A stretch of 64,000 nucleotides of DNA from Microtetraspora niveoalba (GTDB lineage Bacteria; Actinomycetota; Actinomycetes; Streptosporangiales; Streptosporangiaceae). Shown piece by piece: positions 1 to 64,000 of the stretch (position 1 is the first letter of the stretch; each line of letters starts with the position of its first letter). The notes below the pieces were generated by a model. The model was not told the origin of the DNA and did not search any database. It saw only the letters and a program-made list of their open reading frames with translations. Location: the NCBI RefSeq assembly GCF_001570405.1, contig NZ_BBYM01000019.1, positions 188,323 through 252,322 of the forward strand, given 5' to 3'. Position numbers and translations under genes: made by a program.

Positions 1-1065
1 CTGACCATGGCCGTCGCGATCGGCGCGCTGTCCCTCGCCACCACGGCCACCTGGCGGCAGTCGCAGGACGACCAGGCCAGGCATCTCTCCGGTGCCGACC
101 TGCGGGTGACCGCCGCGCAGGGCGACACGGCGGACGGCTACGCGTCGCTGCCCGGGGTCACCTCGATCATGCCGGTCCACCGGGTGCGGGCGGCCATGGG
201 AGGCGGCGACGTCGACCTCGTCGCGGCGGACGCGGCCAAGCTGCCCGAGGTCATGCTGATGCGTCCGGATCTGTCCGACCTGCCGCTCGCCACGCTGGCC
301 GCCCGTCTCGTCCCGAACGGCCCGGCGCTGCCGGTCGTGGTCACCGACGACCTGGCCAAGGAGCGCACGCTGACCGTCGGCACGTCGCCCGTCCCGATCG
401 AGGTGGTGGGCACCGTACGGGCCATGCCGGGCACGCCCGCGGGTTCCTCGGCGGTCCTCGCCGACCTGTCCGCGCTGCGTACGGCGGGCAAGGTCCCGGC
501 CGCGGCGACGGAGTGGTGGCTGGCCGTCTCCGGCGACGACACCTCTGCCGCGGCGGCGGCCCTGGCGAAGCGGGACACGGACGTGATCGAGATCGGCGCC
601 CTGACCCGGCAGCTCAGGGACGACCCGCTGGCGGGCGGCCTGCGGGGGGCGCTGCTTCTCGGGTTCGTCGCCGCGCTCGCGTTCGCCGTGCTGGGCTTCC
701 TGGTGAACGCGGCCGTGTCCGCGAGGGAGCGGCGGTCGGAGTTCGCGCTGCTCGGGGCGCTCGGCGTCGGTTTCCGGCAGATGCTCGGCCTGCTCGCCGT
801 CGAGCAGTCGTTCGTCATCGCGCTGTCGCTGGTCGCCGGAGTGCTGCTCGCGGTGATCGTGGCCATGGCGGTGGTGCCGTCCATCGTGCTGACCGGGCAG
901 GCGACGGCGGTGACGCCGTCGGTGATGCTGGACATCCCGTGGCCGGGCATCGCCGCGCTCGGCCTCGCGGTCGCGGCGGTGCTCGTGGTGGTCGTGTACG
1001 GGCTGGCCCGCTCGCTGCACCGGCGCGGGCCGGGCGGCGTGCTGCGTTCGGGGGAGGACCGATGA
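1..1065 (+). CDS. FtsX-like ABC transporter permease, C-terminal part (5' end outside window)
   Basis: The reading frame is open from base 1, so this is the distal part of a longer gene. About 354 residues are visible. An extracytoplasmic stretch (roughly residues 25-210) is followed by three hydrophobic segments near residues 220-245, 265-295 and 310-335, the usual end of a MacB/LolCE-type FtsX permease. The positively charged loop with SARERRSEFALLGALG between the first two segments is the typical FtsX cytoplasmic coupling loop. The stop overlaps the next gene's ATG (ATGA at 1062-1065), and two ATPase genes follow, so this is an ABC export or lipoprotein-handling operon. The substrate cannot be told. 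Confidence 0.85.
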   Translation: MTMAVAIGALSLATTATWRQSQDDQARHLSGADLRVTAAQGDTADGYASLPGVTSIMPVHRVRAAMGGGDVDLVAADAAKLPEVMLMRPDLSDLPLATLAARLVPNGPALPVVVTDDLAKERTLTVGTSPVPIEVVGTVRAMPGTPAGSSAVLADLSALRTAGKVPAAATEWWLAVSGDDTSAAAAALAKRDTDVIEIGALTRQLRDDPLAGGLRGALLLGFVAALAFAVLGFLVNAAVSARERRSEFALLGALGVGFRQMLGLLAVEQSFVIALSLVAGVLLAVIVAMAVVPSIVLTGQATAVTPSVMLDIPWPGIAALGLAVAAVLVVVVYGLARSLHRRGPGGVLRSGEDR

Positions 1066-3572
1066 TCCGGCTGCTCGCGGCCCACAGAGGCACGGCGGCC
1101 CTGCTCGCGCTGCTCACGCTGGCCGGGTCGCTGCTGCTGGCCGGGCTCCCCCGGGCCCTGGAGACGTCCCTGGACGAGAGCGCGGCAACCACGCTGCGCA
1201 CCTCGCCTCCGCTGACGACCGCGCTGACCGTCAACTTGAACGGCTCCTACAGCTTCACCCCGCCGAAGAGCATCGATGAGATTGCGCGGGCGAACGAGTC
1301 CTGGCGGTCCTCGATGCCGCCGACCATACGCGGCGTCCTGGACGGCGTCCCCAGGTTCGGCCACGTCATAGAGCACAAGATGCAGATCGGGCGGCACCGC
1401 TACCTGCTCCTCGGCTGGGCCAACGACATGGCCTCCCGGATCAGGTACGTCGCGGGCGAGGCCCCCGGGCCGGGTGACGGGCCCAAGCGGCTCGAGATCT
1501 CCCTCCCGGCCAAGCCCGCCGCCGAGTTCGGGATCAAGCTCGGCGACACGATCTCGTTCGAGGGCTACCAGGCCGTCGTCACCGGCATCTGGGAGCCGCT
1601 GGCCCCTGAGGACCCGTACTGGAGCACCTACCAGAACGGGAGGACGGAGGTCGTCAAGACCCGTCCGCCGCTCGCCGACGAGGACGACCTGCAGATCTTC
1701 GGCCTGGCCAACGGAGACGCGCTGGCGAGCGGGGCCCTCCGGGTGCTCTATAGCTGGACGTTCCAGGTGAACCCGGCGGCCGTCACCGCCCGCAACGCGC
1801 GGGACGTGCTCGACGCGGTGGCCGAGGCGGACCGCATGGTGACGTCCGGCCCGCAGACCGTCTCCGTCACCACGGGAATCCCCGTCCAAGGAGGGGGCAG
1901 CACCCTCTTCACCGGGCTCGACCGGATTCTCACGGAGTTCCTCGACCGGCTCGCCACCACACGCGCGCTGATGGTGGTCCTCCTCGGCGGGTTCGCCGTG
2001 GCCTGCCTCGGCACGATCGCCCTCACCGTACGGCTCCTCGGCGCGCGGATGCACGGCAGCCTCTCGCTGATGCGGGCGCGCGGCGCGGCATTGCCGAAGG
2101 TCACGACCGTGGGCGGCGGGGTCGTCGCGCTCGCCGTCGCGCCCGCGGCCCTGGTCGGCGCCGCGCTCTCCCTGCTGGTGCCCGGGCCGTCCCTGCCGAT
2201 CCTGCTGCTCGGCCCCGTGGCGCTGGCCGCCGCCGCCATCGCGTACGCGTGCGGGGCGACGGCGCACACCCACCGGCAGCCCCTCAACGAGCGCAGGGAC
2301 GACGTGGTGGCGCGCCGGCCGTCCCCCCGGCGGATCGCCCTGGAGGTCCTGGTCGTCCTGCTCGGGGCCGGAGGCGTCCAGCTCCTGCGCAGCCGCGGCC
2401 TCGGCGACGACCCGTTCATGATGGCGGTGCCCGCGCTGCTCACGGTGGCCGCCGCGCTGGTCGCGCTGCGCGTCTACCCGTTCCCGCTCCGGCTGCTGCT
2501 GCGCCTCGCCGCCCGCCGCCGGGACGCCGCGCCGTACCTGGGGCTGGCCATGGCGGCGCGGGCCGCGACCGGCGCGACCCTGCCGGTGCTGACGTTGCTG
2601 CCCGCGCTCGCGATCTGCGCGTACGGCGCGGTGACCGCCGACGGCCTCGCCACGGCGCAGCGTCTGGCCGCCTGGCAGCGGGTCGGCGCCGAGGTCCGGG
2701 TCGAGCGGTCGGAGGGCATCCCGGCGGACCTCGTCGAGCGGATCAGGAAGACGCCCGGGGTGGACCAGGTCGTGCCCGCCGCGGTCGGCCGGACCCACGC
2801 CGAGGTGGGGTGGCAGGGCCGTGACACCGCCGTCGTGGCGGTCGACCTGAACGCCTACCGGAAGCTGGTGGCGGGCAGCCCGCTGGACATCCCCGCGGCG
2901 CCCGCGAGCGGGGCCCTCGTGTCGTCCGACATGGCCGCGATGGCGAGCTTCGACGTCACCTGGCCCGAGCGGCTGGCCGTACAGCCCAAGGGGAAGATCG
3001 CGTCGCTGCCGGGGGTGGACACCACCGGCCTGGGGCTCATCGTCCTCCCCGCCCTGCCGCAGCACACGAACACCCTGCTGATCAGCGGCGACGCCGAGGC
3101 CGTCAAGGCGGCCATGCCGGCCGGCACGGTGATCCGCACCGTGGACGGCACGCTCACGGAGATCACCTCGGTGCCGCTCACGTCCAGCCTGATGACCGGG
3201 CTGCGCGTCGTCACGCTGGCCCTGGCCGCGTACGCGCTGGCGGCGGTGGCGATCATGCTGGTGTCGGGGGCGGCGGAGCGGTCCCGCGCCCTGACCCTGC
3301 TGCACGCGATCGGCCTGACCCGCCGCCAGGCGAAGGGCATGACGGTGCTCGAAGTCGGCCCGGTGCTCGTTCTCGCCGTTCTCGCCGGGCTCGCGCTCGG
3401 GCTCGGCCTGCCCACGCTGCTCGGGAAGGGCATCGACCTGTCCGCGTACGCCGGGCTGCGGTTCGGCGACTATCCGATCGACCCGGTCATGCCCGCCCTG
3501 CTGGCCGGCGGCGTGGCCGTCGTCGCCCTGGCGGGCGTCTACCTTGGAGGCAGCCGTGCAAAGTCTCGCTGA
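1062..3572 (+). CDS. FtsX-like ABC transporter permease
   Basis: An 836-residue membrane protein beginning MIRLLAAHRG with an N-terminal membrane anchor, a long extracytoplasmic domain, a central cluster of membrane segments (about residues 300-480) and three C-terminal segments after about residue 710. The layout is a duplicated FtsX permease with two periplasmic-type domains. The start is chosen because its ATG overlaps the upstream stop in an ATGA, which implies translational coupling; longer frames upstream run inside the preceding gene. It would form the membrane channel with the neighbouring permease and the ATPases downstream. The family exports or extracts peptides, lipids or lipoproteins; no substrate is indicated here. 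Confidence 0.85.
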   Translation: MIRLLAAHRGTAALLALLTLAGSLLLAGLPRALETSLDESAATTLRTSPPLTTALTVNLNGSYSFTPPKSIDEIARANESWRSSMPPTIRGVLDGVPRFGHVIEHKMQIGRHRYLLLGWANDMASRIRYVAGEAPGPGDGPKRLEISLPAKPAAEFGIKLGDTISFEGYQAVVTGIWEPLAPEDPYWSTYQNGRTEVVKTRPPLADEDDLQIFGLANGDALASGALRVLYSWTFQVNPAAVTARNARDVLDAVAEADRMVTSGPQTVSVTTGIPVQGGGSTLFTGLDRILTEFLDRLATTRALMVVLLGGFAVACLGTIALTVRLLGARMHGSLSLMRARGAALPKVTTVGGGVVALAVAPAALVGAALSLLVPGPSLPILLLGPVALAAAAIAYACGATAHTHRQPLNERRDDVVARRPSPRRIALEVLVVLLGAGGVQLLRSRGLGDDPFMMAVPALLTVAAALVALRVYPFPLRLLLRLAARRRDAAPYLGLAMAARAATGATLPVLTLLPALAICAYGAVTADGLATAQRLAAWQRVGAEVRVERSEGIPADLVERIRKTPGVDQVVPAAVGRTHAEVGWQGRDTAVVAVDLNAYRKLVAGSPLDIPAAPASGALVSSDMAAMASFDVTWPERLAVQPKGKIASLPGVDTTGLGLIVLPALPQHTNTLLISGDAEAVKAAMPAGTVIRTVDGTLTEITSVPLTSSLMTGLRVVTLALAAYALAAVAIMLVSGAAERSRALTLLHAIGLTRRQAKGMTVLEVGPVLVLAVLAGLALGLGLPTLLGKGIDLSAYAGLRFGDYPIDPVMPALLAGGVAVVALAGVYLGGSRAKSR

Positions 3573-4476
3573 TCTGGAGGCGCGGGCCGGAGCGGCGAAG
3601 CCCGCGTTCGGCGCGGCCGCCCACATCCTGTGCGACAACCTCGTCCGCATCTACAAGACCGAGGGCGTCGAGGTGGTCGCCCTGCAGGGACTCGACCTGC
3701 TGATCGACAAGGGCGAGCTGATCGCCATCGTCGGCGCGTCCGGGTCGGGCAAGTCGACGCTGCTCAACGTGCTGTCCGGGCTCGACGTGCCGACCGCCGG
3801 GCTCGCCCGGGTCGCCGGCATGGACCTGCTGTCGATGACCGCCAAGGACCGGCTGCGGTTCCGCCGCTTCGTCGTCGGGTTCATCTGGCAGCAGACGGCC
3901 CGCAACCTGCTGCCCTATCTCACCGCGCAGGAGAACGTGCTGCTGCCGATGCGGCTGGCCGCCGGGAAGGCGGACCGAGTGCGGGCGGCCGAGCTGCTCG
4001 ACCTGCTCGGCGTGGCCGACTGCTCCGGACGGCGTCCCGGCGAGATGTCGGGCGGCCAGCAGCAGCGCGTCGCCATCGCGGTGGCGCTGGCCAACTCGCC
4101 CGAGGTGATCCTCGCGGACGAGCCGACCGGCGAGCTCGACAGCGACACCTCCGAGGAGGTGTTCGGCGCGCTGCGCCGGGCCAACCGGGAGCTCGGCGTC
4201 ACCACCGTCATCGTGACGCACGACCCCATGGTCGCCGACCAGGTGGACCGTACGATCGGCATCCGGGACGGCCGCACCTCCAGCGAGACGCTGCGCCGCA
4301 CGTCCGAGGACGGCGGCCTGATCGCCGAGGAGTACGCCGTGCTCGACCGGGCCGGCCGGCTGCAGCTCCCGCGCGACTTCATGACCGCGCTGGACATGGA
4401 ACGCCGGGTGCGGCTGGAGCTCGAACGCGACCACATCGGGGTGTGGCCCGCCAACCAGGGAGACGAGCAGTCATGA
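3556..4476 (+). CDS. ABC transporter ATP-binding protein (MacB/LolD type)
   Basis: A 306-residue ATPase with Walker A GASGSGKST, Q-loop, signature SGGQQQR, Walker B VILADEPTGELD and the H-loop THD. A roughly 60-residue C-terminal extension follows the nucleotide-binding domain. The start is taken as GTG at 3556, five bases after GGAGG (3546-3550), rather than the TTG at 3544 that lies before that site. It overlaps the end of the permease gene by 17 bases and ends in an ATGA with the next ATPase. Having two different ATPases with two FtsX permeases suggests a heterodimeric motor. Confidence 0.9.
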   Translation: MQSLADLEARAGAAKPAFGAAAHILCDNLVRIYKTEGVEVVALQGLDLLIDKGELIAIVGASGSGKSTLLNVLSGLDVPTAGLARVAGMDLLSMTAKDRLRFRRFVVGFIWQQTARNLLPYLTAQENVLLPMRLAAGKADRVRAAELLDLLGVADCSGRRPGEMSGGQQQRVAIAVALANSPEVILADEPTGELDSDTSEEVFGALRRANRELGVTTVIVTHDPMVADQVDRTIGIRDGRTSSETLRRTSEDGGLIAEEYAVLDRAGRLQLPRDFMTALDMERRVRLELERDHIGVWPANQGDEQS

Positions 4477-5162
4477 CGGATCCGACACAGCCGCTGGTCG
4501 TCGTCGAGGGTGTGCGCAAGGTGTACCCCAAGGGGGTCGAGGCCCTGCGCGGGGTGTCGTTCGAGGCGTACCCGGGCGAACTGGTCGCGATCCGCGGCCG
4601 GTCCGGGTCGGGCAAGACGACGTTGCTCAACATGGTCGGCGGCCTGGACCGGCCGGACGAGGGCCGGGTCGAGGTCGCCGGGCGGCCCGTGACCGAGCTG
4701 CCCGAGGCCGCCCTGCTGGAGCTGCGCCGGGACGTGATCGGGTTCGTGTTCCAGACGTTCGGGCTGATCCCGGTGTTGTCCGCGGCCGAGAACGTCGGGG
4801 TGCCGCTCCGCCTGGCCCGCGCCGCGGTCGCCGAGCGGGACGAGCGGGTCAGGGTGCTGCTCACCCTGGTCGGGCTCGGGGATCACATGAACCAGCGGCC
4901 GTACGAGTTGTCCGGCGGGCAGCAGCAGCGGGTGGCCATCGCCCGGTCGCTGGCGAACCGGCCGCGCCTGCTCATCGCGGACGAGCCGACCGGGCAGCTC
5001 GACTCGCACACCGCGCTCCAGATCATGCAGCTCATCCAGACGCTCGTCCGCAGCGAAGGGGTGACGGCGCTGGTCGCCACCCACGATCCCAAGCTGATCA
5101 CGCTCGCCGACCGCGTGCTGGAGCTGCGCGACGGCGCCATCCTGCAGGAAGCCGCCGCCTGA
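4473..5162 (+). CDS. ABC transporter ATP-binding protein (MacB/LolD type)
   Basis: A 229-residue ATPase of normal LolD/MacB length, with Walker A GRSGSGKTT, signature LSGGQQQR, Walker B LLIADEPTGQLD and H-loop THD. The ATG overlaps the previous stop (ATGA, 4473-4476), making it the last gene of a four-gene coupled operon of two permeases and two ATPases. It lacks the C-terminal extension of its partner. A stem-loop lies about 100 bp downstream before the convergent holA gene. Confidence 0.9.
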   Translation: MTDPTQPLVVVEGVRKVYPKGVEALRGVSFEAYPGELVAIRGRSGSGKTTLLNMVGGLDRPDEGRVEVAGRPVTELPEAALLELRRDVIGFVFQTFGLIPVLSAAENVGVPLRLARAAVAERDERVRVLLTLVGLGDHMNQRPYELSGGQQQRVAIARSLANRPRLLIADEPTGQLDSHTALQIMQLIQTLVRSEGVTALVATHDPKLITLADRVLELRDGAILQEAAA

Positions 5163-5260
5163 GCCGCCCCCGCCCGGCGACCGTGACACCGGAGAAGCCC
5201 GGCTGAACGCCGCTGCCGGTTCGCCGGCTCGGACAGGCAGGGGCCGTACAGCGCGGCGGA

Positions 5261-5301
5261 CGACCCCGAACCGAGATCGGCTGAAGACCGAGTCGGGGTC
5301 G
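5261..5301. terminator. Stem-loop between convergent ABC operon and holA
   Basis: Perfect 9-bp arms CGACCCCGA (5261-5269) and TCGGGGTCG (5293-5301) enclose a loop that itself contains a small palindrome. It lies between two convergent genes, as expected for a bidirectional terminator. There is no T-tract, as is common in high-GC actinomycetes. Confidence 0.5.
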
Positions 5302-5315
5302 AGGGCGGGTACGGA

Positions 5316-6281
5316 TCAGCGACCGGTGCGGCTCGCGACGATGACCTGCACCGCCCGCTCCAGCGCGTACGCCGGGTCGGTGCCCCCTCCCTTCACCTGC
5401 TCGTCGGCGACGGCGACGGCCTGCATGGCTCGGGAGATGCCGTCCTGGCCCCACCCCGTGAGCTGGCGCTTCACCCGGTCGATCTTCCAGGGAGGCATGC
5501 CGACATGGCTTGCGAGCTGGCCGCCCCGGAGGTTGCGGGGGGCGCCCCCGATCTTGGCGAGCGATCGGAGGCCACCCGCGAGGGCGCTGACGATCAGTAC
5601 GGGCGCCACGCCGGTCGCCAGCGCCCACCGGAGCTGTTCGAGCGCCTCGCCGAGCTTGCCCTCGATCGCCAGGTCCGCGATGGTGAAGCCGCTGACCTCG
5701 GCCCGGCCGCGGTGATACCTGGCCACCGCGGCCTCGTCGATGCCCTTGCCGGGGGTGTCGAAGGCGAGCTGACCGCAGGCGGCCGCGAGCTCGCGTAGAT
5801 CGCTCCCCACCGCGTCGAGAAGCGCCTGCGCGGCGGACGGCGTGATCGACCGGCCGGCTCGCTTGATCTCCCCCTTGATGAAGTCCAACCGCTCGGCCGG
5901 CTTCGTGAGTTTGGAGACGGTGACGACGTCCGCCCCGGCCTTCTTCACGCCGTCGACGAGCGCCTTGCCCTTCACACCACCCGGATGCGCGAGCACGAGG
6001 ACCGTGTCCTCCGCCGGATGCGCCGTGTACTTGACGATCTCGGCGATGACGTCCTTGGAGAGGTCCTGGGCGGACCGGATCACGATCACCGACCTGTCGC
6101 CGAAGAGCGAGGGGGAGGCCAGGCCGGTGAGTTCGCCCGGCTCGACCTTCCCGCCCACGAGGTCGTGGACCTCCGCACCGGCATCGTCGGCGCGCACGGC
6201 CGCCACGACGGACGAGACCGCCCGGTCGGCCAGGAGCTCCTCGTCGCCGACGACCAGGGTCACGGGTGCTGGATTGGCCAT
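5316..6281 (-). CDS. holA: DNA polymerase III subunit delta
   Basis: A 321-residue protein beginning MANPAPVTLVVGDEELL, the typical HolA opening in actinobacteria, with the family's AAA-like N-terminal region and the C-terminal helical clamp-loader domain (for example SDLRELAAACGQLAFD around residues 155-170). It is the clamp-loader subunit that opens the sliding clamp. An in-frame ATG four codons upstream (6293) is an alternative start; no clear ribosome-binding site separates them. In many actinomycetes holA follows degV-comEA-comEC directly. Here an extra plus-strand gene and a repeat-bearing spacer lie between comEC and holA. Confidence 0.9.
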   Translation of the reverse strand: MANPAPVTLVVGDEELLADRAVSSVVAAVRADDAGAEVHDLVGGKVEPGELTGLASPSLFGDRSVIVIRSAQDLSKDVIAEIVKYTAHPAEDTVLVLAHPGGVKGKALVDGVKKAGADVVTVSKLTKPAERLDFIKGEIKRAGRSITPSAAQALLDAVGSDLRELAAACGQLAFDTPGKGIDEAAVARYHRGRAEVSGFTIADLAIEGKLGEALEQLRWALATGVAPVLIVSALAGGLRSLAKIGGAPRNLRGGQLASHVGMPPWKIDRVKRQLTGWGQDGISRAMQAVAVADEQVKGGGTDPAYALERAVQVIVASRTGR

Positions 6282-7044
6282 GTCTGGCAGCATGCCACGC
6301 CCGGCCCCGACTCCGGGAATCGGATCGAAGCCCCCTTCCCTCCGTGTTGCCGTTCGATGCGAAGGGGACTTAGGGTTTCGATCTGTGACTGCCGGGTCGG
6401 CCATGGGCCAAGAGCGAGTGAGGCACCCGGCCACGGCGTGATCGGCCGGCGGGCGAGAGGCCCGCCTTGCGCACTGCCACGGATCGCACGGTCGTTTCCC
6501 CTGTTCGCGGGCTGTCCGCCGGTCGCCGGGTTCCCGTTCCGGGTGTCCCCCGTTTCCGACGCCCCGGGCCGGTTCGTTCAGGCTCCCGGGTCCGCGGCCC
6601 ATCCGTTCCCTGCTGCGGTACGCCCAGCCGTCCCGGTGCGAGAGGCCGAGCCACGTGCGCCCGGTCACCTCGATCACAGCCGGAGAACGTGGGCAGTCCG
6701 GAAACGCCTGTATACGAGCGAACGACTTGTGCGTGGTACGTCGGCGCAGCCGGGAAAACCAGCCCGGCCGGAGACGACGGCGTATGAGCGAAGAGCCCGT
6801 GTGCGGTCACGTCGGCGCAGACCGGTAAACACGGCACAGCCCGACGACGCCCGCGTACGGGTGAATGGTCCGAGCGAGGTCGCTTCGGCCGGAGCGGGGA
6901 CGCGTGGAATTCCCACGCACAGACGATGGCCGCATCAGGATGCCCGCAGACGCATGGTGACGCCTTGTGCGTATTCCCATCACCCATTGAGCAGCCTTCG
7001 CCATTTCGGTGAAAGGCAAATGAATTCGGAGAGGAAAGCGGAGA
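6282..7044. other. Long intergenic region with degenerate tandem repeats
   Basis: About 760 bp separate divergent holA and the plus-strand reductase-hemerythrin gene. No frame here looks like a gene on either strand; the open frames are repetitive arginine-rich translations of GC-rich DNA. The centre carries three ~71-bp degenerate repeats (6666-6882). The 3' part (6960-7044) is less GC-rich and should hold the promoter of the downstream gene, which has a purine-rich site (GAGAGGAAAG) before its ATG. Confidence 0.6.
6666..6882. repeat. Three degenerate ~71-bp tandem repeats
   Basis: Three copies begin at about 6666, 6740 and 6810. The second and third share the exact start CGTCGGCGCAG, which recurs with a spacing of 71. 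All three carry a CCGG(t/g)AAA-like segment and a GACG-CG-TA-GAGCGAA-like segment in the same order. A weaker fourth copy may follow. They do not preserve a reading frame (71 is not a multiple of three), so they are not a coding repeat. Confidence 0.6.
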
Positions 7045-7881
7045 ATGCCCAACGATTTCAACCAGAAGATCATCGAGGAGTTTCGCGCCAACGGCGGCCG
7101 GGTCGGCGGCCCGTTCGAAGGGGGCCGGTTACTCCTGTTGACCACGACGGGAGCACGATCCGGTGTTCCTCACACGACGCCGGTCGGTTACCTGCATGAC
7201 GGCGGCGACCGACTTCTCGTGATCGCGTCCGCCGGCGGCGGGCCGAAGCACCCGGACTGGTTCCACAACCTGGTCGCCAACCAGCGGGTGACCGTCGAGG
7301 ACGGCGTGTTCACCTATGAGGCGGAGGCCGTCGTGTTGGACGGCCCCGAACGCGACGAGGTCTTCGCGCGCGCCGTCGAGGCCGATCCGGGCTGGGGCGA
7401 CTACCAGGCCAAGACGGCGCGTGTCATCCCCGTGGTCGCCCTCACGCCCGTCACCGTCGGACCGCCGCAGGCGTCGTCACCGGGTGCGGCGCTCAAGGCG
7501 GTCCACGACGCCTTCCGACGGGAACTCGCTCTGATCCGCAAGGAGGTCACCCGGTCCGGGGTCGGCATCGGCGCCCAGCTCCGGGTGAACTGCCTGACCC
7601 TCTGCCAGGGGCTGCACGTCCATCACACCCATGAGGACGAGGGGATGTTCCCCTTCTTCGCCGAGCACAACCCCGAGCTGCGCCCCGCCCTGGACCGGAT
7701 GCGGCAGGAACACGAGAGGGTGGCGGTCCTTCTCGACGCCTTGCGGAATGTCGTGTCGGCCGAAGGCGGAGATCCCCTGTCGGTGCTCCGTGAGGTCGAG
7801 CGGCTCACGGACGAACTCGAAAGCCACCTGGCCTACGAGGAAGAGCAACTGATCCCCCTCCTCGACGCCTCGGCCCACTGA
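7045..7881 (+). CDS. Deazaflavin (F420)-type nitroreductase/quinone reductase fused to hemerythrin HHE domain
   Basis: A 278-residue two-domain protein. Residues 1-135 match the DUF385/Ddn split-barrel family, with TTTGARSG near 33-40, PVGYL, and the PKHPDWFHNLVANQ motif at 67-80; family members usually reduce quinones or nitro compounds with F420H2. Residues 150-275 form an HHE four-helix bundle with candidate diiron ligands H154, the H191-E199 cluster (HVHHTHEDE), H223, H261 and E265. The fusion suggests a redox or oxygen-sensing/detoxifying enzyme. It stands alone, divergent from holA and convergent with comEC, separated from both by sizeable spacers. The cofactor assignment follows from family membership. 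Confidence 0.85.
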   Translation: MPNDFNQKIIEEFRANGGRVGGPFEGGRLLLLTTTGARSGVPHTTPVGYLHDGGDRLLVIASAGGGPKHPDWFHNLVANQRVTVEDGVFTYEAEAVVLDGPERDEVFARAVEADPGWGDYQAKTARVIPVVALTPVTVGPPQASSPGAALKAVHDAFRRELALIRKEVTRSGVGIGAQLRVNCLTLCQGLHVHHTHEDEGMFPFFAEHNPELRPALDRMRQEHERVAVLLDALRNVVSAEGGDPLSVLREVERLTDELESHLAYEEEQLIPLLDASAH

Positions 7882-7976
7882 CACGGTCGAGGTCCGCATC
7901 CCGGTTGACGTGAACGGCCGGCCGCCCCACCTCCGAGATGCGAACCCGCCGGGCAGGGAGTCGGCTGGTATGTACA

Positions 7977-8016
7977 CGCGGTGTCGGCCTGGAACAGGCT
8001 CCAGGCCGACACCGCG
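7977..8016. terminator. Perfect 17-bp stem-loop between convergent genes
   Basis: Arms CGCGGTGTCGGCCTGGA (7977-7993) and its exact complement (8000-8016) enclose a 6-base loop. The stem sits between the plus-strand reductase-hemerythrin gene and the minus-strand comEC gene, so it probably terminates transcription from both sides. There is no T-run. Confidence 0.7.
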
Positions 8017-8065
8017 ACTGCCGGCGCCGATCATCCGGCGGCCCGCCACGTGACCGGACCGGTGG

Positions 8066-8092
8066 TTCACGGCTTCCGGCCGGCAGCCCCGG
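8066..8092. repeat. 27-bp dispersed element, copy 1 (downstream of comEC)
   Basis: The segment starting TTCACGGCTTCCG and ending GGCAGCCCCGG differs by a single base from 60241-60267. A TGACCGG motif lies just upstream in both copies. Both copies lie just past the 3' end of a minus-strand gene (comEC here, rny at the other site). Confidence 0.6.
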
Positions 8093-8141
8093 GAACGAGT
8101 CCGGGGCGAGACGCGGACACGCCCCACCAGCGCGGCGACGG

Positions 8142-10817
8142 TCATCTGCCGCGCGGGACGACGGCGAGGCGACCCCCACGTTCGACAACGGCGATATCTC
8201 CGGACACGTCCGTGCGATAAGTGCGCATTCCGAGCAGGTGCAGGCGGGTCATCGTCAGCGGGGCGGGATGGCCGTAGTCGTTGCCGGCGCCGACGCTGAT
8301 CAGCGCAGCACCCGCTCTCGTGTCGGCCAGGAAAGCCGGATCCTGTCGCAGAGACCCATGATGCGGCACCTTCAGCAGATCGACCCGCGGGATGCCCTGA
8401 CGCCGCAGCCTGGCCTGCGCCTCGGTCTCCAGGTCGCCCGCGAGCAACGCCGACCCCATCGGCGAACCCCTCGGGTCGAGCCACCGCACCAGCAGCACCA
8501 CGCTCGCGTTGTTCGCGATCGCCCCCTCCCCAGAGCCTTCCCCGGGAGTGTCGGGATCGGGAGCGATCACGGTGAGCTCGACCGGTCCGAACCGCCACCG
8601 GCCACCGGGGGGCACCACCCATTCGGGGATCCGCCGGGCCCGAAGCTCCGCCGACACACGCGCGCTCTCACTCGCGGGGACCCGTCCCGGGCTGACCACG
8701 GCGGCGCCCACGCTCCGCCCACGCAGCACACCTGTCAGTCCACCGACGTGATCGAGATGTGGATGGCTGAGGAACAGGAGCGGGACCCGCGTGACGCCGA
8801 GATCACGCAGGCATCGGTTCGCCAGCCCCGGTTTCGGCCCAGTGTCGATCACCACGGCGCTGCCGGGGCCGGTGGAAAGGGCCAGCCCGTCCCCCTGCCC
8901 CACGTCACACGCGACGAGCAACCATCCCGGGGGCGGCCACGGCGACGTCGCCGGGCCGATGACCAGGACGACGACGAGGGCTCCGGCGAGCAGCACCGCG
9001 AGGACGTACCGGCGAAGCCTGCGCCACAGGAGCAGCCGGCCCACTACGACCGCCACCGCCAGAAGCGCGAGCCCGGGCACACCGCCGGGCCAGTCGATCG
9101 TCGCCGCCGGTAGCGCCGCCGCGCGTTCCGCGACCGCGATGATCCAATCGGCGGCGAGCCCCGCCGGACGGACGAGGAGCTGGGCGGCCGCCATGCTGAC
9201 GGGGGCGACGATCGCCGCGCCGAACCCCAGCAGGGTCGCCGGGGCCACCGCCGGGCCGGCCAGCAGGTTCGCGGGGATCGCCACCAGGCCGAGTTGACCC
9301 GACATCAGCACCAGGAGCGGTGTGACGGCGACCTGCGCCGCCGCCGGTACGGCTATCGCCTCGGCCATCCATCGGGGCATGCGCGACGCCATCCGGTCCC
9401 GCCATCGGGGAGCCAGGACGAGGATGCCGCCGGTGGCGAAGACCGACAGCGCGAAGCCGTACTGCCTGGCGAGACCCGGGTTGAAGAGGATGAGGCCGAG
9501 CACCGTCGCGGAGAGCGCGGCCACGCCGTCACGGGTCCGCCCCGTCCCCAGGGCGAGTGCCGCCACGATGCCCATGGCGAGCGCTCGGATAACGCTGGGC
9601 GAGGGCCGGGCGACGACGGCGAACCCCGCCATGGCGACGACCGCGACGATCGCCCGCACGGGGAGTGGCAGCCCCAGAAGCCGCGCGATCATCAGGGCGG
9701 CACCTGCGATGAATGCCAGGTTGGCACCGGAAACCGCCGTCAGGTGGCTGAGACCGGCGGCGACGAAGTTCTCCTTGATCTCCTCGTCCAGTCGCGAGAC
9801 GTCCCCGATGACCAGGCCGGGCAGCAGACCACGCGCGCCCTCCGAAAGCACGTCGCTCGCCTCTCGCAGGCCCGCGCGCAACTCTCCGGCGACCCGCTGC
9901 GGCGCGGACGGACCGGACAGCACCTCCGGCGGCTCCCGGACCAGCAGGACGGCGGCGGTCAGGTCCCCTCGGTCGGACGTCCCCAGCCGCCCGCGCACAC
10001 GGATCCGCTGGCTGGGCAGCAACGCCCGCCACCCGTCACCCGAAGCGAGGAGGACCACCGGTACATCGACACGGACCCGCCCGCCCGTCTCCACCGCGTG
10101 GCCGTCCCCGGGCGGCCGTGGACCAGAGGAAGGCGGCGCGCCGGCGGCTCCGGTCACGGGCTGGACGGCGAGCATCCGCGCTTCCACCACGAAACTCTCT
10201 CGTCGCGTCAGGCCACCGCGCTGCGGTCTCGCCCGCGGGTCGTCGCCGATCTCGACCTCGGCGACGACGGTCGCGTGCCGTGCGGCCAGCTCCGCCACAG
10301 GACCGGTGCCGACCGTGTGCACCTTGACGGCCACGACCGCCGCGGTGGCCGCCCCGCAGGCCAGCGCCGCGAGAGCCGTACCGGCGACAGGCCCTCGTGG
10401 GACCCGGCCGACGCGGTCGGCGCCGCCCACGCGGATCCCTCCTCTGGCCACGCGGCCCCCGTGATGGCCGGAGGCCGTCGCACGCCGCCGAGGGTCGGTC
10501 CCGTCGCCGCCGGGACCTGGGCCGGGAGTCCCGCGAACCGCCCCGCGACGTCGGGGCGCGGCTTTCCGGAGCAGGGAGCGACCGCATCCGGTTGTTGCCC
10601 AGAGCAGCAGCGCGCCGGACGCCAGGCCGACGGCCACGACCGCGCCCGCCGTGGCGGAACAACCGAGGAGCACCAGCGCGACCAGCCATGACACGGTCGC
10701 GGGACACACCAGGCGTAGAGAATGGGCCGAGGCCGACGCGACGCCACCTGGAGGAACGGAGCGGCCGGACTCCTCGGTGGCGCAGCCGAGACCGAGGCGC
10801 CGACCCACACGGCTCAC
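8142..10817 (-). CDS. comEC: ComEC/Rec2 family DNA uptake channel protein
   Basis: An 891-residue integral membrane protein. The N-terminal hydrophobic region is followed by an OB-like extracytoplasmic domain, then the Competence domain of many membrane segments (about residues 340-620, including LSHLTAVSGANLAFIAG) and a C-terminal metallo-beta-lactamase-like domain with VACDVGQGDG and the metal motif LSHPHLDHVGG. The start is GTG at 10817, overlapping the comEA stop as GTGA, so the two are translationally coupled; longer upstream frames lie inside comEA. It would carry single-stranded DNA across the membrane with ComEA as receptor. Most actinomycetes carry the pair without proven competence. 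Confidence 0.92.
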   Translation of the reverse strand: MSRVGRRLGLGCATEESGRSVPPGGVASASAHSLRLVCPATVSWLVALVLLGCSATAGAVVAVGLASGALLLWATTGCGRSLLRKAAPRRRGAVRGTPGPGPGGDGTDPRRRATASGHHGGRVARGGIRVGGADRVGRVPRGPVAGTALAALACGAATAAVVAVKVHTVGTGPVAELAARHATVVAEVEIGDDPRARPQRGGLTRRESFVVEARMLAVQPVTGAAGAPPSSGPRPPGDGHAVETGGRVRVDVPVVLLASGDGWRALLPSQRIRVRGRLGTSDRGDLTAAVLLVREPPEVLSGPSAPQRVAGELRAGLREASDVLSEGARGLLPGLVIGDVSRLDEEIKENFVAAGLSHLTAVSGANLAFIAGAALMIARLLGLPLPVRAIVAVVAMAGFAVVARPSPSVIRALAMGIVAALALGTGRTRDGVAALSATVLGLILFNPGLARQYGFALSVFATGGILVLAPRWRDRMASRMPRWMAEAIAVPAAAQVAVTPLLVLMSGQLGLVAIPANLLAGPAVAPATLLGFGAAIVAPVSMAAAQLLVRPAGLAADWIIAVAERAAALPAATIDWPGGVPGLALLAVAVVVGRLLLWRRLRRYVLAVLLAGALVVVLVIGPATSPWPPPGWLLVACDVGQGDGLALSTGPGSAVVIDTGPKPGLANRCLRDLGVTRVPLLFLSHPHLDHVGGLTGVLRGRSVGAAVVSPGRVPASESARVSAELRARRIPEWVVPPGGRWRFGPVELTVIAPDPDTPGEGSGEGAIANNASVVLLVRWLDPRGSPMGSALLAGDLETEAQARLRRQGIPRVDLLKVPHHGSLRQDPAFLADTRAGAALISVGAGNDYGHPAPLTMTRLHLLGMRTYRTDVSGDIAVVERGGRLAVVPRGR

Positions 10818-12016
10818 GGCGTGACCCTGTCTTTCAGATCGGCGAACTTCTGAGGTCCGATGCCTGAGACGTCCTGGAGTTGATCGACGTTCTGGAAGCC
10901 CCCGTGGGCGTCGCGGTACTCGATGATCCGCTGCGCCAGCACCTCGCCCACGCCGGGCAGCTCCTGCAACTGCGCGTAGGTGGCGGAGGTGAGGCTGATC
11001 GTCGTAGGTACGCCGGTGCCGGCCGAGGCCGCTGCCCCTGTCGGGGCGGCGGAGGCTCCCACCACGATCTGCTCGCCGTCCACCAGGCGTCGGGCGAGGT
11101 TCAGACCGTTCGGCGAGACGCCCGGGCGGGCTCCACCGGCCGCCTGGATGGCGTCGACGACTCGGGATCCCGATGGGAGCGTGAGCACGCCCGGCTTGCG
11201 CACCTTGCCCGTGACGTGCACCGTCACCCCCGGCGTCGGTGGGGGTGAGGCGACCTCGGAAGCACCGGCGGCAGCGGGAGCGGCGCCCGGCGGCAGGACG
11301 ACCGTCCCCCCTTCGGCTGTGCCGGCGCTGACGGCGATCGTTCCCGAGGGGGCCTGCGGCACGACAGGGTCGGCGACCGGCTGCGACCGCCACGCGTAGA
11401 TCCCGGCCACCACCGCCGCGAGCAGCCCGAGCAGCACCAGGACGCGCAGGCCGGGGCGTCCGGGGTCGAGCAGCGGAGCGGCCTCCTTGATCATCCGGCT
11501 TCCCTCGGCGAGCGCTCGCCATCTCGCGCGCCCCTCCTCCTGAAACGGCTCCGGCCGCGGCGACTCCGGCTCGGGCCGCTCCGGGTCCTCGTCGAGGACC
11601 ACGGCGGAGGCGCGCTCGCCCTGCCCACCCCGGTGGACCCGGCCGCCCCGGACAGCACGCACCGTGCCCGCTTCCACACCTGCGCGTACGGCGGCTCTCG
11701 CCGCCTGCACCTCTGCGCGTACGGCGGCCGCCGCGCCCGCATTCGCGCCCACGTCCGGTGCGGCGACCGCGCCCGAATTCGCGCCCGCGTCTACGGCGGC
11801 GACCGCGCCGGCATGAGCGGGGCGCCCGAACGACGGCGGGAGCCGCTCCAGGCCGTCCTGACGCGCCGGGCTTCCCTCCGCAGGAGACGGACCGGCCACG
11901 GAAGCACCCAGCGGTGTCTCTCCCGAGACGGCGGATCGCGGCGGCCACGTCTCCAGCAGGAGGCGGAGACGGGCCTCGGCCGCGCGGCGATGATCCGGCT
12001 GCTCCCTGGTTCGCAC
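10814..12016 (-). CDS. comEA: ComEA-like DNA receptor with SLBB and helix-hairpin-helix domains
   Basis: A 400-residue protein. A low-complexity, Ala/Gly/Val-rich and acidic cytoplasmic N-terminus (1-185) precedes one membrane segment (about 190-209), a proline/glycine-rich linker, an SLBB domain (about 266-322, VHVTGKVRKPGVLTL) and a C-terminal double HhH domain (about 344-398, LQELPGVGEVLAQRI and VSGIGPQKF). The HhH domain binds double-stranded DNA outside the membrane. The cytoplasmic extension, with degenerate repeats such as VDAGANSGAVAAPDVGANAG, is much longer than in minimal ComEA proteins. It overlaps comEC by four bases; degV lies 60 bp upstream in the same direction. Confidence 0.88.
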   Translation of the reverse strand: MRTREQPDHRRAAEARLRLLLETWPPRSAVSGETPLGASVAGPSPAEGSPARQDGLERLPPSFGRPAHAGAVAAVDAGANSGAVAAPDVGANAGAAAAVRAEVQAARAAVRAGVEAGTVRAVRGGRVHRGGQGERASAVVLDEDPERPEPESPRPEPFQEEGRARWRALAEGSRMIKEAAPLLDPGRPGLRVLVLLGLLAAVVAGIYAWRSQPVADPVVPQAPSGTIAVSAGTAEGGTVVLPPGAAPAAAGASEVASPPPTPGVTVHVTGKVRKPGVLTLPSGSRVVDAIQAAGGARPGVSPNGLNLARRLVDGEQIVVGASAAPTGAAASAGTGVPTTISLTSATYAQLQELPGVGEVLAQRIIEYRDAHGGFQNVDQLQDVSGIGPQKFADLKDRVTP

Positions 12017-12076
12017 GCAGGTGACGTTAGGCGCGGCCGCGCCCTCGCCGGAGTCCGGTGCGGCGGCCTGTGGAAA

Positions 12077-12955
12077 TCAGCCCGCCTGTGGATGGGCCGG
12101 GGACACCGTCACCGCGAGCAGCCCGGGGCCGACATGGGCGCCGATCACCGCTCCCACTTCCACCACGAGCGGCGGCGCCGCGGCCGGGATGCGGGACGCG
12201 AGGGCGTCCGCGAGTGTCCGGGCCCGCTCCGCCGCTCCGAGGTGCTGTACGGCGACGCGGACGGCTCCGCCGCCGGCCGCCTCGACGGCGAGGTCTTCCA
12301 GCCTGGCGATCGCGCGGTGCGCCGTCCGGACCTTCTCCAGCACGGTGATCGTCCCGTCCTCGAGGTTGAGCAGCGGCTTGATCGCGAGAGCGGAGCCGAG
12401 CAGAGTGGCCGCCGCGCCGATCCGGCCGCCCCGCCGCAGGTATTCGAGGGTGTCGACGTAGAAGATGCTGCGGGTGGCCGCGGCGGACGCCTTCGCCGTG
12501 GACGCCACGTCCGCGAGGGAGGCACCCCGGCGGGCGGTCTCGGCGGCGGCGAGAACCGGGAATCCGAGCCCCATGCCGACGGATCCGCTGTCGACGACCT
12601 CTACGGGGACGGGGGACTCCTTGGCGGCCAGTCTGGCGGCCTCTGCCGTACCGGACAGGGCGCCGGAGAGGTGGACCGAGACGACGCCGTCGGCTCCCCG
12701 GGCCGCCGCCTCGGCGTAGGCGGCGGCGAAGCGCTGGGGTGCGGGCTGGGAGGTGGTGACGGGCGCGTGGTCGCGAAGGGCCTCCGCCACCCCGACGCGC
12801 GCCGGGTCCTCCGTGTCGTCGAACTCGCGCCCGCCGATGGCCACGTGCAGCGGGACGACGGTGATGCCGTGCCGCGCGATCTCCGGCTCGTCCAGGTAGG
12901 CAGTGGAGTCCGTGACAACGGCGACCGGCATGGCAGAAGCGTACTCGCCGGACAT
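12077..12955 (-). CDS. DegV family fatty-acid-binding protein
   Basis: A 292-residue DegV protein with the opening VAVVTDSTAYL, the conserved VSVHLSGALSGT and VDSGSVGMGLG motifs that line the lipid pocket, and LRRGGRIGAA. Family members present fatty acids to FakA-type kinases; no fakA is in view. The ATG at 12955 is preceded by GAGGGAG with good spacing, so it is preferred over the internal ATG at 12931 that gives the more usual MPVAVVTD start. It heads the degV-comEA-comEC run. Confidence 0.9.
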   Translation of the reverse strand: MSGEYASAMPVAVVTDSTAYLDEPEIARHGITVVPLHVAIGGREFDDTEDPARVGVAEALRDHAPVTTSQPAPQRFAAAYAEAAARGADGVVSVHLSGALSGTAEAARLAAKESPVPVEVVDSGSVGMGLGFPVLAAAETARRGASLADVASTAKASAAATRSIFYVDTLEYLRRGGRIGAAATLLGSALAIKPLLNLEDGTITVLEKVRTAHRAIARLEDLAVEAAGGGAVRVAVQHLGAAERARTLADALASRIPAAAPPLVVEVGAVIGAHVGPGLLAVTVSPAHPQAG

Positions 12956-13032
12956 TTTCTCCCTCTATGAGTGCGACCGCCGACGTTCGCCGTCTTCTGG
13001 CGATCGCGCGGTGCTCCCCCGGCGGCCTCCCC

Positions 13033-13222
13033 GTCACCGGACGGAGGTGCCGCCTCACGGCAGCCGTGTCGTACTCCCCGCAGCCTTCACGGCACTGGAC
13101 CGGAGTGCGCTCTGTGGCAGCGGCACGCCACGCCACTGCCCTCCGCGTCACCGGACGGAGGGGCCGCCGTGTGACAACCGTGCGGCATGCTCCCGGCGGC
13201 GCCGGGTCACTGGATGGGTTGG
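13033..13222. repeat. Degenerate ~57-bp tandem repeats overlapping the 3' end of hutI
   Basis: Copies begin at about 13033, 13091 and 13148, with a partial fourth at about 13206. Each opens with a variant of GTCACCGGACGGAG (GGCACTGGACCGGAG, GTCACTGGATGGG) followed by GC-rich sequence containing GCAGC-G-GT or ACAACCGTGC. The partial copy contains the hutI stop codon, so the array starts inside the last codons of hutI and runs into the spacer toward degV. Confidence 0.55.
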
Positions 13223-14415
13223 CCACCGCGCCACACCCGGCGCGGCTTGAGGCCGAACGACCAGGCGAAGGCGCCCTCGTGGTCGGCGTCCCATTGCACG
13301 ATGTCGGCGAGCCGCCCCGGGGCGAGGACGCCGCGGTCGGGGGCTCCGAGCACCTGCGCCCCGCCGAGCGTCGCGGCGCGCAGCGCGTCTCCCACGCTCA
13401 TCCCGAACGCGGCCACCGCGAGGCTGATCACGAGCGACATCGAGGTGATGCCGCAGTGGCCGGGGTTGTGGTCGCTGCCGAGCGCGATGGGAACGCCCTG
13501 GGCGAGCATCCGGCGCACCGCCGGGAGCCGGCCGTGCTGGAGGGCGGTGCCGGGGCACACGACGGCGGGCACGCCGTACCGCGCCATGAGCGCGATGTCC
13601 TCGTCGGAGGTGTGGTGCAGGATGTCGGCCGACGCGCAGCCCATCTCGGCGGCGAGCTGGACGGCGCCGCGCCTGCTGTACGCGCCCGCGTGGATGCGGG
13701 GCAGCAGGCCGACGTTGCGGCCGGAGGCGAGGACCCACCGGGCCTCGTCGGTGCCGAAGTGTCCCTCGTCGCAGTAGACGTCGACGCTGTCGGCTCCGGC
13801 GGCGGCGGCGTCCGCGCACCAGGCCGCGGCCGCCTCGACGTAGTCGCGCTGGCGGCCGAAGTACTCCGGCGGGACCACGTGGGCGGCCATGAACGTGACG
13901 TGCACCCGCGGCATCATCGGCTCTTTCTCGAGCTCGCGGAGCAGCCGCACGTCGGCCAGTTCGCCGTCGCGGGTGAGGTGGTAGCCCGTCTTCGCCTCCA
14001 CCGTGGTGGTGCCGCCGAGCAGCCACTCGCGAAGCCGCTCGCGTACGCCGTTGCACAGTGTCCAGGGGTCGGTGCCCCGCGTAACCGTGATGGTGGAGAG
14101 GATGCCGCCGCCGGCGGCGGTGATCGCCGAGGCCGTCGACCCGCCGGACCGCATCGCCATCTCGGCGTACCGGTTCCCGGCGTAGACGGGGTGCGTGTGC
14201 GCGTCGATCAGCCCGGGGGTGACGAGCGCGCCGCCGAGGTTCTCGACGTGGTCGACGTCGACGATGTCGTCGACGACGCCGGGCACGCTCTGCGGCAGGT
14301 CCGCGGCACGGCCGACCCAGGCGATGCGGTCGCCGTGCACCAGGATGGCCGCGTTGCTGCACACGTCGTGGCCGGTCCAGAGCCGGCCGATGTTGGTCAG
14401 GAGGCGAACGGTCAT
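13207..14415 (-). CDS. hutI: Imidazolonepropionase
   Basis: A 402-residue amidohydrolase of HutI length. Metal and substrate motifs are all present: DAHTHPVYAGNR (about 73-84), KTGYHLT, CDEGHF, LPRIHAG and LGSDHNPGHC. It hydrolyses 4-imidazolone-5-propanoate to N-formimino-glutamate in histidine degradation. No hutU, hutH or formiminoglutamate hydrolase gene is adjacent in this window, and about 580 bp lie upstream without a gene. The start is ATG at 14415. The last codons fall in a degenerate tandem repeat. Confidence 0.93.
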   Translation of the reverse strand: MTVRLLTNIGRLWTGHDVCSNAAILVHGDRIAWVGRAADLPQSVPGVVDDIVDVDHVENLGGALVTPGLIDAHTHPVYAGNRYAEMAMRSGGSTASAITAAGGGILSTITVTRGTDPWTLCNGVRERLREWLLGGTTTVEAKTGYHLTRDGELADVRLLRELEKEPMMPRVHVTFMAAHVVPPEYFGRQRDYVEAAAAWCADAAAAGADSVDVYCDEGHFGTDEARWVLASGRNVGLLPRIHAGAYSRRGAVQLAAEMGCASADILHHTSDEDIALMARYGVPAVVCPGTALQHGRLPAVRRMLAQGVPIALGSDHNPGHCGITSMSLVISLAVAAFGMSVGDALRAATLGGAQVLGAPDRGVLAPGRLADIVQWDADHEGAFAWSFGLKPRRVWRGGQPIQ

Positions 14416-14998
14416 CCGACCACCTGCTTTGCGGCCGGGGACAGCGAGCAGTCACCGGTCGCGGGCGAAGGGCCCGCCGGGTCCGCTCGGTGTCCGGAGG
14501 TCATCGGGGGGTCTCCTGCCTCATCGCGCACTTCGTGCGATGACCCTGTCGCCAGGATCATGGACCCAGGCGATTTCAGTCCAGTCACGTTATTTCACAG
14601 GTCGGCTTGCTGTACAGGGTTATTGGGAAGAACGCCGCTTGGACGCGGCGGCTTCGGGGAGGCCGCAGCGCCCACCCCTCATATCGGGTCCTGTCTTCGC
14701 AGTTCAGGGACGGTTGTCGCGCCGGCTCCCACGCGTGACCGCATTCGACGGTGTCACCATGCTATCCGCACGGATTGTCGCGTAAGACTTGCCAAATGAT
14801 AGCAAGGTCAACGGGAATGGACTACCATTTCCGGCTTTTGTCCTTTAAGTTCCGTTTTATCGCTGAACACCCGAAAAGTCATGAAATGTCGCGCTCGTGA
14901 CGGCGGTGAGTGGAGTGACGCGGCGCGAAACGACGACGCCGCTCCCCGCGTTCATCGGGTGAATCACGCGGGAAGCGGCGTCGCGGTGAAACGTGGGG
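14416..14998. other. Intergenic region upstream of hutI
   Basis: No convincing gene is seen on either strand. A hairpin-forming TCATCGCGCAC/GTGCGATGA segment lies near 14519-14542. An AT-richer patch at about 14785-14880 stands out from the surrounding GC-rich DNA and is a plausible promoter or regulatory area. The hflX terminator occupies 14934-14983. Confidence 0.45.
14934..14983 (-). terminator. Terminator stem-loop after hflX
   Basis: A 17-bp stem with one mismatch: CGACGCCGCTCCCCGCG (14934-14950) against CGCGGGAAGCGGCGTCG (14967-14983). The 16-base loop can itself pair TTCA with TGAA. It begins 16 bp past the hflX stop in the direction of transcription. Confidence 0.65.
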
Positions 14999-16402
14999 TC
15001 AGACCGTCTCGACCGGCTTGGCCACCCGGTCGAGCTCGGCGTAGAGGTCGCCGGGGACGCGGGCGTACAGGACGGTCCCGTCTCCGGTGTGCTCCACGGA
15101 GAGCACCTCGCCCTCCTCGTGCGCCCGCGCGATCAGGTCGCCCCGCTCGTACGGCACCAGCATGCGCACCTCGTGGTCGAGCCGCGGCAGCTCGCGCTCG
15201 ATCAGCTCCATGAGCTCGCGCATGCCGGCGCCGGTCCGGGCGGAGACGACGACGCTGTGCCGTTCCCTCATGGTCAGCCGGGCGAGCACGACGGGGTCGG
15301 CCGCGTCGGCCTTGTTGACGACCACGACCTCGGGCACGTCGAGGGCGCCGTCGATCTCGGACAGGACCTCGCGCACCGCGGCGAGCTGCGACTCGGGATC
15401 GGGGTGCGAACCGTCCACGACGTGCAGGATCAGATCGGCGTCGGCGACCTCCTCCAGCGTCGAGCGGAACGCCTCGACGAGCTGGTGCGGCAGGTGCCGG
15501 ACGAAACCGACCGTGTCCGCCAGCGTGAAGAGCCGCCCGTCGGGCGTACGCGCCCTGCGCACGGTCGGGTCGAGGGTCGCGAACAGCGCGTCCTCGACCA
15601 GGACGCCCGCGCCGGTGAGCCGGTTGAGAAGCGACGACTTGCCGGCGTTGGTGTAACCGGCGATCGCCACGGCGGGAACCTGCCGGCTGCTGCGGCGGGA
15701 GCGCTTGGTCTCGCGGGCGGTGGACATCTCCTTGATCTGCCGGCGCAGCTTGGCCATCCGCTCGCGGATGCGCCGCCGGTCCAGCTCGATCTTGGTCTCA
15801 CCGGGGCCGCGGCCGCCGATGCCGACACCGCCGGCGGCGCGGCCGCCGACCTGGCGGGACAGGTTGCCGCCCCAGCCGCGCAGGCGGGGCATGAGGTACT
15901 GGAGCTGCGCCAGCTCGACCTGGGCCTTGCCCTCGCGGCTCTTGGCGTGCTGGGCGAAGATGTCGAGGATGAGCGCGGTCCGGTCGATGACCTTGACCTT
16001 GACGACGTCCTCGAGCTGCCGGAGCTGGCCGGGGGTGAGCTCGCCGTCGCAGATCACGGTGTCGGCGCCGGACGCGGACACGATGTCACGCAGCTCCACG
16101 GCCTTGCCGGAGCCGATGTAGGTGGCGGGGTCGGGCCGGTCGCGTCGCTGGATCAGACCCTCCAGCACCTGGGACCCGGCGGTCTCGGCGAGGAGCTTCA
16201 GCTCCTGGAGGGAGTTCTCCGCGTCGAAGGCGCTGCCGCCTGTCCACACGCCGACCAGGACGACCCGCTCCAGCCTCAGCTGGCGGTATTCGACTTCGGT
16301 GATGTCTTCGAGCTCTGTCGAAAGGCCCGCCACGCGCCGGAGCGCCTGGCGCTCTTCGAGTTCGTAATCACCGATGGCGAGGTCTTCGGGCTCGTTGCGC
16401 AT
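14999..16402 (-). CDS. hflX: Ribosome-associated GTPase HflX
   Basis: A 467-residue GTPase: the N-terminal HflX domain (GVWTGGSAFDAENSLQEL, ATYIGSGKAVELRD), the glycine-rich GIGGRGPGETKIELDRRRI linker, then a G domain with G1 GYTNAGKSS, G3 DTVGF and G4 NKAD. It splits or rescues stalled ribosomes. The ATG at 16402 is chosen because AGAG lies nine bases upstream; the ATG at 16411 has no spaced site. In many actinomycetes hflX neighbours dapF and miaA; here about 21 kb separate them. Confidence 0.93.
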   Translation of the reverse strand: MRNEPEDLAIGDYELEERQALRRVAGLSTELEDITEVEYRQLRLERVVLVGVWTGGSAFDAENSLQELKLLAETAGSQVLEGLIQRRDRPDPATYIGSGKAVELRDIVSASGADTVICDGELTPGQLRQLEDVVKVKVIDRTALILDIFAQHAKSREGKAQVELAQLQYLMPRLRGWGGNLSRQVGGRAAGGVGIGGRGPGETKIELDRRRIRERMAKLRRQIKEMSTARETKRSRRSSRQVPAVAIAGYTNAGKSSLLNRLTGAGVLVEDALFATLDPTVRRARTPDGRLFTLADTVGFVRHLPHQLVEAFRSTLEEVADADLILHVVDGSHPDPESQLAAVREVLSEIDGALDVPEVVVVNKADAADPVVLARLTMRERHSVVVSARTGAGMRELMELIERELPRLDHEVRMLVPYERGDLIARAHEEGEVLSVEHTGDGTVLYARVPGDLYAELDRVAKPVETV

Positions 16403-16508
16403 ATATGTCATCTCTACTAGACCAACACGTCGACACCCCTGGTGTCTTCCCCACGATGGTGACACGGGGCCGCCCATGGCGCATCCCTTTATCCGCCCAG
16501 GATCGCCC

Positions 16509-19500
16509 TTATCCGCCCAGGTCAGCGAGGAGCCTCCGGCTCTCCTCCGACCAGTGCCGCAGGCGCAGCCGTTCGTGCGCCTCCAGCGCGCGCCGGGCGT
16601 GGCGCAGGGCCGCGTCGCGGTCGCCCGTCGCCGCGGCCAGCCGGGCCAGTGCCTGGTGGATGGACCCCCAGCCCGCGGTCCCGCTGCCGTTCACCGCCAG
16701 CCGGTCCGCGTACGGCAGCAGCAGACCGTACAGCCACGCCGGGTCCGGGACGCCCAGCTCCACACTCACGTACGACCAGACGACGGCGGCGAACTCGCCC
16801 GACCAGTCGTCGGGGACGGGGGTCCCCCACCGCGTGATCAGGCTCGCGGCGAGGTCGCGGTCGCCCGCGTCGAGTGCCGCGAGAACGGCCATGGGGCGCA
16901 GCGGCTCCATGTGCGGCTCCGCCGCCCCATTGATCATGTCGTCGAGGATCTCGGCGACCCGCCCCTGACCCCGTCGACAGGTGTAGAGCACGGACAGCCG
17001 CACGTAGTTCAGTCCCCAGATCGTGCCGGCGCCGAAGATCCGGTGCATCTCGTCGACCAGGCGCTCGGCCTCGCTCCACCGGCCCTCCAGGGTCAGCCGC
17101 GCCGCCTCGGCGACCCGCACCATCGCGGTCAGCTCGGAGCTGCGGACCTCGCGCAGCAGGCGTTCGGCGCGCGCCAGGTCGCGATCCCATTCGGCCAGCT
17201 CGCCCATCCTGAACATGCAGTGCAGCCGCTGGATCCGGGCGACGAGCTCGGCGCTGGCGGGGAGCCGGGGCACCGCGAGCATCTCCTCGACGGCGCGCAG
17301 GCGCTCGTGCTCGCGCGCGGGCACCCAGGCCGCGATCAGGTAGTTGTTGAGGACCTGGAGGAGCAGCGCGGGGTCCCCCACCCGCCGGGCGATCTCCACG
17401 GCCTCCGCGGCCATCGCCTCGCCCTCGGCCCGCCGGGGCCCGTAGTTCAGCTCGATGCCGAGCGTGCCGAGCAGCGCGGCCCGGTGCGCGTCGTCCAGCG
17501 GGCCGGCCAGCAGGTCCTCGAGCAGGGCGACCGCCCGTTCGTCGACCACGCCGTACGGGCGCCAGTTCCAGACGCTGAGCGTGCCGAACACCGTCACGGC
17601 GTCCACCAGCACGGCCCGGTCCCCCTGGCCCGCCGCCACCTCCACGGCCTCCTCTATGGCGGCGCGGGCGCGTACGGTGTCGCCGATGTCCCGGCGCGCG
17701 CGGCCCAGCTCGACCAGCAGCCGGCATCGCCGGCCCGGGTCCCCCTGCCCGAGCGCGAGCAGCGCCTTCTCCCAGAGCTCGACCGCCTCGTCGTAGGCGC
17801 GCTGCGCGGTCGCCTGCCGGGCGGCGGCCGCGGCGTACTCCACGGCCTTGCCGGCTCCGCCGATCCGCGCGGCCATGGCGAAATGGTGGGCGAGGATCGG
17901 CAGGCGGGCCGCGCCGCCCCCGACCGGCAGGGATTCCAGCGCCTCGCCGGCCCGCAGGTGGAGGCGGGCCTTCTCCAGGCGGCCCAGCCCCGCGTAGAGG
18001 GCGTCCCTGACCAGTACGTGGGAGAAGCGGTAGTCGACCCCGTCCGGGGTCTCCGCCAGCAGCCCGGTGGCCACGGCGGGTTCGAGCCGGGCCATCACCT
18101 CCTCGGCGGGGACGCCGGTGAACGCCTCGAGCACGTCGAGGGTGACGTCACGGCCGAGGACGGCGGCGGAGCCGAGCAGTTCCCGCGTGGAGTCCGGCAG
18201 CCGGGCGACCCTCCGGCCGATCACCTCGCGGACGCCCTCGGGCACGCCGAGCGCCGCCGCGTCGATCCGGTGTTCGCTGCCCAGCAGCCGGATCAGCTCC
18301 CGTAGATAGAACGGGTTGCCGCCGGTGCGCCGGTAGAGGACGCGCGCGAACGCGGGGTCCACGAGGTCGTCGCGGCTCGCCAGGAACGCCTGGACGTCCT
18401 CCTGGGTGAACGGGGGAAGCGTCATGCGTTCGGTCCCGGGGTCGCGGGCCAGCGCGGCGAGCGTCTCGCTGAGCTGCTCCGGGTCGGCGCCCGGCTCCGG
18501 CCGGAGCGTGGCCAGGACGAGCGCGGCCCCGCGGCCCAGCCGGCCCGCCATGTAGCCGAGCAGCCGCAGCGACGAGGTGTCCGCCGCGTGCAGGTCGTCG
18601 AGCACGACGAGGGTGGGGCCGTCCGCCGCGGTGAGCGCCGCGACCACCTGCTCGTACAGCTCGAAGAGGGCGGCGCCCGGATCGGCGGGGCCGTCCGTCC
18701 TCTCTCCCGCCAGGATCCCGGCGGCCCGCTCTCCCCTCTCGCCGAGCGCGCGCAGCGCCTGCAGCCAGGGCCAGAACGGCAGCGCGACGTGGTCCTCGAC
18801 GCAGCGCCCCCAGACGACGGAGATCCCCCGGGCCTCGGCCTCCTCCGCGGCGGACTGCGCGAAGCGGGTCTTGCCGATGCCCGCCTCGCCGGTCACCAGG
18901 ACGACCCCGCCCCGGCCGCGCCGTACGTCCGCGAGACGGTCGGCGACGCGGCCCAGGTGGCTCGCCCGCGCGATGAGCGGCTCCGGCCGCGGGCGCGGTG
19001 TCCGGGACGCGGCGGCCGGGGCCGGGGCGTGCGGGAGCGGCGGGTCGAGCGGCGCGGACTCCCCGGGGACCGAGCCCTCGCCGGGCGGCGCGGGCAGGTG
19101 TGGCGTCGGGGAGTGGTCGAGGGACGCGGACTGGTCGAACACCGCCCGTTCGATCCGCCGCAGCTCCGGGCCGGGTTCGATGCCCAGCTCGCCGGAGAGC
19201 CGCGCGCGGACCCGCCGGAGCGCGCCCAGGGCGTCGGCCTGCCGTCCCGATCGGTAGAGGGCGAGGACGAGAAGCCCCCAGGATCGTTCGCGGTACGGGT
19301 GGGCCTCCACCATGCGTTCGAGGTCGGCGACGCATGATCCGCTGTCGCCCAGGGCGAGCCTGGCCTCGAACCGGTCCTCCGCGGCCAGGGCCCGCTGCTC
19401 GGCGAGGGCGGCGATCACCGGCTGGGCGAACCCCTGGTCCGCGAACTCCGCCAGCGGCTCACCCCGCCAGATGCCGAGCGCCCGGTCCAGCGTCTCGAGT

Positions 19501-19889
19501 GCCGCGGCGTACCGGCGCTCGGCGGTCGCCCGGCGGCCTTCCTCGGCCCACGAGGTGAAGCAGGAGAGGTCGACCTGCCGGGGCGCGACGGCCAGCATGT
19601 AGCCGGGCTCGCGCGTCAGCAGGACCGTGGGCGGCGTCCGGGGCGCGCGACCGGGTTCGAGGATCCGCCGGAGATGCGAGATGTACGCCTGGAGCGTTCC
19701 CGTGGCACTCGACGGCGCCTCATCGGCCCAGATCTCATCGATCAGCCGGTCGAGCGAGACGATCCGCCCGGGTTCGAGCGCGAGCAGGGCGAGGACGGCG
19801 CGCTGTTTTCGCGACCCCAGATCCAAGCGCCCGCCGTCTTCGGAGACCACCTCCAAGTGCCCGAAAAGCCGGAAGAACAAGCTGTTCAT
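16509..19889 (-). CDS. AfsR/SARP-type transcriptional regulator with AAA ATPase and TPR-like C-terminus
   Basis: A 1126-residue regulator. Residues about 1-95 are an OmpR-like winged helix (LGSRKQRAVLALLAL), about 100-250 the bacterial transcriptional activation domain (GEPLAEFADQGFAQP, ELGIEPGPELRRIERAV), about 315-500 a STAND/AAA ATPase with Walker A GEAGIGKTR and Walker B LVVLDDLHAAD, and the rest a helical repeat region. Such giant SARPs activate nearby genes, often for specialised metabolism, and may sense a ligand or partner through the repeats. GGGA seven bases upstream supports the ATG at 19889. It diverges from the flavin oxidase gene at 20066, the most likely local target. Confidence 0.9.
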   Translation of the reverse strand: MNSLFFRLFGHLEVVSEDGGRLDLGSRKQRAVLALLALEPGRIVSLDRLIDEIWADEAPSSATGTLQAYISHLRRILEPGRAPRTPPTVLLTREPGYMLAVAPRQVDLSCFTSWAEEGRRATAERRYAAALETLDRALGIWRGEPLAEFADQGFAQPVIAALAEQRALAAEDRFEARLALGDSGSCVADLERMVEAHPYRERSWGLLVLALYRSGRQADALGALRRVRARLSGELGIEPGPELRRIERAVFDQSASLDHSPTPHLPAPPGEGSVPGESAPLDPPLPHAPAPAAASRTPRPRPEPLIARASHLGRVADRLADVRRGRGGVVLVTGEAGIGKTRFAQSAAEEAEARGISVVWGRCVEDHVALPFWPWLQALRALGERGERAAGILAGERTDGPADPGAALFELYEQVVAALTAADGPTLVVLDDLHAADTSSLRLLGYMAGRLGRGAALVLATLRPEPGADPEQLSETLAALARDPGTERMTLPPFTQEDVQAFLASRDDLVDPAFARVLYRRTGGNPFYLRELIRLLGSEHRIDAAALGVPEGVREVIGRRVARLPDSTRELLGSAAVLGRDVTLDVLEAFTGVPAEEVMARLEPAVATGLLAETPDGVDYRFSHVLVRDALYAGLGRLEKARLHLRAGEALESLPVGGGAARLPILAHHFAMAARIGGAGKAVEYAAAAARQATAQRAYDEAVELWEKALLALGQGDPGRRCRLLVELGRARRDIGDTVRARAAIEEAVEVAAGQGDRAVLVDAVTVFGTLSVWNWRPYGVVDERAVALLEDLLAGPLDDAHRAALLGTLGIELNYGPRRAEGEAMAAEAVEIARRVGDPALLLQVLNNYLIAAWVPAREHERLRAVEEMLAVPRLPASAELVARIQRLHCMFRMGELAEWDRDLARAERLLREVRSSELTAMVRVAEAARLTLEGRWSEAERLVDEMHRIFGAGTIWGLNYVRLSVLYTCRRGQGRVAEILDDMINGAAEPHMEPLRPMAVLAALDAGDRDLAASLITRWGTPVPDDWSGEFAAVVWSYVSVELGVPDPAWLYGLLLPYADRLAVNGSGTAGWGSIHQALARLAAATGDRDAALRHARRALEAHERLRLRHWSEESRRLLADLGG

Positions 19890-20065
19890 GACGTTCCCAT
19901 CTCATTCGGCCACGCAAGCGTAAAGCCTCGCCGGTGAAGGCGCACAACCCCTTGTTTGAAGGTGACTTGCGGAGTCTGTAATTCGCGTCCAGGAATGCCG
20001 CAAAGGCCGGGCCGCACCCTCGATCAGGACATCCCCACATGGCATGAGAGAGGGCAGCAGACGAC

Positions 20066-21454
20066 ATGAGCGACATGCGTAAGCACACGGACGGCGGGGC
20101 GACCGCCCTGGGACACGACCTCCGGCGTTCGGTGCGCGGCCGGGTTCTGGTCAGGGGCGACGAGGGCTTCGACGCCGCGCGCGCTCCGTGGGACCCCGCC
20201 GTCGAGCAGAACGTGCTCGCCGTGGTGGAGGCCGAGGACGCCGCGGACGTCGCCGCCGTCACGGCCGTCGCGCGGCTCGCCGGCGTCGGCGTGGCCGCCC
20301 AGGCGTACGGCCACGGGCCCGCCGCGTTCGAGGGGGCGATCCTGCTCAGGACGGGCCGGATGCGCGGCGTCCAGGTGGACGCCGGGGCGGGGACGGCCCT
20401 CGTCGAGGCGGGCGCCCGGTGGGCCGACGTCCTGCCGGTCGCCGGCAAGCACGGGCTCACCGGCATGGCGGGCAGCTCCCCCGTCGTGAGCGCGACCGGC
20501 TTCACGCTCGGCGGAGGGCTGAGCTGGTTCGGCCGCGCGTACGGCTTCGCGGCCGACGCCGTACGGGCCTTCGAGGTGGTGGACGCCGACGGCGGACGCG
20601 GCCGGGTGACGGCGGCCTCCGACCCGGACCTGTTCTGGGCGCTGCGCGGCGGGGGCGGCGACTTCGCGCTGGTGACCGCCATGGAGATCGACCTGCGCCC
20701 CGCGCCCTCCCTGTACGGCGGGCGCCTCGTGTGGCCCGCGTCCTGTGCCCGGGAGGTGCTGGACGCCTACCGCTCGGTCACCGCGAAGGCCCCGGACGAG
20801 CTGAGCGTGTGGTTCCACCTGCTGCAGTTCCCGCCCTTCCCGGGCGTGCCCGAGCCGCTGCGCGGGCTCTCGGCGGTGACCGTGGAGGCGGCCTTCCTCG
20901 GCGAGCCCGAGGAGGGACGCGCGCTGCTGCGCGAGTTCGAGACCGTCTCCGGCGCGATCCTCGACACCCGGGGCCGCCTGGAGGTGGCCGATCTCGGCAC
21001 GATCTGCGCCGAGCCGACGGACCCCACCCCGTCCCTGCTCCGCGCCGAGCTGCTGACGGCGCTCGACGACGACGCGGCCGCGGCGCTGCTGGCGTCGTCG
21101 GGTCCGGGCACGGTCGCCCCGCTGGCGTACGTGCAGCTCCGGCATCTCGGCGGCGCGCTGGCGCGGCCGGCGGAGAACGGCGGGGCCTGCGGCCACATCG
21201 AGGAGCCGTACCTGCTCGGGATGCTGGGCGTGCCCGGCTCCCCCGAGGAGACGGCGGCGATCGCGGACCGGCAGGCGTCGATCGCGCGGGCGCTGACCCC
21301 GTACACGAGCGGGCGCAAGCCGTTCACGTTCCTGGGACATGGGGAGGGCGCGGCGGCCGCGTTCCCCGGCGACGTGCTGGCGAGGCTGCGGGACCTCAAG
21401 CGCGACCGCGACCCGATGGGCGTGATCCGGGCCAACCATCCCGTCCTGGGCTGA
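20066..21454 (+). CDS. FAD-linked oxidase (berberine bridge enzyme-like, VAO family)
   Basis: A 462-residue flavoprotein: N-terminal FAD-binding PCMH domain (about 45-215) and C-terminal BBE motif (about 410-455, DVLARLRDLKRDRDPMG). H83 in AYGHGPA sits where the family attaches FAD. The second attachment point, normally a Cys in the GLCP-type loop before the conserved GGG, is replaced by serines (GMAGSSPVVSATGFTLGGG, 133-151), so flavin linkage should be single. Such enzymes oxidise sugars, alkaloids or polyketides; the substrate is unknown. It diverges from the giant SARP gene and stands alone, so it may be that regulator's target. Confidence 0.85.
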   Translation: MSDMRKHTDGGATALGHDLRRSVRGRVLVRGDEGFDAARAPWDPAVEQNVLAVVEAEDAADVAAVTAVARLAGVGVAAQAYGHGPAAFEGAILLRTGRMRGVQVDAGAGTALVEAGARWADVLPVAGKHGLTGMAGSSPVVSATGFTLGGGLSWFGRAYGFAADAVRAFEVVDADGGRGRVTAASDPDLFWALRGGGGDFALVTAMEIDLRPAPSLYGGRLVWPASCAREVLDAYRSVTAKAPDELSVWFHLLQFPPFPGVPEPLRGLSAVTVEAAFLGEPEEGRALLREFETVSGAILDTRGRLEVADLGTICAEPTDPTPSLLRAELLTALDDDAAAALLASSGPGTVAPLAYVQLRHLGGALARPAENGGACGHIEEPYLLGMLGVPGSPEETAAIADRQASIARALTPYTSGRKPFTFLGHGEGAAAAFPGDVLARLRDLKRDRDPMGVIRANHPVLG

Positions 21455-21467
21455 GGTCCCCGCGTGT

Positions 21468-21499
21468 GTCCGGCCGTGTCCCCCTCCGCACGGCCGGAC
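21468..21499. terminator. Perfect 11-bp stem-loop between convergent genes
   Basis: GTCCGGCCGTG (21468-21478) pairs exactly with CACGGCCGGAC (21489-21499) around a 10-base loop. It lies between the oxidase gene and the convergent lipoprotein gene, as expected of a shared terminator. Confidence 0.65.
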
Positions 21500-21501
21500 G
21501 G

Positions 21502-22179
21502 TCAGAGCTTGAGCACGTTGACGGCGCCCACGCCGCTCGTGAGGCGGACCTTCCGGGACGCGGAGGGGTCGTGGTCGACGTCGATCTTCCGTTCGCCGAG
21601 GGCGGTCTCCGCGGTCACGTCGTAGCTCTCGGCCGGGAGCCAGACCGTGGTCCCGCCGGTGCCGGCCTCCGCTCTGACGTCGTCGGGCGCCGTGGCGAAC
21701 TTCAGCTTCACCTCACCCGTGCCGGTCTCCACCGAGACCTTCCGGCTGGCGAGACCGGTCGCGTCGACGTCGCCCGTTCCGGTGGAGAGATCCAGCGGGC
21801 CGCCGAGCGAGCGGAGCGTGATGTCGCCCGCGCCTGTGTCGATCTTCACGTCCAGCCCGCGCGGCACCTCGACGCGGTAGTCGATCCCGCACCTGTTGCA
21901 GTCGTATTCGAGGGTCAGCGTGTCGCCGTTCACCCGGTGCCCGTCGCGGGGCTTGTCGCCCTTCCAGCCCAGCGTCTCGGTGACGCGGATGCCGGGTGTG
22001 TCGGACGCGTTCACCGTCACATCGCCGACCCCGGTCCGCACGATCAGTGCGGCGACTTTCTCGCCGACCTCGTACGTCAGGACGTCGCGCTCGCCGCCGG
22101 TGAAGCGTATGTCACAGGCGGCGACGGTGAGGCCGAGACCGAGCGCGAGTCCCAGGACGGCGAAGCTCTTCCTTCTCAT
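21502..22179 (-). CDS. Putative lipoprotein with DUF4097-like beta-repeat domain
   Basis: A 225-residue protein with an N-terminal signal and lipobox ending at C22 (LTVAAC), so it is probably a surface lipoprotein. The rest is a run of short beta-strand repeats such as IDTGAGDITL, LSTGTGDVDA, VETGTGEVKL and AEAGTGGTTV, the pattern of DUF4097/toast-rack adhesin-like domains. Two nearby cysteines in DCNRCG could form a disulfide. The function is unknown. The ATG at 22179 is chosen; a GTG two codons upstream is possible. It is divergent from malate synthase. Confidence 0.75.
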   Translation of the reverse strand: MRRKSFAVLGLALGLGLTVAACDIRFTGGERDVLTYEVGEKVAALIVRTGVGDVTVNASDTPGIRVTETLGWKGDKPRDGHRVNGDTLTLEYDCNRCGIDYRVEVPRGLDVKIDTGAGDITLRSLGGPLDLSTGTGDVDATGLASRKVSVETGTGEVKLKFATAPDDVRAEAGTGGTTVWLPAESYDVTAETALGERKIDVDHDPSASRKVRLTSGVGAVNVLKL

Positions 22180-22255
22180 GCCCACGATTTTGCCGGGAGC
22201 GGGGCGGCCGCCCATCGGGGAATCCCCCTGCCCGCCCCTGAGAGCACCCCCGACA

Positions 22256-22285
22256 TTGACCTTGCTCGCCCCCGGAGAGTACGGT
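22256..22285 (+). promoter_or_regulatory. Candidate promoter of malate synthase
   Basis: TTGACC (22256-22261) and TACGGT (22280-22285) are separated by 18 bp, a reasonable match to a housekeeping sigma promoter. They lie about 70 bp before the malate synthase ATG. Confidence 0.5.
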
Positions 22286-22309
22286 TTCAATTCCACAATC
22301 CAGAACTTG

Positions 22310-22327
22310 TTTTCCGCATCATGGAAG
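22310..22327 (+). promoter_or_regulatory. Candidate IclR-type operator before malate synthase
   Basis: TTTTCC-GCATCAT-GGAAG forms an inverted repeat just downstream of the candidate promoter, and a further GGAAA half-site lies near 22338-22342. TTTCC/GGAAA dyads resemble known operators of IclR-family regulators. An IclR gene closes this gene cluster at 28207. Confidence 0.4.
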
Positions 22328-22351
22328 TAAACCGCGTGGAAAGGGAGCCCG

Positions 22352-23938
22352 ATGGAAGGCGTTGAGATCAGGGGTCCGCTGCTGGACCGGTTCGACGAGA
22401 TCCTCACGACCGAGGCCCTCGGCTTCGTCGCTACCCTCCAGCGGGAGTTCGACGCCCGCCGCCGGGAGCTGCTCGACGCGCGGCGAGCCCGCCAGGCGGA
22501 GCTGTCCGCCGGGGGGACGCTCGGCTTCCTCCCCGAGACCCGGGACGTCCGCGAGTCGGAGTGGCGGGTCGCGCCCCCGGCCCCCGGCCTGGAGGACCGC
22601 CGGGTCGAGATCACCGGACCGGTCGACCGCAAGATGACGATCAACGCGCTGAACTCGGGGGCCAAGGTGTGGCTCGCCGACTTCGAGGACGCCAACGCCC
22701 CGACCTGGGAGAACACCGTCAACGGGCAGCTCAACCTGCGGGCCGCCCTCGACCGCGAGATCGACTTCTCCACCGGAGGCAAGACGTACGCGCTGCGACC
22801 GGACGCGGAGCTGGCCACGATCGTGGTCCGCCCGCGCGGCTGGCACCTGCCCGAGAAGCACGTCCTGGTGGACGGCGAGGAGGTGTCGGCGTCGCTCCTC
22901 GACTTCGGCCTGTACTTCTTCCACTGCGCCGAGCGGCAGATCGCCAAGGGGCGTGGGCCGTACTTCTACCTGCCGAAGATGGAGTCGCACCTGGAGGCCC
23001 GGCTCTGGAACGACGTGTTCGTCCGGGCCCAGGAGCTGCGCGGCATCCCGCGCGGGACGATCCGGGCGACCGTGCTGATCGAGACCTATCCGGCGGCGTT
23101 CGAGATGGAGGAGATCCTCTACGAGCTGCGCGAGCACTCCGCCGGCCTGAACGCGGGCCGGTGGGACTACCTGTTCAGCGTCATCAAGAAGTTCCGGACG
23201 CGGGGCCGGGAGTTCCTGCTCCCCGAGCGCAACGCGGTCACGATGACGGCGCCGTTCATGCGCGCCTACACCGAGTTGCTGGTCCGCACCTGCCACAAGC
23301 GGGGGGCGCACGCCATCGGCGGCATGGCCGCGTTCATCCCGTCGCGTCGCGACCCCGAGGTGAACAAGGTGGCACTGGAGAAGGTGCGCGCCGACAAGAC
23401 CCGCGAGTCCGGTGACGGCTTCGACGGGTCCTGGGTCGCCCACCCCGACCTGGTGCCGGTCTGCCGGGAGGTCTTCGACGGCGTGCTCGGCGACCGCCCG
23501 AACCAGCTCGACCGGCTGCGCGAGGACGTGCGGGTCACCGCCGACGACCTGCTGTCGGTCTCCAAGACGCCGGGCGAGATCACCGAGGCGGGGCTGCGCA
23601 ACAACGTGGACGTCGCCCTGCGGTACCTGGCCGCCTGGATGGGCGGGCTCGGCGCGGTCGCGATCCACAACCTGATGGAGGACGCCGCGACCGCCGAGAT
23701 CTCCCGCTCGCAGATCTGGCAGTGGATCCACAACCACATCGAGCTCGCCGACACCGGCGCCGTCGTGACGCGCGAGCTGGTCGAGCGCATCATCGGCGAG
23801 GAGCTGGACAAGATCGCCGCCGAGCCCGGATACGACGAGAAGCTGTACGCCGAGGCGACCGCCCTGTTCAAGGAGGTCGCGCTCGACGACGACTTCGCCG
23901 AGTTCCTCACCCTGCCCGCGTACGCGCGGCTGCCGTGA
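22352..23938 (+). CDS. aceB: Malate synthase A
   Basis: A 528-residue enzyme of the usual malate synthase A length. Conserved stretches include [69 protein letters not shown] and [20 protein letters not shown]. It condenses glyoxylate with acetyl-CoA to malate. GGGAG about six bases upstream supports the ATG at 22352. Isocitrate lyase is not nearby; glycolate oxidase genes follow instead, so glyoxylate from glycolate (or from purine breakdown) is the likely substrate source. A strong terminator follows. Confidence 0.95.
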
Positions 23939-23970
23939 CATCCGGACGCCGGGCGTCCACCGGGTGACGC

Positions 23971-24026
23971 GCGGCCCTCGTTCCGGCGTCCGACGTGGAG
24001 CGGTCGCACGCCGGAACGAGGGCCGC
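23971..24026 (+). terminator. Strong terminator stem after malate synthase
   Basis: A perfect 19-bp stem: GCGGCCCTCGTTCCGGCGT (23971-23989) with its complement (24008-24026) around an 18-base loop. It separates malate synthase from glcD, so the two are probably separate transcripts. A second small hairpin (CCCCTCCC/GGGAGGGG) lies near 24080-24100, just ahead of glcD. Confidence 0.7.
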
Positions 24027-24142
24027 TCGCCCCTGGCGGTGTCCGGTTCGCGGTGATGGGATGGATTGCTGACACCCTCCCCTCCCCTCGTGGGAGGGGC
24101 CGCTCCCCCGAAGGCGCACGTCTCGACGCCCAAGGAGTTCCG

Positions 24143-25600
24143 ATGAGCGATGCCGTCCTCGACCGGCTGGCGGTCCTGTTCGGGGAGCTGCTGCCCGCCG
24201 GCGCGGTGATCACCGATCCCGTACGGCTGCGGACCTACGAATGCGACGGATTGACCTACCACCGGGCGATGCCGGGGATCGTCGTCATCCCCGACACCGC
24301 CGAGCAGATCTCCGCCGTGGTCCGGCTGTGCGGCGAGTACGGCGTGCCGTTCGTGGCGCGCGGGTCGGGCACCGGGCTGTCGGGAGGCGCGCTCCCCCGC
24401 ACCGACGGCGTCCTGATCGTCACGTCCCGGATGCGGCGCGTCCTGGAGATCGACCTGCCGAACCGGCGGGCCGTCGTCGAGCCGGGGGTGACCAACCTGG
24501 CGATCACCGAGGCGGTCCGCGACCGGGGCTACTACTACGCGCCCGACCCGTCCAGCCAGCAGGTCTGCTCGATCGGCGGCAACGTCGCCGAGAACTCGGG
24601 CGGCGCCCACTGCCTGAAGTACGGCTTCACCGTCAACCACGTCCTCGGCCTGGAGGTCGTCACCCCGGACGGCGAGATCGTCGAGCTGTCGGCGCACGAC
24701 CCGGGTTATGACCTGCTCGGCGCCTTCGTCGGCTCCGAGGGCACGCTCGGCATCGCCACCAAGATCACCGTACGGCTGTCGCGGGCGCCGGAGGCGGTCA
24801 CCACCCTGCTCGCGGCCTTCGGGAGCATCGAGGGAGGCGGCGAGGCGGTGTCCGCGATCATCGCGGCGGGCATCGTCCCTGCGGCCATCGAGATGATGGA
24901 CGCGCTGGCGATCGAGGCGGCCGAGGCCGCGGTCGGCTGCGCGTACCCGGCGGGCGCCGGGGCGGTGCTCATCGTGGAGCTGGACGGGCCGCGGGCCGAG
25001 GTGGCGCGGCAGTTCTCCGAGGTGGAGCGGATCTGCCGGGAGACCGGCGCGTTCGAGATCAGGGTCGCCGCGTCGGCCGAGGAGCGGGCCGCGATCTGGA
25101 AGGGACGCAAGTCCGCGTTCGCGGCGGTCGGCCGGATCAGCCCGGCGTACATCGTGCAGGACGGGGTGGTCCCGCGTACGGCGCTGCCGGAGGTGCTCGC
25201 GGGGATCGACCGGCTCCAGGAGGAGTACGGCATCCGCGTGGCCAACGTCTTCCACGCGGGCGACGGGAACCTGCACCCGCTGGTGCTGTTCGACGACGGG
25301 GTGCCCGGCCAGGGCGAGCGCGCCGAGGCGGTCAGCGGGCGGATCCTCGACCTCTGCATCGAGCACGGCGGATCGATCACCGGCGAGCACGGCGTCGGCA
25401 TCGACAAGTCCCGATATATGCCGAAAATGTTCACGGAGGAGGACCTGGACACGATGCAGCTCGTCCGCTGTGCCTTCGACCCCCGCGGCCTGTCCAATCC
25501 GGGCAAGGTCTTCCCGACCCCGCGACTGTGCGGAGAGGTGCCGGGCGTCCGCAAGGGAGTCCACCCCCTGGTCGAGTCGGGCCGGGCGGAGCAGTTCTGA
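24143..25600 (+). CDS. glcD: Glycolate oxidase FAD-linked subunit GlcD
   Basis: A 485-residue FAD-linked oxidase. The PCMH FAD domain carries ARGSGTGLSGGALP (about 74-87) and SSQQVCSIGGNVAENSGG; the C-terminal FAD-oxidase domain carries VFHAGDGNLHP and TGEHGVGIDKSRYMP. With GlcE and GlcF it oxidises glycolate (or D-lactate) to the 2-oxo acid at the membrane. AGGAG six bases upstream fixes the ATG at 24143 rather than upstream in-frame codons. Its stop overlaps the glcE start by one base (TGATG). Confidence 0.92.
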   Translation: MSDAVLDRLAVLFGELLPAGAVITDPVRLRTYECDGLTYHRAMPGIVVIPDTAEQISAVVRLCGEYGVPFVARGSGTGLSGGALPRTDGVLIVTSRMRRVLEIDLPNRRAVVEPGVTNLAITEAVRDRGYYYAPDPSSQQVCSIGGNVAENSGGAHCLKYGFTVNHVLGLEVVTPDGEIVELSAHDPGYDLLGAFVGSEGTLGIATKITVRLSRAPEAVTTLLAAFGSIEGGGEAVSAIIAAGIVPAAIEMMDALAIEAAEAAVGCAYPAGAGAVLIVELDGPRAEVARQFSEVERICRETGAFEIRVAASAEERAAIWKGRKSAFAAVGRISPAYIVQDGVVPRTALPEVLAGIDRLQEEYGIRVANVFHAGDGNLHPLVLFDDGVPGQGERAEAVSGRILDLCIEHGGSITGEHGVGIDKSRYMPKMFTEEDLDTMQLVRCAFDPRGLSNPGKVFPTPRLCGEVPGVRKGVHPLVESGRAEQF

Positions 25601-26865
25601 TGAACGGCGAGACCGCCGCGGCGCGGGCCCTCGCCGCGACCGGCGTGACGATCCGCCCCGCCGGCCCGGACGACGCGGTCGCCGGCGTACGGCCGCGCTG
25701 GGTCGCGCTGCCCGAGACCCCGGATGAGATCGCGGCGGTGCTGCGGGCGAGCGCCGCCCACGACCTCGCCGTCGTCGCGGCCGGCGGCGGGACCAAGCTC
25801 CACTGGGGCGCCCCGCCCGAGCGGTGCGACGTGCTGGTCGACACCTGCTGCCTGAACGAGATCCTCGAACACGAGGCCGGTGACCTGGTGGTCCACGTCC
25901 AGGCGGGGGTGCCGGTCGAGACGCTGGCCCGGACGCTGGCCGGGAAAGGACAGGAGCTGGCCCTCGACCCGCCGCCGGACGGGGGCACCATCGGCGGGCT
26001 GCTCGCCACCGCGATCGCCGGCCCCCGCGCCTTCCGGTACGGCACCGCGCGCGACCTGCTCATCGGGATCACCGTCGTCCTCGCGGACGGCACGGTCGCC
26101 AAGGCGGGCGGCAAGGTCGTCAAGAACGTCGCGGGCTATGACCTGGGCAAGCTGTTCACCGGCTCGTACGGCACCCTCGGGGTGATCGCGGACGCGACGT
26201 TCCGGCTGCACCCCCTCCCGGCCGCCCGCGCGTGGGTGACCGCCGCCGGGACCGGGGAGATGTGGTCCGCCGGCATGGCGGACGAGATCGGCGCGATGGG
26301 CGCGGCCGTCGCCGGCTCGCAGGCCGAGCCGAGCGCGATCGAGCTCGACTGGCCCGACGTGAACGGCCCCTGCTCGGTCGCGGTCCTCGTCGAGGGGACG
26401 GCCGCCACGGAACGCGCCCAGGCCGTACGCGACCTGATGGGAGAGAAGGCGCAGGTCACGGACGACCCGCCGGAGTGGTGGGGGCGGCTCCCCCGGCCCG
26501 CCGAGGGTGTCCTGCTGGAGATCGGGACCGTGCCGTCGCGGCTTCCCGCCGTCTGCGCGCGCGCCTTCGTCGCGGCCGGCGCGACCGGCGCCCGCCCCGC
26601 CGTACGCGGGTCCCTGGGCTCGGGGGTGCTCCGCGTCGCGCTCCCCCGCGAGATCGGACCGGACGCGCTGGCGGCCTTCGTCGGCGCGCTCCGCGCCGAG
26701 GTCGGGGACGCGGGCCGGGTCGTCGTGCTCTCCGCGCCCGAGGACGTCGCGCGGGGCGTGGACCGGTGGGGGCACGTCGGCGCGCTCGCCCTCATGCGCC
26801 GGATCAAGGACCGTTTCGACCCCGATCGCCGGATGTCCCCCGGCCGGTTCGTGGGAGGGATCTGA
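25600..26865 (+). CDS. glcE: Glycolate oxidase FAD-binding subunit GlcE
   Basis: A 421-residue FAD-binding protein shorter than GlcD, with the PCMH motifs VAAGGGTKLHWG (about 60-71), GGTIGGLLATAIAGPRAFRYGTARDLLIG and KAGGKVVKNVAGYDLGKLFTGSYGTLGVI. The ATG shares its first base with the glcD stop. glcF starts two bases after its stop, so the three genes are one tightly coupled operon. It contributes flavin binding to the membrane glycolate dehydrogenase complex. Confidence 0.9.
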   Translation: MNGETAAARALAATGVTIRPAGPDDAVAGVRPRWVALPETPDEIAAVLRASAAHDLAVVAAGGGTKLHWGAPPERCDVLVDTCCLNEILEHEAGDLVVHVQAGVPVETLARTLAGKGQELALDPPPDGGTIGGLLATAIAGPRAFRYGTARDLLIGITVVLADGTVAKAGGKVVKNVAGYDLGKLFTGSYGTLGVIADATFRLHPLPAARAWVTAAGTGEMWSAGMADEIGAMGAAVAGSQAEPSAIELDWPDVNGPCSVAVLVEGTAATERAQAVRDLMGEKAQVTDDPPEWWGRLPRPAEGVLLEIGTVPSRLPAVCARAFVAAGATGARPAVRGSLGSGVLRVALPREIGPDALAAFVGALRAEVGDAGRVVVLSAPEDVARGVDRWGHVGALALMRRIKDRFDPDRRMSPGRFVGGI

Positions 26866-26867
26866 CC

Positions 26868-28109
26868 GTGGACCCCGAGCTGATCAAGGATTGCGTGCAC
26901 TGCGGGTTCTGCCTGCCCACCTGCCCGACGTACGTGCTCTGGGGCGAGGAGATGGACTCGCCGCGGGGCCGGATCCACCTCATGGCGCAGCATGTCGAGG
27001 GCACGCCGGTCACCCCGGAGATGGCGGGCCACTTCGACGCGTGCCTCGGCTGCATGGCATGCGTGACCGCCTGCCCGTCCGGCGTCCGTTACGACCGGCT
27101 CATCGAGCGGACCAGGGTCGTGGTGGAGCGGGAGCACGTCCGCGCCCCCGAGGACCGGGCGATCAGGGAGCTGGTCTTCGCGCTGTTCCCCTACCGGCGG
27201 CGGCTGCGGGCGATGCGCCTGCCGATGCGGCTGGCCGCGCGGCTGGAGCCGTTCCTCGACCGGGTGAACCCGTCCCTGGGCGCCATGGCCGAGCTCGTCC
27301 CCCCGCCCGCCCGGCCGGTACGGCTGCCGCCGCGCGTCCACGCGATCGGACGGCGCAGGGCGACGGTGGGGATGCTCACCGGATGCGTGCAGAGCCAGTT
27401 CTTCCCGCACGTCAACGCGGCGACGGCGCGCGTGCTCGCGATGGAGGGCTGCGACGTCGTGATCCCGCCGCGGCAGGGATGTTGCGGCGCGTTGTCGCTG
27501 CACTCGGGCCGGGACGCGCGGCGGTTCGCCAGGCGCACCATCGCGACGTTCGAGCGGGCCGGCGTGGACACGGTCGTCGTGAACGTTGCCGGCTGCGGGT
27601 CGAGCATGAAGGAGTACGCCGACGTGCTCAGGGACGAGCCCGGGGACTGGGTGGAGCGCGCCGAGGCGCTGCGGGTGCGCGACCTCGCCGAATACCTGGT
27701 CGAGCTGGGGCCGGTGGCCGCGCGCCATCCGCTTCCGGTCACCGTGGCCTACCACGACGCCTGCCACCTGGCGCACGCGCAGGGGGTGCGGTCCCAGCCC
27801 CGGGAGCTGCTGCGCGCGATCCCCGGCCTGGAACTCCGGGAAATAGCGGAGTCGTCCGTATGCTGCGGGTCTGCGGGGACCTATAACCTTTTCCAGCCGG
27901 GGCCCGCCCGCGAGCTGGGCGACCGCAAGGCCGCGCACGTCACGGCGACCGGCGCCGACGTGCTGGTCTCCGCGAACCCCGGCTGTTCCATGCAGATCGC
28001 GGCCGCCATGCGCAGGTCGGGGAAGGGCGAGACGAGGGTGGCGCACACCGCCGAGGTGCTCGACGCCAGCCTGCGCGGGCTCGGCGCCGGAGCGCTGGGA
28101 CGCCGATGA
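26868..28109 (+). CDS. glcF: Glycolate oxidase iron-sulfur subunit GlcF
   Basis: A 413-residue electron-transfer subunit. Two ferredoxin-type 4Fe-4S motifs (CVHCGFCLPTCP at about 9-20 and CLGCMACVTACP at about 59-70) precede two cysteine-rich CCG domains (RQGCCGAL and SSVCCGSAGTYNLF). It passes electrons from GlcD/E to quinone. The start is GTG at 26868 with GGGAGGG ten bases upstream. Confidence 0.93.
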   Translation: MDPELIKDCVHCGFCLPTCPTYVLWGEEMDSPRGRIHLMAQHVEGTPVTPEMAGHFDACLGCMACVTACPSGVRYDRLIERTRVVVEREHVRAPEDRAIRELVFALFPYRRRLRAMRLPMRLAARLEPFLDRVNPSLGAMAELVPPPARPVRLPPRVHAIGRRRATVGMLTGCVQSQFFPHVNAATARVLAMEGCDVVIPPRQGCCGALSLHSGRDARRFARRTIATFERAGVDTVVVNVAGCGSSMKEYADVLRDEPGDWVERAEALRVRDLAEYLVELGPVAARHPLPVTVAYHDACHLAHAQGVRSQPRELLRAIPGLELREIAESSVCCGSAGTYNLFQPGPARELGDRKAAHVTATGADVLVSANPGCSMQIAAAMRRSGKGETRVAHTAEVLDASLRGLGAGALGRR

Positions 28110-28206
28110 GCCGGCCGTCTCGCCGCTCTCGCCTCCGTCCTCCGGTGGCCGCCCGACGAGGAGACGGCGTGAGTCTCTTGAGCATCGACACGAGGACGGT
28201 GCGCCG

Positions 28207-28941
28207 GTGAGCGTGCAGAGCGTCGACCGGGCGCTCGACGTGCTGGAGGCGCTGGCCGGCCACGGCGGCGCGGCCGGGCTGTCGGAGATCGCGGCCCGGA
28301 CCGGCCTGCCGTACGGCACGATCCACCGGCTGCTGCAGACGCTGCTCGCCCGCGGCTACGTCCGGCAGGAGACCGACCGCAGATACGCCCTGGGCGGCGC
28401 GCTCGTGCGGATGGGCGGGGCGGCCGAGCGCATGGTCGCCACCTGGGCGGAGCCGTACCTCGCGAAGATGGTCGAGCTGTCCGGCGAGACCGCCAACATG
28501 GCGGTGCTGGAGGGCGACTTCGTGGTCTATGTCGCGCAGGTGCCGTCGCCGCGGCGGCTGCGGATGTTCGCCGAGGTCGGGCGGCGGGTGCTCCCGCACA
28601 GCACGGCGGTGGGCAAGGTGCTGCTGGCCGACCGGCCGGACGCGGCGGCCGTCCTCGGCCGCACCGGCCTGCCGCGCCGCACCGACCGGACGATCACCGT
28701 GGCGGACGAGCTGCTGGCCGAGATCGGCCGGGTGCGCGAGCGCGGATACGCCATGGACCTGGGCGAGGAGGAGAGCGGCGTGCACTGCCTCGCCGTGCCG
28801 GTGCGCGGCGGCGGCCGGGTGCTGGCGGCGATGTCGGTCTCCGGGCCGGCCGAGCGGATCGACGCGCACGACCGCGAGGAGCTGGCCGCCTCCCTGCGCG
28901 CCGTGGCGGACGACTTCGGCTCCTCGGTCTTCGGCGCCTGA
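28207..28941 (+). CDS. IclR family transcriptional regulator
   Basis: A 244-residue IclR regulator: N-terminal winged helix-turn-helix (about 1-65, SVDRALDVLEAL and GLSEIAARTGLPYGTIHRLLQTL) and C-terminal effector domain (HSTAVGKVLLADRP, GYAMDLGEEESGVHCLAVPV). Its position about 100 bp after glcDEF, in the same direction, suggests it controls glycolate/glyoxylate genes. The dyad upstream of malate synthase is a candidate site. The start is GTG at 28207, preceded by an AGGACGG-like site. Confidence 0.9.
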   Translation: MSVQSVDRALDVLEALAGHGGAAGLSEIAARTGLPYGTIHRLLQTLLARGYVRQETDRRYALGGALVRMGGAAERMVATWAEPYLAKMVELSGETANMAVLEGDFVVYVAQVPSPRRLRMFAEVGRRVLPHSTAVGKVLLADRPDAAAVLGRTGLPRRTDRTITVADELLAEIGRVRERGYAMDLGEEESGVHCLAVPVRGGGRVLAAMSVSGPAERIDAHDREELAASLRAVADDFGSSVFGA

Positions 28942-28975
28942 CCCATCCGGCCCCGTCCTCGGCGAGGATGGGCAC

Positions 28976-29191
28976 ATGTGCCGAAGCATCAAGACCCTGC
29001 GCCCGCCCTTCACCGACGAGGTCACCGACGACGACATCAGGGCCGCGGCGCTGCAGTACGTCAGGAAGATCTCGGGGTTCCGCGCCCCGGCCGCGCACAA
29101 CGCCGCCGCGTTCGAGCAGGCCGTCGACGCGATCACCCGGGCCAGCGCCGACCTGCTCGCCTCGATCGAGGTGCGCGGCGCCCGGTCGTAG
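28976..29191 (+). CDS. Small DUF2277 family protein
   Basis: A 71-residue protein starting MCRSIKTLRPPF, the characteristic opening of DUF2277, then TDDDIRAAALQYVRKISGFRAPAA. It is predicted helical and cytoplasmic. The function of the family is unknown. It begins 34 bp after the IclR gene in the same direction and may be cotranscribed. The ATG at 28976 is set by the conserved N-terminus. Confidence 0.8.
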   Translation: MCRSIKTLRPPFTDEVTDDDIRAAALQYVRKISGFRAPAAHNAAAFEQAVDAITRASADLLASIEVRGARS

Positions 29192-29255
29192 CCCGGCGGG
29201 GCCGGGCAGGTGACGTACAAGCGGGGCCCAAGTCACCCTGCCGACACTTGGTGGC

Positions 29256-29927
29256 ATGGGATTCCTTTCCGATTTCTTCCTGGCGCGGCAGCTCCGCAAG
29301 GGGCCGACCCTGCTCCTGCCGTACATCCCCGACCCGGCAGCGGTGCTGGAGACCGTGCGGCTGCACGCCCCCGAGGCCGGGCCGTACGGCGACGGCCTGA
29401 AGGCCGGCGACAACGTGTGGCTGCGCGGGCCGATCGCGCTCACGCCGGAGCTGGCCGCCAAGGCGGGCATTCCGCTGGGGTGGCAGGCCGCCTATGTCGC
29501 GGGCAACATCGACGACGAGACGGGCGGCGGATACGACCTGCCCATGGCCCTGACGGCCGGCCTGGCCGAGCGGTTGAAGGGCCAGGTGCATCCGCGTGAG
29601 CCGGAGCCCCCGGCGGACCTGGCCGAGGTCACGGGCGGGCGGCCGGTCCCGGTCGCCGACCTCGTCGAGTCGCTCGCCGACGAGCTGCCCGGACTGACCG
29701 CCCGCGCCGTGGCCGAGGGCGTCACCCTGCTGACCTGCGAGGGGAGCCCCGTGGAGATCCTCGTCGAGGAGGACGAGGACGAGACCGGCTACACGATCTG
29801 CGTGGACGACGGCGTGACCGGCCCCGGCCTCATCGGTACGGCCCGCCGCGCGGCCCTGGTCATCGCCGGACGCGGCGGCGGGATCGCCAGGGACCACAAC
29901 GGGTTCCTGATCCGGGAGACGGACTGA
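29256..29927 (+). CDS. Uncharacterised 223-residue protein
   Basis: No family recognised. It opens MGFLSDFFLARQLRKGP and is soluble, with no signal peptide or membrane segment. It has an acidic patch (EILVEEDEDETG, about 169-180) and alternating strand/helix character. Codon use and GC-rich third positions match its neighbours, and a terminator with a T-tract follows, both supporting a real gene. No ribosome-binding site is obvious before the ATG at 29256. Confidence 0.65.
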   Translation: MGFLSDFFLARQLRKGPTLLLPYIPDPAAVLETVRLHAPEAGPYGDGLKAGDNVWLRGPIALTPELAAKAGIPLGWQAAYVAGNIDDETGGGYDLPMALTAGLAERLKGQVHPREPEPPADLAEVTGGRPVPVADLVESLADELPGLTARAVAEGVTLLTCEGSPVEILVEEDEDETGYTICVDDGVTGPGLIGTARRAALVIAGRGGGIARDHNGFLIRETD

Positions 29928-29930
29928 CCT

Positions 29931-29968
29931 CCCGCCACCGCCGGAGGGGGTCCGGCGGCGGGTATTTT
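29931..29968 (+). terminator. Intrinsic terminator with T-rich tail
   Basis: CCCGCCACCGCCGG (29931-29944) pairs with CCGGCGGCGGG (29952-29962), leaving a 3-base bulge, and is followed by TATTTT (29963-29968). It is one of the few stems here with a T-rich tail. It directly follows the 29256 gene's stop. Confidence 0.75.
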
Positions 29969-30148
29969 CGGGGGCGCGTCCACCGGCGGAACAGAAGGGG
30001 AACTCGATCCGCGCGGGCGGCGGAGAAGAGGTGAAGGGCGCGCGGGCGCCCGCCTATCGCTGGAAGGATCGATCCTCCCCATGCCCACCGACGCCGGGGG
30101 TCCACCCCCGACACTCCTCTCAGAAGCCGGCGCGAACGGTCGGAAAAG

Positions 30149-30793
30149 GTGGTGAGCTCGACGGCTCCGCGTCCCTGGGGGCCGGTGTCCGCTCCGCGCG
30201 CCCAGTACGTCGAGACGGACGACCGCAGCGACGCCGGGCTGATCCGCGCCTCGCTGGACAGGCCGGAGGAGTTCTCCGGAGTGTTCGACCGGCACGCGGA
30301 CGAGATCCACGCCTATGTCTCCCGCCGTCTCGGGCCGGAGCTCGGCCAGGCCGACGACGTGACCGCGGAGGCGTTCCTCGTCGCGTTCCGCAAGCGACAC
30401 AGGTACGACCTGAGCCGCCCGGACGCCCGGCCCTGGCTGTACGGCATCGCGGGCAAGCTGATCTCCGGGCATCGCCGCTCCGAGACGCGCCGGCTCAGGT
30501 CGCTGGCCAAGGCCGCGGGCGGCGCCGACGGATCCGGCGCCACGCTCCACGAGGAGGAGCGCAGCGCCGAACGGGCGAGTGCCGCCGCGATGCGTCCCGC
30601 GCTCGCCGCCGCCCTGGCGCGGCTGTCCGCGGCCGAGCGGGACCTGCTCCTGCTCGTCGCCTGGGCCGACCTCACCTACGAGGAGACGGCCGAAGCCCTC
30701 AAGATCCCGATCGGCACGGTCCGCTCCCGGTTGCACCGGGTCAGGGCGAAGCTCCGCCGCCACCTCCACATTTCCGAGGAGTCACCCGCATGA
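30149..30793 (+). CDS. ECF-type RNA polymerase sigma factor
   Basis: A 214-residue sigma-70 family protein: region 2 (about 38-105, FDRHADEIHAYVSRRLG through ARPWLYGIAGKLISGHRR) and region 4 (about 145-200, LSAAERDLLLLVAWADLTYEETAEALKIPIGTVRSRLHRVRAKL). GGAAAAGG precedes two adjacent GTG codons (30149 and 30152); either may start it. The stop overlaps the next gene in an ATGA, typical of a sigma factor coupled to its membrane partner. Confidence 0.88.
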   Translation: MVSSTAPRPWGPVSAPRAQYVETDDRSDAGLIRASLDRPEEFSGVFDRHADEIHAYVSRRLGPELGQADDVTAEAFLVAFRKRHRYDLSRPDARPWLYGIAGKLISGHRRSETRRLRSLAKAAGGADGSGATLHEEERSAERASAAAMRPALAAALARLSAAERDLLLLVAWADLTYEETAEALKIPIGTVRSRLHRVRAKLRRHLHISEESPA

Positions 30794-31848
30794 ACGACGA
30801 GATCGGCATGATCCGGCAGGCCCGGCCGGAGGCGGCGCCGTACTCGCAGGAGGCCAAACTCGCCGCCCGGCGCGCCCTGACCGGCCCGGCCGCGCGGCGG
30901 CGCAGGCCGTACGGCATCGTGCTCGCCGGAGCGCTCGCGGTGGCGGCGGCGAGCGTCGTCGCGGTCGGCACGTTCGTCCCCGGCACGAGGGACGCCGGGA
31001 CGGGCCCCGTGAGCACGGCGAGCGCCGGCGGGCCGGCCGCGGTCACCCTGCCGAAGATCGCGAAGATGTCGGCGGAGGAGGTGCTCGGCCGGGCCGCCGA
31101 CGCGGTGACCGACCTGCGCCCGCGCGACGACCAGTTCATCAAGGTCACGTCCCAGACGATGTACGGGGCGTTCCACGTCGGTCTGGATCCTCGAAGCGGC
31201 GATCAGGTGGATGAGAACCGCTACCTCTACCGGACCAAGCGGACGATCTGGCTCTCGGCGGACGGGACGAAGGACGGCGCGCTCAAGATCGAGCGTCTGG
31301 CGCCGCGCGCCTACCCTGGTTGGCCGCTTCCCGAGGAGGCGAACAGGGAGAAGCCGGGCACCGAGTGGAACAGGTTGCCCACCTGCGGCCACGTCTCCGA
31401 GACGGCGTACACCAGCCTGAAGAAGCTGCCGGAGGACGCCGAGGGCATGCGGGCCTACCTGTACTCCAGGGAGCACGGCGACAGGCCGGCGGACGCCGCC
31501 GCCTGGACGGCCGTCGGCGACCTGCTCAGGGAGACGTACATGCCGGCCGCGCAGCGCGCCGCGCTGTTCAAGGCGGCGGCGACGATCCCCGGCGTCACCG
31601 TCACCGAGGACGCCGAGGACGCGGCCGGCCGCAAGGGCATCGGCGTCGGACGGGTGTCGCTCGGCGTCCGCGAGGACATCGTCTTCCACCCCGAGACGTA
31701 CGAGCTGCTGGGCGAGCGCGGCATCGTGGTGGACGAGAAGGAGGCCAAGGCACCGCTCGGCAGCCTGGTCGCGTCCACGGCCCAGCTCACGATCGCGGTC
31801 GAGGACGAGGCGCCCGAGGTCGACGACCCGCACGTGGGCTGCGGCTGA
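30790..31848 (+). CDS. CU044_5270-type membrane-anchored protein coupled to ECF sigma factor
   Basis: A 352-residue protein with a short cytoplasmic N-terminus (1-40), one membrane segment (about 41-63) and a large extracytoplasmic domain. This layout matches the CU044_5270 family that accompanies ECF sigma factors in actinomycetes. The cytoplasmic part lacks the zinc anti-sigma HxxxCxxC motif, so direct sigma binding is unproven. The outer domain contains DQFIKVTSQT, AYPGWPLPEE, AQRAALFKAAATIPG and VFHPETYELLGE, also family-like. The ATGA overlap with the sigma gene implies coupled expression and a role in sensing or output. Confidence 0.75.
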   Translation: MNDEIGMIRQARPEAAPYSQEAKLAARRALTGPAARRRRPYGIVLAGALAVAAASVVAVGTFVPGTRDAGTGPVSTASAGGPAAVTLPKIAKMSAEEVLGRAADAVTDLRPRDDQFIKVTSQTMYGAFHVGLDPRSGDQVDENRYLYRTKRTIWLSADGTKDGALKIERLAPRAYPGWPLPEEANREKPGTEWNRLPTCGHVSETAYTSLKKLPEDAEGMRAYLYSREHGDRPADAAAWTAVGDLLRETYMPAAQRAALFKAAATIPGVTVTEDAEDAAGRKGIGVGRVSLGVREDIVFHPETYELLGERGIVVDEKEAKAPLGSLVASTAQLTIAVEDEAPEVDDPHVGCG

Positions 31849-31879
31849 TCTCCGGCTTCCGGCCGCCCGCATGACCTGA

Positions 31880-31912
31880 GGGCCCGCTCCGCATGGCCAT
31901 GGGAGCGGGCCC
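31880..31912. terminator. 11-bp stem-loop between convergent genes
   Basis: GGGCCCGCTCC (31880-31890) pairs exactly with GGAGCGGGCCC (31902-31912) across an 11-base loop. It lies between the sigma-partner gene and the convergent HNH lipoprotein gene, closer to the former. Confidence 0.65.
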
Positions 31913-32081
31913 CCGGCATGTCCGTCCGCCCCGGCTCGGGTACGGGGGCCACCGGGAGCGTGGCGAGCGGATCCGGACGGGCACACCACCCTCGGCCGCG
32001 GTCCCTCGGAGCGGGTGGCACGGCCCGAGTGCGGGCCGGATGTGCGGGACGGAGCGGCCGCCGGTCGTCACCCGGGCCGGT

Positions 32082-32852
32082 TCAGGCGCACTGCTCCAGC
32101 ATGATCTCCTTGTCCTCGGGGGTCACCGGCAGGTCGTACTTGAGGGCGACCTGGGCGAACCTCACCGCGTACGAGCAGCGGATCTCGGGGATCGGCGGGA
32201 GCCAGTCGGCGGGGCCCGAGTCGCTCTTGGACGAGTTCATCGATCCGTCGACGGGCAGGAGGTTGAGCGGGTCGTTGGCGATCTGCTTCCGCTTGACGTC
32301 GCTCCACCGGGACGCGCCCATCTGCCAGTCGTACGAGAGCGGCATGACGTGGTCGATCTGGACCTCGGCGGCCTTCTCCTTGCGCCAGTCGATCGTCTTG
32401 CCGGTGTAGGGGTCGTCCAGGGTCATGGAGACCAGGATGCAGGTGGATCCTTCGCGATACTTCAGCTTCTGACCGTCCCGGCGGAGCAGGTCGTTACGGG
32501 TGTCGCAGCCGTTCCGGCCGAACGGCACGTCGTCCACGCTGTCGGCCCACGCGTACCCGAACTTGTTCCGGTCGTATCCATCCTTGCTGCCGCGCTTCTT
32601 GGTCGCGACCTTCTCGATGACCTCGCGGGCCTTCGCCTTCTCCTTCGCCGCCGTGATGGGCGCGAGTCCCGGTCTGGTCCCGTCGGGGTTGTCCAGCGGG
32701 CTGGCCCCCCGCCCGCTCCCGCCGGCCTTCGGCGGGGCGCTCTTGGCGAGGTGATCGACTCCGATGTCCTCTGTGTCCAGCGGCCCGCATCCCGCGAGTA
32801 CGGCCGCCACCATCGAGAAACCGAGGATCGCCCTGGATCCACGTGCCCGCAT
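32082..32852 (-). CDS. Secreted HNH-type nuclease lipoprotein (DUF1524-like)
   Basis: A 256-residue protein with a signal peptide and lipobox ending at C22 (AAVLAGC), a Gly/Pro-rich linker (about 38-60), and a C-terminal HNH fold: YREGSTCILVSM, then VQIDHVMPLSYDWQMGASRW with the catalytic D-H pair near 167-168, NDPLNLLPVDGSMNSSKSD and C-terminal cysteines. It resembles the GmrSD/DUF1524-type secreted nucleases common in actinobacteria. Surface anchoring suggests degradation of external DNA for nutrients or defence; this is inference. GGGGTGG just upstream fixes the ATG at 32852. Confidence 0.82.
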   Translation of the reverse strand: MRARGSRAILGFSMVAAVLAGCGPLDTEDIGVDHLAKSAPPKAGGSGRGASPLDNPDGTRPGLAPITAAKEKAKAREVIEKVATKKRGSKDGYDRNKFGYAWADSVDDVPFGRNGCDTRNDLLRRDGQKLKYREGSTCILVSMTLDDPYTGKTIDWRKEKAAEVQIDHVMPLSYDWQMGASRWSDVKRKQIANDPLNLLPVDGSMNSSKSDSGPADWLPPIPEIRCSYAVRFAQVALKYDLPVTPEDKEIMLEQCA

Positions 32853-32874
32853 TGCCACCCCTAGGTCAAGAAAT

Positions 32875-32902
32875 TTCCTACCTAGGTATAGCAAAGGGTC
32901 AA
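32875..32902 (-). promoter_or_regulatory. Possible promoter of the HNH lipoprotein gene
   Basis: On the minus strand TTGACC (32897-32902) and TAGGAA (32875-32880) lie 16 bp apart, in a notably AT-rich stretch. A CTTGACCTAGG segment follows between it and the start codon. The -10 match is imperfect. Confidence 0.3.
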
Positions 32903-32956
32903 GAAATAGTAATTATCGGCAAATGTCAGGTTTTGTAGTCAAGCTGGACATCGACC

Positions 32957-34288
32957 TCACTGAGGCGCGGAAGCCCCGGGAGCAGCTCCCGCGGAAGCCG
33001 GGGCCGCGGAAGGGGACTCCGGGGAATCGGGCGCCGCGGAGGCCGATGCCGTGGGAGCGGATGCCGCGGAAGCCGATGCCGTAGGGGACGCCGCGGGAGC
33101 GGACGCCTGGGCGGGCGTGGAGCCGCGACGCCACCCGCCGAGCAGGGCGCGGAAGGCCAGCCCGGCCGCGAGCCCCCAGAACGCGGCACCGATGCCGAAC
33201 GGAGCGATCCCCGACGCGGTGACCACGAACGTGACCACGGCCGCGTCGCGTTCCCTCGCGTCCGCCACGGCGGCCTGGACCGCCGACCCGAGGGTGGCGA
33301 GCAGCGCCAGCCCCGCCACCGTCTCGATCAGCAGCGGCGGCGACGCGGCGATCAGTGAGACGGTCAGCCCGATGGACAGGCCGAGCACGATGTAGACGAC
33401 GCCCCCCGTCACGGAGGCGATCCAGCGCCGATCGCGGTCGGGGTGGGCGTCCGGTCCCGCGGCCAGCGCCGTGGTGATCGCCGCGAGGTTGACGGCGTGC
33501 CCGCCGAAGGGGGCCACGGCCATCGTGGCGAGCCCCGTCGTCGTCAGGATCGGCCGCAGGCTCGGGTGATAGCCGTACGTCGCGAGCATGCTCATCCCGG
33601 CCACGTTCTGGGACGCCATCGTGACGATGAACAGCGGGATCGCGATGCCGACCAGGGCCCCGACGGAGAACGAGGGCGCCTCGACGGTGACAGCGGGCCA
33701 GAGTCCTCCGGCGTTCCCGGCCCTGGGCTGGGTGAGCAGGATGACGGCGACGGCGACGAGCAGCGCGCCCGGCACCGCCCATCTCCTGGCGAAGCGGAAC
33801 AGCACCGCCCAGGCGACGACGATCGGGATCGCCGGCCCCGGGAACCGTACGACCGCCTGGACGGGGGCCAGGCACAGCGGCAGCAGGACCCCGGCGAGCA
33901 TGGCACCGGCCAGCGGGGCGGGGATGGCGTGCAGCAGGCGGCTGAACCGGTCGGACAGCCCGGCCAGGACGAACAGCAGGCCGGTGACGGCGAAGGCGCC
34001 CAGGGCGGTGCGATAGTCGGCCCGGTGGTCCGCCCCGTCCGCCCCGACCGACACCAGCAGGGCGGCCCCCGGCGTCGACCAGGCGACGCTCATCGGCATC
34101 CGGTAACGCAGCCCGAGCCCGATCCCGAGAAGGCCCATCGCGAGGCACAACACGAGCAGCCCGGACGCGGCCTGTGCCTGGTCGGCCCCGACGGCGCGCA
34201 GCCCGGCCAGCACCACGGCGAACGAGCTGGCGAAGCCCACGATCGCGAGGACCACCCCGGCCAGGATCGGCTGTAGCACGCGCCCCAT
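32957..34288 (-). CDS. benE: BenE-type benzoate/H+ symporter family permease
   Basis: A 443-residue membrane protein with about 11-12 hydrophobic segments up to residue 390. Family features include GLRYRMPMSVAWSTPGAALL, HAIPAPLAGAMLAGVLLPLC, PLFIVTMASQNVAGMSML and PFGGHAVNLAAITTALAAG, typical of BenE transporters. The last 50 residues are a repetitive Ala/Ser/Pro tail (DNA of 9-bp repeats), which is unusual for the family. No benzoate catabolic genes are nearby, so the substrate may be another aromatic acid. It diverges from the XRE-cupin regulator across two palindromes. Confidence 0.88.
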   Translation of the reverse strand: MGRVLQPILAGVVLAIVGFASSFAVVLAGLRAVGADQAQAASGLLVLCLAMGLLGIGLGLRYRMPMSVAWSTPGAALLVSVGADGADHRADYRTALGAFAVTGLLFVLAGLSDRFSRLLHAIPAPLAGAMLAGVLLPLCLAPVQAVVRFPGPAIPIVVAWAVLFRFARRWAVPGALLVAVAVILLTQPRAGNAGGLWPAVTVEAPSFSVGALVGIAIPLFIVTMASQNVAGMSMLATYGYHPSLRPILTTTGLATMAVAPFGGHAVNLAAITTALAAGPDAHPDRDRRWIASVTGGVVYIVLGLSIGLTVSLIAASPPLLIETVAGLALLATLGSAVQAAVADARERDAAVVTFVVTASGIAPFGIGAAFWGLAAGLAFRALLGGWRRGSTPAQASAPAASPTASASAASAPTASASAAPDSPESPSAAPASAGAAPGASAPQ

Positions 34289-34300
34289 GACAGAACTCCG

Positions 34301-34322
34301 TTCGTTCCGTATACGGAACGAA
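34301..34322. promoter_or_regulatory. Operator 1: perfect 22-bp palindrome
   Basis: Half-site TTCGTTCCGTA is repeated as its exact inverse complement across the centre at 34311/34312. It lies 13-34 bp upstream of the benE start. Its core CGTTCCGNATACGGAACG matches operator 2. Confidence 0.8.
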
Positions 34323-34335
34323 GCTTACGCCCCCG

Positions 34336-34353
34336 CGTTCCGCATACGGAACG
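34336..34353. promoter_or_regulatory. Operator 2: 18-bp near-perfect palindrome
   Basis: CGTTCCGCATACGGAACG has the same half-sites as operator 1 with one asymmetric central pair. The two centres are 33 bp apart, about three helical turns, and the site lies 28 bp before the regulator's ATG. This arrangement suits cooperative binding by the divergent XRE regulator, controlling both itself and benE. Confidence 0.78.
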
Positions 34354-34380
34354 GCCCCCGGCGGCCTCGATACTGGGCTC

Positions 34381-34968
34381 ATGAGGGAGAACTCCGCGGC
34401 CTTCGCCGCCGAGGTCGGCCGGCGCGTCCGGCGGTTGCGGGCCGAACGCGGCCTTTCACTGTCGGAACTGGCGCTGCGGGCCGGGGTCGGCAAGGCCACG
34501 CTGTCCGGGCTGGAGGCCGGCACCCGCAACCCGACGGTCGAGACCCTCTACGCGATCACCGCCCAGCTCGACGTCCCGCTCGCCGCCGTCCTCACCGACC
34601 AGAGCACGCCGTCGTCCGGGCCCGCGCGCGGGGCGGTCCTCCCGGAGGTCCTCCACGGGGACGCGGTCTCGGCCGCGCTGCTGGAGACCTTCGTGGACGG
34701 CCGTGTCACGACCGAGCTCTACCGGCTGCGGATCAGGCCGGGCCGGGTGCAGATCTCCCCCGCCCACCCGCTGGGCGCCGTCGAGTTCCTCACCGTCTTC
34801 GCCGGGACCGCCCGGGTGGGCCCGCTCGATCGCCCCATCGTCATCCCGTCCGGAGGCCACGCGAGCTGGGTGTCCGACGTGCCCCACATGTACGCCGCGG
34901 AGACCGGCGAGGACGTGCACGCCTCCCTCGTCATCCGCCACACCGCGCCCGCGCCCCGCGATTCGTGA
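34381..34968 (+). CDS. XRE family transcriptional regulator with C-terminal cupin domain
   Basis: A 195-residue regulator. An N-terminal XRE helix-turn-helix (about 10-65, LRAERGLSLSELALRAGVGKATLSGLEAGTRNP) is followed by a cupin sensor domain (about 110-190, PAHPLGAVEFLTVFAGTARVG). Such regulators bind small carboxylates or aromatics in the cupin. It is divergent from the BenE permease, and two matching palindromes lie between them. No good ribosome-binding site precedes the ATG at 34381. Confidence 0.88.
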   Translation: MRENSAAFAAEVGRRVRRLRAERGLSLSELALRAGVGKATLSGLEAGTRNPTVETLYAITAQLDVPLAAVLTDQSTPSSGPARGAVLPEVLHGDAVSAALLETFVDGRVTTELYRLRIRPGRVQISPAHPLGAVEFLTVFAGTARVGPLDRPIVIPSGGHASWVSDVPHMYAAETGEDVHASLVIRHTAPAPRDS

Positions 34969-35113
34969 GCATCCGGCCTCCGGAACGCGAAGGGCGCCCA
35001 CACCGCCCGCCCCGCGAGCCGTCGCGCCCCAAGCCGTTCGCGGGGCACCGCAGGAACGCCGACCTTGAGAGCCTCCGCACCCGTCCCAGCCCTTCCGAAG
35101 CCGGAGAACGCCG

Positions 35114-35159
35114 AAGGGGCGTCCGTTCCGGTCGGATGGGACCGGGGCGGACGCCCCTT
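35114..35159. terminator. 12-bp stem-loop between convergent genes
   Basis: AAGGGGCGTCCG (35114-35125) pairs with CGGACGCCCCTT (35148-35159); the loop contains a second inner stem (CCGGTC/GACCGG). It sits between the XRE regulator gene and the convergent 760-residue protein gene and is followed by one or more Ts on either strand. Confidence 0.7.
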
Positions 35160-35173
35160 TCAGGAGCGGAAGC

Positions 35174-37456
35174 TCAGAGGCCGTACTCCTTGGAGATGCG
35201 CTCGTGCCGCTCCACCTCGACCCCGACCTCGCGGGCGAGGTCGAGCCAGGCGAGCGGGTGCACCCACTGCTCGGTCGCGTCGTCGAGCACCGCGTCCAGC
35301 TCGGCCGCGCTGACCGTGGGCGGCGTCGCGATCCAGCCGAAGACACCGGGCAGCCGCTCGCCGGTCGCGGGGTGCGTCACCTGGTAGTTCTCGTCGCTGT
35401 AGACCCACATGGGCCAGCCGCGCTCGGCGAGCAGCTCGTTGAACTCGGTCCACTCGTCCTCGGAGGGGGCCGCGCCGTCGAAGAACCAGCTCGTGTACCC
35501 GCCGGGACGCAGCATCGACACGCCCGCGAAGGGGATGACGAAGCTCTCGCGCTCCTGCGGGTCCTCCGGCACCGGCTCCAGCGGACGCGGGTCGATCACG
35601 ATCACGTCGCCCGCGTTGTACTCCATGCCGCGCGGCTGCGGGATCGCCAGGCGCGCCGTCGCCGGACCGGTCCGTACGGCGAGCACCTCGCGCTGGCTGC
35701 CGTCGGGCGCGGGCAGGATGGCGCGGACGAGGTGCCACTCCTCCTCGATCGGCCCTTCCTCGGACTGGATCGGCATGCCCAGCTTGGCGGCGGCGGTGCG
35801 GACGGCGGGCCAGTTCTCGGCGGCCGTGGCCAGGACGATGATCCGCCAGATGTCCTCCTCCTCCGCGTCACCGGAGTCGAGGAGCGGCAGCATGATCTCG
35901 GCGCCCTTGGCGTTGTCGCCGAGCTGCTGCACGGCGCCCGACCAGAGGCGGCGGCCCTCGACCGCCGCCCCGGCGGCGACGGCCTTCTCCGCCTCGGCCG
36001 CGGTCTCCTCCCAGCGCTCGCGGGCGCGGTGCAGCCGGGCGAGGGCGAGGTGGGAGTGCCGCTCGGGCAGGCGGGCGGCGAGTTGCTCGACCCGCTCGTC
36101 CTGGTTCGCCTCGATCAGCAGGCCGGTCAGGTACGCGATGTCCTCGTCCCCGGCGGTGGCGGGGTCGCCGTCCTCGACGATCAGCTTCCAGTAGATGTCC
36201 GCCCCCGTCTGGGCGTATCCCAGGAAGCCGAGCGTGGTGGCGTGCCGGCGGGTGGCCTCCAGGTCGCGGCCGGACAGCGGCCAGAGCCAGCCCACCCACC
36301 GCTCCGGGTCGGCGGTGCGGCCGTCGGCGGCGTCGAAGTAGCCGACCAGCTCGTCCTGCGGCCCGGGGGCCGGGAGGAGGGGGGCCGCGTCGACGGCGGC
36401 GCGCAGCGCGGCGATCCGCTCGGGGAGACCCTCCGTGCTCCTGAGGTCGGCCAGCGCCGCCTCGGCCACATCGGCGAGCAGGCGGGCCTGCCACAGGCCC
36501 TGGCGGGCGACGGCCAGGTCACCGGCGGCCAGCGCCAGCTCGACCCGGGCCCGGTGCCCGCCCATCGTCTCGAAGTACGCGAGCCACTGGCGCAGCACCC
36601 GTCCGAGCTGCCAGCTGTTGGAGATGGAGCCGCCGCGGGCCAGCTTGGCGACGGTCCGCGCCCACTCCACCCACTCGCGGGGGTGCTCGCCGACCACGTC
36701 GAGGTCGGGCAGCGCCTCGACGGCCTCGTCCATGCGGCCCAGTTCGAGCAGGATGACGGTGCGCAGCAGCGCCTCGCGCCGTGCCTTGGCGACGGGGTCG
36801 TCCGGCTTGAAACCGGTCGCCGCGTCGAGCGCGGTCAGGGCGGCCTCGGCGCGCCCGTCGGCGAGCAGCGCGCGGGCGGAGACCGCGCCGAGCTCCCAGC
36901 TCGCCTCACGGCCGGCGGCCCGCAGCCGTTCGACCGCGGCCTCGGCGTAGGCGACCGCCTCTCCGGCCTTGCCCGCGTCGAGCAGCGCGGCGACGTACTG
37001 GGTGGTGAGCCCGGGGAAGGCGAGCGAGTCCGGCTCGACGCCGTCGAGGGCGGAGCCGATGGAGGCCAGCCGCTCGTCGGCGTACCCGGGGCCGTCCGTG
37101 TTCGCCTGGGCGATCGCCAGGGCCTCGGCCGCGGCGGACGCGGCGGGGCAGTCCCGCACGTCGTCACGCTGGGCGAACTCGACGAGCTGCCGCGCGTCGT
37201 CGAGCGCGACCGCGCCGTTGGCCCGGTCGCCCACACGCCCGATCATGTGCCAGTAGCGGGCGAAGAGCTCAAGCCACGGCCGGCCGAGCACCTCCGCCTG
37301 CTGGGCGATGGCCGGGGCGACGACGTCGAGCTGCCCGTACCGCCCTTCGAGGGCCTGCGCGGGGACGTCACCCAGCGCCACGGCCAGACCGGCGTTGCCG
37401 GCTTCGTGCAGTTCCCGCTGGGTGCCGCCGACCCAGGCCCAGATGTCCACGTCCAT
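35174..37456 (-). CDS. Large uncharacterised helical-repeat (TPR-like) protein
   Basis: A 760-residue soluble protein with no signal or membrane segment and no family recognised. Residues about 60-540 are alanine-rich helices in pairs (YVAALLDAGKAGEAVAYAEAAVERL, ARALLADGRAEAALTALDAA), a TPR-like solenoid. Residues about 560-760 form a mixed domain with many aromatic and acidic residues (GGYTSWFFDGAAPSEDEW, RGWPMWVYSDENYQV, PGVFGWIATPPTVS). The solenoid suggests a protein-interaction scaffold. It is transcribed toward the terminator at 35114, with dapF 82 bp upstream. Confidence 0.7.
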   Translation of the reverse strand: MDVDIWAWVGGTQRELHEAGNAGLAVALGDVPAQALEGRYGQLDVVAPAIAQQAEVLGRPWLELFARYWHMIGRVGDRANGAVALDDARQLVEFAQRDDVRDCPAASAAAEALAIAQANTDGPGYADERLASIGSALDGVEPDSLAFPGLTTQYVAALLDAGKAGEAVAYAEAAVERLRAAGREASWELGAVSARALLADGRAEAALTALDAATGFKPDDPVAKARREALLRTVILLELGRMDEAVEALPDLDVVGEHPREWVEWARTVAKLARGGSISNSWQLGRVLRQWLAYFETMGGHRARVELALAAGDLAVARQGLWQARLLADVAEAALADLRSTEGLPERIAALRAAVDAAPLLPAPGPQDELVGYFDAADGRTADPERWVGWLWPLSGRDLEATRRHATTLGFLGYAQTGADIYWKLIVEDGDPATAGDEDIAYLTGLLIEANQDERVEQLAARLPERHSHLALARLHRARERWEETAAEAEKAVAAGAAVEGRRLWSGAVQQLGDNAKGAEIMLPLLDSGDAEEEDIWRIIVLATAAENWPAVRTAAAKLGMPIQSEEGPIEEEWHLVRAILPAPDGSQREVLAVRTGPATARLAIPQPRGMEYNAGDVIVIDPRPLEPVPEDPQERESFVIPFAGVSMLRPGGYTSWFFDGAAPSEDEWTEFNELLAERGWPMWVYSDENYQVTHPATGERLPGVFGWIATPPTVSAAELDAVLDDATEQWVHPLAWLDLAREVGVEVERHERISKEYGL

Positions 37457-37538
37457 GAGGTGTCAGTCTGCCAGCTCACCGGGCATGCCCCAAACGCCGC
37501 GAGCCATGTGTTAACCGGGCGTTGGGGAAACCGGTCGA

Positions 37539-38357
37539 TCAGGCGTGCGGGGCCGCGGGCCAGTCCCCCGAGGCGACCAGGACGGCCGGACCGGAGAGAT
37601 GGCTGGTCTCCTCGTCGAGGGTGACGGTCACGGTGCCGCCGAGAACGCGGACCGTCCACGTGCCGGTGGTGCGCCCCGAGGCGTGCGCCGCGGCCACTGC
37701 GGTCGCGACCGCCCCGGTGCCGCAGGAGCGGGTCTCCCCCGACCCGCGCTCGTGCACCCGCATCGAGACGGTGTGGTCGTCCACCCGGTTGATCAGCTCG
37801 ATGTTGACCCCGTCGGGATAGACCTCGCGGTCGAACCCGGGCTGCGCCGTGAGGTCGAGCCCGGCCACCGGGTCGTCGATGAGGCAGGCCAGATGCGGGT
37901 TCCCCATGTTCACGTTCAGGCCGCGGTACTCCCGGCCGTCCACGGTCGTACGGCTCTCGCCGAGCACGCGGGGCCTGCCCATGTCCACGGTGACGTCGCC
38001 CTCGGCGGCCAGCCGTACCCGCTTGACGCCGGCCCGGGTGGCGACGCCGAACTCGCCGGGCGCGGCCAGCCCGGACGCGACGAGATAGCGGGCGAAGACC
38101 CGGACGCCGTTGCCGCACATCTCGGCCAGGCTGCCGTCGGCGTTGCGGTAGTCCATGAACCACTCGGCGAGGCCCGCCTGGTCGGCCACCTCGGGGCACA
38201 GCTTGGTGCGTACGACGCGCAGAACGCCGTCGCCGCCGATGCCCGCGCGCCGGTCGCACAGCGCGGCGACGGTCTCAGGTGTGAGATCGAGCCCCGCGTC
38301 CGGATCCGGGAGGATGACGAAGTCGTTCTCGGTGCCGTGTCCCTTGACGAACCGCAT
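37539..38357 (-). CDS. dapF: Diaminopimelate epimerase
   Basis: A 272-residue enzyme of standard length. The two catalytic cysteines lie in AEMCGNGVR (about 79-87) and SGETRSCGTGAVA (about 206-218); MGNPHLACLID and GRPRVLGESR are also family motifs. It interconverts LL- and meso-diaminopimelate for lysine and peptidoglycan synthesis. It lies downstream of miaA on the same strand, as in many actinomycetes. Confidence 0.95.
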   Translation of the reverse strand: MRFVKGHGTENDFVILPDPDAGLDLTPETVAALCDRRAGIGGDGVLRVVRTKLCPEVADQAGLAEWFMDYRNADGSLAEMCGNGVRVFARYLVASGLAAPGEFGVATRAGVKRVRLAAEGDVTVDMGRPRVLGESRTTVDGREYRGLNVNMGNPHLACLIDDPVAGLDLTAQPGFDREVYPDGVNIELINRVDDHTVSMRVHERGSGETRSCGTGAVATAVAAAHASGRTTGTWTVRVLGGTVTVTLDEETSHLSGPAVLVASGDWPAAPHA

Positions 38358-38499
38358 GGAAGCGAATTTTAGTCGCCGCCCCCACCCCGGACTCCGGCGC
38401 CTGTGGAAACCCCGCCCCGTCGGCGAGCGCGGGCCGCCCGGACCAGGCGAAGCGCCGCTTCCCCGGTTCGACCGGTGGCTCCCCGGGCCGGGGAGCGCG

Positions 38500-39405
38500 T
38501 CACGGCCTGATCAGGGCGAGCGCCCGGTCGGCCAGGTCGGGGGCGTCGAACGGCAGCCACACGACCCGGGGGTCACGGCGGAACCACGACTCCTGCCGGC
38601 GGGCGAACCGGCGGGTCGCCCGGACCGTCTCGTCCCTGGCCTGCTCCTCGGTCCACTCCCCGCCGAGGAAGCGCAGCACCTGCGCGTAGCCGAGCGCGCG
38701 GCTCGCCGTCCGCCCCTCCGCCAGGCCGTGCTCCGCGAGCCGGCGCACCTCGTCGACGAGGCCCGCGCTCCACATGCGGTCCACCCGCAGGGCGATCCGC
38801 TCGTCGAGGATCGGCCGCGGCACCTCGACGCCGATCTGCACGCTGTCGTAGACCGAGTCGTACGAGGGCATGGTGGCCGAGAACGGCCGCCCGGACAGCT
38901 CGATCACCTCCAGCGCGCGCACGATCCGGCGGCCGTTGCTCGGCAGGATCTGGGCCGCCGCGACCGGGTCCTCCCTCGTGAGCCTCGCGTGGAGCGGGGC
39001 CGGTCCCGTCTCCGCCAGCTCCTTCTCCAGCCGCTCCCGGATCGCGGGGTCGGTCCCCGGGAACTCCAGATCGTCGAGAGCGGCGCGGACATAGAGCCCG
39101 GAGCCTCCGGCGAGGATCGACACCCGGTCCGCCGACCTGAGCCGGTCGATCAACGGCCGGACCAGCCCCTGGTACTCCGCGACGCTCGCGGTGCGGGTCA
39201 CCGGCCAGATGTCCAGCAGGTGGTGGGGAACGCCCTTCCGCTCCGACACGGTCAGTTTCGCCGTCCCGATGTCCATGCCTCGGTAAAGCTGCATGGAGTC
39301 GGTGTTGATCACTTCGCCGCCCAGCCGCAGCGCCAGATCCACGGCCAGGTCGGATTTTCCGGCCGCCGTGGCACCCACGACGGCGATTACAGGTAGTCGC
39401 CCCAC
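38500..39405 (-). CDS. miaA: tRNA dimethylallyltransferase
   Basis: A 301-residue enzyme with P-loop GATAAGKSD, the DSMQLYRGMDIGTAK motif, the GGSGLYVRAAL motif and the C-terminal RRFARRQESWFRRD. It adds a dimethylallyl group to A37 of tRNAs, the substrate for MiaB at 44444. The start is taken as GTG at 39405, which gives the usual length and start (VGRLPVIAVVG); the only site-like GGAG lies well upstream, so a longer N-terminus is possible. Confidence 0.93.
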   Translation of the reverse strand: MGRLPVIAVVGATAAGKSDLAVDLALRLGGEVINTDSMQLYRGMDIGTAKLTVSERKGVPHHLLDIWPVTRTASVAEYQGLVRPLIDRLRSADRVSILAGGSGLYVRAALDDLEFPGTDPAIRERLEKELAETGPAPLHARLTREDPVAAAQILPSNGRRIVRALEVIELSGRPFSATMPSYDSVYDSVQIGVEVPRPILDERIALRVDRMWSAGLVDEVRRLAEHGLAEGRTASRALGYAQVLRFLGGEWTEEQARDETVRATRRFARRQESWFRRDPRVVWLPFDAPDLADRALALIRP

Positions 39406-39480
39406 AACGGTAAGTCTCTCAACTCCTGGGTAAGGGGGAGCCGTACGGCCCGGTCGCATCGAATCGGGGTGAATGTCACG

Positions 39481-39738
39481 ATGTCGATCATCGACAAGGT
39501 CAAGGAGATGCTCAGCAACACGGCCGAGAGGCTGCAGAGCATTCCGAAGCAGCGTCACGCGAAGACCCACAAGACCATGGGCGACGTGACGGACAGGGGA
39601 CGCGAGACGTTCGAGGGCACCGAGGGCAGGCTGGGCGAGGGCCGACTCGGCGAAGGCAGGTTCGGCGAGGAGACCGGCAGGAGGCCGGAAGGGCCGGACG
39701 ACATCACCGGCGGCACCGGCGGGGCCGGACCCCGCTGA
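39481..39738 (+). CDS. Small charged protein, MT0933-antitoxin-like N-terminus
   Basis: An 85-residue hydrophilic protein. The start MSIIDKVKEMLS resembles the opening of MT0933-like small proteins of actinobacteria; the resemblance is short and weak. The rest is charged, with a tandem GRLGEGRLGEGRFGEE run (about 52-67) and a Gly-rich tail. A GTG four codons upstream (39469) is an alternative start. It diverges from miaA and is followed by a perfect stem-loop. Function unknown. Confidence 0.55.
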   Translation: MSIIDKVKEMLSNTAERLQSIPKQRHAKTHKTMGDVTDRGRETFEGTEGRLGEGRLGEGRFGEETGRRPEGPDDITGGTGGAGPR

Positions 39739-39812
39739 CCTTCGCCCGCGCCACGCGAGCCGCTGAGGGCGGGCGTCCGGGCAGGCGGCGTCTGAGGTGG
39801 CGTCCGAGGTAC

Positions 39813-39843
39813 GGTGCCGCTCCGCGAGCCGCGGAGCGGCACC
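39813..39843. terminator. Perfect 14-bp stem-loop between convergent genes
   Basis: GGTGCCGCTCCGCG (39813-39826) and its exact complement (39830-39843) enclose a 3-base loop. It lies four bases before the ogt stop on one side and after the small-protein gene on the other. Confidence 0.72.
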
Positions 39844-39846
39844 GCC

Positions 39847-40374
39847 TCAGAGGTCCCAGTCCAGGGTGGGCTGCAGGTAGCCCTCATGGGTGAGCAGCCA
39901 GCGCTTGGACTCCACGCCCTCGCCGCCGCTGAACCCGCCCAGGCCGTTGCCCGCGACGACGCGGTGACAGGGCACGATGATCGGTATGGGGTTGCTCCCC
40001 ATGATCGATCCGATCCCGCGCGCCGGGACTCCCGTCCCGCTCCGGGCGGCCAGGTCGCCATATGTCACGACCTGTCCCCACGGGACCGTGGCGAAGAGGG
40101 TGCCCAGCACCCGGCGCTGCGTCGAGGACGTGAGCCGCCAGTCCAGCGCCACGCCGAACTCGCGCAGCTCGCCGGCGAAGTACGCCGCGAGTTCTTCGCG
40201 GGCGGGCGCCGTACGGGCCGGGTCGTCGACGGCGGCCATGCGCAGTCGCTCGCCGATGCGGGCGCGCGCGGCGGGGCTGTCCTGGAACACCGTGGCGGCG
40301 ACGCCGTCCTCCGTCACGGCCGCGAGGACGTCGCCGACTTTCGTCGGAACGCTGGCGAAGGCGACTGTCTCCAT
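39847..40374 (-). CDS. ogt: Methylated-DNA--[protein]-cysteine S-methyltransferase
   Basis: A 175-residue suicide DNA-repair protein with the active-site motif PCHRVV (C136), the helix-turn-helix region VPWGQVVTYGDLAARSG and the arginine-finger region. It removes methyl groups from O6-methylguanine. The ATG at 40374 is preferred (GGAG upstream) over the ATG three codons earlier at 40383, which has its purines too close. Confidence 0.92.
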   Translation of the reverse strand: METVAFASVPTKVGDVLAAVTEDGVAATVFQDSPAARARIGERLRMAAVDDPARTAPAREELAAYFAGELREFGVALDWRLTSSTQRRVLGTLFATVPWGQVVTYGDLAARSGTGVPARGIGSIMGSNPIPIIVPCHRVVAGNGLGGFSGGEGVESKRWLLTHEGYLQPTLDWDL

Positions 40375-40516
40375 GTGCTCCATTCTTCCGGTCCGTGCCG
40401 GTTCCCGGGACCTTTCGCTTCCGGTGAAGAGTCCGGCCCGTGCCTCCCGGCGTTCGGCGTCCACAGGAAAACCGCCGTCGCGGGGAGGGGTCGGCGCGCC
40501 GCGATAGTTTTCAGAC

Positions 40517-41440
40517 GTGCTTCGCGAACTCGTCGTCCTCGGGACCGCCAGCGCCGTGCCGACCCGGCAGCGCAACCACAACGGCTATCTCCTGCGCTGG
40601 GACGGCGAGGGATTCCTGTTCGATCCCGGCGAGGGCACGCAGCGGCAGATGGTGCACGCCGGGGTGAGCGCGCACGACATCACCTGGATCTGCGTCACGC
40701 ACTTCCACGGCGACCACTGCCTCGGGGTCCCCGGCGTCGTCCAGCGGATCGCCAGAGACCGCGTCACCCACACGGTCCAGGCGGCGTACCCGGCCGCCGG
40801 CGAGACGTACTGGGAGCGGCTGCGCCACGCCTCCGCCTTCGCCGACACCACGGTCGTCAAGGCGCGTCCCGTTTCCGGCGAGGTCACGCACCTTCCGGCG
40901 GGCCCGGTCACGCTCACCGCGCGTCCGCTCTCCCATCCCGTCGTGTCGTACGGCTACCGCGTCGACGAGCCCGCCGGGCGGCGGATGTTGCCCGCCGAGC
41001 TGGCCGGGCGCGGAGTGACCGGCCCCCTGATCGGCGAGTTGCAGCGGAACGGCACGGTGACCGCCCCCGACGGCTCCACCGTCCATCTCGCCGACTGCAG
41101 CGTGCCGCGCCCCGGCCAGAGCGCGGCCTTCGTGATGGACACCCGGCTCTGCGACGGCGTGTTCGCGCTCGCCGAGGGGGTCGATCTGCTCGTCATCGAG
41201 TCCACGTTCCTGTCCGCCGAGTCGGCCCTGGCCTCCGAGTACGGGCATCTCACCGCGGCCCAGGCGGGGAAGGCGGCGGCCGAGTGCGGAGTGCGGCGCC
41301 TCGTCCTGACCCACTTCTCGGAGAGGTATTCGGCGGACGACGAGCAGCGCTTCCTCGACGAGGCGGGTGAATCGTTCACCGGGGAGATCGTCCTCGCCCG
41401 TGACCTGATGCGGGTTCCCGTGCCGAAACGGCAGAGCTGA
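40517..41440 (+). CDS. rnz: Ribonuclease Z-like metallo-beta-lactamase fold protein
   Basis: A 307-residue MBL-fold protein of RNase Z length: [15 protein letters not shown] start, [10 protein letters not shown], metal motif THFHGDHC (61-68), then HP, the ADCSV-containing aspartate region and [14 protein letters not shown]. Typical members process tRNA 3' ends. The start GTG at 40517 follows a TAGTTT element (40505-40510) by six bases, so the transcript may be leaderless. It is divergent from ogt. Confidence 0.85.
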
Positions 41441-41469
41441 CCGCCTCCCGCGCGTGCCCGCCCGGCCGC

Positions 41470-42264
41470 CTAAACGGGCTCAGCCGGCGACCACCGGGCG
41501 ACGAAGTAGCCGACGCCATAGGGCGCGTCCTTGTAGAGCAGTTCGCCGCGCAGCCCGCCACCCGGGCGTGCTCCCGCGTCGTCGCCGCGTACGCCCCCGG
41601 GTGGCGGAGCCGACGGGGAGCCGAGCCGCTCCTGGGGTGCTCCGGCGCCCTGGGCGGCGGCGGCGAGCACCTGGAACGCGGCCCGCCCGGCCACCCACAG
41701 GTCCGCGGCCTCGTCCGGGTCCAGGGCGGCGAGCCGGTCCGTCCGGACGTTCCCGAGCGCCTCGGCCACCATCTCGTCGTACGGCGCCGCCGCCGGACGC
41801 AGATATCCCGGGGACTTCTCCGTCAGCCGCGCCGACCCGTCCCCCATCGCGAGGACGGCCACCCTGCCGCCCGCCCGTGAGATCCTCCCGCCGATCGCCG
41901 CGCACTCGCCGGGCGACGCGTCGAAGGCGACGGCCTCGAACCGGACGGCCGGCACGGGCTCGGGCGGCTCAGCATGGTCGAGCAGCCAGCGGCCCACCGT
42001 GAGCGACAGGGGAAGCACGGGCGCGCCCCGGCCCACGCGGACGTCCGCGCCCCACGGCCGCAGCGTCCCCGCCGCGTCGCCGGGAAAGGAGGCGCTCCGC
42101 TCCGCCCCGCCGAGCACGACGATCAGGTCCGGCTCGGACCGGACGAGGGACCGTACCGCGTCCACGCATGCCGTACGGAGTGGGTCGAGCTCGGAAGCGG
42201 CCGCTCCGGCGAGCTCGGGGACGATCAGTGGCGGATGCGGGCATACCGCGGCGGCGACGAGCAC
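41470..42264 (-). CDS. Class III extradiol dioxygenase (LigB)-like protein
   Basis: A 264-residue protein. VAAAVCPHPPLIVPEL (about 3-18) and the central VAVLAMGDGSARL with SPGYLRPAAAPYDEMVAEAL match the actinobacterial branch of the LigB fold, often found near miaA and miaB. Several metal ligands of true ring-cleaving enzymes are not obvious, so catalytic activity on catechols is uncertain. A disordered Gly/Pro insert lies near residues 205-235. The start is GTG at 42264. Confidence 0.7.
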   Translation of the reverse strand: MLVAAAVCPHPPLIVPELAGAAASELDPLRTACVDAVRSLVRSEPDLIVVLGGAERSASFPGDAAGTLRPWGADVRVGRGAPVLPLSLTVGRWLLDHAEPPEPVPAVRFEAVAFDASPGECAAIGGRISRAGGRVAVLAMGDGSARLTEKSPGYLRPAAAPYDEMVAEALGNVRTDRLAALDPDEAADLWVAGRAAFQVLAAAAQGAGAPQERLGSPSAPPPGGVRGDDAGARPGGGLRGELLYKDAPYGVGYFVARWSPAEPV

Positions 42265-42347
42265 CGCCCCAGGCTATCCGTCACGATGTCGGCCGCGGCT
42301 CTCCTCCGGAGCGCACGGGCCCGGGCATCGGTCCGCTGAAGGACGGA

Positions 42348-42929
42348 TCAGTTACCGGCCGCCGGCTCTCCGGGTTCGACGACACCGGCGCCTCCGGTGC
42401 GGTCGACCGCGTCCGGGTCGCTCCCGTCGGAGGCGGGCGGCTTGGTGGGCGACTTCCCGGTGGTCGACGTCTTCGCGTCGTTCGTGCTGGGCGCCCTGCC
42501 GCCGTTCGTGCCCGCCGTGCCCGATCCGGAGCCGCCGCCCGTCGGGGACGTGCCGCCGCCACCGCCGCCGGCCGAGTCGCCGCCCGCGTCCGTGTCATCG
42601 GAGGCGGCGGCGTCCCCGCCCGCGTCGCTCGGCGCGGAGTCGTCCGGCGCGCCCTCGTCGCCCGCCCCCGTCTCGCTGTCGGCGGTGGGGCGGCTGTCGG
42701 CGGTCTCGCCGCTTGGGACGGACCCGCTCTTTCCCTCCGGGTCGCCGGCGACCGCGTAGACGATGCCACCGCCGGCCAGGACCGTGACGAGCGCGGCCAC
42801 CGCGATGACCCTCTTGTCCGGGCCCGTCCTACGGCGGGCGCGTCCACCCGAGGCGGCGGCTCTCGGCGGAGCGGGGGTGGGCCGGGTCGGCTCCTCCTCG
42901 TTGTACGGCGGTCGATCGTGCCTGTCCAA
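42348..42929 (-). CDS. Single-span membrane protein with low-complexity extracytoplasmic tail
   Basis: A 193-residue protein. A proline-rich, charged cytoplasmic N-terminus (1-39) precedes one membrane segment (about 41-62) and a ~130-residue disordered tail rich in Gly, Ser, Asp and Thr, acidic overall. No family recognised. The start is TTG at 42929 with GGGAG nine bases upstream. It is divergent from the similar membrane protein at 43232 across an AT-rich spacer. It could be a surface-exposed or wall-spanning linker protein. Confidence 0.6.
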   Translation of the reverse strand: MDRHDRPPYNEEEPTRPTPAPPRAAASGGRARRRTGPDKRVIAVAALVTVLAGGGIVYAVAGDPEGKSGSVPSGETADSRPTADSETGAGDEGAPDDSAPSDAGGDAAASDDTDAGGDSAGGGGGGTSPTGGGSGSGTAGTNGGRAPSTNDAKTSTTGKSPTKPPASDGSDPDAVDRTGGAGVVEPGEPAAGN

Positions 42930-43231
42930 GATGACAACTCCCTGCGGCTGGTCGGGGAAACCTCCAGGCTCCCGAAGGGTCCGGCCAGCCTAGCCAGCGA
43001 AGCCACCTTTCGCACATTAATCACTCAAATAGCATCACTTCACATGTAATGATCTTAAATCGCCCAGGTCACATCCGATCGGCCCGCCCCCGACGCCTGG
43101 CGGGCCCCGCGCAAGATCGCCCGATCGAAGCGGAGATCGCGGAATCGGTGTCGTACCCGCGACGGGTGGACCACACTGGTCCCGCCTCCCCGTAACGGAA
43201 CGGCACCGGCCGATCACGAAAGAGTCATGCT
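42930..43231. other. Divergent intergenic region with AT-rich core
   Basis: No gene is seen. The segment 43011-43070 is strikingly AT-rich for this genome and contains an imperfect inverted repeat (ATCACTTCACATGTAATGAT). It probably holds the promoters and operator(s) for the two divergent single-span membrane protein genes. Confidence 0.45.
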
Positions 43232-44290
43232 TTGCCAGGCTTGCGCGATTTTGCGGACTTCAGTGGGGACCTTCCATCGCGGCGACGGCGCCCATGGCGT
43301 ACGGGCGTCGCCCTGGCAGGAGCGGGCGGCGTCGTCGCGCTCGCCGGGTTCGGCATCGTCCTCGGCGTCCTCGGCGGCACGGCGGGAAGTGGCGACGAGC
43401 GCCATGCCCCGAAGGACGGCGCACATCTCGGCGCGCTCGGCTCGGGACACGGCGCGGACGCCCTCGGCCGCGTACGCGGAGACCGAGGGACGGAGCGCGA
43501 CGGCACGCCGGGGGGCGCTCCGTTGGCGGGCGACGGCTCCGGCGTGACCGGAGGGGCCGGCGCGACCGGCGACGTGGACAGCGGCGGAGCCGTGACGGGC
43601 AGCCCCGCGGCTACCCCGTCCGCCGTCACTCCCTCGGGGGCCGGCGCCGCCGGAACGGGCGGCCTCGGCGTGAGCGTCCTTGGCCCCTCCGCCTCCGGTG
43701 GAACAGGACGCGCAGGAGCAGGACGTCTGGACACGGGTCCCCTGGAGACGGGCGACCTCGGAACCGGCCACTCGGGATCCGCGGGATCGCGGATGGACAC
43801 CCTCGCAAGAGAGGGCCGCGGTTCGGACGGCCGTGGTTCGGGCGGCCGCGGTTCGGGCGGCCGCGGTTCAGACGGGCGTTCAGACGCGCAAAGAACAGGC
43901 GGGCAGGGAACAGGCGCGCGCGGAATCGGCGGTCTGGTGTCGGACGGTCTCGGAGCGGAGGCGCGGATGGCGCCGGTGCCGTTCCCCCCTCCGCCGCCGG
44001 TCCGGGACTCCCGGGGCGGTGCGGGGCGGACGTCCCCCGGCACGGGAGGAGCGGCCCCGGAACGGACTCCCGCTCCTCCGAGGCCGACGGCGCCCACGAA
44101 GACGGCGGGCGCGGGAAGCGCCTCGAACACCGGAAAGCCGGAGACCGCACGGCGGACGCCCGCCCCCAAGCCGTCCCAGCGCACGGGACCGCGCGACCGC
44201 GCCGTCCCCGACCCCTGCGCCACGTTCCACGACCTGCGCCGGGACTACTGCTACCAGTTCCTCGACAGCCTCACCCTGCCCCGCCGCTGA
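43232..44290 (+). CDS. Single-span membrane protein, Gly/Arg-rich repeats and Cys-containing C-terminal tail
   Basis: A 352-residue protein. A basic N-terminus is followed by one membrane segment (about 25-49) and a long disordered Gly/Ala/Ser/Pro region. Four DNA units of 15 bp encode a GRGSD/GRGSG run near residues 194-216. The last 25 residues are different, ordered-looking and contain two cysteines (DPCATFHDLRRDYCYQFLDS, C329 and C340) that could form a disulfide. No family recognised. The start is TTG at 43232, with AAAGAG upstream; a second TTG at 43241 is possible. Confidence 0.6.
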   Translation: MPGLRDFADFSGDLPSRRRRPWRTGVALAGAGGVVALAGFGIVLGVLGGTAGSGDERHAPKDGAHLGALGSGHGADALGRVRGDRGTERDGTPGGAPLAGDGSGVTGGAGATGDVDSGGAVTGSPAATPSAVTPSGAGAAGTGGLGVSVLGPSASGGTGRAGAGRLDTGPLETGDLGTGHSGSAGSRMDTLAREGRGSDGRGSGGRGSGGRGSDGRSDAQRTGGQGTGARGIGGLVSDGLGAEARMAPVPFPPPPPVRDSRGGAGRTSPGTGGAAPERTPAPPRPTAPTKTAGAGSASNTGKPETARRTPAPKPSQRTGPRDRAVPDPCATFHDLRRDYCYQFLDSLTLPRR

Positions 44291-44443
44291 CCGGTCCCGT
44301 CACTCATACGGCGATCACTCCGGAGTCGGGCAGGACACGGCGGATCCGGCGGCCCCCCACCATGGCCCCCGGCCACGGCCGGGCGGACACCTCGGCCCGG
44401 GTCGGCGCCGCGGCCGGACCTGGGAGGAAGCGCTGCGACGCGG

Positions 44444-45931
44444 TTACGGGCGGGTGGAGCAGGCCGAGGAGGACTCGGGAGCGGCCGGGGGGCGGCCGAT
44501 GGTCGGCATGCCCAGGCTGACCGCGCGTCCGGTGTCCGGCGCGGCCTGCCGCGCCTCCCACGCGTCCCCCGCGCGCGTACGCCGTACCGAGACGACCTTG
44601 TCGGCGACGAGGTGGTGCGGGGCGGCGTAGGTGACCTCGGCGGTCACCATGTCGCCGGGGCGGGCGTCCACGGCCGCGAGGTGCACGAGGCGGTTGTCGG
44701 CGGCGCGGCCCGACAGGCGGCGGGTGGCGTCGTCCTTGCGGCCCTCGCCCTCGGCGATCAGCACTTCGAGGGTGCGGCCGACCTGCTTCTTGTTCTCCTC
44801 CCAGGAGATCTCCTCCTGGAGGGCCACCAGCCGCTCGTAACGCTCCTGGACGACGGCCTTGGGCACCTGGTCCTCCATCGTCGCCGCCGGAGTGCCCGGA
44901 CGGATGGAGTACTGGAACGTGAAGGCGTTGGCGAACCGGGACGCGCGCACGACGTCGAGGGTCTGCTGGAAGTCCTCCTCGGTCTCGCCGGGGAAGCCCA
45001 CGATGATGTCGGTCGAGATGGCGGCGTCGGGCATGGCGGCCCTGACCCGGTCGATGATGCCGAGGTAGCGCTCGGCCCGGTACGACCGGCGCATGGCCTT
45101 CAGCACCCGGTCGGACCCCGACTGCAGGGGCATGTGGAGCTGGTGCATCACGTTCGGCGTCTCGGCCATCGCGTGGATGACGTCGTCGGTGAACGCCGCC
45201 GGGTGGGGCGAGGTGAAGCGGACCCGCTCCAGCCCGTCGATCTCGCCGCAGGCGCGCAGCAGCTTGCCGAACGCGAGCCGGTCGCCGAACTCGACCCCGT
45301 AGGTGTTGACGTTCTGTCCCAGGAGCGTGATCTCCAGGACGCCCTGGTCGACGAGGGTGCGGACCTCGTTCAGGATGTCACCGGGCCTGCGGTCCTTCTC
45401 CTTGCCGCGCAGCGACGGCACGATGCAGAACGTGCAGGTGTTGTTGCAGCCGACGGAGATGGCGACCCAGGCCGCGTAGGGCGACTCGCGCCTGGTCGGC
45501 AGCGTCGAGGGGAAGGTCTCCAGCGAGTCCTTGATCTCGACCTGCGCCTCGTGGGCGACGCGGGCGCGCTCCAGCAGCACCGGGAGCGAGCCGATGTTGT
45601 GCGTGCCGAAGACGACGTCCACCCACGGGGCCTTGCGGACGATCTCGCCCTGGTCCTTCTGGGCGAGGCAGCCGCCGACGGCGATCTGCATGCCCTCCCG
45701 GGCCATCTTGATCGGCCGCAGGTGCCCGAGGTTGCCGTAGAGCCGGTTGTCCGCGTTCTCCCGCACGGCGCAGGTGTTGAACACGACGACGTCCGCCGTC
45801 TCCCCCTCGGGGGCGCGGACGTATCCGGCGTCCTCCAGCAGCCCGGACAGGCGCTCGGAGTCGTGCACGTTCATCTGGCACCCATAGGTCCGTACCTCGT
45901 ACGTGCGGGCGCCTGCTTCGGTGACAGTCAT
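44444..45931 (-). CDS. miaB: tRNA-2-methylthio-N6-dimethylallyladenosine synthase
   Basis: A 495-residue radical-SAM methylthiotransferase. The N-terminal UPF0004 domain carries [22 protein letters not shown] and GGCLAQKD cysteines; the radical-SAM motif is [15 protein letters not shown]; a C-terminal TRAM domain ends near residue 455. It adds the methylthio group to i6A37 made by MiaA. The ATG at 45931 is chosen over far-upstream codons. The last 35 residues are a proline/serine-rich tail beyond the TRAM domain. Confidence 0.95.
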
Positions 45932-46431
45932 CTCAACCAACAAGGGTAGGCGCTTCGGCGACCCCGGAACGCCTCCACCGGCCCGTCCCGGACGGGACGA
46001 CGGCGCTCCAATCCGCGCGGCCCGACGGCGGCCCGACAATGGCCGGAAACAGGCGGTCAAAGGATCATGTGCGGCCCGTTTCCGGCCCCTCCCCCTTTGC
46101 GCGACTCCCGCCCGCCGGGCCCGCGTCCCGGCGGCGCCCCAAGCGAGCCCGGGTGAACGGCGAAGCGCGCCTCATTCCCCTCGATTCGCGCGGCGTGTAA
46201 CCGGGTCGCATTCACCCCGGTCGCGCGGCGCGGCATCCGGCCGCATTGACCGCAGTCACGGGCGCGCCGCCCGATTCGGGATCTTGGTCACCTGCCCCTT
46301 GCGACCGGTCATGGCGCTACGAGAAGATCTCCGAACGACTTTGGGCCAGAAGATGACACCCATTACGGGTTGGCACCATTTTGGTCACATTTCCCTCACG
46401 CATTGAGAAATGACGATATGAGGAGGCTGTG
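45932..46431. other. Intergenic region between divergent miaB and the APC permease
   Basis: About 500 bp with no gene on either strand. It contains an inverted repeat at 46041-46087 and, from about 46320 onward, lower-GC sequence that should include the permease promoter. No riboswitch family was recognised. Confidence 0.45.
46041..46087. repeat. 10-bp inverted repeat upstream of the APC permease
   Basis: GGCCGGAAAC (46041-46050) and GTTTCCGGCC (46078-46087) are exact inverse complements 27 bases apart. They lie about 345 bp before the permease start. It may be an operator pair or the base of a structured leader. Confidence 0.4.
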
Positions 46432-47838
46432 GTGCAGCCCCAGGAGAATGTCGAGCAGTTCGGATACCGGCAGGAATTACGCCGCCGCATCGGGCTGAGC
46501 GACCTGGTGTTCTACGGTCTGATCTTCATGGTGCCGATCGCGCCGTTCGCGATTTTCGGCAACGTATTCCACATCTCCAAGGGGATGCCCGCCCTCACGT
46601 ACGCCATCGGGATGGTCGCGCTGCTGTTCACGGCGGCCTCCTACGCGCAGATGGTCAAGGCGTTCCCGCTGTCCGGATCGGTCTACAACTACGCCGGTCG
46701 CGGCATCGCCGCCCCCATCGGTTTCATGACGGGATGGGCGATCCTGCTCGACTACATCCTCGCCCCGGGCCTGCTTTACCTGGTGGCGTCGATCGCCATG
46801 AACGCCTCCGTTCCGGCGGTGCCGGTCGCGGTGTGGCTGGTCTTCTTCGTGGTGGTCAACACGGTCATCAACATGCGCGGCATCCGGATGACCATCTCGC
46901 TCACCAAGGCGCTGATCACGGTCGAACTGGTCGTGCTGGGCCTGTTCCTCGCGGCGGGCGTCTGGGCGCTCATGCAGGGCAAGGGCCGCGGGTTCAGCCT
47001 CACGCCGCTGTTCAACCCGGACACGTTCTCCTGGCCCGTCGTGTTCGGCGCGGTCTCCGTCGCCGTCCTGTCCTTCCTCGGGTTCGACGGCATCAGCATG
47101 CTGGTCGAGGAGGCCAAGGGCGGCTCCGCGCAGGTCGGCAAGGCCATGCGGCTGGCGCTGATCCTGGCCGGCGTGCTGTTCATCGTCCAGGTGTGGGTCG
47201 CCGCGCTGCTGGTCCCCGACCCGGCCGGCCTGCTGGCCAACGGCGACCAGGCGGGCACCGCCTTCTACGACACGGCGGAGGTGGCCGGAGGAAGCTGGCT
47301 CGCGCACCTCACGTCCACCGCGACGGCCGTCTCCTGGGGCCTCGCCGACACGATGGTGGCGCAGGTGGCCGTGTCCCGGCTCCTCTACGCCATGGCGCGC
47401 GACCGGCAGCTCCCGTCCTTCCTGGCCAAGGTGTCGGTCAAGCATTCGGTGCCGACCAACGCCATCCTCTTCGTCGCCGCGCTGTCCATCGTCCTCGGCC
47501 TGTGGATGTCGAACCGCGCCGACGGCGTGGACCTGCTCAGCAGCCTGATCAACATGGGCGCGCTGATCGCCTTCATCGTGCTGCACATCTCGGTGATCAC
47601 GCACTATGTGGTCCGCCGCAAGTCGACCGACTACTGGGCGCACCTGGTCATGCCGCTCATCGGCATGGCGATCCTGATCTTCGTCGTCGTGAACGCCAAC
47701 ATCCTGGCCCAGAAGGTGGGCCTGATCTGGCTCGCCATCGGCGCCGTGGTGCTGCTCGTCCTGTACCTCAGGGGACGCCGGCCGGCGCCGGCCGGCCTGG
47801 CCGCGACGGGCGAGCACGTGATGGAGGAGCAGCGATGA
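46432..47838 (+). CDS. APC superfamily amino acid permease
   Basis: A 468-residue transporter with 12 predicted membrane segments. Family features: LSDLVFYGLIFMVPIAPFAIFG, SYAQMVKAFPLSGSVYNYAGR in segments 1-3, FLGFDGISMLVEEAKGG, and AVSRLLYAMARDRQLPSFLAKV. It imports an amino acid or amine with protons or by exchange. AGGAGG (46421-46426) is five bases before the GTG at 46432 and only two before the GTG at 46429, so the later codon is preferred. The stop overlaps the GOLPH3-like gene in an ATGA. Confidence 0.9.
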   Translation: MQPQENVEQFGYRQELRRRIGLSDLVFYGLIFMVPIAPFAIFGNVFHISKGMPALTYAIGMVALLFTAASYAQMVKAFPLSGSVYNYAGRGIAAPIGFMTGWAILLDYILAPGLLYLVASIAMNASVPAVPVAVWLVFFVVVNTVINMRGIRMTISLTKALITVELVVLGLFLAAGVWALMQGKGRGFSLTPLFNPDTFSWPVVFGAVSVAVLSFLGFDGISMLVEEAKGGSAQVGKAMRLALILAGVLFIVQVWVAALLVPDPAGLLANGDQAGTAFYDTAEVAGGSWLAHLTSTATAVSWGLADTMVAQVAVSRLLYAMARDRQLPSFLAKVSVKHSVPTNAILFVAALSIVLGLWMSNRADGVDLLSSLINMGALIAFIVLHISVITHYVVRRKSTDYWAHLVMPLIGMAILIFVVVNANILAQKVGLIWLAIGAVVLLVLYLRGRRPAPAGLAATGEHVMEEQR

Positions 47839-48473
47839 ACCGGCCGCCGCTCTATCACGACCTCTATCTGATCGCCCACGACCAGACCGGGAAGCCGCTG
47901 GTCCACCTGTCCTCGCTGAGCGTCGGACTGGCGGGCGCGGTGCTGCTCGACCTGGCCCTGAGCGGTCGCCTGGACATCACCCAGGGCCGGCTCGCGGTGT
48001 ACGACCGCAGCCCGATCGGCGACATGATCGCCGACAGCCTCGTCCCGGTGATCCTCAAGGATCGCGACAACCGGGACACCAGGTTCTGGATCAAGAAGGT
48101 GGCCGAGGACGTCTACGACCGCGCCTGCGGCGGCCTGGTCGCCGCGGGCGTCCTCACCAAGGTGACCCGGCGCCGCATGGGCGTGATGGCGCAGACCCGA
48201 TACCAGCCCGCCGACATCGCCCCCGTCGTACGGGCTCGCGCCGGGGTGCGGGGCGCGGCCGAGACCGGCGAGCAGGCGGACGCGCGGTGCGCCGCGCTGT
48301 GCGGCCTGGTGGGCGTGCTGCGGCTGGAGGGGGCGCTCCACCTCGCCCAGCCGTCCGGCCAGCTCGTCGGCCGCCTGCGCGCCATCGCCCGGGAGTACCC
48401 GCGTCCGGTCAACGAGGTCATCGGCGTCGTCGAGACCCTCATCACCGAGAACGCGATCGCCCTCTACCGCTGA
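47835..48473 (+). CDS. GOLPH3/VPS74 (GPP34) family protein
   Basis: A 212-residue protein of the GPP34 fold: LYHDLYLIAHDQTGKP opening, GLAGAVLLDLALSGRLDI, DRSPIGDMIADSL and the C-terminal LCGLVGVLRLEGAL and VIGVVETLITENAI. Eukaryotic members bind phosphoinositides and sort glycosyltransferases; bacterial members are of unknown role. Its ATG overlaps the permease stop, so the two are translationally coupled. It may help place or stabilise the permease at the membrane; this is inference. Confidence 0.88.
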   Translation: MNRPPLYHDLYLIAHDQTGKPLVHLSSLSVGLAGAVLLDLALSGRLDITQGRLAVYDRSPIGDMIADSLVPVILKDRDNRDTRFWIKKVAEDVYDRACGGLVAAGVLTKVTRRRMGVMAQTRYQPADIAPVVRARAGVRGAAETGEQADARCAALCGLVGVLRLEGALHLAQPSGQLVGRLRAIAREYPRPVNEVIGVVETLITENAIALYR

Positions 48474-48486
48474 CCCCGCCGACCCA

Positions 48487-48518
48487 GGACAATCCCCCTC
48501 GAACAGGGACAATGTCCC
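48487..48518 (+). promoter_or_regulatory. Candidate response-regulator binding repeats
   Basis: GGACAAT occurs at 48487 and 48507, 20 bp apart (two helical turns), and the second lies in the near-palindrome GGGACAATGTCCC (48506-48518). They precede the histidine kinase start by about 55-85 bp, where an autoregulating LuxR-type regulator could bind. Confidence 0.35.
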
Positions 48519-48570
48519 ATTCTTCCTGGCAGGATCGTCGCTACTCTGAAGGGGCGATCAGGGAGGTCAC

Positions 48571-50688
48571 GTGCGGCGTGCGGCATGGCCCGTCTGCGCG
48601 GTCACACTCCTGCTGGTCACCGCGGCCCTCGTCCTGGGCGTACACAACGGGATGGGACCGCTCTCCCAGAGCCACCTGCTCTTCGTCGCCGCGTACGGCG
48701 TCGTGGGCGGGCTCATCGGCGCGCGGCGGCCGGGCAACACGATCGGCCTCGTCATGGCGGCCGGCGGCCTGTGCTTCGCCCTCCTCGACGCCTTCGGCCA
48801 GTACGCGATCTACGCGCGGGGCGCCGGAGCGCCGCTCGCCCGGGCCGCGGCCTGGCCGCAGACCTGGCTGTGGGTCCCGGCCAACCTCACGATCGCCGCG
48901 ATCCCGCTCTTCTTCCCCGCCGGACGGCTCCCCTCGCCGCGCTGGCGGCCGCCGCTCCGCGCCCTGGTCGTGGTCGCCCTGGCCTCGATGGCGCTGAGCG
49001 CCGTACGACCCGGCCCCAACGACCAGGCGGGGCTCGGCACGGCCGTGGTCAACCCGCTCGGCGTGCCCGCGCTGGCGGACCTCTCCCGGGCCGTCGACCC
49101 GTTCATGACGGTGCTCTGCGGCGTCCTCTTCGTCGCCGGCGCGATCGACCTCCTCCGCCGCACCAGGCGGGCCGGACGGCGGGAGCGCGACCAGCTCAAG
49201 TGGCTGGTGTACGCGGCCGGGCTGGCCGGGCTCATCGTCGTCGCCCGCCTGATCGCCGGGCTCACCGACGACGTACCGGGACTCGTCTGGCCGGCGAGCA
49301 GCACGATCTGGGAGCTGGTGGGGACGCTGGGCGCCGTTCTCGTGCCGGTCTCGGTCGGCGTGGCCGTGCTCCAGCACAGGCTGCTCGACATCGACCTGGT
49401 CATCAACCGCACGTTCGTGTACCTCCTGCTCTCCGGATGCGTCGTCGGCGGGTACGTCCTGACGGTCGCCTACCTCGGCGCGATCTTCCGCTCCGAGGGC
49501 GCGCTGCCGGTCTCGATCGTGGCCGCCGGGGTGGTCGCGCTGGTCTTCGCGCCGCTGCGGGACCGCGTCCAGCGCTCCATCAACCTGGTCATGTACGGCA
49601 GGCGCGACGATCCGTACGCCGCGCTCGCGCTGCTGGGCAGGCGGCTGGAGGAGACGGCGGAGCCGTCGGCCGTGCTGGCGGCGGTGGCCCGCTCCGTGGC
49701 CGAGGCGCTGCGGCTGCCGCACGTCGCGGTGGAGGTGGCCGGCGGCCCGTCGCACGCGCACGGCGCACCCGCCCCCGATCCCGTACGGCTCCCGCTCGTC
49801 TATCACAACGAGCCCGTCGGCGAGCTGGTCCTGTCCCCGAGGCCCGGAGAGAGCGGGTTCGGCGCCAGGGACCGCCGCGTACTCGCCGACCTGGCCAGGC
49901 AGACGGGCGTCGCCGTCCACTCCGTACGGCTGTCCGCCGACCTGCGCCGGTCACGCGAGCGCCTGGTCATCGCCAGGGAGGAGGAGCGCCGCAGGCTCCG
50001 CCGGGACCTCCACGACGGCCTCGGCCCCACGCTGGCCGCGCTCACCATGCGGGCGGAGGCCGTACAGGACCTCGTCTCGGACGCGGCGGCGAAGGCGATG
50101 CTGGAGGAGATCATGGGCGACGCGCAGGCCGCCATGGCGGACGTCCGCACGCTGGTGGACGGGCTGCGGCCGCCCGCTCTCGACACCCTCGGCCTCCTCG
50201 GCGCGATCCGCTCGCACGTCGCCGGCGTGCCCGGGAGCGTGGGGGCGCGGCTGGACGTGCGGGTGGAGTCCGCCGGAGAGCTGCCCGCCCTGCCCGCAGC
50301 GGTGGAGGTCGCCGCGTTCCGGATCGCCGTGGAGGCGCTGGCCAACGTGCGCGGCCACTCCGGGGCCGCGCACGCGCGGGTGCGCCTGTCCGTGGCCGGC
50401 GGGAGCCTGGTCCTGGAGGTCACCGACGACGGGCGGGCCGCGTCGGCCCCGGAGGCCGGCGCGCCGGCGGGAGCGGGCGTCGGCGTCGGCGCGGGCGTGG
50501 GGACGGCGTCGATGCGGGAGCGGGCGGCCGAGCTGGGCGGGTCGTGCGTGATCGAACCGCGTGCCGAGGGCGGCACCCGGGTGCGGGCCGAGCTGCCCCT
50601 CGGCGCCGGAGGAGCCGGCCCGGGACACCGGGAGGCGACGGAAGGAGAATCGGAGAGCGATGAAGCCGATCCGCGTGCTGCTCGTTGA
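48571..50688 (+). CDS. NarL-type sensor histidine kinase
   Basis: A 705-residue kinase. The N-terminal half (about 1-330) has about eight membrane segments. A GAF-like domain (about 350-465) is followed by the HisKA_3 helix with H481 in EERRRLRRDLHDGLG and a HATPase domain (EALANVRGHSGAAH near 590, then VTDDGRA and MRERAAELGG). The GTG start has GGGAGG upstream. It overlaps the response-regulator gene by 29 bases, showing coupling. Confidence 0.9.
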   Translation: MRRAAWPVCAVTLLLVTAALVLGVHNGMGPLSQSHLLFVAAYGVVGGLIGARRPGNTIGLVMAAGGLCFALLDAFGQYAIYARGAGAPLARAAAWPQTWLWVPANLTIAAIPLFFPAGRLPSPRWRPPLRALVVVALASMALSAVRPGPNDQAGLGTAVVNPLGVPALADLSRAVDPFMTVLCGVLFVAGAIDLLRRTRRAGRRERDQLKWLVYAAGLAGLIVVARLIAGLTDDVPGLVWPASSTIWELVGTLGAVLVPVSVGVAVLQHRLLDIDLVINRTFVYLLLSGCVVGGYVLTVAYLGAIFRSEGALPVSIVAAGVVALVFAPLRDRVQRSINLVMYGRRDDPYAALALLGRRLEETAEPSAVLAAVARSVAEALRLPHVAVEVAGGPSHAHGAPAPDPVRLPLVYHNEPVGELVLSPRPGESGFGARDRRVLADLARQTGVAVHSVRLSADLRRSRERLVIAREEERRRLRRDLHDGLGPTLAALTMRAEAVQDLVSDAAAKAMLEEIMGDAQAAMADVRTLVDGLRPPALDTLGLLGAIRSHVAGVPGSVGARLDVRVESAGELPALPAAVEVAAFRIAVEALANVRGHSGAAHARVRLSVAGGSLVLEVTDDGRAASAPEAGAPAGAGVGVGAGVGTASMRERAAELGGSCVIEPRAEGGTRVRAELPLGAGGAGPGHREATEGESESDEADPRAAR

Positions 50689-51310
50689 CGACCACGCCGC
50701 GTTCCGCGCCGGGCTGCGCGCGCTGCTGCGGGCGGTGGAGGACGTGGAGGTGGCCGACGAGGCCGCCAGCGGCGAGCAGGCCGTGGCCCTCGTGTCCGGG
50801 ACGCAGCCCGACGTCGTGCTGATGGATCTCGCGATGCCCGGCATGGGCGGCGTCGCGGCCACCGAGCGGATCGTGCGGGACCATCCCCACGTGCGGGTCC
50901 TCGTGCTCAGCATGTCCCACGACGACGACTCGGTGCTGGCCGCCGTACGCGCCGGGGCCAGGGGCTACGTGCTCAAGGGGGCGCGGCGGGCCGAGCTGGT
51001 CCGCTCGATCCAGGCCGTCGCCGAGGGCGAGGCCATCTTCGGCCCCGCCCTCGCGGCCCGGCTGACGGACTACTTCTCCCGGGGAACGGCCGGGGCGGGC
51101 GGGGAGGAGCGCTTCCCCGAGCTGACCCGGCGGGAGCGGGAGATCCTGGGCATGATCGCCTCCCATCTGACCAACCCGCAGATCGCGGCCCGGCTCAGCC
51201 TGAGCCAGAAGACGGTGCGCAACCACGTGTCGAGCATCTTCACCAAGCTGGGGGTCGCGGACCGGGCCGGGGCGATCATCCTGGCCAGGGAGTCCGGCCT
51301 CGGCGGCTGA
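50660..51310 (+). CDS. NarL/FixJ family response regulator
   Basis: A 216-residue regulator: receiver domain with phosphoacceptor D56 (VVLMDLAMPGMGG), conserved K in GYVLKGARRAEL, and a C-terminal LuxR helix-turn-helix (LTRREREILGMIASHLTNPQIAARLSLSQKTVRNHVSSIFTKL). GGAG before the ATG at 50660 sets the start within the kinase gene. It is the cognate partner of the upstream kinase. Confidence 0.93.
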   Translation: MKPIRVLLVDDHAAFRAGLRALLRAVEDVEVADEAASGEQAVALVSGTQPDVVLMDLAMPGMGGVAATERIVRDHPHVRVLVLSMSHDDDSVLAAVRAGARGYVLKGARRAELVRSIQAVAEGEAIFGPALAARLTDYFSRGTAGAGGEERFPELTRREREILGMIASHLTNPQIAARLSLSQKTVRNHVSSIFTKLGVADRAGAIILARESGLGG

Positions 51311-51319
51311 CGGGAGGAC

Positions 51320-51964
51320 TCAGGCGGCCCGCCAGGCGGCGATCGGCATGCGCAGCACCCTGACGCCCACCCAGCCGAACGCGGCGAGCTGGAACAGCGC
51401 CCCGATCGCCTGCACGTACGGCGCCTGGCCCATGGTCAGGAACGGCCCCACGACGCCCATCAGCGTCACCGGGGGCAACCACCACGGCCCCGCCTTGGCG
51501 AGGGCCAGGCCCGTCATCAGCGTGAGCACGCCCACGTGCGCGAGGAAGCCCGGCAGCAGCGTGCCGTAGACGAAGCCGCCGAGCGCGCCCGCCGCCTCCG
51601 TCACGCGTACGGCCTGCTCGGCCGGGACGGTCTGGGCCAGGGCGAGGTCGTAGAAGTCGGTCGTGAAGAGCGCGACCGCGCTGGCCGCGCCGGCCAGCCC
51701 GATCGCGGCGCCGACGTTCCCGGTCCGCGGCATCCGGGCGCGCAGCAGGTGCGCGAGCCCGAGGATCGCGGGGATCATGGCGATCGTGCCCCATTGGAAG
51801 AGCAGGGCGCTCACCTGCACCTGCGCCGGCCGACCGGCGAACACGGCCGGCTCGTGGGCCGCGCCCGGCGGCGAGGTGAGGAACGCCAGGAACTCCAGCA
51901 CCGGCCAGGCCAGCATCGCGGCCCCGGCGACGTTCCTCCGGAACAGATCCGGTTCTCTCAACAT
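51320..51964 (-). CDS. Multi-span membrane protein of unknown function (DUF4386-like)
   Basis: A 214-residue protein with about six hydrophobic segments (for example WPVLEFLAFLTS, WGTIAMIPAILGLAHLL, GAAIGLAGAASAVALFTT, VGVLTLMTGLALA). The pattern resembles the DUF4386 family of small actinobacterial membrane proteins, but the assignment is tentative. It is convergent with the response-regulator gene, only nine bases away, and divergent from the glutamate transporter operon. Confidence 0.65.
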   Translation of the reverse strand: MLREPDLFRRNVAGAAMLAWPVLEFLAFLTSPPGAAHEPAVFAGRPAQVQVSALLFQWGTIAMIPAILGLAHLLRARMPRTGNVGAAIGLAGAASAVALFTTDFYDLALAQTVPAEQAVRVTEAAGALGGFVYGTLLPGFLAHVGVLTLMTGLALAKAGPWWLPPVTLMGVVGPFLTMGQAPYVQAIGALFQLAAFGWVGVRVLRMPIAAWRAA

Positions 51965-52189
51965 CGGTGAATCACCACTTCCACAGCTCCTTCACGGGTC
52001 TCCGGCCGCTCGCCGACAGGGCGGTCGCGGCGGATCCAGGGAAGCGCGGCCCCGTCCCGGGACGGATGAGCCGCGGGCCCGCGATGACCGGGAGGAATGT
52101 CCCGGCGTGCGGGGCCCTCGGAAGCCTGTGATCTGATCGGTACCGGGACTTAGTGACTTGGCGACGTTGACCCCCGTACGTTGTCCACC

Positions 52190-52945
52190 ATGACAGAGCC
52201 TGGTGACCTCGGCCCGCTTGTCAGCCTGCAAGGCGTCAACAAGAGCTTCGGCACACTCCATGTCCTCAAGGACATCAACCTGAGCGTCGCGCGCGGCGAG
52301 GTCGTCGTGGTCATCGGGCCGTCCGGCGGCGGCAAGTCCACGCTGTGCCGCCTGGTCAACCGGCTGGAGACCATCGACTCGGGGTCGATCACCTTCGACG
52401 GCCAGGAGCTTCCCGCCGAGGGCAAGGCGCTGGCCCGGTTCCGATCGGACGTCGGGATGGTGTTCCAGTCCTTCAACCTCTTCTCCCACAAGACGATCCT
52501 GGAGAACGTCACGCTCGGGCCGATCAAGGTCCGCAGGATCTCCAAGGAGGCGGCGGAGAAGCGCGGCATGGAGTTGCTCGAACGGGTCGGCATCGCCTCG
52601 CAGGCCGCGAAGTACCCCGCCCAGCTCTCCGGAGGCCAGCAGCAGCGCACGGCCATCGCCCGCGCGCTGGCCATGGATCCCAAGATGATCCTCTTCGACG
52701 AGCCGACCTCCGCGCTCGACCCCGAGATGGTCCAGGAGGTGCTCGACGTCATGACCGGCCTGGCCCGCGACGGCATGACGATGATGGTCGTCACGCACGA
52801 GATGGGGTTCGCCCGCCGGGCCGCCAACCGCGTCGTGTTCATGGCCGGCGGCGAGGTCGTCGAAGAGGCCGAGCCCGACGAGTTCTTCGACAACCCTCGG
52901 ACCGACCGGGCCAGGGACTTCCTTTCCAAGATCCTCACGCACTGA
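52190..52945 (+). CDS. gluA: Glutamate-type polar amino acid ABC transporter ATPase
   Basis: A 251-residue ATPase: Walker A GPSGGGKST, LSGGQQQRTAIARALAMDP, Walker B ILFDEPTSALDPEMV and switch histidine VTHEMGFARRAA, all typical of GlnQ/GluA. It drives uptake of glutamate or a related polar amino acid. The ATG at 52190 (MTEPGDLG) is preferred over the TTG three codons earlier; no strong ribosome-binding site is seen. It is the first gene of a four-gene operon. Confidence 0.92.
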   Translation: MTEPGDLGPLVSLQGVNKSFGTLHVLKDINLSVARGEVVVVIGPSGGGKSTLCRLVNRLETIDSGSITFDGQELPAEGKALARFRSDVGMVFQSFNLFSHKTILENVTLGPIKVRRISKEAAEKRGMELLERVGIASQAAKYPAQLSGGQQQRTAIARALAMDPKMILFDEPTSALDPEMVQEVLDVMTGLARDGMTMMVVTHEMGFARRAANRVVFMAGGEVVEEAEPDEFFDNPRTDRARDFLSKILTH

Positions 52946-52959
52946 TCACGCGATCCTCC

Positions 52960-52980
52960 CCGAGCCGCGATCCGGCTCGG
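52960..52980 (+). other. Intercistronic stem-loop between ATPase and binding protein
   Basis: CCGAGCC (52960-52966) pairs with GGCTCGG (52974-52980) around a 7-base loop, just ahead of the binding-protein ribosome-binding site. It could protect or set the level of the downstream message. Confidence 0.4.
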
Positions 52981-53005
52981 CGTACGGAATGAAGAGGTGG
53001 CAGTT

Positions 53006-53866
53006 ATGCGAGCACGTCGAGTCTGGGCGGCTCTCGCCGTCGCCGCCACAGCCGCGAGCCTTTCGGCCTGCGGCGGGGGCGACGAGAGCTACTCCAGCAT
53101 CGCGGAGAAGCTGCAGAAGGCACAGAAGGTGGTTGTCGGCACCAAGTGGGACCAGCCCGGCCTGGGCCTGAAGAAGGGCGCCGACCCCGAGGGCTTCGAC
53201 GTCGACGTCGCCAAGTACGTCGTCAAGGAGCTCGCCGGAGGCAAGGACGTGGACATCACGTGGAAGGAGTCCGCGTCGTCCAACCGCGAGGCGTTCCTGG
53301 CCAACGGCACCGTGGACATCATCTTCGCCTCCTACTCCATCACGGAGAGCCGCAAGGAGAAGGTGACCTTCGGCGGCCCGTACGTCGTGGCCCACCAGGA
53401 CGTCATGGTCCGCAGCGACGACAGCGCGGTCACCAAGCCGACCGACCTGGCCGGCAAGCGGATCTGCCAGGCGGCCGGTTCCAACTCCTACAAGCGGATC
53501 ACCGACCCGCCGCCGGACGGCGAGCTCGACCTCGACGCCCAGCTCGTCGGCGCGGCCACGTACTCCGAGTGCGTGAGCAAGCTCGGGGGCAACAACCTCG
53601 ACGCCGTCACGACCGACGACCTGATCCTGGCCGGGTTCGCCGGTCAGGCCCCGGGCAAGTTCAAGATCCTCGGCCAGCCGTTCACCGACGAGAAGTACGG
53701 CGTCGGCCTGAAGAAGGGCGACACCAAGACCTGCGAGGCCGTCAACGCCGCCATCACCAAGATGTACCAGGACGGCACCATGCAGCAGCTTTTCACCAAG
53801 TGGTTCGGCCAGGCACAGGGGCTCAAGGCCCCCACCGGCGCTCCGACGTTCGAGCCCTGCGCCTGA
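53006..53866 (+). CDS. gluB: Glutamate-type ABC transporter substrate-binding lipoprotein
   Basis: A 286-residue SBP_bac_3 lipoprotein: signal with lipobox ending at C22 (SLSAC), then VVVGTKWDQPGLGLKK, EGFDVDVAKYVVKEL, NGTVDIIFASYSITESRKEKVTF and a C-terminal MYQDGTMQQLFTKWFG. It delivers the amino acid to the two permeases. GAAGAGG eight bases upstream favours the ATG at 53006 over the GTG at 52997. Stem-loops flank the gene on both sides. Confidence 0.92.
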   Translation: MRARRVWAALAVAATAASLSACGGGDESYSSIAEKLQKAQKVVVGTKWDQPGLGLKKGADPEGFDVDVAKYVVKELAGGKDVDITWKESASSNREAFLANGTVDIIFASYSITESRKEKVTFGGPYVVAHQDVMVRSDDSAVTKPTDLAGKRICQAAGSNSYKRITDPPPDGELDLDAQLVGAATYSECVSKLGGNNLDAVTTDDLILAGFAGQAPGKFKILGQPFTDEKYGVGLKKGDTKTCEAVNAAITKMYQDGTMQQLFTKWFGQAQGLKAPTGAPTFEPCA

Positions 53867-53890
53867 CCGTGTCCTGAGGACACCTGAAAC

Positions 53891-53927
53891 GGCCGCCGCC
53901 GAGCCGGACACCCGGCCGGCGGCGGCC
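53891..53927 (+). other. Strong intercistronic stem-loop after binding-protein gene
   Basis: GGCCGCCGCC (53891-53900) pairs exactly with GGCGGCGGCC (53918-53927), and an inner GCCGG/CCGGC stem extends it almost without interruption. It sits between the binding protein and the first permease, where such stems often raise binding-protein mRNA over permease mRNA by partial termination or 3' protection. Confidence 0.6.
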
Positions 53928-53947
53928 TCCCCCACCGGTGGAGCACG

Positions 53948-54616
53948 ATGGACGATCTGATCAAATACGCGCCGGACCTGCTGGCCGGCTTCCTGGAGAA
54001 CGTCAAGCTCTCTCTGATCTGCGCGGTCCTCGCGCTGGTTCTCGGCACGATCCTGGTGTCGATGCGGGTGGCGCCGACACCGGTGCTGCGCGCCGCCGGA
54101 AGCATGTACGTCAACGTCGTACGGAACACGCCGCTGACGCTGGTGCTGGCCTTCTCCTCACTGGGCCTGAGCGACACCATGGGCCTGTCCTTCTCCGAGA
54201 CCCCGCGGACCAACAGCTTCTGGCTGGTCGTCTTCGGACTCTCCGCGTACACCGCGACCTTCGTCTGCGAGGCGTTGCGCGCCGGCATCAACACGGTGCC
54301 GCTCGGGCAGGCGGAGGCGGCGCGCGCCATCGGGCTGACGTTTTTCCAGTCCCTGCGGATGATCATCCTGCCCCAGGCGTTCCGCACCGTCGTCGCGCCG
54401 CTGGGCAGCGTGATAATCGCGATGATCAAGAACACCACCGTGGCGATCGCCGGAGGCTACCTGATGGAATCGGCCTTCGTCATGAGGGACACCTTCGACG
54501 ACACGGGCGTGTCCATCCCGATCTTCATCGGGCTGGTCATCGCGTTCATGGTCGTGACGCTGCCGGTCGGGTTCCTCACCAACCGCCTGGCGTCGAGGCT
54601 GGCGGTGGCCCGATGA
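53948..54616 (+). CDS. gluC: Glutamate-type ABC transporter permease
   Basis: A 222-residue permease of HisMQ type with five membrane segments and the EAA-type coupling loop EALRAGINTVPLGQAEAARAIGLT. N-terminal LAGFLENVKLSLICAVLALVLG and VRNTPLTLVLAF also match GluC. Its stop overlaps the next permease's ATG (ATGA). Confidence 0.92.
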   Translation: MDDLIKYAPDLLAGFLENVKLSLICAVLALVLGTILVSMRVAPTPVLRAAGSMYVNVVRNTPLTLVLAFSSLGLSDTMGLSFSETPRTNSFWLVVFGLSAYTATFVCEALRAGINTVPLGQAEAARAIGLTFFQSLRMIILPQAFRTVVAPLGSVIIAMIKNTTVAIAGGYLMESAFVMRDTFDDTGVSIPIFIGLVIAFMVVTLPVGFLTNRLASRLAVAR

Positions 54617-55509
54617 GCGCAGGAGTCCTCTTCGACGCCCCGGGTCCCCGCGCCCGGGTGCGCAACGCGATCCTGACCGCGGTGTCCGTGGTCGTCCTGG
54701 TCGCCGCCGTGTACTTCGTGTACGCCAGGTTCGACGCGAAGGGACAGTGGGAGGGCGAGCTCTGGAAGCCGTTCCTCGAAGGCTCCACCTGGACCGAGTA
54801 CATCATCCCCGGGCTGCTCGGCACTCTGAAGGCGGCCGGCATCAGCGCGGTGTGCGCGCTGATCTTCGGCGCTGTCTTCGGCCTCGCCCGGCTCTCCGAC
54901 CACCGGTGGGTCCGCGGCGTCGCGGGCGCGGTCGTCGAGACGTTCCGCGCGATCCCGCTGCTGCTGCTGATCTTCTTCCTGTTCTTCCTCGCGCCGAGCG
55001 TGTTCGGCAGCGGCGACTACACGCTGATCGCGCTCGTGACCGGGCTCACGCTGTACAACGGGTCCGTGCTGGCCGAGATCGTCCGGGCCGGGGTGCGCGC
55101 GGTGCCGATCGGTCAGGCGGAGGCGGCGCAGGCGATCGGGCTGCGCAAGAGCCAGATGATGCGGCTGGTCCTGCTGCCCCAGGCGGTCACCGCGATGATG
55201 CCGGCCATCGTGAGCCAGCTCGTCGTGCTGCTCAAGGACACCGCGCTCGGCTACATCATCGCGTACGTGGACCTGCTCAACATGGGGTTCAAGATCATCC
55301 CGGCGGTGTACTTCGGGTCGCTCATCCCGGCCGCGATCGTCATCGGCGTGATCTACGTCGGGCTCAACATGTCGCTCAGCGCGCTCGCCACCTGGCTGGA
55401 GAAGCGCACCAGGCGCAGCACCCGTACGGCGGCGACCCCGATCGCCCCGCCCGGATTCGTCGGCGAGCCCGACTCCACCGGGGCCGGCGGAGTCGGCGCG
55501 GTGGCCTGA
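54613..55509 (+). CDS. gluD: Glutamate-type ABC transporter permease
   Basis: A 298-residue permease with one extra N-terminal membrane segment (about 18-40) compared with GluC, as in other GluD proteins, then ETFRAIPLLLLIFFLFFL and the coupling loop EIVRAGVRAVPIGQAEAAQAIGLRKSQ. A Pro/Gly-rich cytoplasmic tail of about 35 residues ends the protein. It is translationally coupled to GluC. Confidence 0.92.
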   Translation: MSAGVLFDAPGPRARVRNAILTAVSVVVLVAAVYFVYARFDAKGQWEGELWKPFLEGSTWTEYIIPGLLGTLKAAGISAVCALIFGAVFGLARLSDHRWVRGVAGAVVETFRAIPLLLLIFFLFFLAPSVFGSGDYTLIALVTGLTLYNGSVLAEIVRAGVRAVPIGQAEAAQAIGLRKSQMMRLVLLPQAVTAMMPAIVSQLVVLLKDTALGYIIAYVDLLNMGFKIIPAVYFGSLIPAAIVIGVIYVGLNMSLSALATWLEKRTRRSTRTAATPIAPPGFVGEPDSTGAGGVGAVA

Positions 55510-55685
55510 GCCGGACGTCGGACCGCCTGCGGCGACCGGTCCCCCCACCGGTCCGACCGGTCACGCCGCCGACGAAGTGGCGCCGGGGCGGCTCGGGAGG
55601 GTGAGCGGCCGGCGGCGAGGTCTTTCCGGTTCCTTGTCGTGTCGCTGCTTGGCCTTGGGCGTCGCACGCCCGGATCCTTGGGCTC

Positions 55686-56429
55686 GTGCGGCGCGTCGCG
55701 GCCCTGTTGGCGGGCCTTTCCCTGGTGTGCGCCTCCCTCACCGCGTGCGGAAAGGGCGGCGTCCTCGTCGTCGGCGTGCGCGTCGGATATCCCGGGCTGG
55801 TCGTCCGGCTCCCCGAGAACGGCTACACCGGCTTCGACATCGCCGTCGCCCGATATGTGGCGCGCGAACTCGGCTACAGCCTCGGGCAGATCGCGTACAC
55901 GGGCGATCTCGCCGGCGCCGACATGGTCGTCGGCACGACGGACGCTCCCGACGCCGCCGGGCCGTACCTCGTGACCGGCTCCGACCTCCTGGTCCGCGCC
56001 CGCGACCTGAGCATCGCCGGGCCGAAGGACCTGCGGCGACGGCGCGTGTGCGGCACCGTCGCGGACGCCGCGCCGCTGGTACGCAGGTTCGGTCCCGCGT
56101 GGAAGGCCGCCTTCCTCGCGGAGGCGAACGTCCCGGCCGCGTGCGCTCCGCTGCTGGCCAAGGGGACGATCGACGCCATCGTGGCCGACGCGCCCGTCCT
56201 GGTCGGGCTCGACGCGCAGTACCCCGGCCGGTTCCGGCTCTGCGGCCGCTCGATCGCCGTCCACCGGTACGGCATCGGCGTCCGTACGGGCGGGACCCGG
56301 GAGGAGATCGACGCCGCGCTGCGGCGGATGTTCGACGACGGCTCCTGGAACCGGGCGGTGATCCGCTATCTCGGCGTGCTCGCCGCCCGCTACACCAGCC
56401 CTCCACCCCTCGACGTGAGCGCGCGGTAG
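55686..56429 (+). CDS. Orphan solute-binding lipoprotein, paralogue of the upstream GluB
   Basis: A 247-residue lipoprotein (lipobox ending at C21, SLTAC) with a reduced SBP_bac_3 fold: VLVVGVRVGYPGLVVRLPE, GYTGFDIAVARYVAREL, KGTIDAIVADAPVL and IDAALRRMFDDGSW. Compared with GluB it is about 40 residues shorter, and the segment that usually holds the ligand-binding arginine region is changed (LAGADMVVGTTDAPDAAG). It has no permease of its own. It may feed the GluCD permeases, act as a sensor, or be a decaying duplicate. The start is GTG at 55686. Confidence 0.78.
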   Translation: MRRVAALLAGLSLVCASLTACGKGGVLVVGVRVGYPGLVVRLPENGYTGFDIAVARYVARELGYSLGQIAYTGDLAGADMVVGTTDAPDAAGPYLVTGSDLLVRARDLSIAGPKDLRRRRVCGTVADAAPLVRRFGPAWKAAFLAEANVPAACAPLLAKGTIDAIVADAPVLVGLDAQYPGRFRLCGRSIAVHRYGIGVRTGGTREEIDAALRRMFDDGSWNRAVIRYLGVLAARYTSPPPLDVSAR

Positions 56430-56491
56430 GGCTTTCCACAGATCGTCGGGGCGGGCGGACGCGGTCACCCTCCTTCCGGCAGGATGGGGCC

Positions 56492-58540
56492 ATGTCCCCC
56501 GCCATGCCGCATGCCGCCTGGTCGTCACCGATCTCGACCACCGACGTCGCCCGGTCGGGGCTGTCCCTCGGCTTCCCCACCGTGCTGGGCGAGGACCTGT
56601 GGTGGGAGGAGGACCGGCCGGCGGAGGGCGGTCGGCGCACCGTCGTCCACCGCGACGCCGAGGGCGTCCTGCACGAGTTGCTGCCCGCGCCGTGGGACGC
56701 GCGCACCCGTGTCCACGAGTACGGCGGGCGCTCCTACGCCGTCGTGCCGGGGGTCGGGATCGTCTTCTCCCACCACCGCGACCAGCGGCTCTACCTCGCC
56801 GCCGCCGGGGCGGAGCCCCGGCCGCTGACGCCGGAGCCCGACCGGGCGTGCGCGCTGCGCTACGCCGACCTGCTCGTCCACGAGGGGCCGGACGGACCCG
56901 AGCTGTGGTGCGTGCGCGAGCGCCATCACGACGACGGCCGGGTCGGCCGCTCCATCATCTCCCTGCCCCTCGCCGACCACCTCCCCGCCGTGGAGAACGA
57001 CCGTTCCGGCTTCGTCGACCATCCCGGCTCCACGGACCGTCCCGGCCGGTCCAGCCGGACGGAGCCCCGGCGTTCCGACGGGACGGGTCCCCTCTCCAGC
57101 GGCCCGCACGCGCCCGGAACGCCGGAACCGCCCGCCGCCGCGGAGGGGATCGTCGAGCGGGTGAGCGGAAACGACTTCTACGCCTTCCCCACGCTCTCCC
57201 CCGACGGGCGGCACCTCGCCTACATCTGCTGGGACCATCCGGCCATGCCGTGGACCGGCACCGAGCTGCGGGTGACCCGGATCTCCAACGGCCACACCGT
57301 GACGATCGCGGGCGGCGCCGACGAGTCGGTGCTGGCGCCGTGCTGGCGTGACGACCACACGCTCTACTTCGTCTCCGACCGGTCGGGCTGGTGGAACCTC
57401 TACCAGGCGGGCCTCCTCGACGGCTCCCGCCGCGCCCTCCACCCGGCCGACGAGGAATTCGCCGGGCCGCTGTGGCAGCTCGGCGGCCGGCCGTACCAGC
57501 CGCTCGGCGACGGCCGGCTCGCGGTGCTGCACGGGCGCGGCGACCTGCGGCTCGGCCTCCTCGATCCGGCGGCGGGGACGCCCTCCGACGTGGAGGTCCC
57601 CTACAGCGGCTGGATCCCCGCGCTGGCCGGCGACGGCCGCACCGTCGCCGGGATCGCGTACGGCCCGCACCTGCCCAGGGCGGTCGTCCGGATCGACGGC
57701 GGCAGCGGCCGGATGGAGTTGTTGTGCGGCGACACCGCCGAGCTGCCCGACCCCGCCTACCTCCCCACGCCGCGGGCCGTCGAGATCGAGAGCGGCCACG
57801 GCCGCCCCGTTCACGGTTTCCTGTACCCGCCGTCCGGCCCCGGGGTGTCGGGGGCGGCGGCCGCGCCGTACGTCGTCTTCGTGCACGGCGGTCCGACGGG
57901 ACACGCGACGACCGAGCTCAGCCTGGAGAAGGCGTTCTTCACCAGCCGGGGCATCGGCGTGCTCGATCTGAACTACGGCGGCTCGACCGGGTACGGCCGC
58001 GCCTACCGGGAGCGCCTGCGCGGGCAGTGGGGCGTCACCGACGTCGAAGACGCCGTCGCGGCGGCGCGGTGGCTCGCGGCGGAGCGCCTGGCCGACGCGG
58101 CGCGCATCGCGATCAGGGGAGGCAGCGCGGGCGGCTGGACCGTGATGGCGTCCTGCTGCGCCTCCGACGTCTTCGCCGGAGGCGTGTCGATCGCCGGGGT
58201 CAGCGCCCTCGCCCCGCTCGCCGCCGCCACACACGACTTCGAGTCCCGCTACATGGACTGGCTCGTCGGCCCCGAGACGCTGTACGGCTCCCGCGAACCT
58301 CTGGCGCGGGCAGGCGAGATCGACTGCCCGATGCTGCTGATGCAGGGGCTGGCGGACCCGGTGGTGCCTCCGGCGCAGTCCGAGGCGTTCGCCGACGCGC
58401 TGTCGGCCCGCGGCGTGCCCTGCACCTACCTCGCCTTCGAGGGCGAGTCGCACGGCTTCCGCCGCCAGGAGACCAAGGCGACCGCCCTGGCCGCCGAGCT
58501 CTCCTTCTACCTGCAGATATTCAGCGGCGGGGCGGCCTGA
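56492..58540 (+). CDS. S9 family prolyl oligopeptidase-type serine peptidase
   Basis: A 682-residue enzyme with an N-terminal beta-propeller (DFYAFPTLSPDGRHLAYICWDHP and similar blades) and a C-terminal alpha/beta hydrolase. The predicted triad is S545 (GGSAGGW), D622 (QGLADPVVP) and H654 (GESHGF). The oxyanion region VFVHGGPTGHA and LDLNYGGSTGYG support the S9C (acylaminoacyl-peptidase) branch. No signal peptide, so probably cytoplasmic peptide turnover. A Pro/Ser/Arg-rich insert (about 165-215) interrupts the propeller. The start is ATG at 56492. Confidence 0.9.
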   Translation: MSPAMPHAAWSSPISTTDVARSGLSLGFPTVLGEDLWWEEDRPAEGGRRTVVHRDAEGVLHELLPAPWDARTRVHEYGGRSYAVVPGVGIVFSHHRDQRLYLAAAGAEPRPLTPEPDRACALRYADLLVHEGPDGPELWCVRERHHDDGRVGRSIISLPLADHLPAVENDRSGFVDHPGSTDRPGRSSRTEPRRSDGTGPLSSGPHAPGTPEPPAAAEGIVERVSGNDFYAFPTLSPDGRHLAYICWDHPAMPWTGTELRVTRISNGHTVTIAGGADESVLAPCWRDDHTLYFVSDRSGWWNLYQAGLLDGSRRALHPADEEFAGPLWQLGGRPYQPLGDGRLAVLHGRGDLRLGLLDPAAGTPSDVEVPYSGWIPALAGDGRTVAGIAYGPHLPRAVVRIDGGSGRMELLCGDTAELPDPAYLPTPRAVEIESGHGRPVHGFLYPPSGPGVSGAAAAPYVVFVHGGPTGHATTELSLEKAFFTSRGIGVLDLNYGGSTGYGRAYRERLRGQWGVTDVEDAVAAARWLAAERLADAARIAIRGGSAGGWTVMASCCASDVFAGGVSIAGVSALAPLAAATHDFESRYMDWLVGPETLYGSREPLARAGEIDCPMLLMQGLADPVVPPAQSEAFADALSARGVPCTYLAFEGESHGFRRQETKATALAAELSFYLQIFSGGAA

Positions 58541-58545
58541 CCCCG

Positions 58546-59997
58546 GTGAGGACGACGATCCCGTGGAGGGCGGCCGGTCGCCGCCCCCGCGTGAGCCGTA
58601 CGGCCGCGGTCCTGGGCGCGATCACGGCCGCCGCCGCGGTGCTCTACTCTGCCGCGGGCCTGATCCGCCTGCACGCCTTCCGCCTGGGCACCTACGACCT
58701 GGTCATCTTCGACCAGGCGGTCCGGTCCTACTCGCGTTTCGGGCTGCCGGTTTCACTCGCGAAGGGCGTCCACAACGACTTCGGGCCGGACTTCTCTGTC
58801 CTCGGCGACCACTGGTCGCCGATCCTGGCCTCGCTGGCGCCCTTCTACTGGCTGCACGACGGCCCCGGGACGCTGCTCGTCCTCCAAGGGGTGCTGCTGG
58901 CCGCCGCGATCCCGCCGCTGTGGTTGTTCACCCGGCGGCGGCTGGGCTCGGCCGCCGCCCACCTGGTCGCGGGCGCGTACGCGCTGTCCTGGCCGATCGC
59001 CGAGGCGGTGGTCTTCGACTTCCACGAAGTGGCCTTCGCGCCCGCGCTGACCGCCTGGATGATCGAACGCCACGACGCGGGCCGCACGAGACAGGCGGTG
59101 CTGGCCGGCGTGCTCCTCCTGTGCGTCAAGGAGGACATGGGGTTGGTCGTCGCCGGGTACGGCATGTTCCTGCTCGCCGTCCGCCGCCCGCGTGCGGGGC
59201 TGGCGCTGGTGGCCGGCGGTCTCGCCGCGGTGATGGTCACGACCCGGGTGCTCATCCCGGCCTTCGGCGGCCGGGCCGACTACTACTGGGCCTACGGGTC
59301 GCTCGGGCCCGACCTGCGCGGCGCCGCCGTACGGGCGCTGACGCACCCGTGGGAGGCGCTGGCGCTGCTGGTCACCCCGCCCGAGAAGGCCGCGACGGTC
59401 GCCCTCCTCGGCGTGATGGTGCTCTTCCTGTGCCTGCTCTCGCCGCTGACGCTGATCGCGGTGCCGCCGCTCGCCGCCCGGATGCTGGCGAGCTCGTTCC
59501 CGAACTGGTGGGGAACGGAGTACCACTACAACGCGTTCGTCGTCGTGGTGCTCTTCTGCGCGGCGGCCGACGGCATCGCCCGGACCCGGCTCGTCACGCG
59601 GAAGGTGCCGCTGGCCGCGTCGCTGCTGGTGGTCGCCGTCGCTCTCGTGCCGTTCTTCGCGTACGGGCGGTTGCTCACCCCCGGGAACCGCGTCCAGGCC
59701 GCCTCCGGGGCGGCCGCCGCCGTACCGGACGGGGTGCTGGTGGAGGCGGCCAACTACGTCGGTCCCGCGCTCACCGGGCGTACGCGGGTACTGCTGTGGG
59801 ACCGGCGCCCGCGCTGGGCGCCCTGGGTGGTCGCCGACACGGGCAGGAAGACGTTCCCGTTCACCGGGCTCGACGAACAGCGCGCACGTGTGGACCTGTT
59901 GCGCCGGAACGGCTACCAGGTCGTGTACGACCGCGACGGCTACGTGGTGCTGCGCGCGGCCCCGGACGCGAGGCCACCCGACCTCGCCCGGCCATGA
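58546..59997 (+). CDS. DUF2079 family multi-span membrane protein
   Basis: A 483-residue protein with about nine membrane segments, and GTYDLVIFDQAVRSYSRFG, LGDHWSPILASLAPFYWL and VVFDFHEVAFAPALTAWM motifs of DUF2079. Its layout resembles GT-C-type glycosyltransferases, but activity is unproven. The start is GTG at 58546, five bases after the peptidase stop, so the genes are probably cotranscribed. Its final codons and TGA stop fall inside the first unit of a tandem repeat array. Confidence 0.85.
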   Translation: MRTTIPWRAAGRRPRVSRTAAVLGAITAAAAVLYSAAGLIRLHAFRLGTYDLVIFDQAVRSYSRFGLPVSLAKGVHNDFGPDFSVLGDHWSPILASLAPFYWLHDGPGTLLVLQGVLLAAAIPPLWLFTRRRLGSAAAHLVAGAYALSWPIAEAVVFDFHEVAFAPALTAWMIERHDAGRTRQAVLAGVLLLCVKEDMGLVVAGYGMFLLAVRRPRAGLALVAGGLAAVMVTTRVLIPAFGGRADYYWAYGSLGPDLRGAAVRALTHPWEALALLVTPPEKAATVALLGVMVLFLCLLSPLTLIAVPPLAARMLASSFPNWWGTEYHYNAFVVVVLFCAAADGIARTRLVTRKVPLAASLLVVAVALVPFFAYGRLLTPGNRVQAASGAAAAVPDGVLVEAANYVGPALTGRTRVLLWDRRPRWAPWVVADTGRKTFPFTGLDEQRARVDLLRRNGYQVVYDRDGYVVLRAAPDARPPDLARP

Positions 59998-60191
59998 CAG
60001 CACCGCATTCCGTTCGGCCATGACAGGACCGCCGGCTCGGCCGTGGCAGGACCGCTTTTCGCTCGGCCGTGACAGGACCGTGCCCGGCTCCCCATGACAG
60101 GACCACATTCTGCTGGGCCGTGACAGGACCGTCGGCTCGGCCGTGGCAGGACCGCTTTTCGCTCGCCCGTGACAGGACCGCCGTCCGGCTC
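59990..60191. repeat. Eight-unit ~25-bp tandem repeat array overlapping a stop codon
   Basis: Units of 23-27 bp follow the pattern GGCC(a/g)TG(a/g)CAGGACCG plus a variable 8-12 bp. Units 1-4 and 5-8 form two matching ~100-bp blocks; units 3 and 7 are almost identical (both contain GTGGCAGGACCGCTTTTCGC). The first unit supplies the TGA stop of the DUF2079 gene. Spacer length varies, so this is not CRISPR. Confidence 0.85.
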
Positions 60192-60240
60192 GGCCGGCCC
60201 TTGGTGGCGCGTGGCCTGTCACACAAGCTTGACCGGGTCA

Positions 60241-60267
60241 TTCACGGCTTCCGCCCGGCAGCCCCGG
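60241..60267. repeat. 27-bp dispersed element, copy 2 (downstream of rny)
   Basis: It matches 8066-8092 at 26 of 27 positions (TTCACGGCTTCCG ... GGCAGCCCCGG), with TGACCGG just upstream in both. It lies 22-48 bp past the rny stop on the minus strand, as copy 1 lies past comEC. Confidence 0.6.
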
Positions 60268-60288
60268 CCTCCGGCGCCGACCAGCCCG

Positions 60289-61914
60289 TCAGCGGGCGAA
60301 CTCGGTGGCCCGGGACTCGCGGACGACGGTGATGCGGATCTGGCCGGGGTAGGTCAGCTCCTCTTCCACCTGCTTGGCGACGTCCCGGGCGATGACCTGT
60401 GCCTGGATGTCGTCGACGGAGTCGGGACGGACCATGACTCTGATCTCGCGCCCCGCCTGCATCGCGAAGACCTTCTCCACGCCGTCGAACGACTGCGCGA
60501 TCTCCTCCAGCCGCTCCAGCCGCTTCACGTAGGCCTCGAGAGATTCGCGCCGGGCCCCGGGACGGCTGCCGCTGATCGCGTCGGCCGCCTGGGTGAGCAC
60601 CGCCTCGACCGTACGCACCTCCACCTCGTTGTGGTGCGCCTCGATCGCGTGGACGACGTCCTCGTGCTCGCCGTACCGGCGGGCGATCTCCGCGCCGATC
60701 AGGGCGTGGCTGCCCTCGACCTCATGGGTGAGTGCCTTGCCGATGTCGTGCAGCAGGGCGCAGCGCTTCACCAGGTCACGGTCGAGCCGCAGCTCGGACG
60801 CCATGATCCCGGCGATGTGCGCGGACTCGATCAGGTGCTTGAGCACGTTCTGCCCATAGGACGTGCGGTAGCGGAGCTGGCCGAGCAGTGTGATCAGCTC
60901 GGGGTGCATCTCGGTGATGCCGAGCTCCACGAGAGCGTCCTCACCCGCGCGGACGCACAGGTCGCGCACCTCGCCCTTGCTGCGCTCGTACGCCTCCTCG
61001 ATGCGCTGCGGGTGGATGCGGCCGTCGAGCACGAGCCGCTCCAGGGTCAGCCGTGCGGTCTCCCGCCGGACCGGGTCGAAACAGGAGAGAAGCACCGCCT
61101 CGGGCGTATCGTCTATGATCAGGTTCACTCCGGTCGTCGACTCGAAGGCCCTGATGTTGCGGCCTTCACGGCCGATGATGCGACCCTTCATATCGTCGCC
61201 CGGCAGGTGCAGCACGCTGACCACGGACTCCGCGGTCTGCTCGGTGGCCACCCGCTGGACCGCCAGCGTCACGATCTTGCAGGCGCGTTTCTCGCCCTCT
61301 TTGCGCGCCTCGCTCTCGATCTCACGGACGATCAGGGCCGCCTCGCGCTTGGCCTGGTTCTCGATCTCTTTGACCAGCTCGTTCTTGGCCTGATCCGCGG
61401 TGAGCCCCGCCACCCGCTCAAGGATCTTTCTGCGGTTCTCGGCGACCTGGTCCAGCTCGACCCGGCGATCGGCCAGTTCCGTCTCGGTCTCGGCCAGCTT
61501 GCGTGCCCGTTCGGCCTGCCTGCGCGCCTCCTCGTCGAGCCGCTGCTCCCGCTCGACCAGGCGGCCCTCCCGGCGTTCCAGGTCGGCGCGCAGCTCTTTG
61601 ATCTCGCCTTTGAGGGTGCGCGCCTCCTCCTCGACCTCTTTGCGCATCAGGGCCGCGCCCTCGGCGAGGGACTCGGACTTCCTGACGATCTCGCCCGCGT
61701 CCCTCTCGGCCTTGCCGCGGATCTCTTCGGCCTCGCGTCTGGCCTGTTCAAGCTCCTCGTTCACCTCGGCCTCGGCCGCGGCGAGCTGCTCGGGTGAAGG
61801 GCCTCGGGACCGGGAGACGCCCCCGGTGTGGCGCACGACCATGACGAGCGCGGCAATCGCTACGAGCGTCAGCAGCACCACCGCCAGCGCCAGCACGATC
61901 ACGATCGTATTCAT
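60289..61914 (-). CDS. rny: Ribonuclease Y
   Basis: A 541-residue endoribonuclease: N-terminal membrane anchor (about 4-27), long coiled coil (about 40-205), KH domain (about 225-290, DDMKGRIIGREGRNIRAFE) and HD domain with CALLHDIGKA and AIEAHHNEVE. It starts mRNA decay at the membrane. It sits between recX and the glutamate transporter region as in many actinomycetes. Confidence 0.95.
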   Translation of the reverse strand: MNTIVIVLALAVVLLTLVAIAALVMVVRHTGGVSRSRGPSPEQLAAAEAEVNEELEQARREAEEIRGKAERDAGEIVRKSESLAEGAALMRKEVEEEARTLKGEIKELRADLERREGRLVEREQRLDEEARRQAERARKLAETETELADRRVELDQVAENRRKILERVAGLTADQAKNELVKEIENQAKREAALIVREIESEARKEGEKRACKIVTLAVQRVATEQTAESVVSVLHLPGDDMKGRIIGREGRNIRAFESTTGVNLIIDDTPEAVLLSCFDPVRRETARLTLERLVLDGRIHPQRIEEAYERSKGEVRDLCVRAGEDALVELGITEMHPELITLLGQLRYRTSYGQNVLKHLIESAHIAGIMASELRLDRDLVKRCALLHDIGKALTHEVEGSHALIGAEIARRYGEHEDVVHAIEAHHNEVEVRTVEAVLTQAADAISGSRPGARRESLEAYVKRLERLEEIAQSFDGVEKVFAMQAGREIRVMVRPDSVDDIQAQVIARDVAKQVEEELTYPGQIRITVVRESRATEFAR

Positions 61915-62354
61915 GCGCGCTCACCCCTCCTCGCGTCGCAACTTCGAGCTAGCGAGGGGGTCACGCGCGCAGCACGGCAGTCCGCGGCGACGTCAACGGA
62001 ACGTCGTGAAATCCGGCAGCCCGGAGGGCGGCCGTCATGGCCGGCAAGCCGGTCGAGATCGCTCGTTCTGTCATCCACCGATATGGCAATCCGCACTGCG
62101 GAGTAACTCCTCACTGCGGTCGAGATTAAGCGTCAGCGAGGTAACGGGCAAGCAAAGGAGTGGCGTCAAATAGCTTTTTCCGGTCACATCCACAGTGGGA
62201 AACGGTCCCCCCTCAGGTGTGCCCCGGGTCGGCACACGGAGTCAACGCCTCACCTGCCCCTCTGGAGCCTCTGGCCAGGATGCAGCATCAGAACCTCGCT
62301 TGCCCCTCTGGAGCCCCACTGGGCGTCAGCGCCTCGCGCACACCCTCGCCGTCA
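61915..62354. other. Intergenic region between recX and rny
   Basis: About 440 bp with no gene on either strand. It holds a less GC-rich stretch (about 62070-62180), probably the rny promoter, and two copies of a short repeat near 62255-62315. A small GGCCGTCATGGCC palindrome lies near 62032. Confidence 0.45.
62255..62315. repeat. Two copies of a ~46-bp repeat
   Basis: TGCCCCTCTGGAGCC occurs at 62255 and 62301, 46 bp apart, each preceded by CCTC-C. Flanking sequence is only loosely similar. Confidence 0.45.
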
Positions 62355-63605
62355 TCACCGCACGTCACCGTCGAAGAGATCGTCGACGTCGTCGACGTCG
62401 TCGCCCTCGCCCTCCAGTGCCTCGCGCACGACCCGGAAAGCGAGCCCGGCGCCGTACCCCTTGCGGGCGAGCATGCCGACGAGTCGGCGCGTACGCGTCT
62501 GAGGATCAAGACCGCGCGTGCCCGGAAGCTTGCGGGCGACCAGCCTCCGCGCCGTCTCCACCTCCTGCTCGGGGTCGAGCTGCTCGACGGCCTCGTTGAC
62601 GGTGTCCTCGTCCACGCCCCGGTGGCGCAGCTCCTGCGCGAGCGCCCGCCGCGCGAGGCCGCGCCCGGCGTGCCGGGAGCTCACCCATGCCGCCGCGAAC
62701 GCCTCGTCGTCGATGAGGCCCACCTCGGAGAAGCGCTCCAGCACCGCCTGCGCGGCTTCCTCGGGCACCTCCCGCTTGCGCAGCGCTTCGGCGAGCTGGG
62801 CCCGCGTCTTCGGAGCCATGGTGAGCAGCCGCAGACAGATCGCTCTGGCCGCCGCCTCCGGATCCTCGGCCGGCCTCCGCGCGGCCCGGGAGTCCGCATC
62901 GCCGACGCCCCCGAAAGTTTCCCCAGCATCCGAAGCGTCACCGCTGAACCGGTCACCGCCGCGAGGACCCCGCTGCCGGCCACGTGCCCTCCCCCGGCCG
63001 AGAACGTCCCCGTCCTCGGAAACGGCATCATCGCCGAACGCGTCCCCGCCAGGAGCGCCGCGCCGACGACGCGCCTTCCGCCTGCCGGCGGAGCCCGCGC
63101 CGTCATGCGCTTCCCCGCCGAAGGTGTTTGCCAGGTCGAAGGCGCCCCCGAAGTCGAAAGCATCCGCGCCGCCGGAAAAGACCCCACCGCCGAAACGACC
63201 GGCGCCGCGAGGAGGGACCCCGCCGGAACGACCCGCACCACGAGATGTGGCCCCGCCGTCGAAAGCGTCCGCGCCGCCAGAGGGGGCGCCGCCGCCGGAA
63301 CGACCCGCATCACCAGAAGGGGCCCCGCCGTCGAAAGCGCCCGCGCCGCCGGAAGGGGCGCCACCACCGAACACGCCGTCATCCCCGAACGTGTCCCCAC
63401 GGAAGACATCGGCGCGATCCGCACGACGGCGAGAACGCCGAGGTGGACTGCTCGATGGTGTGCTCTCCGAGGGCTCCCCACGCTCACGGGCGCGGATCGC
63501 CTCTCGCAGCGCCTCCAATGAGGGAACCTCCCGTGGCGACGCCCCCTGGTCTCCGTCGCCCGGCCACGGCTCGTTCACGGGGCCGGGAGACTCGTCACGC
63601 CTCAC
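62355..63605 (-). CDS. recX: RecX recombination regulator with large repetitive N-terminal extension
   Basis: A 416-residue protein. The RecX core occupies about residues 247-416 (EDPEAAARAICLRLLTMAPKTR, EVGLIDDEAFAAAWVSSR, QTRTRRLVGMLARKGYG) and inhibits RecA. The first ~245 residues are an unusual disordered extension: a charged head, then 12-residue units such as GGAPSGGADAFD and GGATSRGAGRSG (about 80-158), then an Arg/Gly-rich part. Typical RecX proteins are 150-270 residues. The start is GTG at 63605, eight bases after the recA stop. Confidence 0.9.
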   Translation of the reverse strand: MRRDESPGPVNEPWPGDGDQGASPREVPSLEALREAIRARERGEPSESTPSSSPPRRSRRRADRADVFRGDTFGDDGVFGGGAPSGGAGAFDGGAPSGDAGRSGGGAPSGGADAFDGGATSRGAGRSGGVPPRGAGRFGGGVFSGGADAFDFGGAFDLANTFGGEAHDGAGSAGRRKARRRRGAPGGDAFGDDAVSEDGDVLGRGRARGRQRGPRGGDRFSGDASDAGETFGGVGDADSRAARRPAEDPEAAARAICLRLLTMAPKTRAQLAEALRKREVPEEAAQAVLERFSEVGLIDDEAFAAAWVSSRHAGRGLARRALAQELRHRGVDEDTVNEAVEQLDPEQEVETARRLVARKLPGTRGLDPQTRTRRLVGMLARKGYGAGLAFRVVREALEGEGDDVDDVDDLFDGDVR

Positions 63606-63613
63606 GGCCGCGC

Positions 63614-64000
63614 TCAGACATCACCCGGCTTGGGCGTGGCCGCCTTGGATCCGCGCCCGCCGGAGGGAGCCGCCGCGGCAGGAGCGGGAGCGGGCGCCTC
63701 GGCGGCCGCGTCCAGACGCGGGCCGACCCCGAGCTTCTCCTTGATCTTCTTCTCGATCTCGTTGGCGATGTCGGGGTTGTTCTTCAGGAAGTTGCGGGCG
63801 TTCTCCTTGCCCTGGCCGAGCTGATCGCCCTCGTACGTGTACCAGGCGCCGGCCTTGCGCACGAAGCCGTGCTCCACCCCCATGTCGATGAGGCCGCCCT
63901 CACGGGAGATGCCGATGCCGTACAGGATGTCGAAGTCGGCCTGACGGAAGGGGGGCGCCATCTTGTTCTTGACGACCTTGACTCGGGTGCGGTTGCCGAC
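63614..64000 (-). CDS. recA: Recombinase RecA, C-terminal part (gene continues beyond window)
   Basis: The last 128 residues of RecA are visible, open to the window edge: [34 protein letters not shown] and [17 protein letters not shown] are diagnostic. The C-terminal tail is Ala/Pro-rich. recX follows after eight bases. Confidence 0.95.

What the first reader, a model, noticed from the sequence alone, without database searches (positions are those of the whole stretch)
46432..48473. Amino acid permease translationally coupled to a GOLPH3-like protein
GPP34 proteins bind membranes in eukaryotes, and the bacterial role is unknown. An ATGA overlap with a transporter suggests a stoichiometric partner, for example for membrane placement of the permease.
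Basis: partly seen in the sequence, partly recalled or inferred. Interest (0 to 1): 0.5.

Follow-up and report, generated by a model that had tools for sequence, protein, structure and literature searches.

The report
Golgi-adaptor-like protein paired with amino-acid transporters
A bacterial relative of a Golgi sorting protein is encoded next to an amino-acid-type transporter, and one branch of this protein family keeps such a partnership in many actinomycetes with two different transporter lineages, so it probably helps those transporters work.

Summary
Observation confirmed: an APC-family permease (PF13520, 46432-47838) and a GPP34/GOLPH3-like protein (PF05719, 47835-48473) overlap by ATGA. 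The overlap is not conserved: of 30 intact orthologous pairs, 15 overlap, 10 have gaps of 5-26 nt and 5 gaps of 122-127 nt. The pairing is conserved. In 297 family genomes the close GPP34 occurs in 32; 31 of these have the close permease directly upstream (one frameshifted), and that permease was not found without it. The genome's only other GPP34 is directly followed by a different APC permease. Both GPP34s fall in one subfamily: in a tree 34 of 39 members adjoin an APC gene, against 2 of 40 rows outside; the branch has moderate support. The two permease lineages are not sisters and gene order is reversed. A functional GPP34-APC link is well supported. Physical contact and mechanism are inferred: the predicted GOLPH3 fold is clear, but GOLPH3's PI4P residues and a client-binding acid are not kept, and a joint structure model was inconclusive. 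Seven paper searches found no report of the pairing.

The parts
46421..46426 (+). AGGAGG, likely ribosome-binding site of the permease
   Evidence: read from sequence; kept in the nearest relatives (AGGAGC in one)
46432..47838 (+). APC-family permease, type A (468 aa, GTG start; 46429 is an alternative start)
   Evidence: PF13520 136.3 bits, PF00324 107.2 bits; orthologues
47823..47829 (+). GGAGGAG inside the permease end, likely ribosome-binding site of GPP34
   Evidence: read from sequence
47835..47838 (+). ATGA stop/start overlap
   Evidence: not conserved among orthologous pairs
47835..48473 (+). GPP34 / GOLPH3-fold protein, APC-linked subfamily type A (212 aa)
   Evidence: PF05719 129.6 bits; AlphaFold2 pLDDT 93.3, pTM 0.90; GOLPH3 9qpq Z 19.3
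47877..47906 (+). codons of H15 to H24, the two histidines that mark the subfamily (H15 in 93% of A+D rows against 10% of others; H24 in 76% against 0%)
   Evidence: alignment A2
48162..48191 (+). residues 110-119, predicted beta-hairpin tip with the basic RRR(M/L)G stretch of type A
   Evidence: DSSP strands 107-112 and 120-125; column counts

Best explanation
The protein belongs to a GPP34 subfamily dedicated to APC-superfamily permeases. Shown by comparison: the two are inherited as a pair; the subfamily goes with two separate APC lineages (type A, permease then GPP34, as in the window; type D, GPP34 then permease) in opposite gene order; this genome has one pair of each type. Inferred: GPP34 folds like GOLPH3 and sits on the cytosolic face of the cell membrane, held by its hairpin, where it touches its permease and sets its stability, clustering or activity. 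It would work like the adaptor-client step of GOLPH3 in the Golgi but without COPI and without PI4P. The direction of the effect (stabilise, place or gate) is open. Odds: functional link about 0.9; direct physical contact about 0.55; control of permease level, place or activity as the main role about 0.45.
For: Family sample of 297 genomes: GPP34-A in 32, permease A adjacent in 31 of these (G245 frameshifted), none found with permease A and no GPP34-A. The pair lies beside miaB only in the five Microtetraspora-group loci and among other genes elsewhere, so it keeps together in different surroundings. In named genomes 19 of 21 close GPP34 loci have the permease directly upstream, 0 of 24 more distant GPP34 loci have it within 6 kb. 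The closest permease paralogue, type B, had no GPP34 hit in any of the 23 loci fetched. Own genome: 2 GPP34 genes, 14 PF13520 genes, both GPP34 genes adjoin one. Type D: 67 of 74 GPP34 places in 260 family genomes have the permease downstream (65 by coordinates; 2 more on inspection); 18 of 18 type-D places of the 246-genome class sample likewise (coordinates compared by eye). Survey of 80 GPP34 loci: 9 of 9 subfamily members adjoin an APC gene, 0 of 71 others. Trees. Shared marker residues of A and D. Fold.
Against: No contact was shown; AlphaFold2 of a read-through fusion of the type-D pair gave pTM 0.74 with a floppy linker and the tool reports no interface score. GPP34 can persist without the permease: 2 type-A loci (L070, L120) and 7 of 74 type-D places. 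Permease D occurs without GPP34: 17 of 78 places by coordinates; of 10 of these inspected one did have a GPP34. Spacing is not conserved. PI4P residues and acid D247 of GOLPH3 are replaced. The permease N-tail charge hardly differs between A and GPP34-free B (means 1.09 and 0.91), and type-A-specific permease residues lie mostly in membrane helices as judged by hydropathy, which fits a changed substrate as well as a changed partner. Support for A+D as one clade is moderate (95/61).
Confidence: 0.55

Rival explanations
1. Shared pathway without contact: GPP34 and permease are made together because both serve one physiological state (for example wall or membrane stress), and co-transcription keeps them adjacent.
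For: Orphan GPP34 and orphan permease genes exist. A GPP34 outside the operons studied here, SCO4440, acts with a D-Ala-D-Ala carboxypeptidase on peptidoglycan (PMC12402492, passages). Type D is commonly followed by a ~195-aa ORF, an acetyltransferase where scanned, so partners other than the permease exist.
Against: The same GPP34 subfamily goes with two separate APC lineages and both gene orders, which a shared regulator or pathway alone would not require; 71 surveyed GPP34 loci outside the subfamily have no APC neighbour.
Confidence: 0.3
2. Lipid or ligand sensor: the pocket that binds PI4P in GOLPH3 carries histidines in this subfamily and senses another headgroup or the transported solute, and GPP34 gates the permease accordingly.
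For: H24 lies at the place of GOLPH3 W81 and H15 is nearly fixed in the subfamily.
Against: No ligand was tested; the histidines may be structural. The residue mapping rests on one profile alignment.
Confidence: 0.15
3. Chance neighbours kept by vertical descent, with no link of function.
For: Gene pairs can persist within a family without selection; most type-A pairs are in one genus, Nonomuraea-like g4.
Against: Patchy presence with both genes present or absent together, different surroundings, a second pair with another permease lineage in the same genome.
Confidence: 0.05

Closest known systems
GOLPH3 / Vps74 (eukaryotic Golgi adaptor, PF05719; PDB 9qpq, 3kn1, 2zih)
   Same: Fold over 200 residues at 2.6 A, Z 19.3; peripheral protein linked with membrane proteins (GOLPH3 binds membrane-proximal basic cytosolic tails, PMC8421267 and PMC12494035, passages)
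   Different: 20% identity; no N-terminal extension for COPI (model residues 1-201 align with GOLPH3 57-298); W81, R90, R171, R174 become H24, A33, E91, Y94; D247 becomes R163; partner is a multi-pass transporter, not a type II enzyme
SCO4440 of Streptomyces coelicolor (GOLPH3-like)
   Same: Bacterial GPP34 in a conserved gene pair with a membrane protein (SCO4439 carboxypeptidase) (PMC12402492, passages)
   Different: Partner is a wall enzyme, not a permease; its sequence was not compared here, so its subfamily is not known to me
Type B APC permeases of the same family (operon with Peripla_BP_6 protein and FmdA_AmdA amidase)
   Same: About 60% identity to the window's permease; type A branches from within them
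   Different: No GPP34 hit in any of the 23 loci fetched; neighbours identified in L041 are a binding-protein-like gene and an amidase

Membership tests
GPP34 / GOLPH3 family (PF05719) | Pfam profile above gathering score | tested here: met
   129.6 bits against 29.1
GPP34 / GOLPH3 family (PF05719) | GOLPH3/Vps74 fold | tested here: met
   AlphaFold2 model, Foldseek E 1.1e-9 to 9qpq, Z 19.3 over 200 residues
GOLPH3 as PI4P effector | PI4P residues W81, R90, R171, R174 (named in PMC13408441, passages) | tested here: not met
   H24, A33, E91, Y94 at the aligned places; A33 fixed in all 24 type-A and 17 type-D rows
GOLPH3 as COPI adaptor | N-terminal extension that binds COPI | tested here: not met
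   The 212-aa protein starts at the equivalent of GOLPH3 residue 57
GOLPH3-type membrane protein | Beta-hairpin that inserts in the membrane | tested here: inconclusive
   A hairpin is predicted (strands 107-112, 120-125) with a basic tip; insertion not tested
GOLPH3-type client adaptor | Acidic groove that binds basic client tails (D247 and others) | tested here: inconclusive
   D247 is R163 in the window, R in 18 of 24 type-A rows and G in 17 of 17 type-D rows; the other acids were not mapped
GPP34 subfamily linked to APC permeases (proposed here) | H15, H24, L30, A90, G157 and C-terminal R | tested here: met
   Window has H15, H24, A90, G157, R212; at column 30 it has V where 90% of A+D rows have L
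APC superfamily (AA_permease_2, PF13520) | Pfam profile above gathering score | tested here: met
   136.3 bits against 27
APC superfamily (AA_permease_2, PF13520) | Transport of an amino acid or amine | not testable with these tools
   No NCBIfam equivalog reached its cut-off; substrate unknown

The most novel reading that the evidence does not exclude
GOLPH3-like proteins are ancient client adaptors of the cytosolic membrane face: in actinomycetes one GPP34 subfamily is a dedicated accessory subunit of APC transporters, which shows that the fold served membrane-protein partners without a Golgi, COPI or PI4P, and that a GPP34 can change transporter lineage while keeping the partnership.
Probability: 0.3. 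Interest if true: 0.85.

Novelty: new variant of a known kind. Interest (0 to 1): 0.62.

Why it matters
What bacterial GPP34 proteins do is almost unknown, though 112 of 246 sampled genomes of the class carry one. A subfamily with a fixed partner gives the first concrete client to test, in an ordinary soil actinomycete. If contact is shown, it would mean that the GOLPH3 fold acts as a membrane-protein adaptor outside eukaryotes and would offer a one-partner model for a cancer-linked human protein. Amino-acid permeases with peripheral cytosolic partners of this fold are, as far as I could search, not described.

Tried and rejected
ATGA overlap as evidence of stoichiometry: rejected, spacing varies. 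Permease N-tail as a GOLPH3-type basic client tail: no support, charge nearly equal in A and B. A cytosolic patch specific to type A in the permease: 17 type-A-specific positions, mostly in hydrophobic helices, no clear patch; topology judged by hydropathy only. Net charge of GPP34: no difference between groups. First context labelling of all GPP34 loci missed pairs because single HMM domains were used; redone. Alignment A3 for a fused type-A model placed half of each GPP34 row on the permease and was not used; A4 aligned well but held no permease rows and was not used. Fused type-D model: inconclusive. Neighbours of GPP34 genes outside the subfamily: 111 neighbours scanned, led by HTH/DUF5753 pairs (10), response regulators (8), sortases (5) and M24 peptidases (5); only the first 25 of 110 families are shown, with no amino-acid permease among them. 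An extra structural likeness of GPP34 to winged-helix regulators (Z about 5) is within the range the tool calls common. Tree caveats: I used 79 of 194 rows; 10 long-branch rows and 4 near-copies of orphan rows were left out beforehand; the tree of all 194 rows (read out) gives the same split, 54 of 63 subfamily rows beside an APC gene and 3 of 131 outside, local support 94.

Full report
What is there. The window holds an APC permease gene (46432-47838) whose stop codon overlaps the start codon of a GPP34 gene (47835-48473) as ATGA, each with a good ribosome-binding site. Pfam gives AA_permease_2 at 136.3 bits and GPP34 at 129.6 bits, both far over their cut-offs. NCBIfam names no specific transporter: the best match, BcaP-like, scores 119 bits against a cut-off of 690. 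Upstream on the other strand lies a miaB gene, downstream a histidine kinase and response regulator and then glutamate-type ABC transporter genes (miaB and ABC names are from sequence recognition, not a family search).

How far the pair is kept. In 297 genomes of the family, the GPP34 protein has a close relative (E at most 1e-30) in 32 genomes of 6 genera; the permease has a close relative (72% identity or more over its length) in 30, plus one, G245, that was first seen as a part and is full-length but split over two frames. These 31 genomes are all among the 32. All 32 loci were read: 31 have the permease directly upstream on the same strand, only G274 lacks it. Gaps in the 30 intact pairs: -4 nt in 12, -1 in 3, 5-26 in 10, 122-127 in 5 (start codons chosen by script). 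In the named collection, 19 of 21 close GPP34 loci (Microtetraspora, Sphaerimonospora, Streptosporangium, Nonomuraea) have the permease directly upstream and two Nonomuraea do not; 24 more distant GPP34 loci have none within the 6 kb held. miaB lies beside the pair only in the five Microtetraspora-group loci; elsewhere the flanks differ (some contigs end near the pair). The p value for co-occurrence, 3e-41, ignores relatedness and should not be taken at face value.

A paralogue without GPP34. A permease about 60% identical (type B) occurs in the same and many other genomes. In 23 type-B loci fetched, a search with the window's GPP34 found nothing (flanks 0-10 kb, one short contig). In one locus scanned, it sits between a Peripla_BP_6 protein and an acetamidase/formamidase-family protein. 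Type A branches from within type B (A clade 100/100).

A second pair in the same genome. This genome has only two PF05719 matches. The other one (L048:9848-10489) is followed after 33 nt by another APC permease (L048:10523-11995, PF13520 85 bits) and an acetyltransferase. With 14 PF13520 genes in 8.5 Mb, roughly 7,600 genes by my estimate, two out of two is not expected by chance. In 260 family genomes this type D gives 74 GPP34 places in 67 genomes; 65 have the permease downstream on the same strand by coordinates, 64 of them within 166 nt and one at 545, and two more on inspection of all nine exceptions: 67 of 74. Of 78 permease-D places with at least 53% identity, 61 have the GPP34 by coordinates; of the 17 without, 10 were inspected and one has a more divergent GPP34, the other 7 were not looked at. 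In the class sample, 18 of 18 type-D places are followed by the permease; the nineteenth match of that search is the window's own type-A gene (by eye).

One subfamily, two permease lineages. 112 of 246 class genomes have a GPP34. From the part of that table that is shown (about 100 bits and more) I took by hand 80 loci, roughly every second row plus a few, leaving the known type-A rows out. Nine adjoin an APC gene (eight downstream on the same strand, one divergent), 71 do not. In the careful tree all A and D rows, L220 and five orphan relatives lie on one side of a branch (39 rows, 34 beside an APC gene; support 95/61), and 40 rows on the other side, of which two adjoin an APC gene, the divergent GPP34s of some Nonomuraea. 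A and D share residues rare in other GPP34s: H15 93% against 10%, H24 76% against 0%, L30 90% against 2%, A90 88% against 14%, G157 90% against 17%, C-terminal R 76% against 0% (24 A, 17 D, 59 other rows); the window itself has V at 30. In the permease tree, A sits with B, and D in another clade, with GPP34-free APC genes of this genome branching between them (several of those rows have very long branches, and of the 11 other own APC genes 8 could be placed). So the same GPP34 subfamily goes with two separate permease lineages, in opposite gene order. Whether this is one ancient link with a change of permease or two recruitments is open.

Structure. AlphaFold2 of the window's GPP34 on 100 rows: pLDDT 93.3, pTM 0.90. 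Best match human GOLPH3 in the COPI coat, 9qpq: Foldseek E 1.1e-9, Z 19.3, 2.6 A over 200 residues, 20% identity. Human GOLPH3 binds membranes by a hydrophobic hairpin (190-201) and W81, R90, R171, R174, and clients by an acidic membrane-facing groove (PMC13408441, PMC12494035, PMC8421267; passages). By the profile alignment the window has H24, A33, E91, Y94 there and R163 in place of D247. Loss of R90 is general in bacterial GPP34 rows (R in 4 of 59 others), so only H24, E91, Y94 and R163 are peculiar. The hairpin tip is basic in type A (RRR followed by M or L and G), hydrophobic (VLG.FP) in most others and shortened in type D. Five Nonomuraea GPP34-A proteins lack about 30 residues (roughly 50-80), and one has an insertion there, so that part is dispensable for the pairing.

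Test of contact. Only type D offers several loci where the two genes are in frame. Ten read-through fusions with 21 unfused rows gave pLDDT 78.1 and pTM 0.74 with a disordered linker. The tool gives no interface score; this neither supports nor excludes contact. Differences between type A and type B permeases are mostly in membrane helices, and N-tail charge is nearly equal: no sign of a GOLPH3-like basic-tail client.

Verdict. The pairing is real, old within the family and recurrent; a functional link is strongly supported. The mechanism, a peripheral partner on the cytosolic face that controls the permease, is the most likely reading but is inferred from fold and gene context. SCO4440 of S. 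coelicolor is the only bacterial GPP34 for which I saw a phenotype (PMC12402492, PMC13238533; passages). Searches for GPP34 with actinobacteria (1 paper), GOLPH3 with Streptomyces (10), GPP34 with permease (0), GPP34 family/bacteria/GOLPH3 (246 papers with two of the terms, 20 listed), GOLPH3-like with actinomycete (2), GPP34 with operon (6; those whose titles I saw concern pesticidal and other toxins, apparently another use of the name) and 'GPP34 domain-containing' (0) gave no paper on the pairing; the library lacks most subscription papers.

Noticed in passing
window 46410-46421: A three-codon reading frame ATG ACG ATA TGA just before the permease ribosome-binding site; the same in two relatives, one codon changed in a third, absent in a fourth.
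   Followed up: partly
L071, L110, L122, L123 (Nonomuraea-type loci): The type-A permease is flanked on its other side by a second, divergently transcribed GPP34 (partial in L110) that falls outside the APC-linked subfamily in the tree.
   Followed up: partly
L121, L122, L123, L071, L073: GPP34-A lacks about 30 residues around positions 50-80 and overlaps the permease by one base.
   Followed up: partly
L233:1265-3220 (family f21): A copper amine oxidase gene lies divergently beside a type-D GPP34-permease pair, and similar-sized ORFs lie there in related loci; hints at an amine substrate.
   Followed up: no
L048:12013-12582, L238:5647-6255: An acetyltransferase (PF00583) follows the type-D permease; ORFs of about 195 aa follow it in most inspected loci, also where GPP34 is missing.
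   Followed up: partly
L105 (G245): Type-A permease split over two reading frames beside an intact GPP34: pseudogene or sequencing error.
   Followed up: partly
GPP34 loci outside the subfamily (alignment A6): Frequent neighbours are HTH/DUF5753 genes, response regulators, sortases and M24 peptidases.
   Followed up: no
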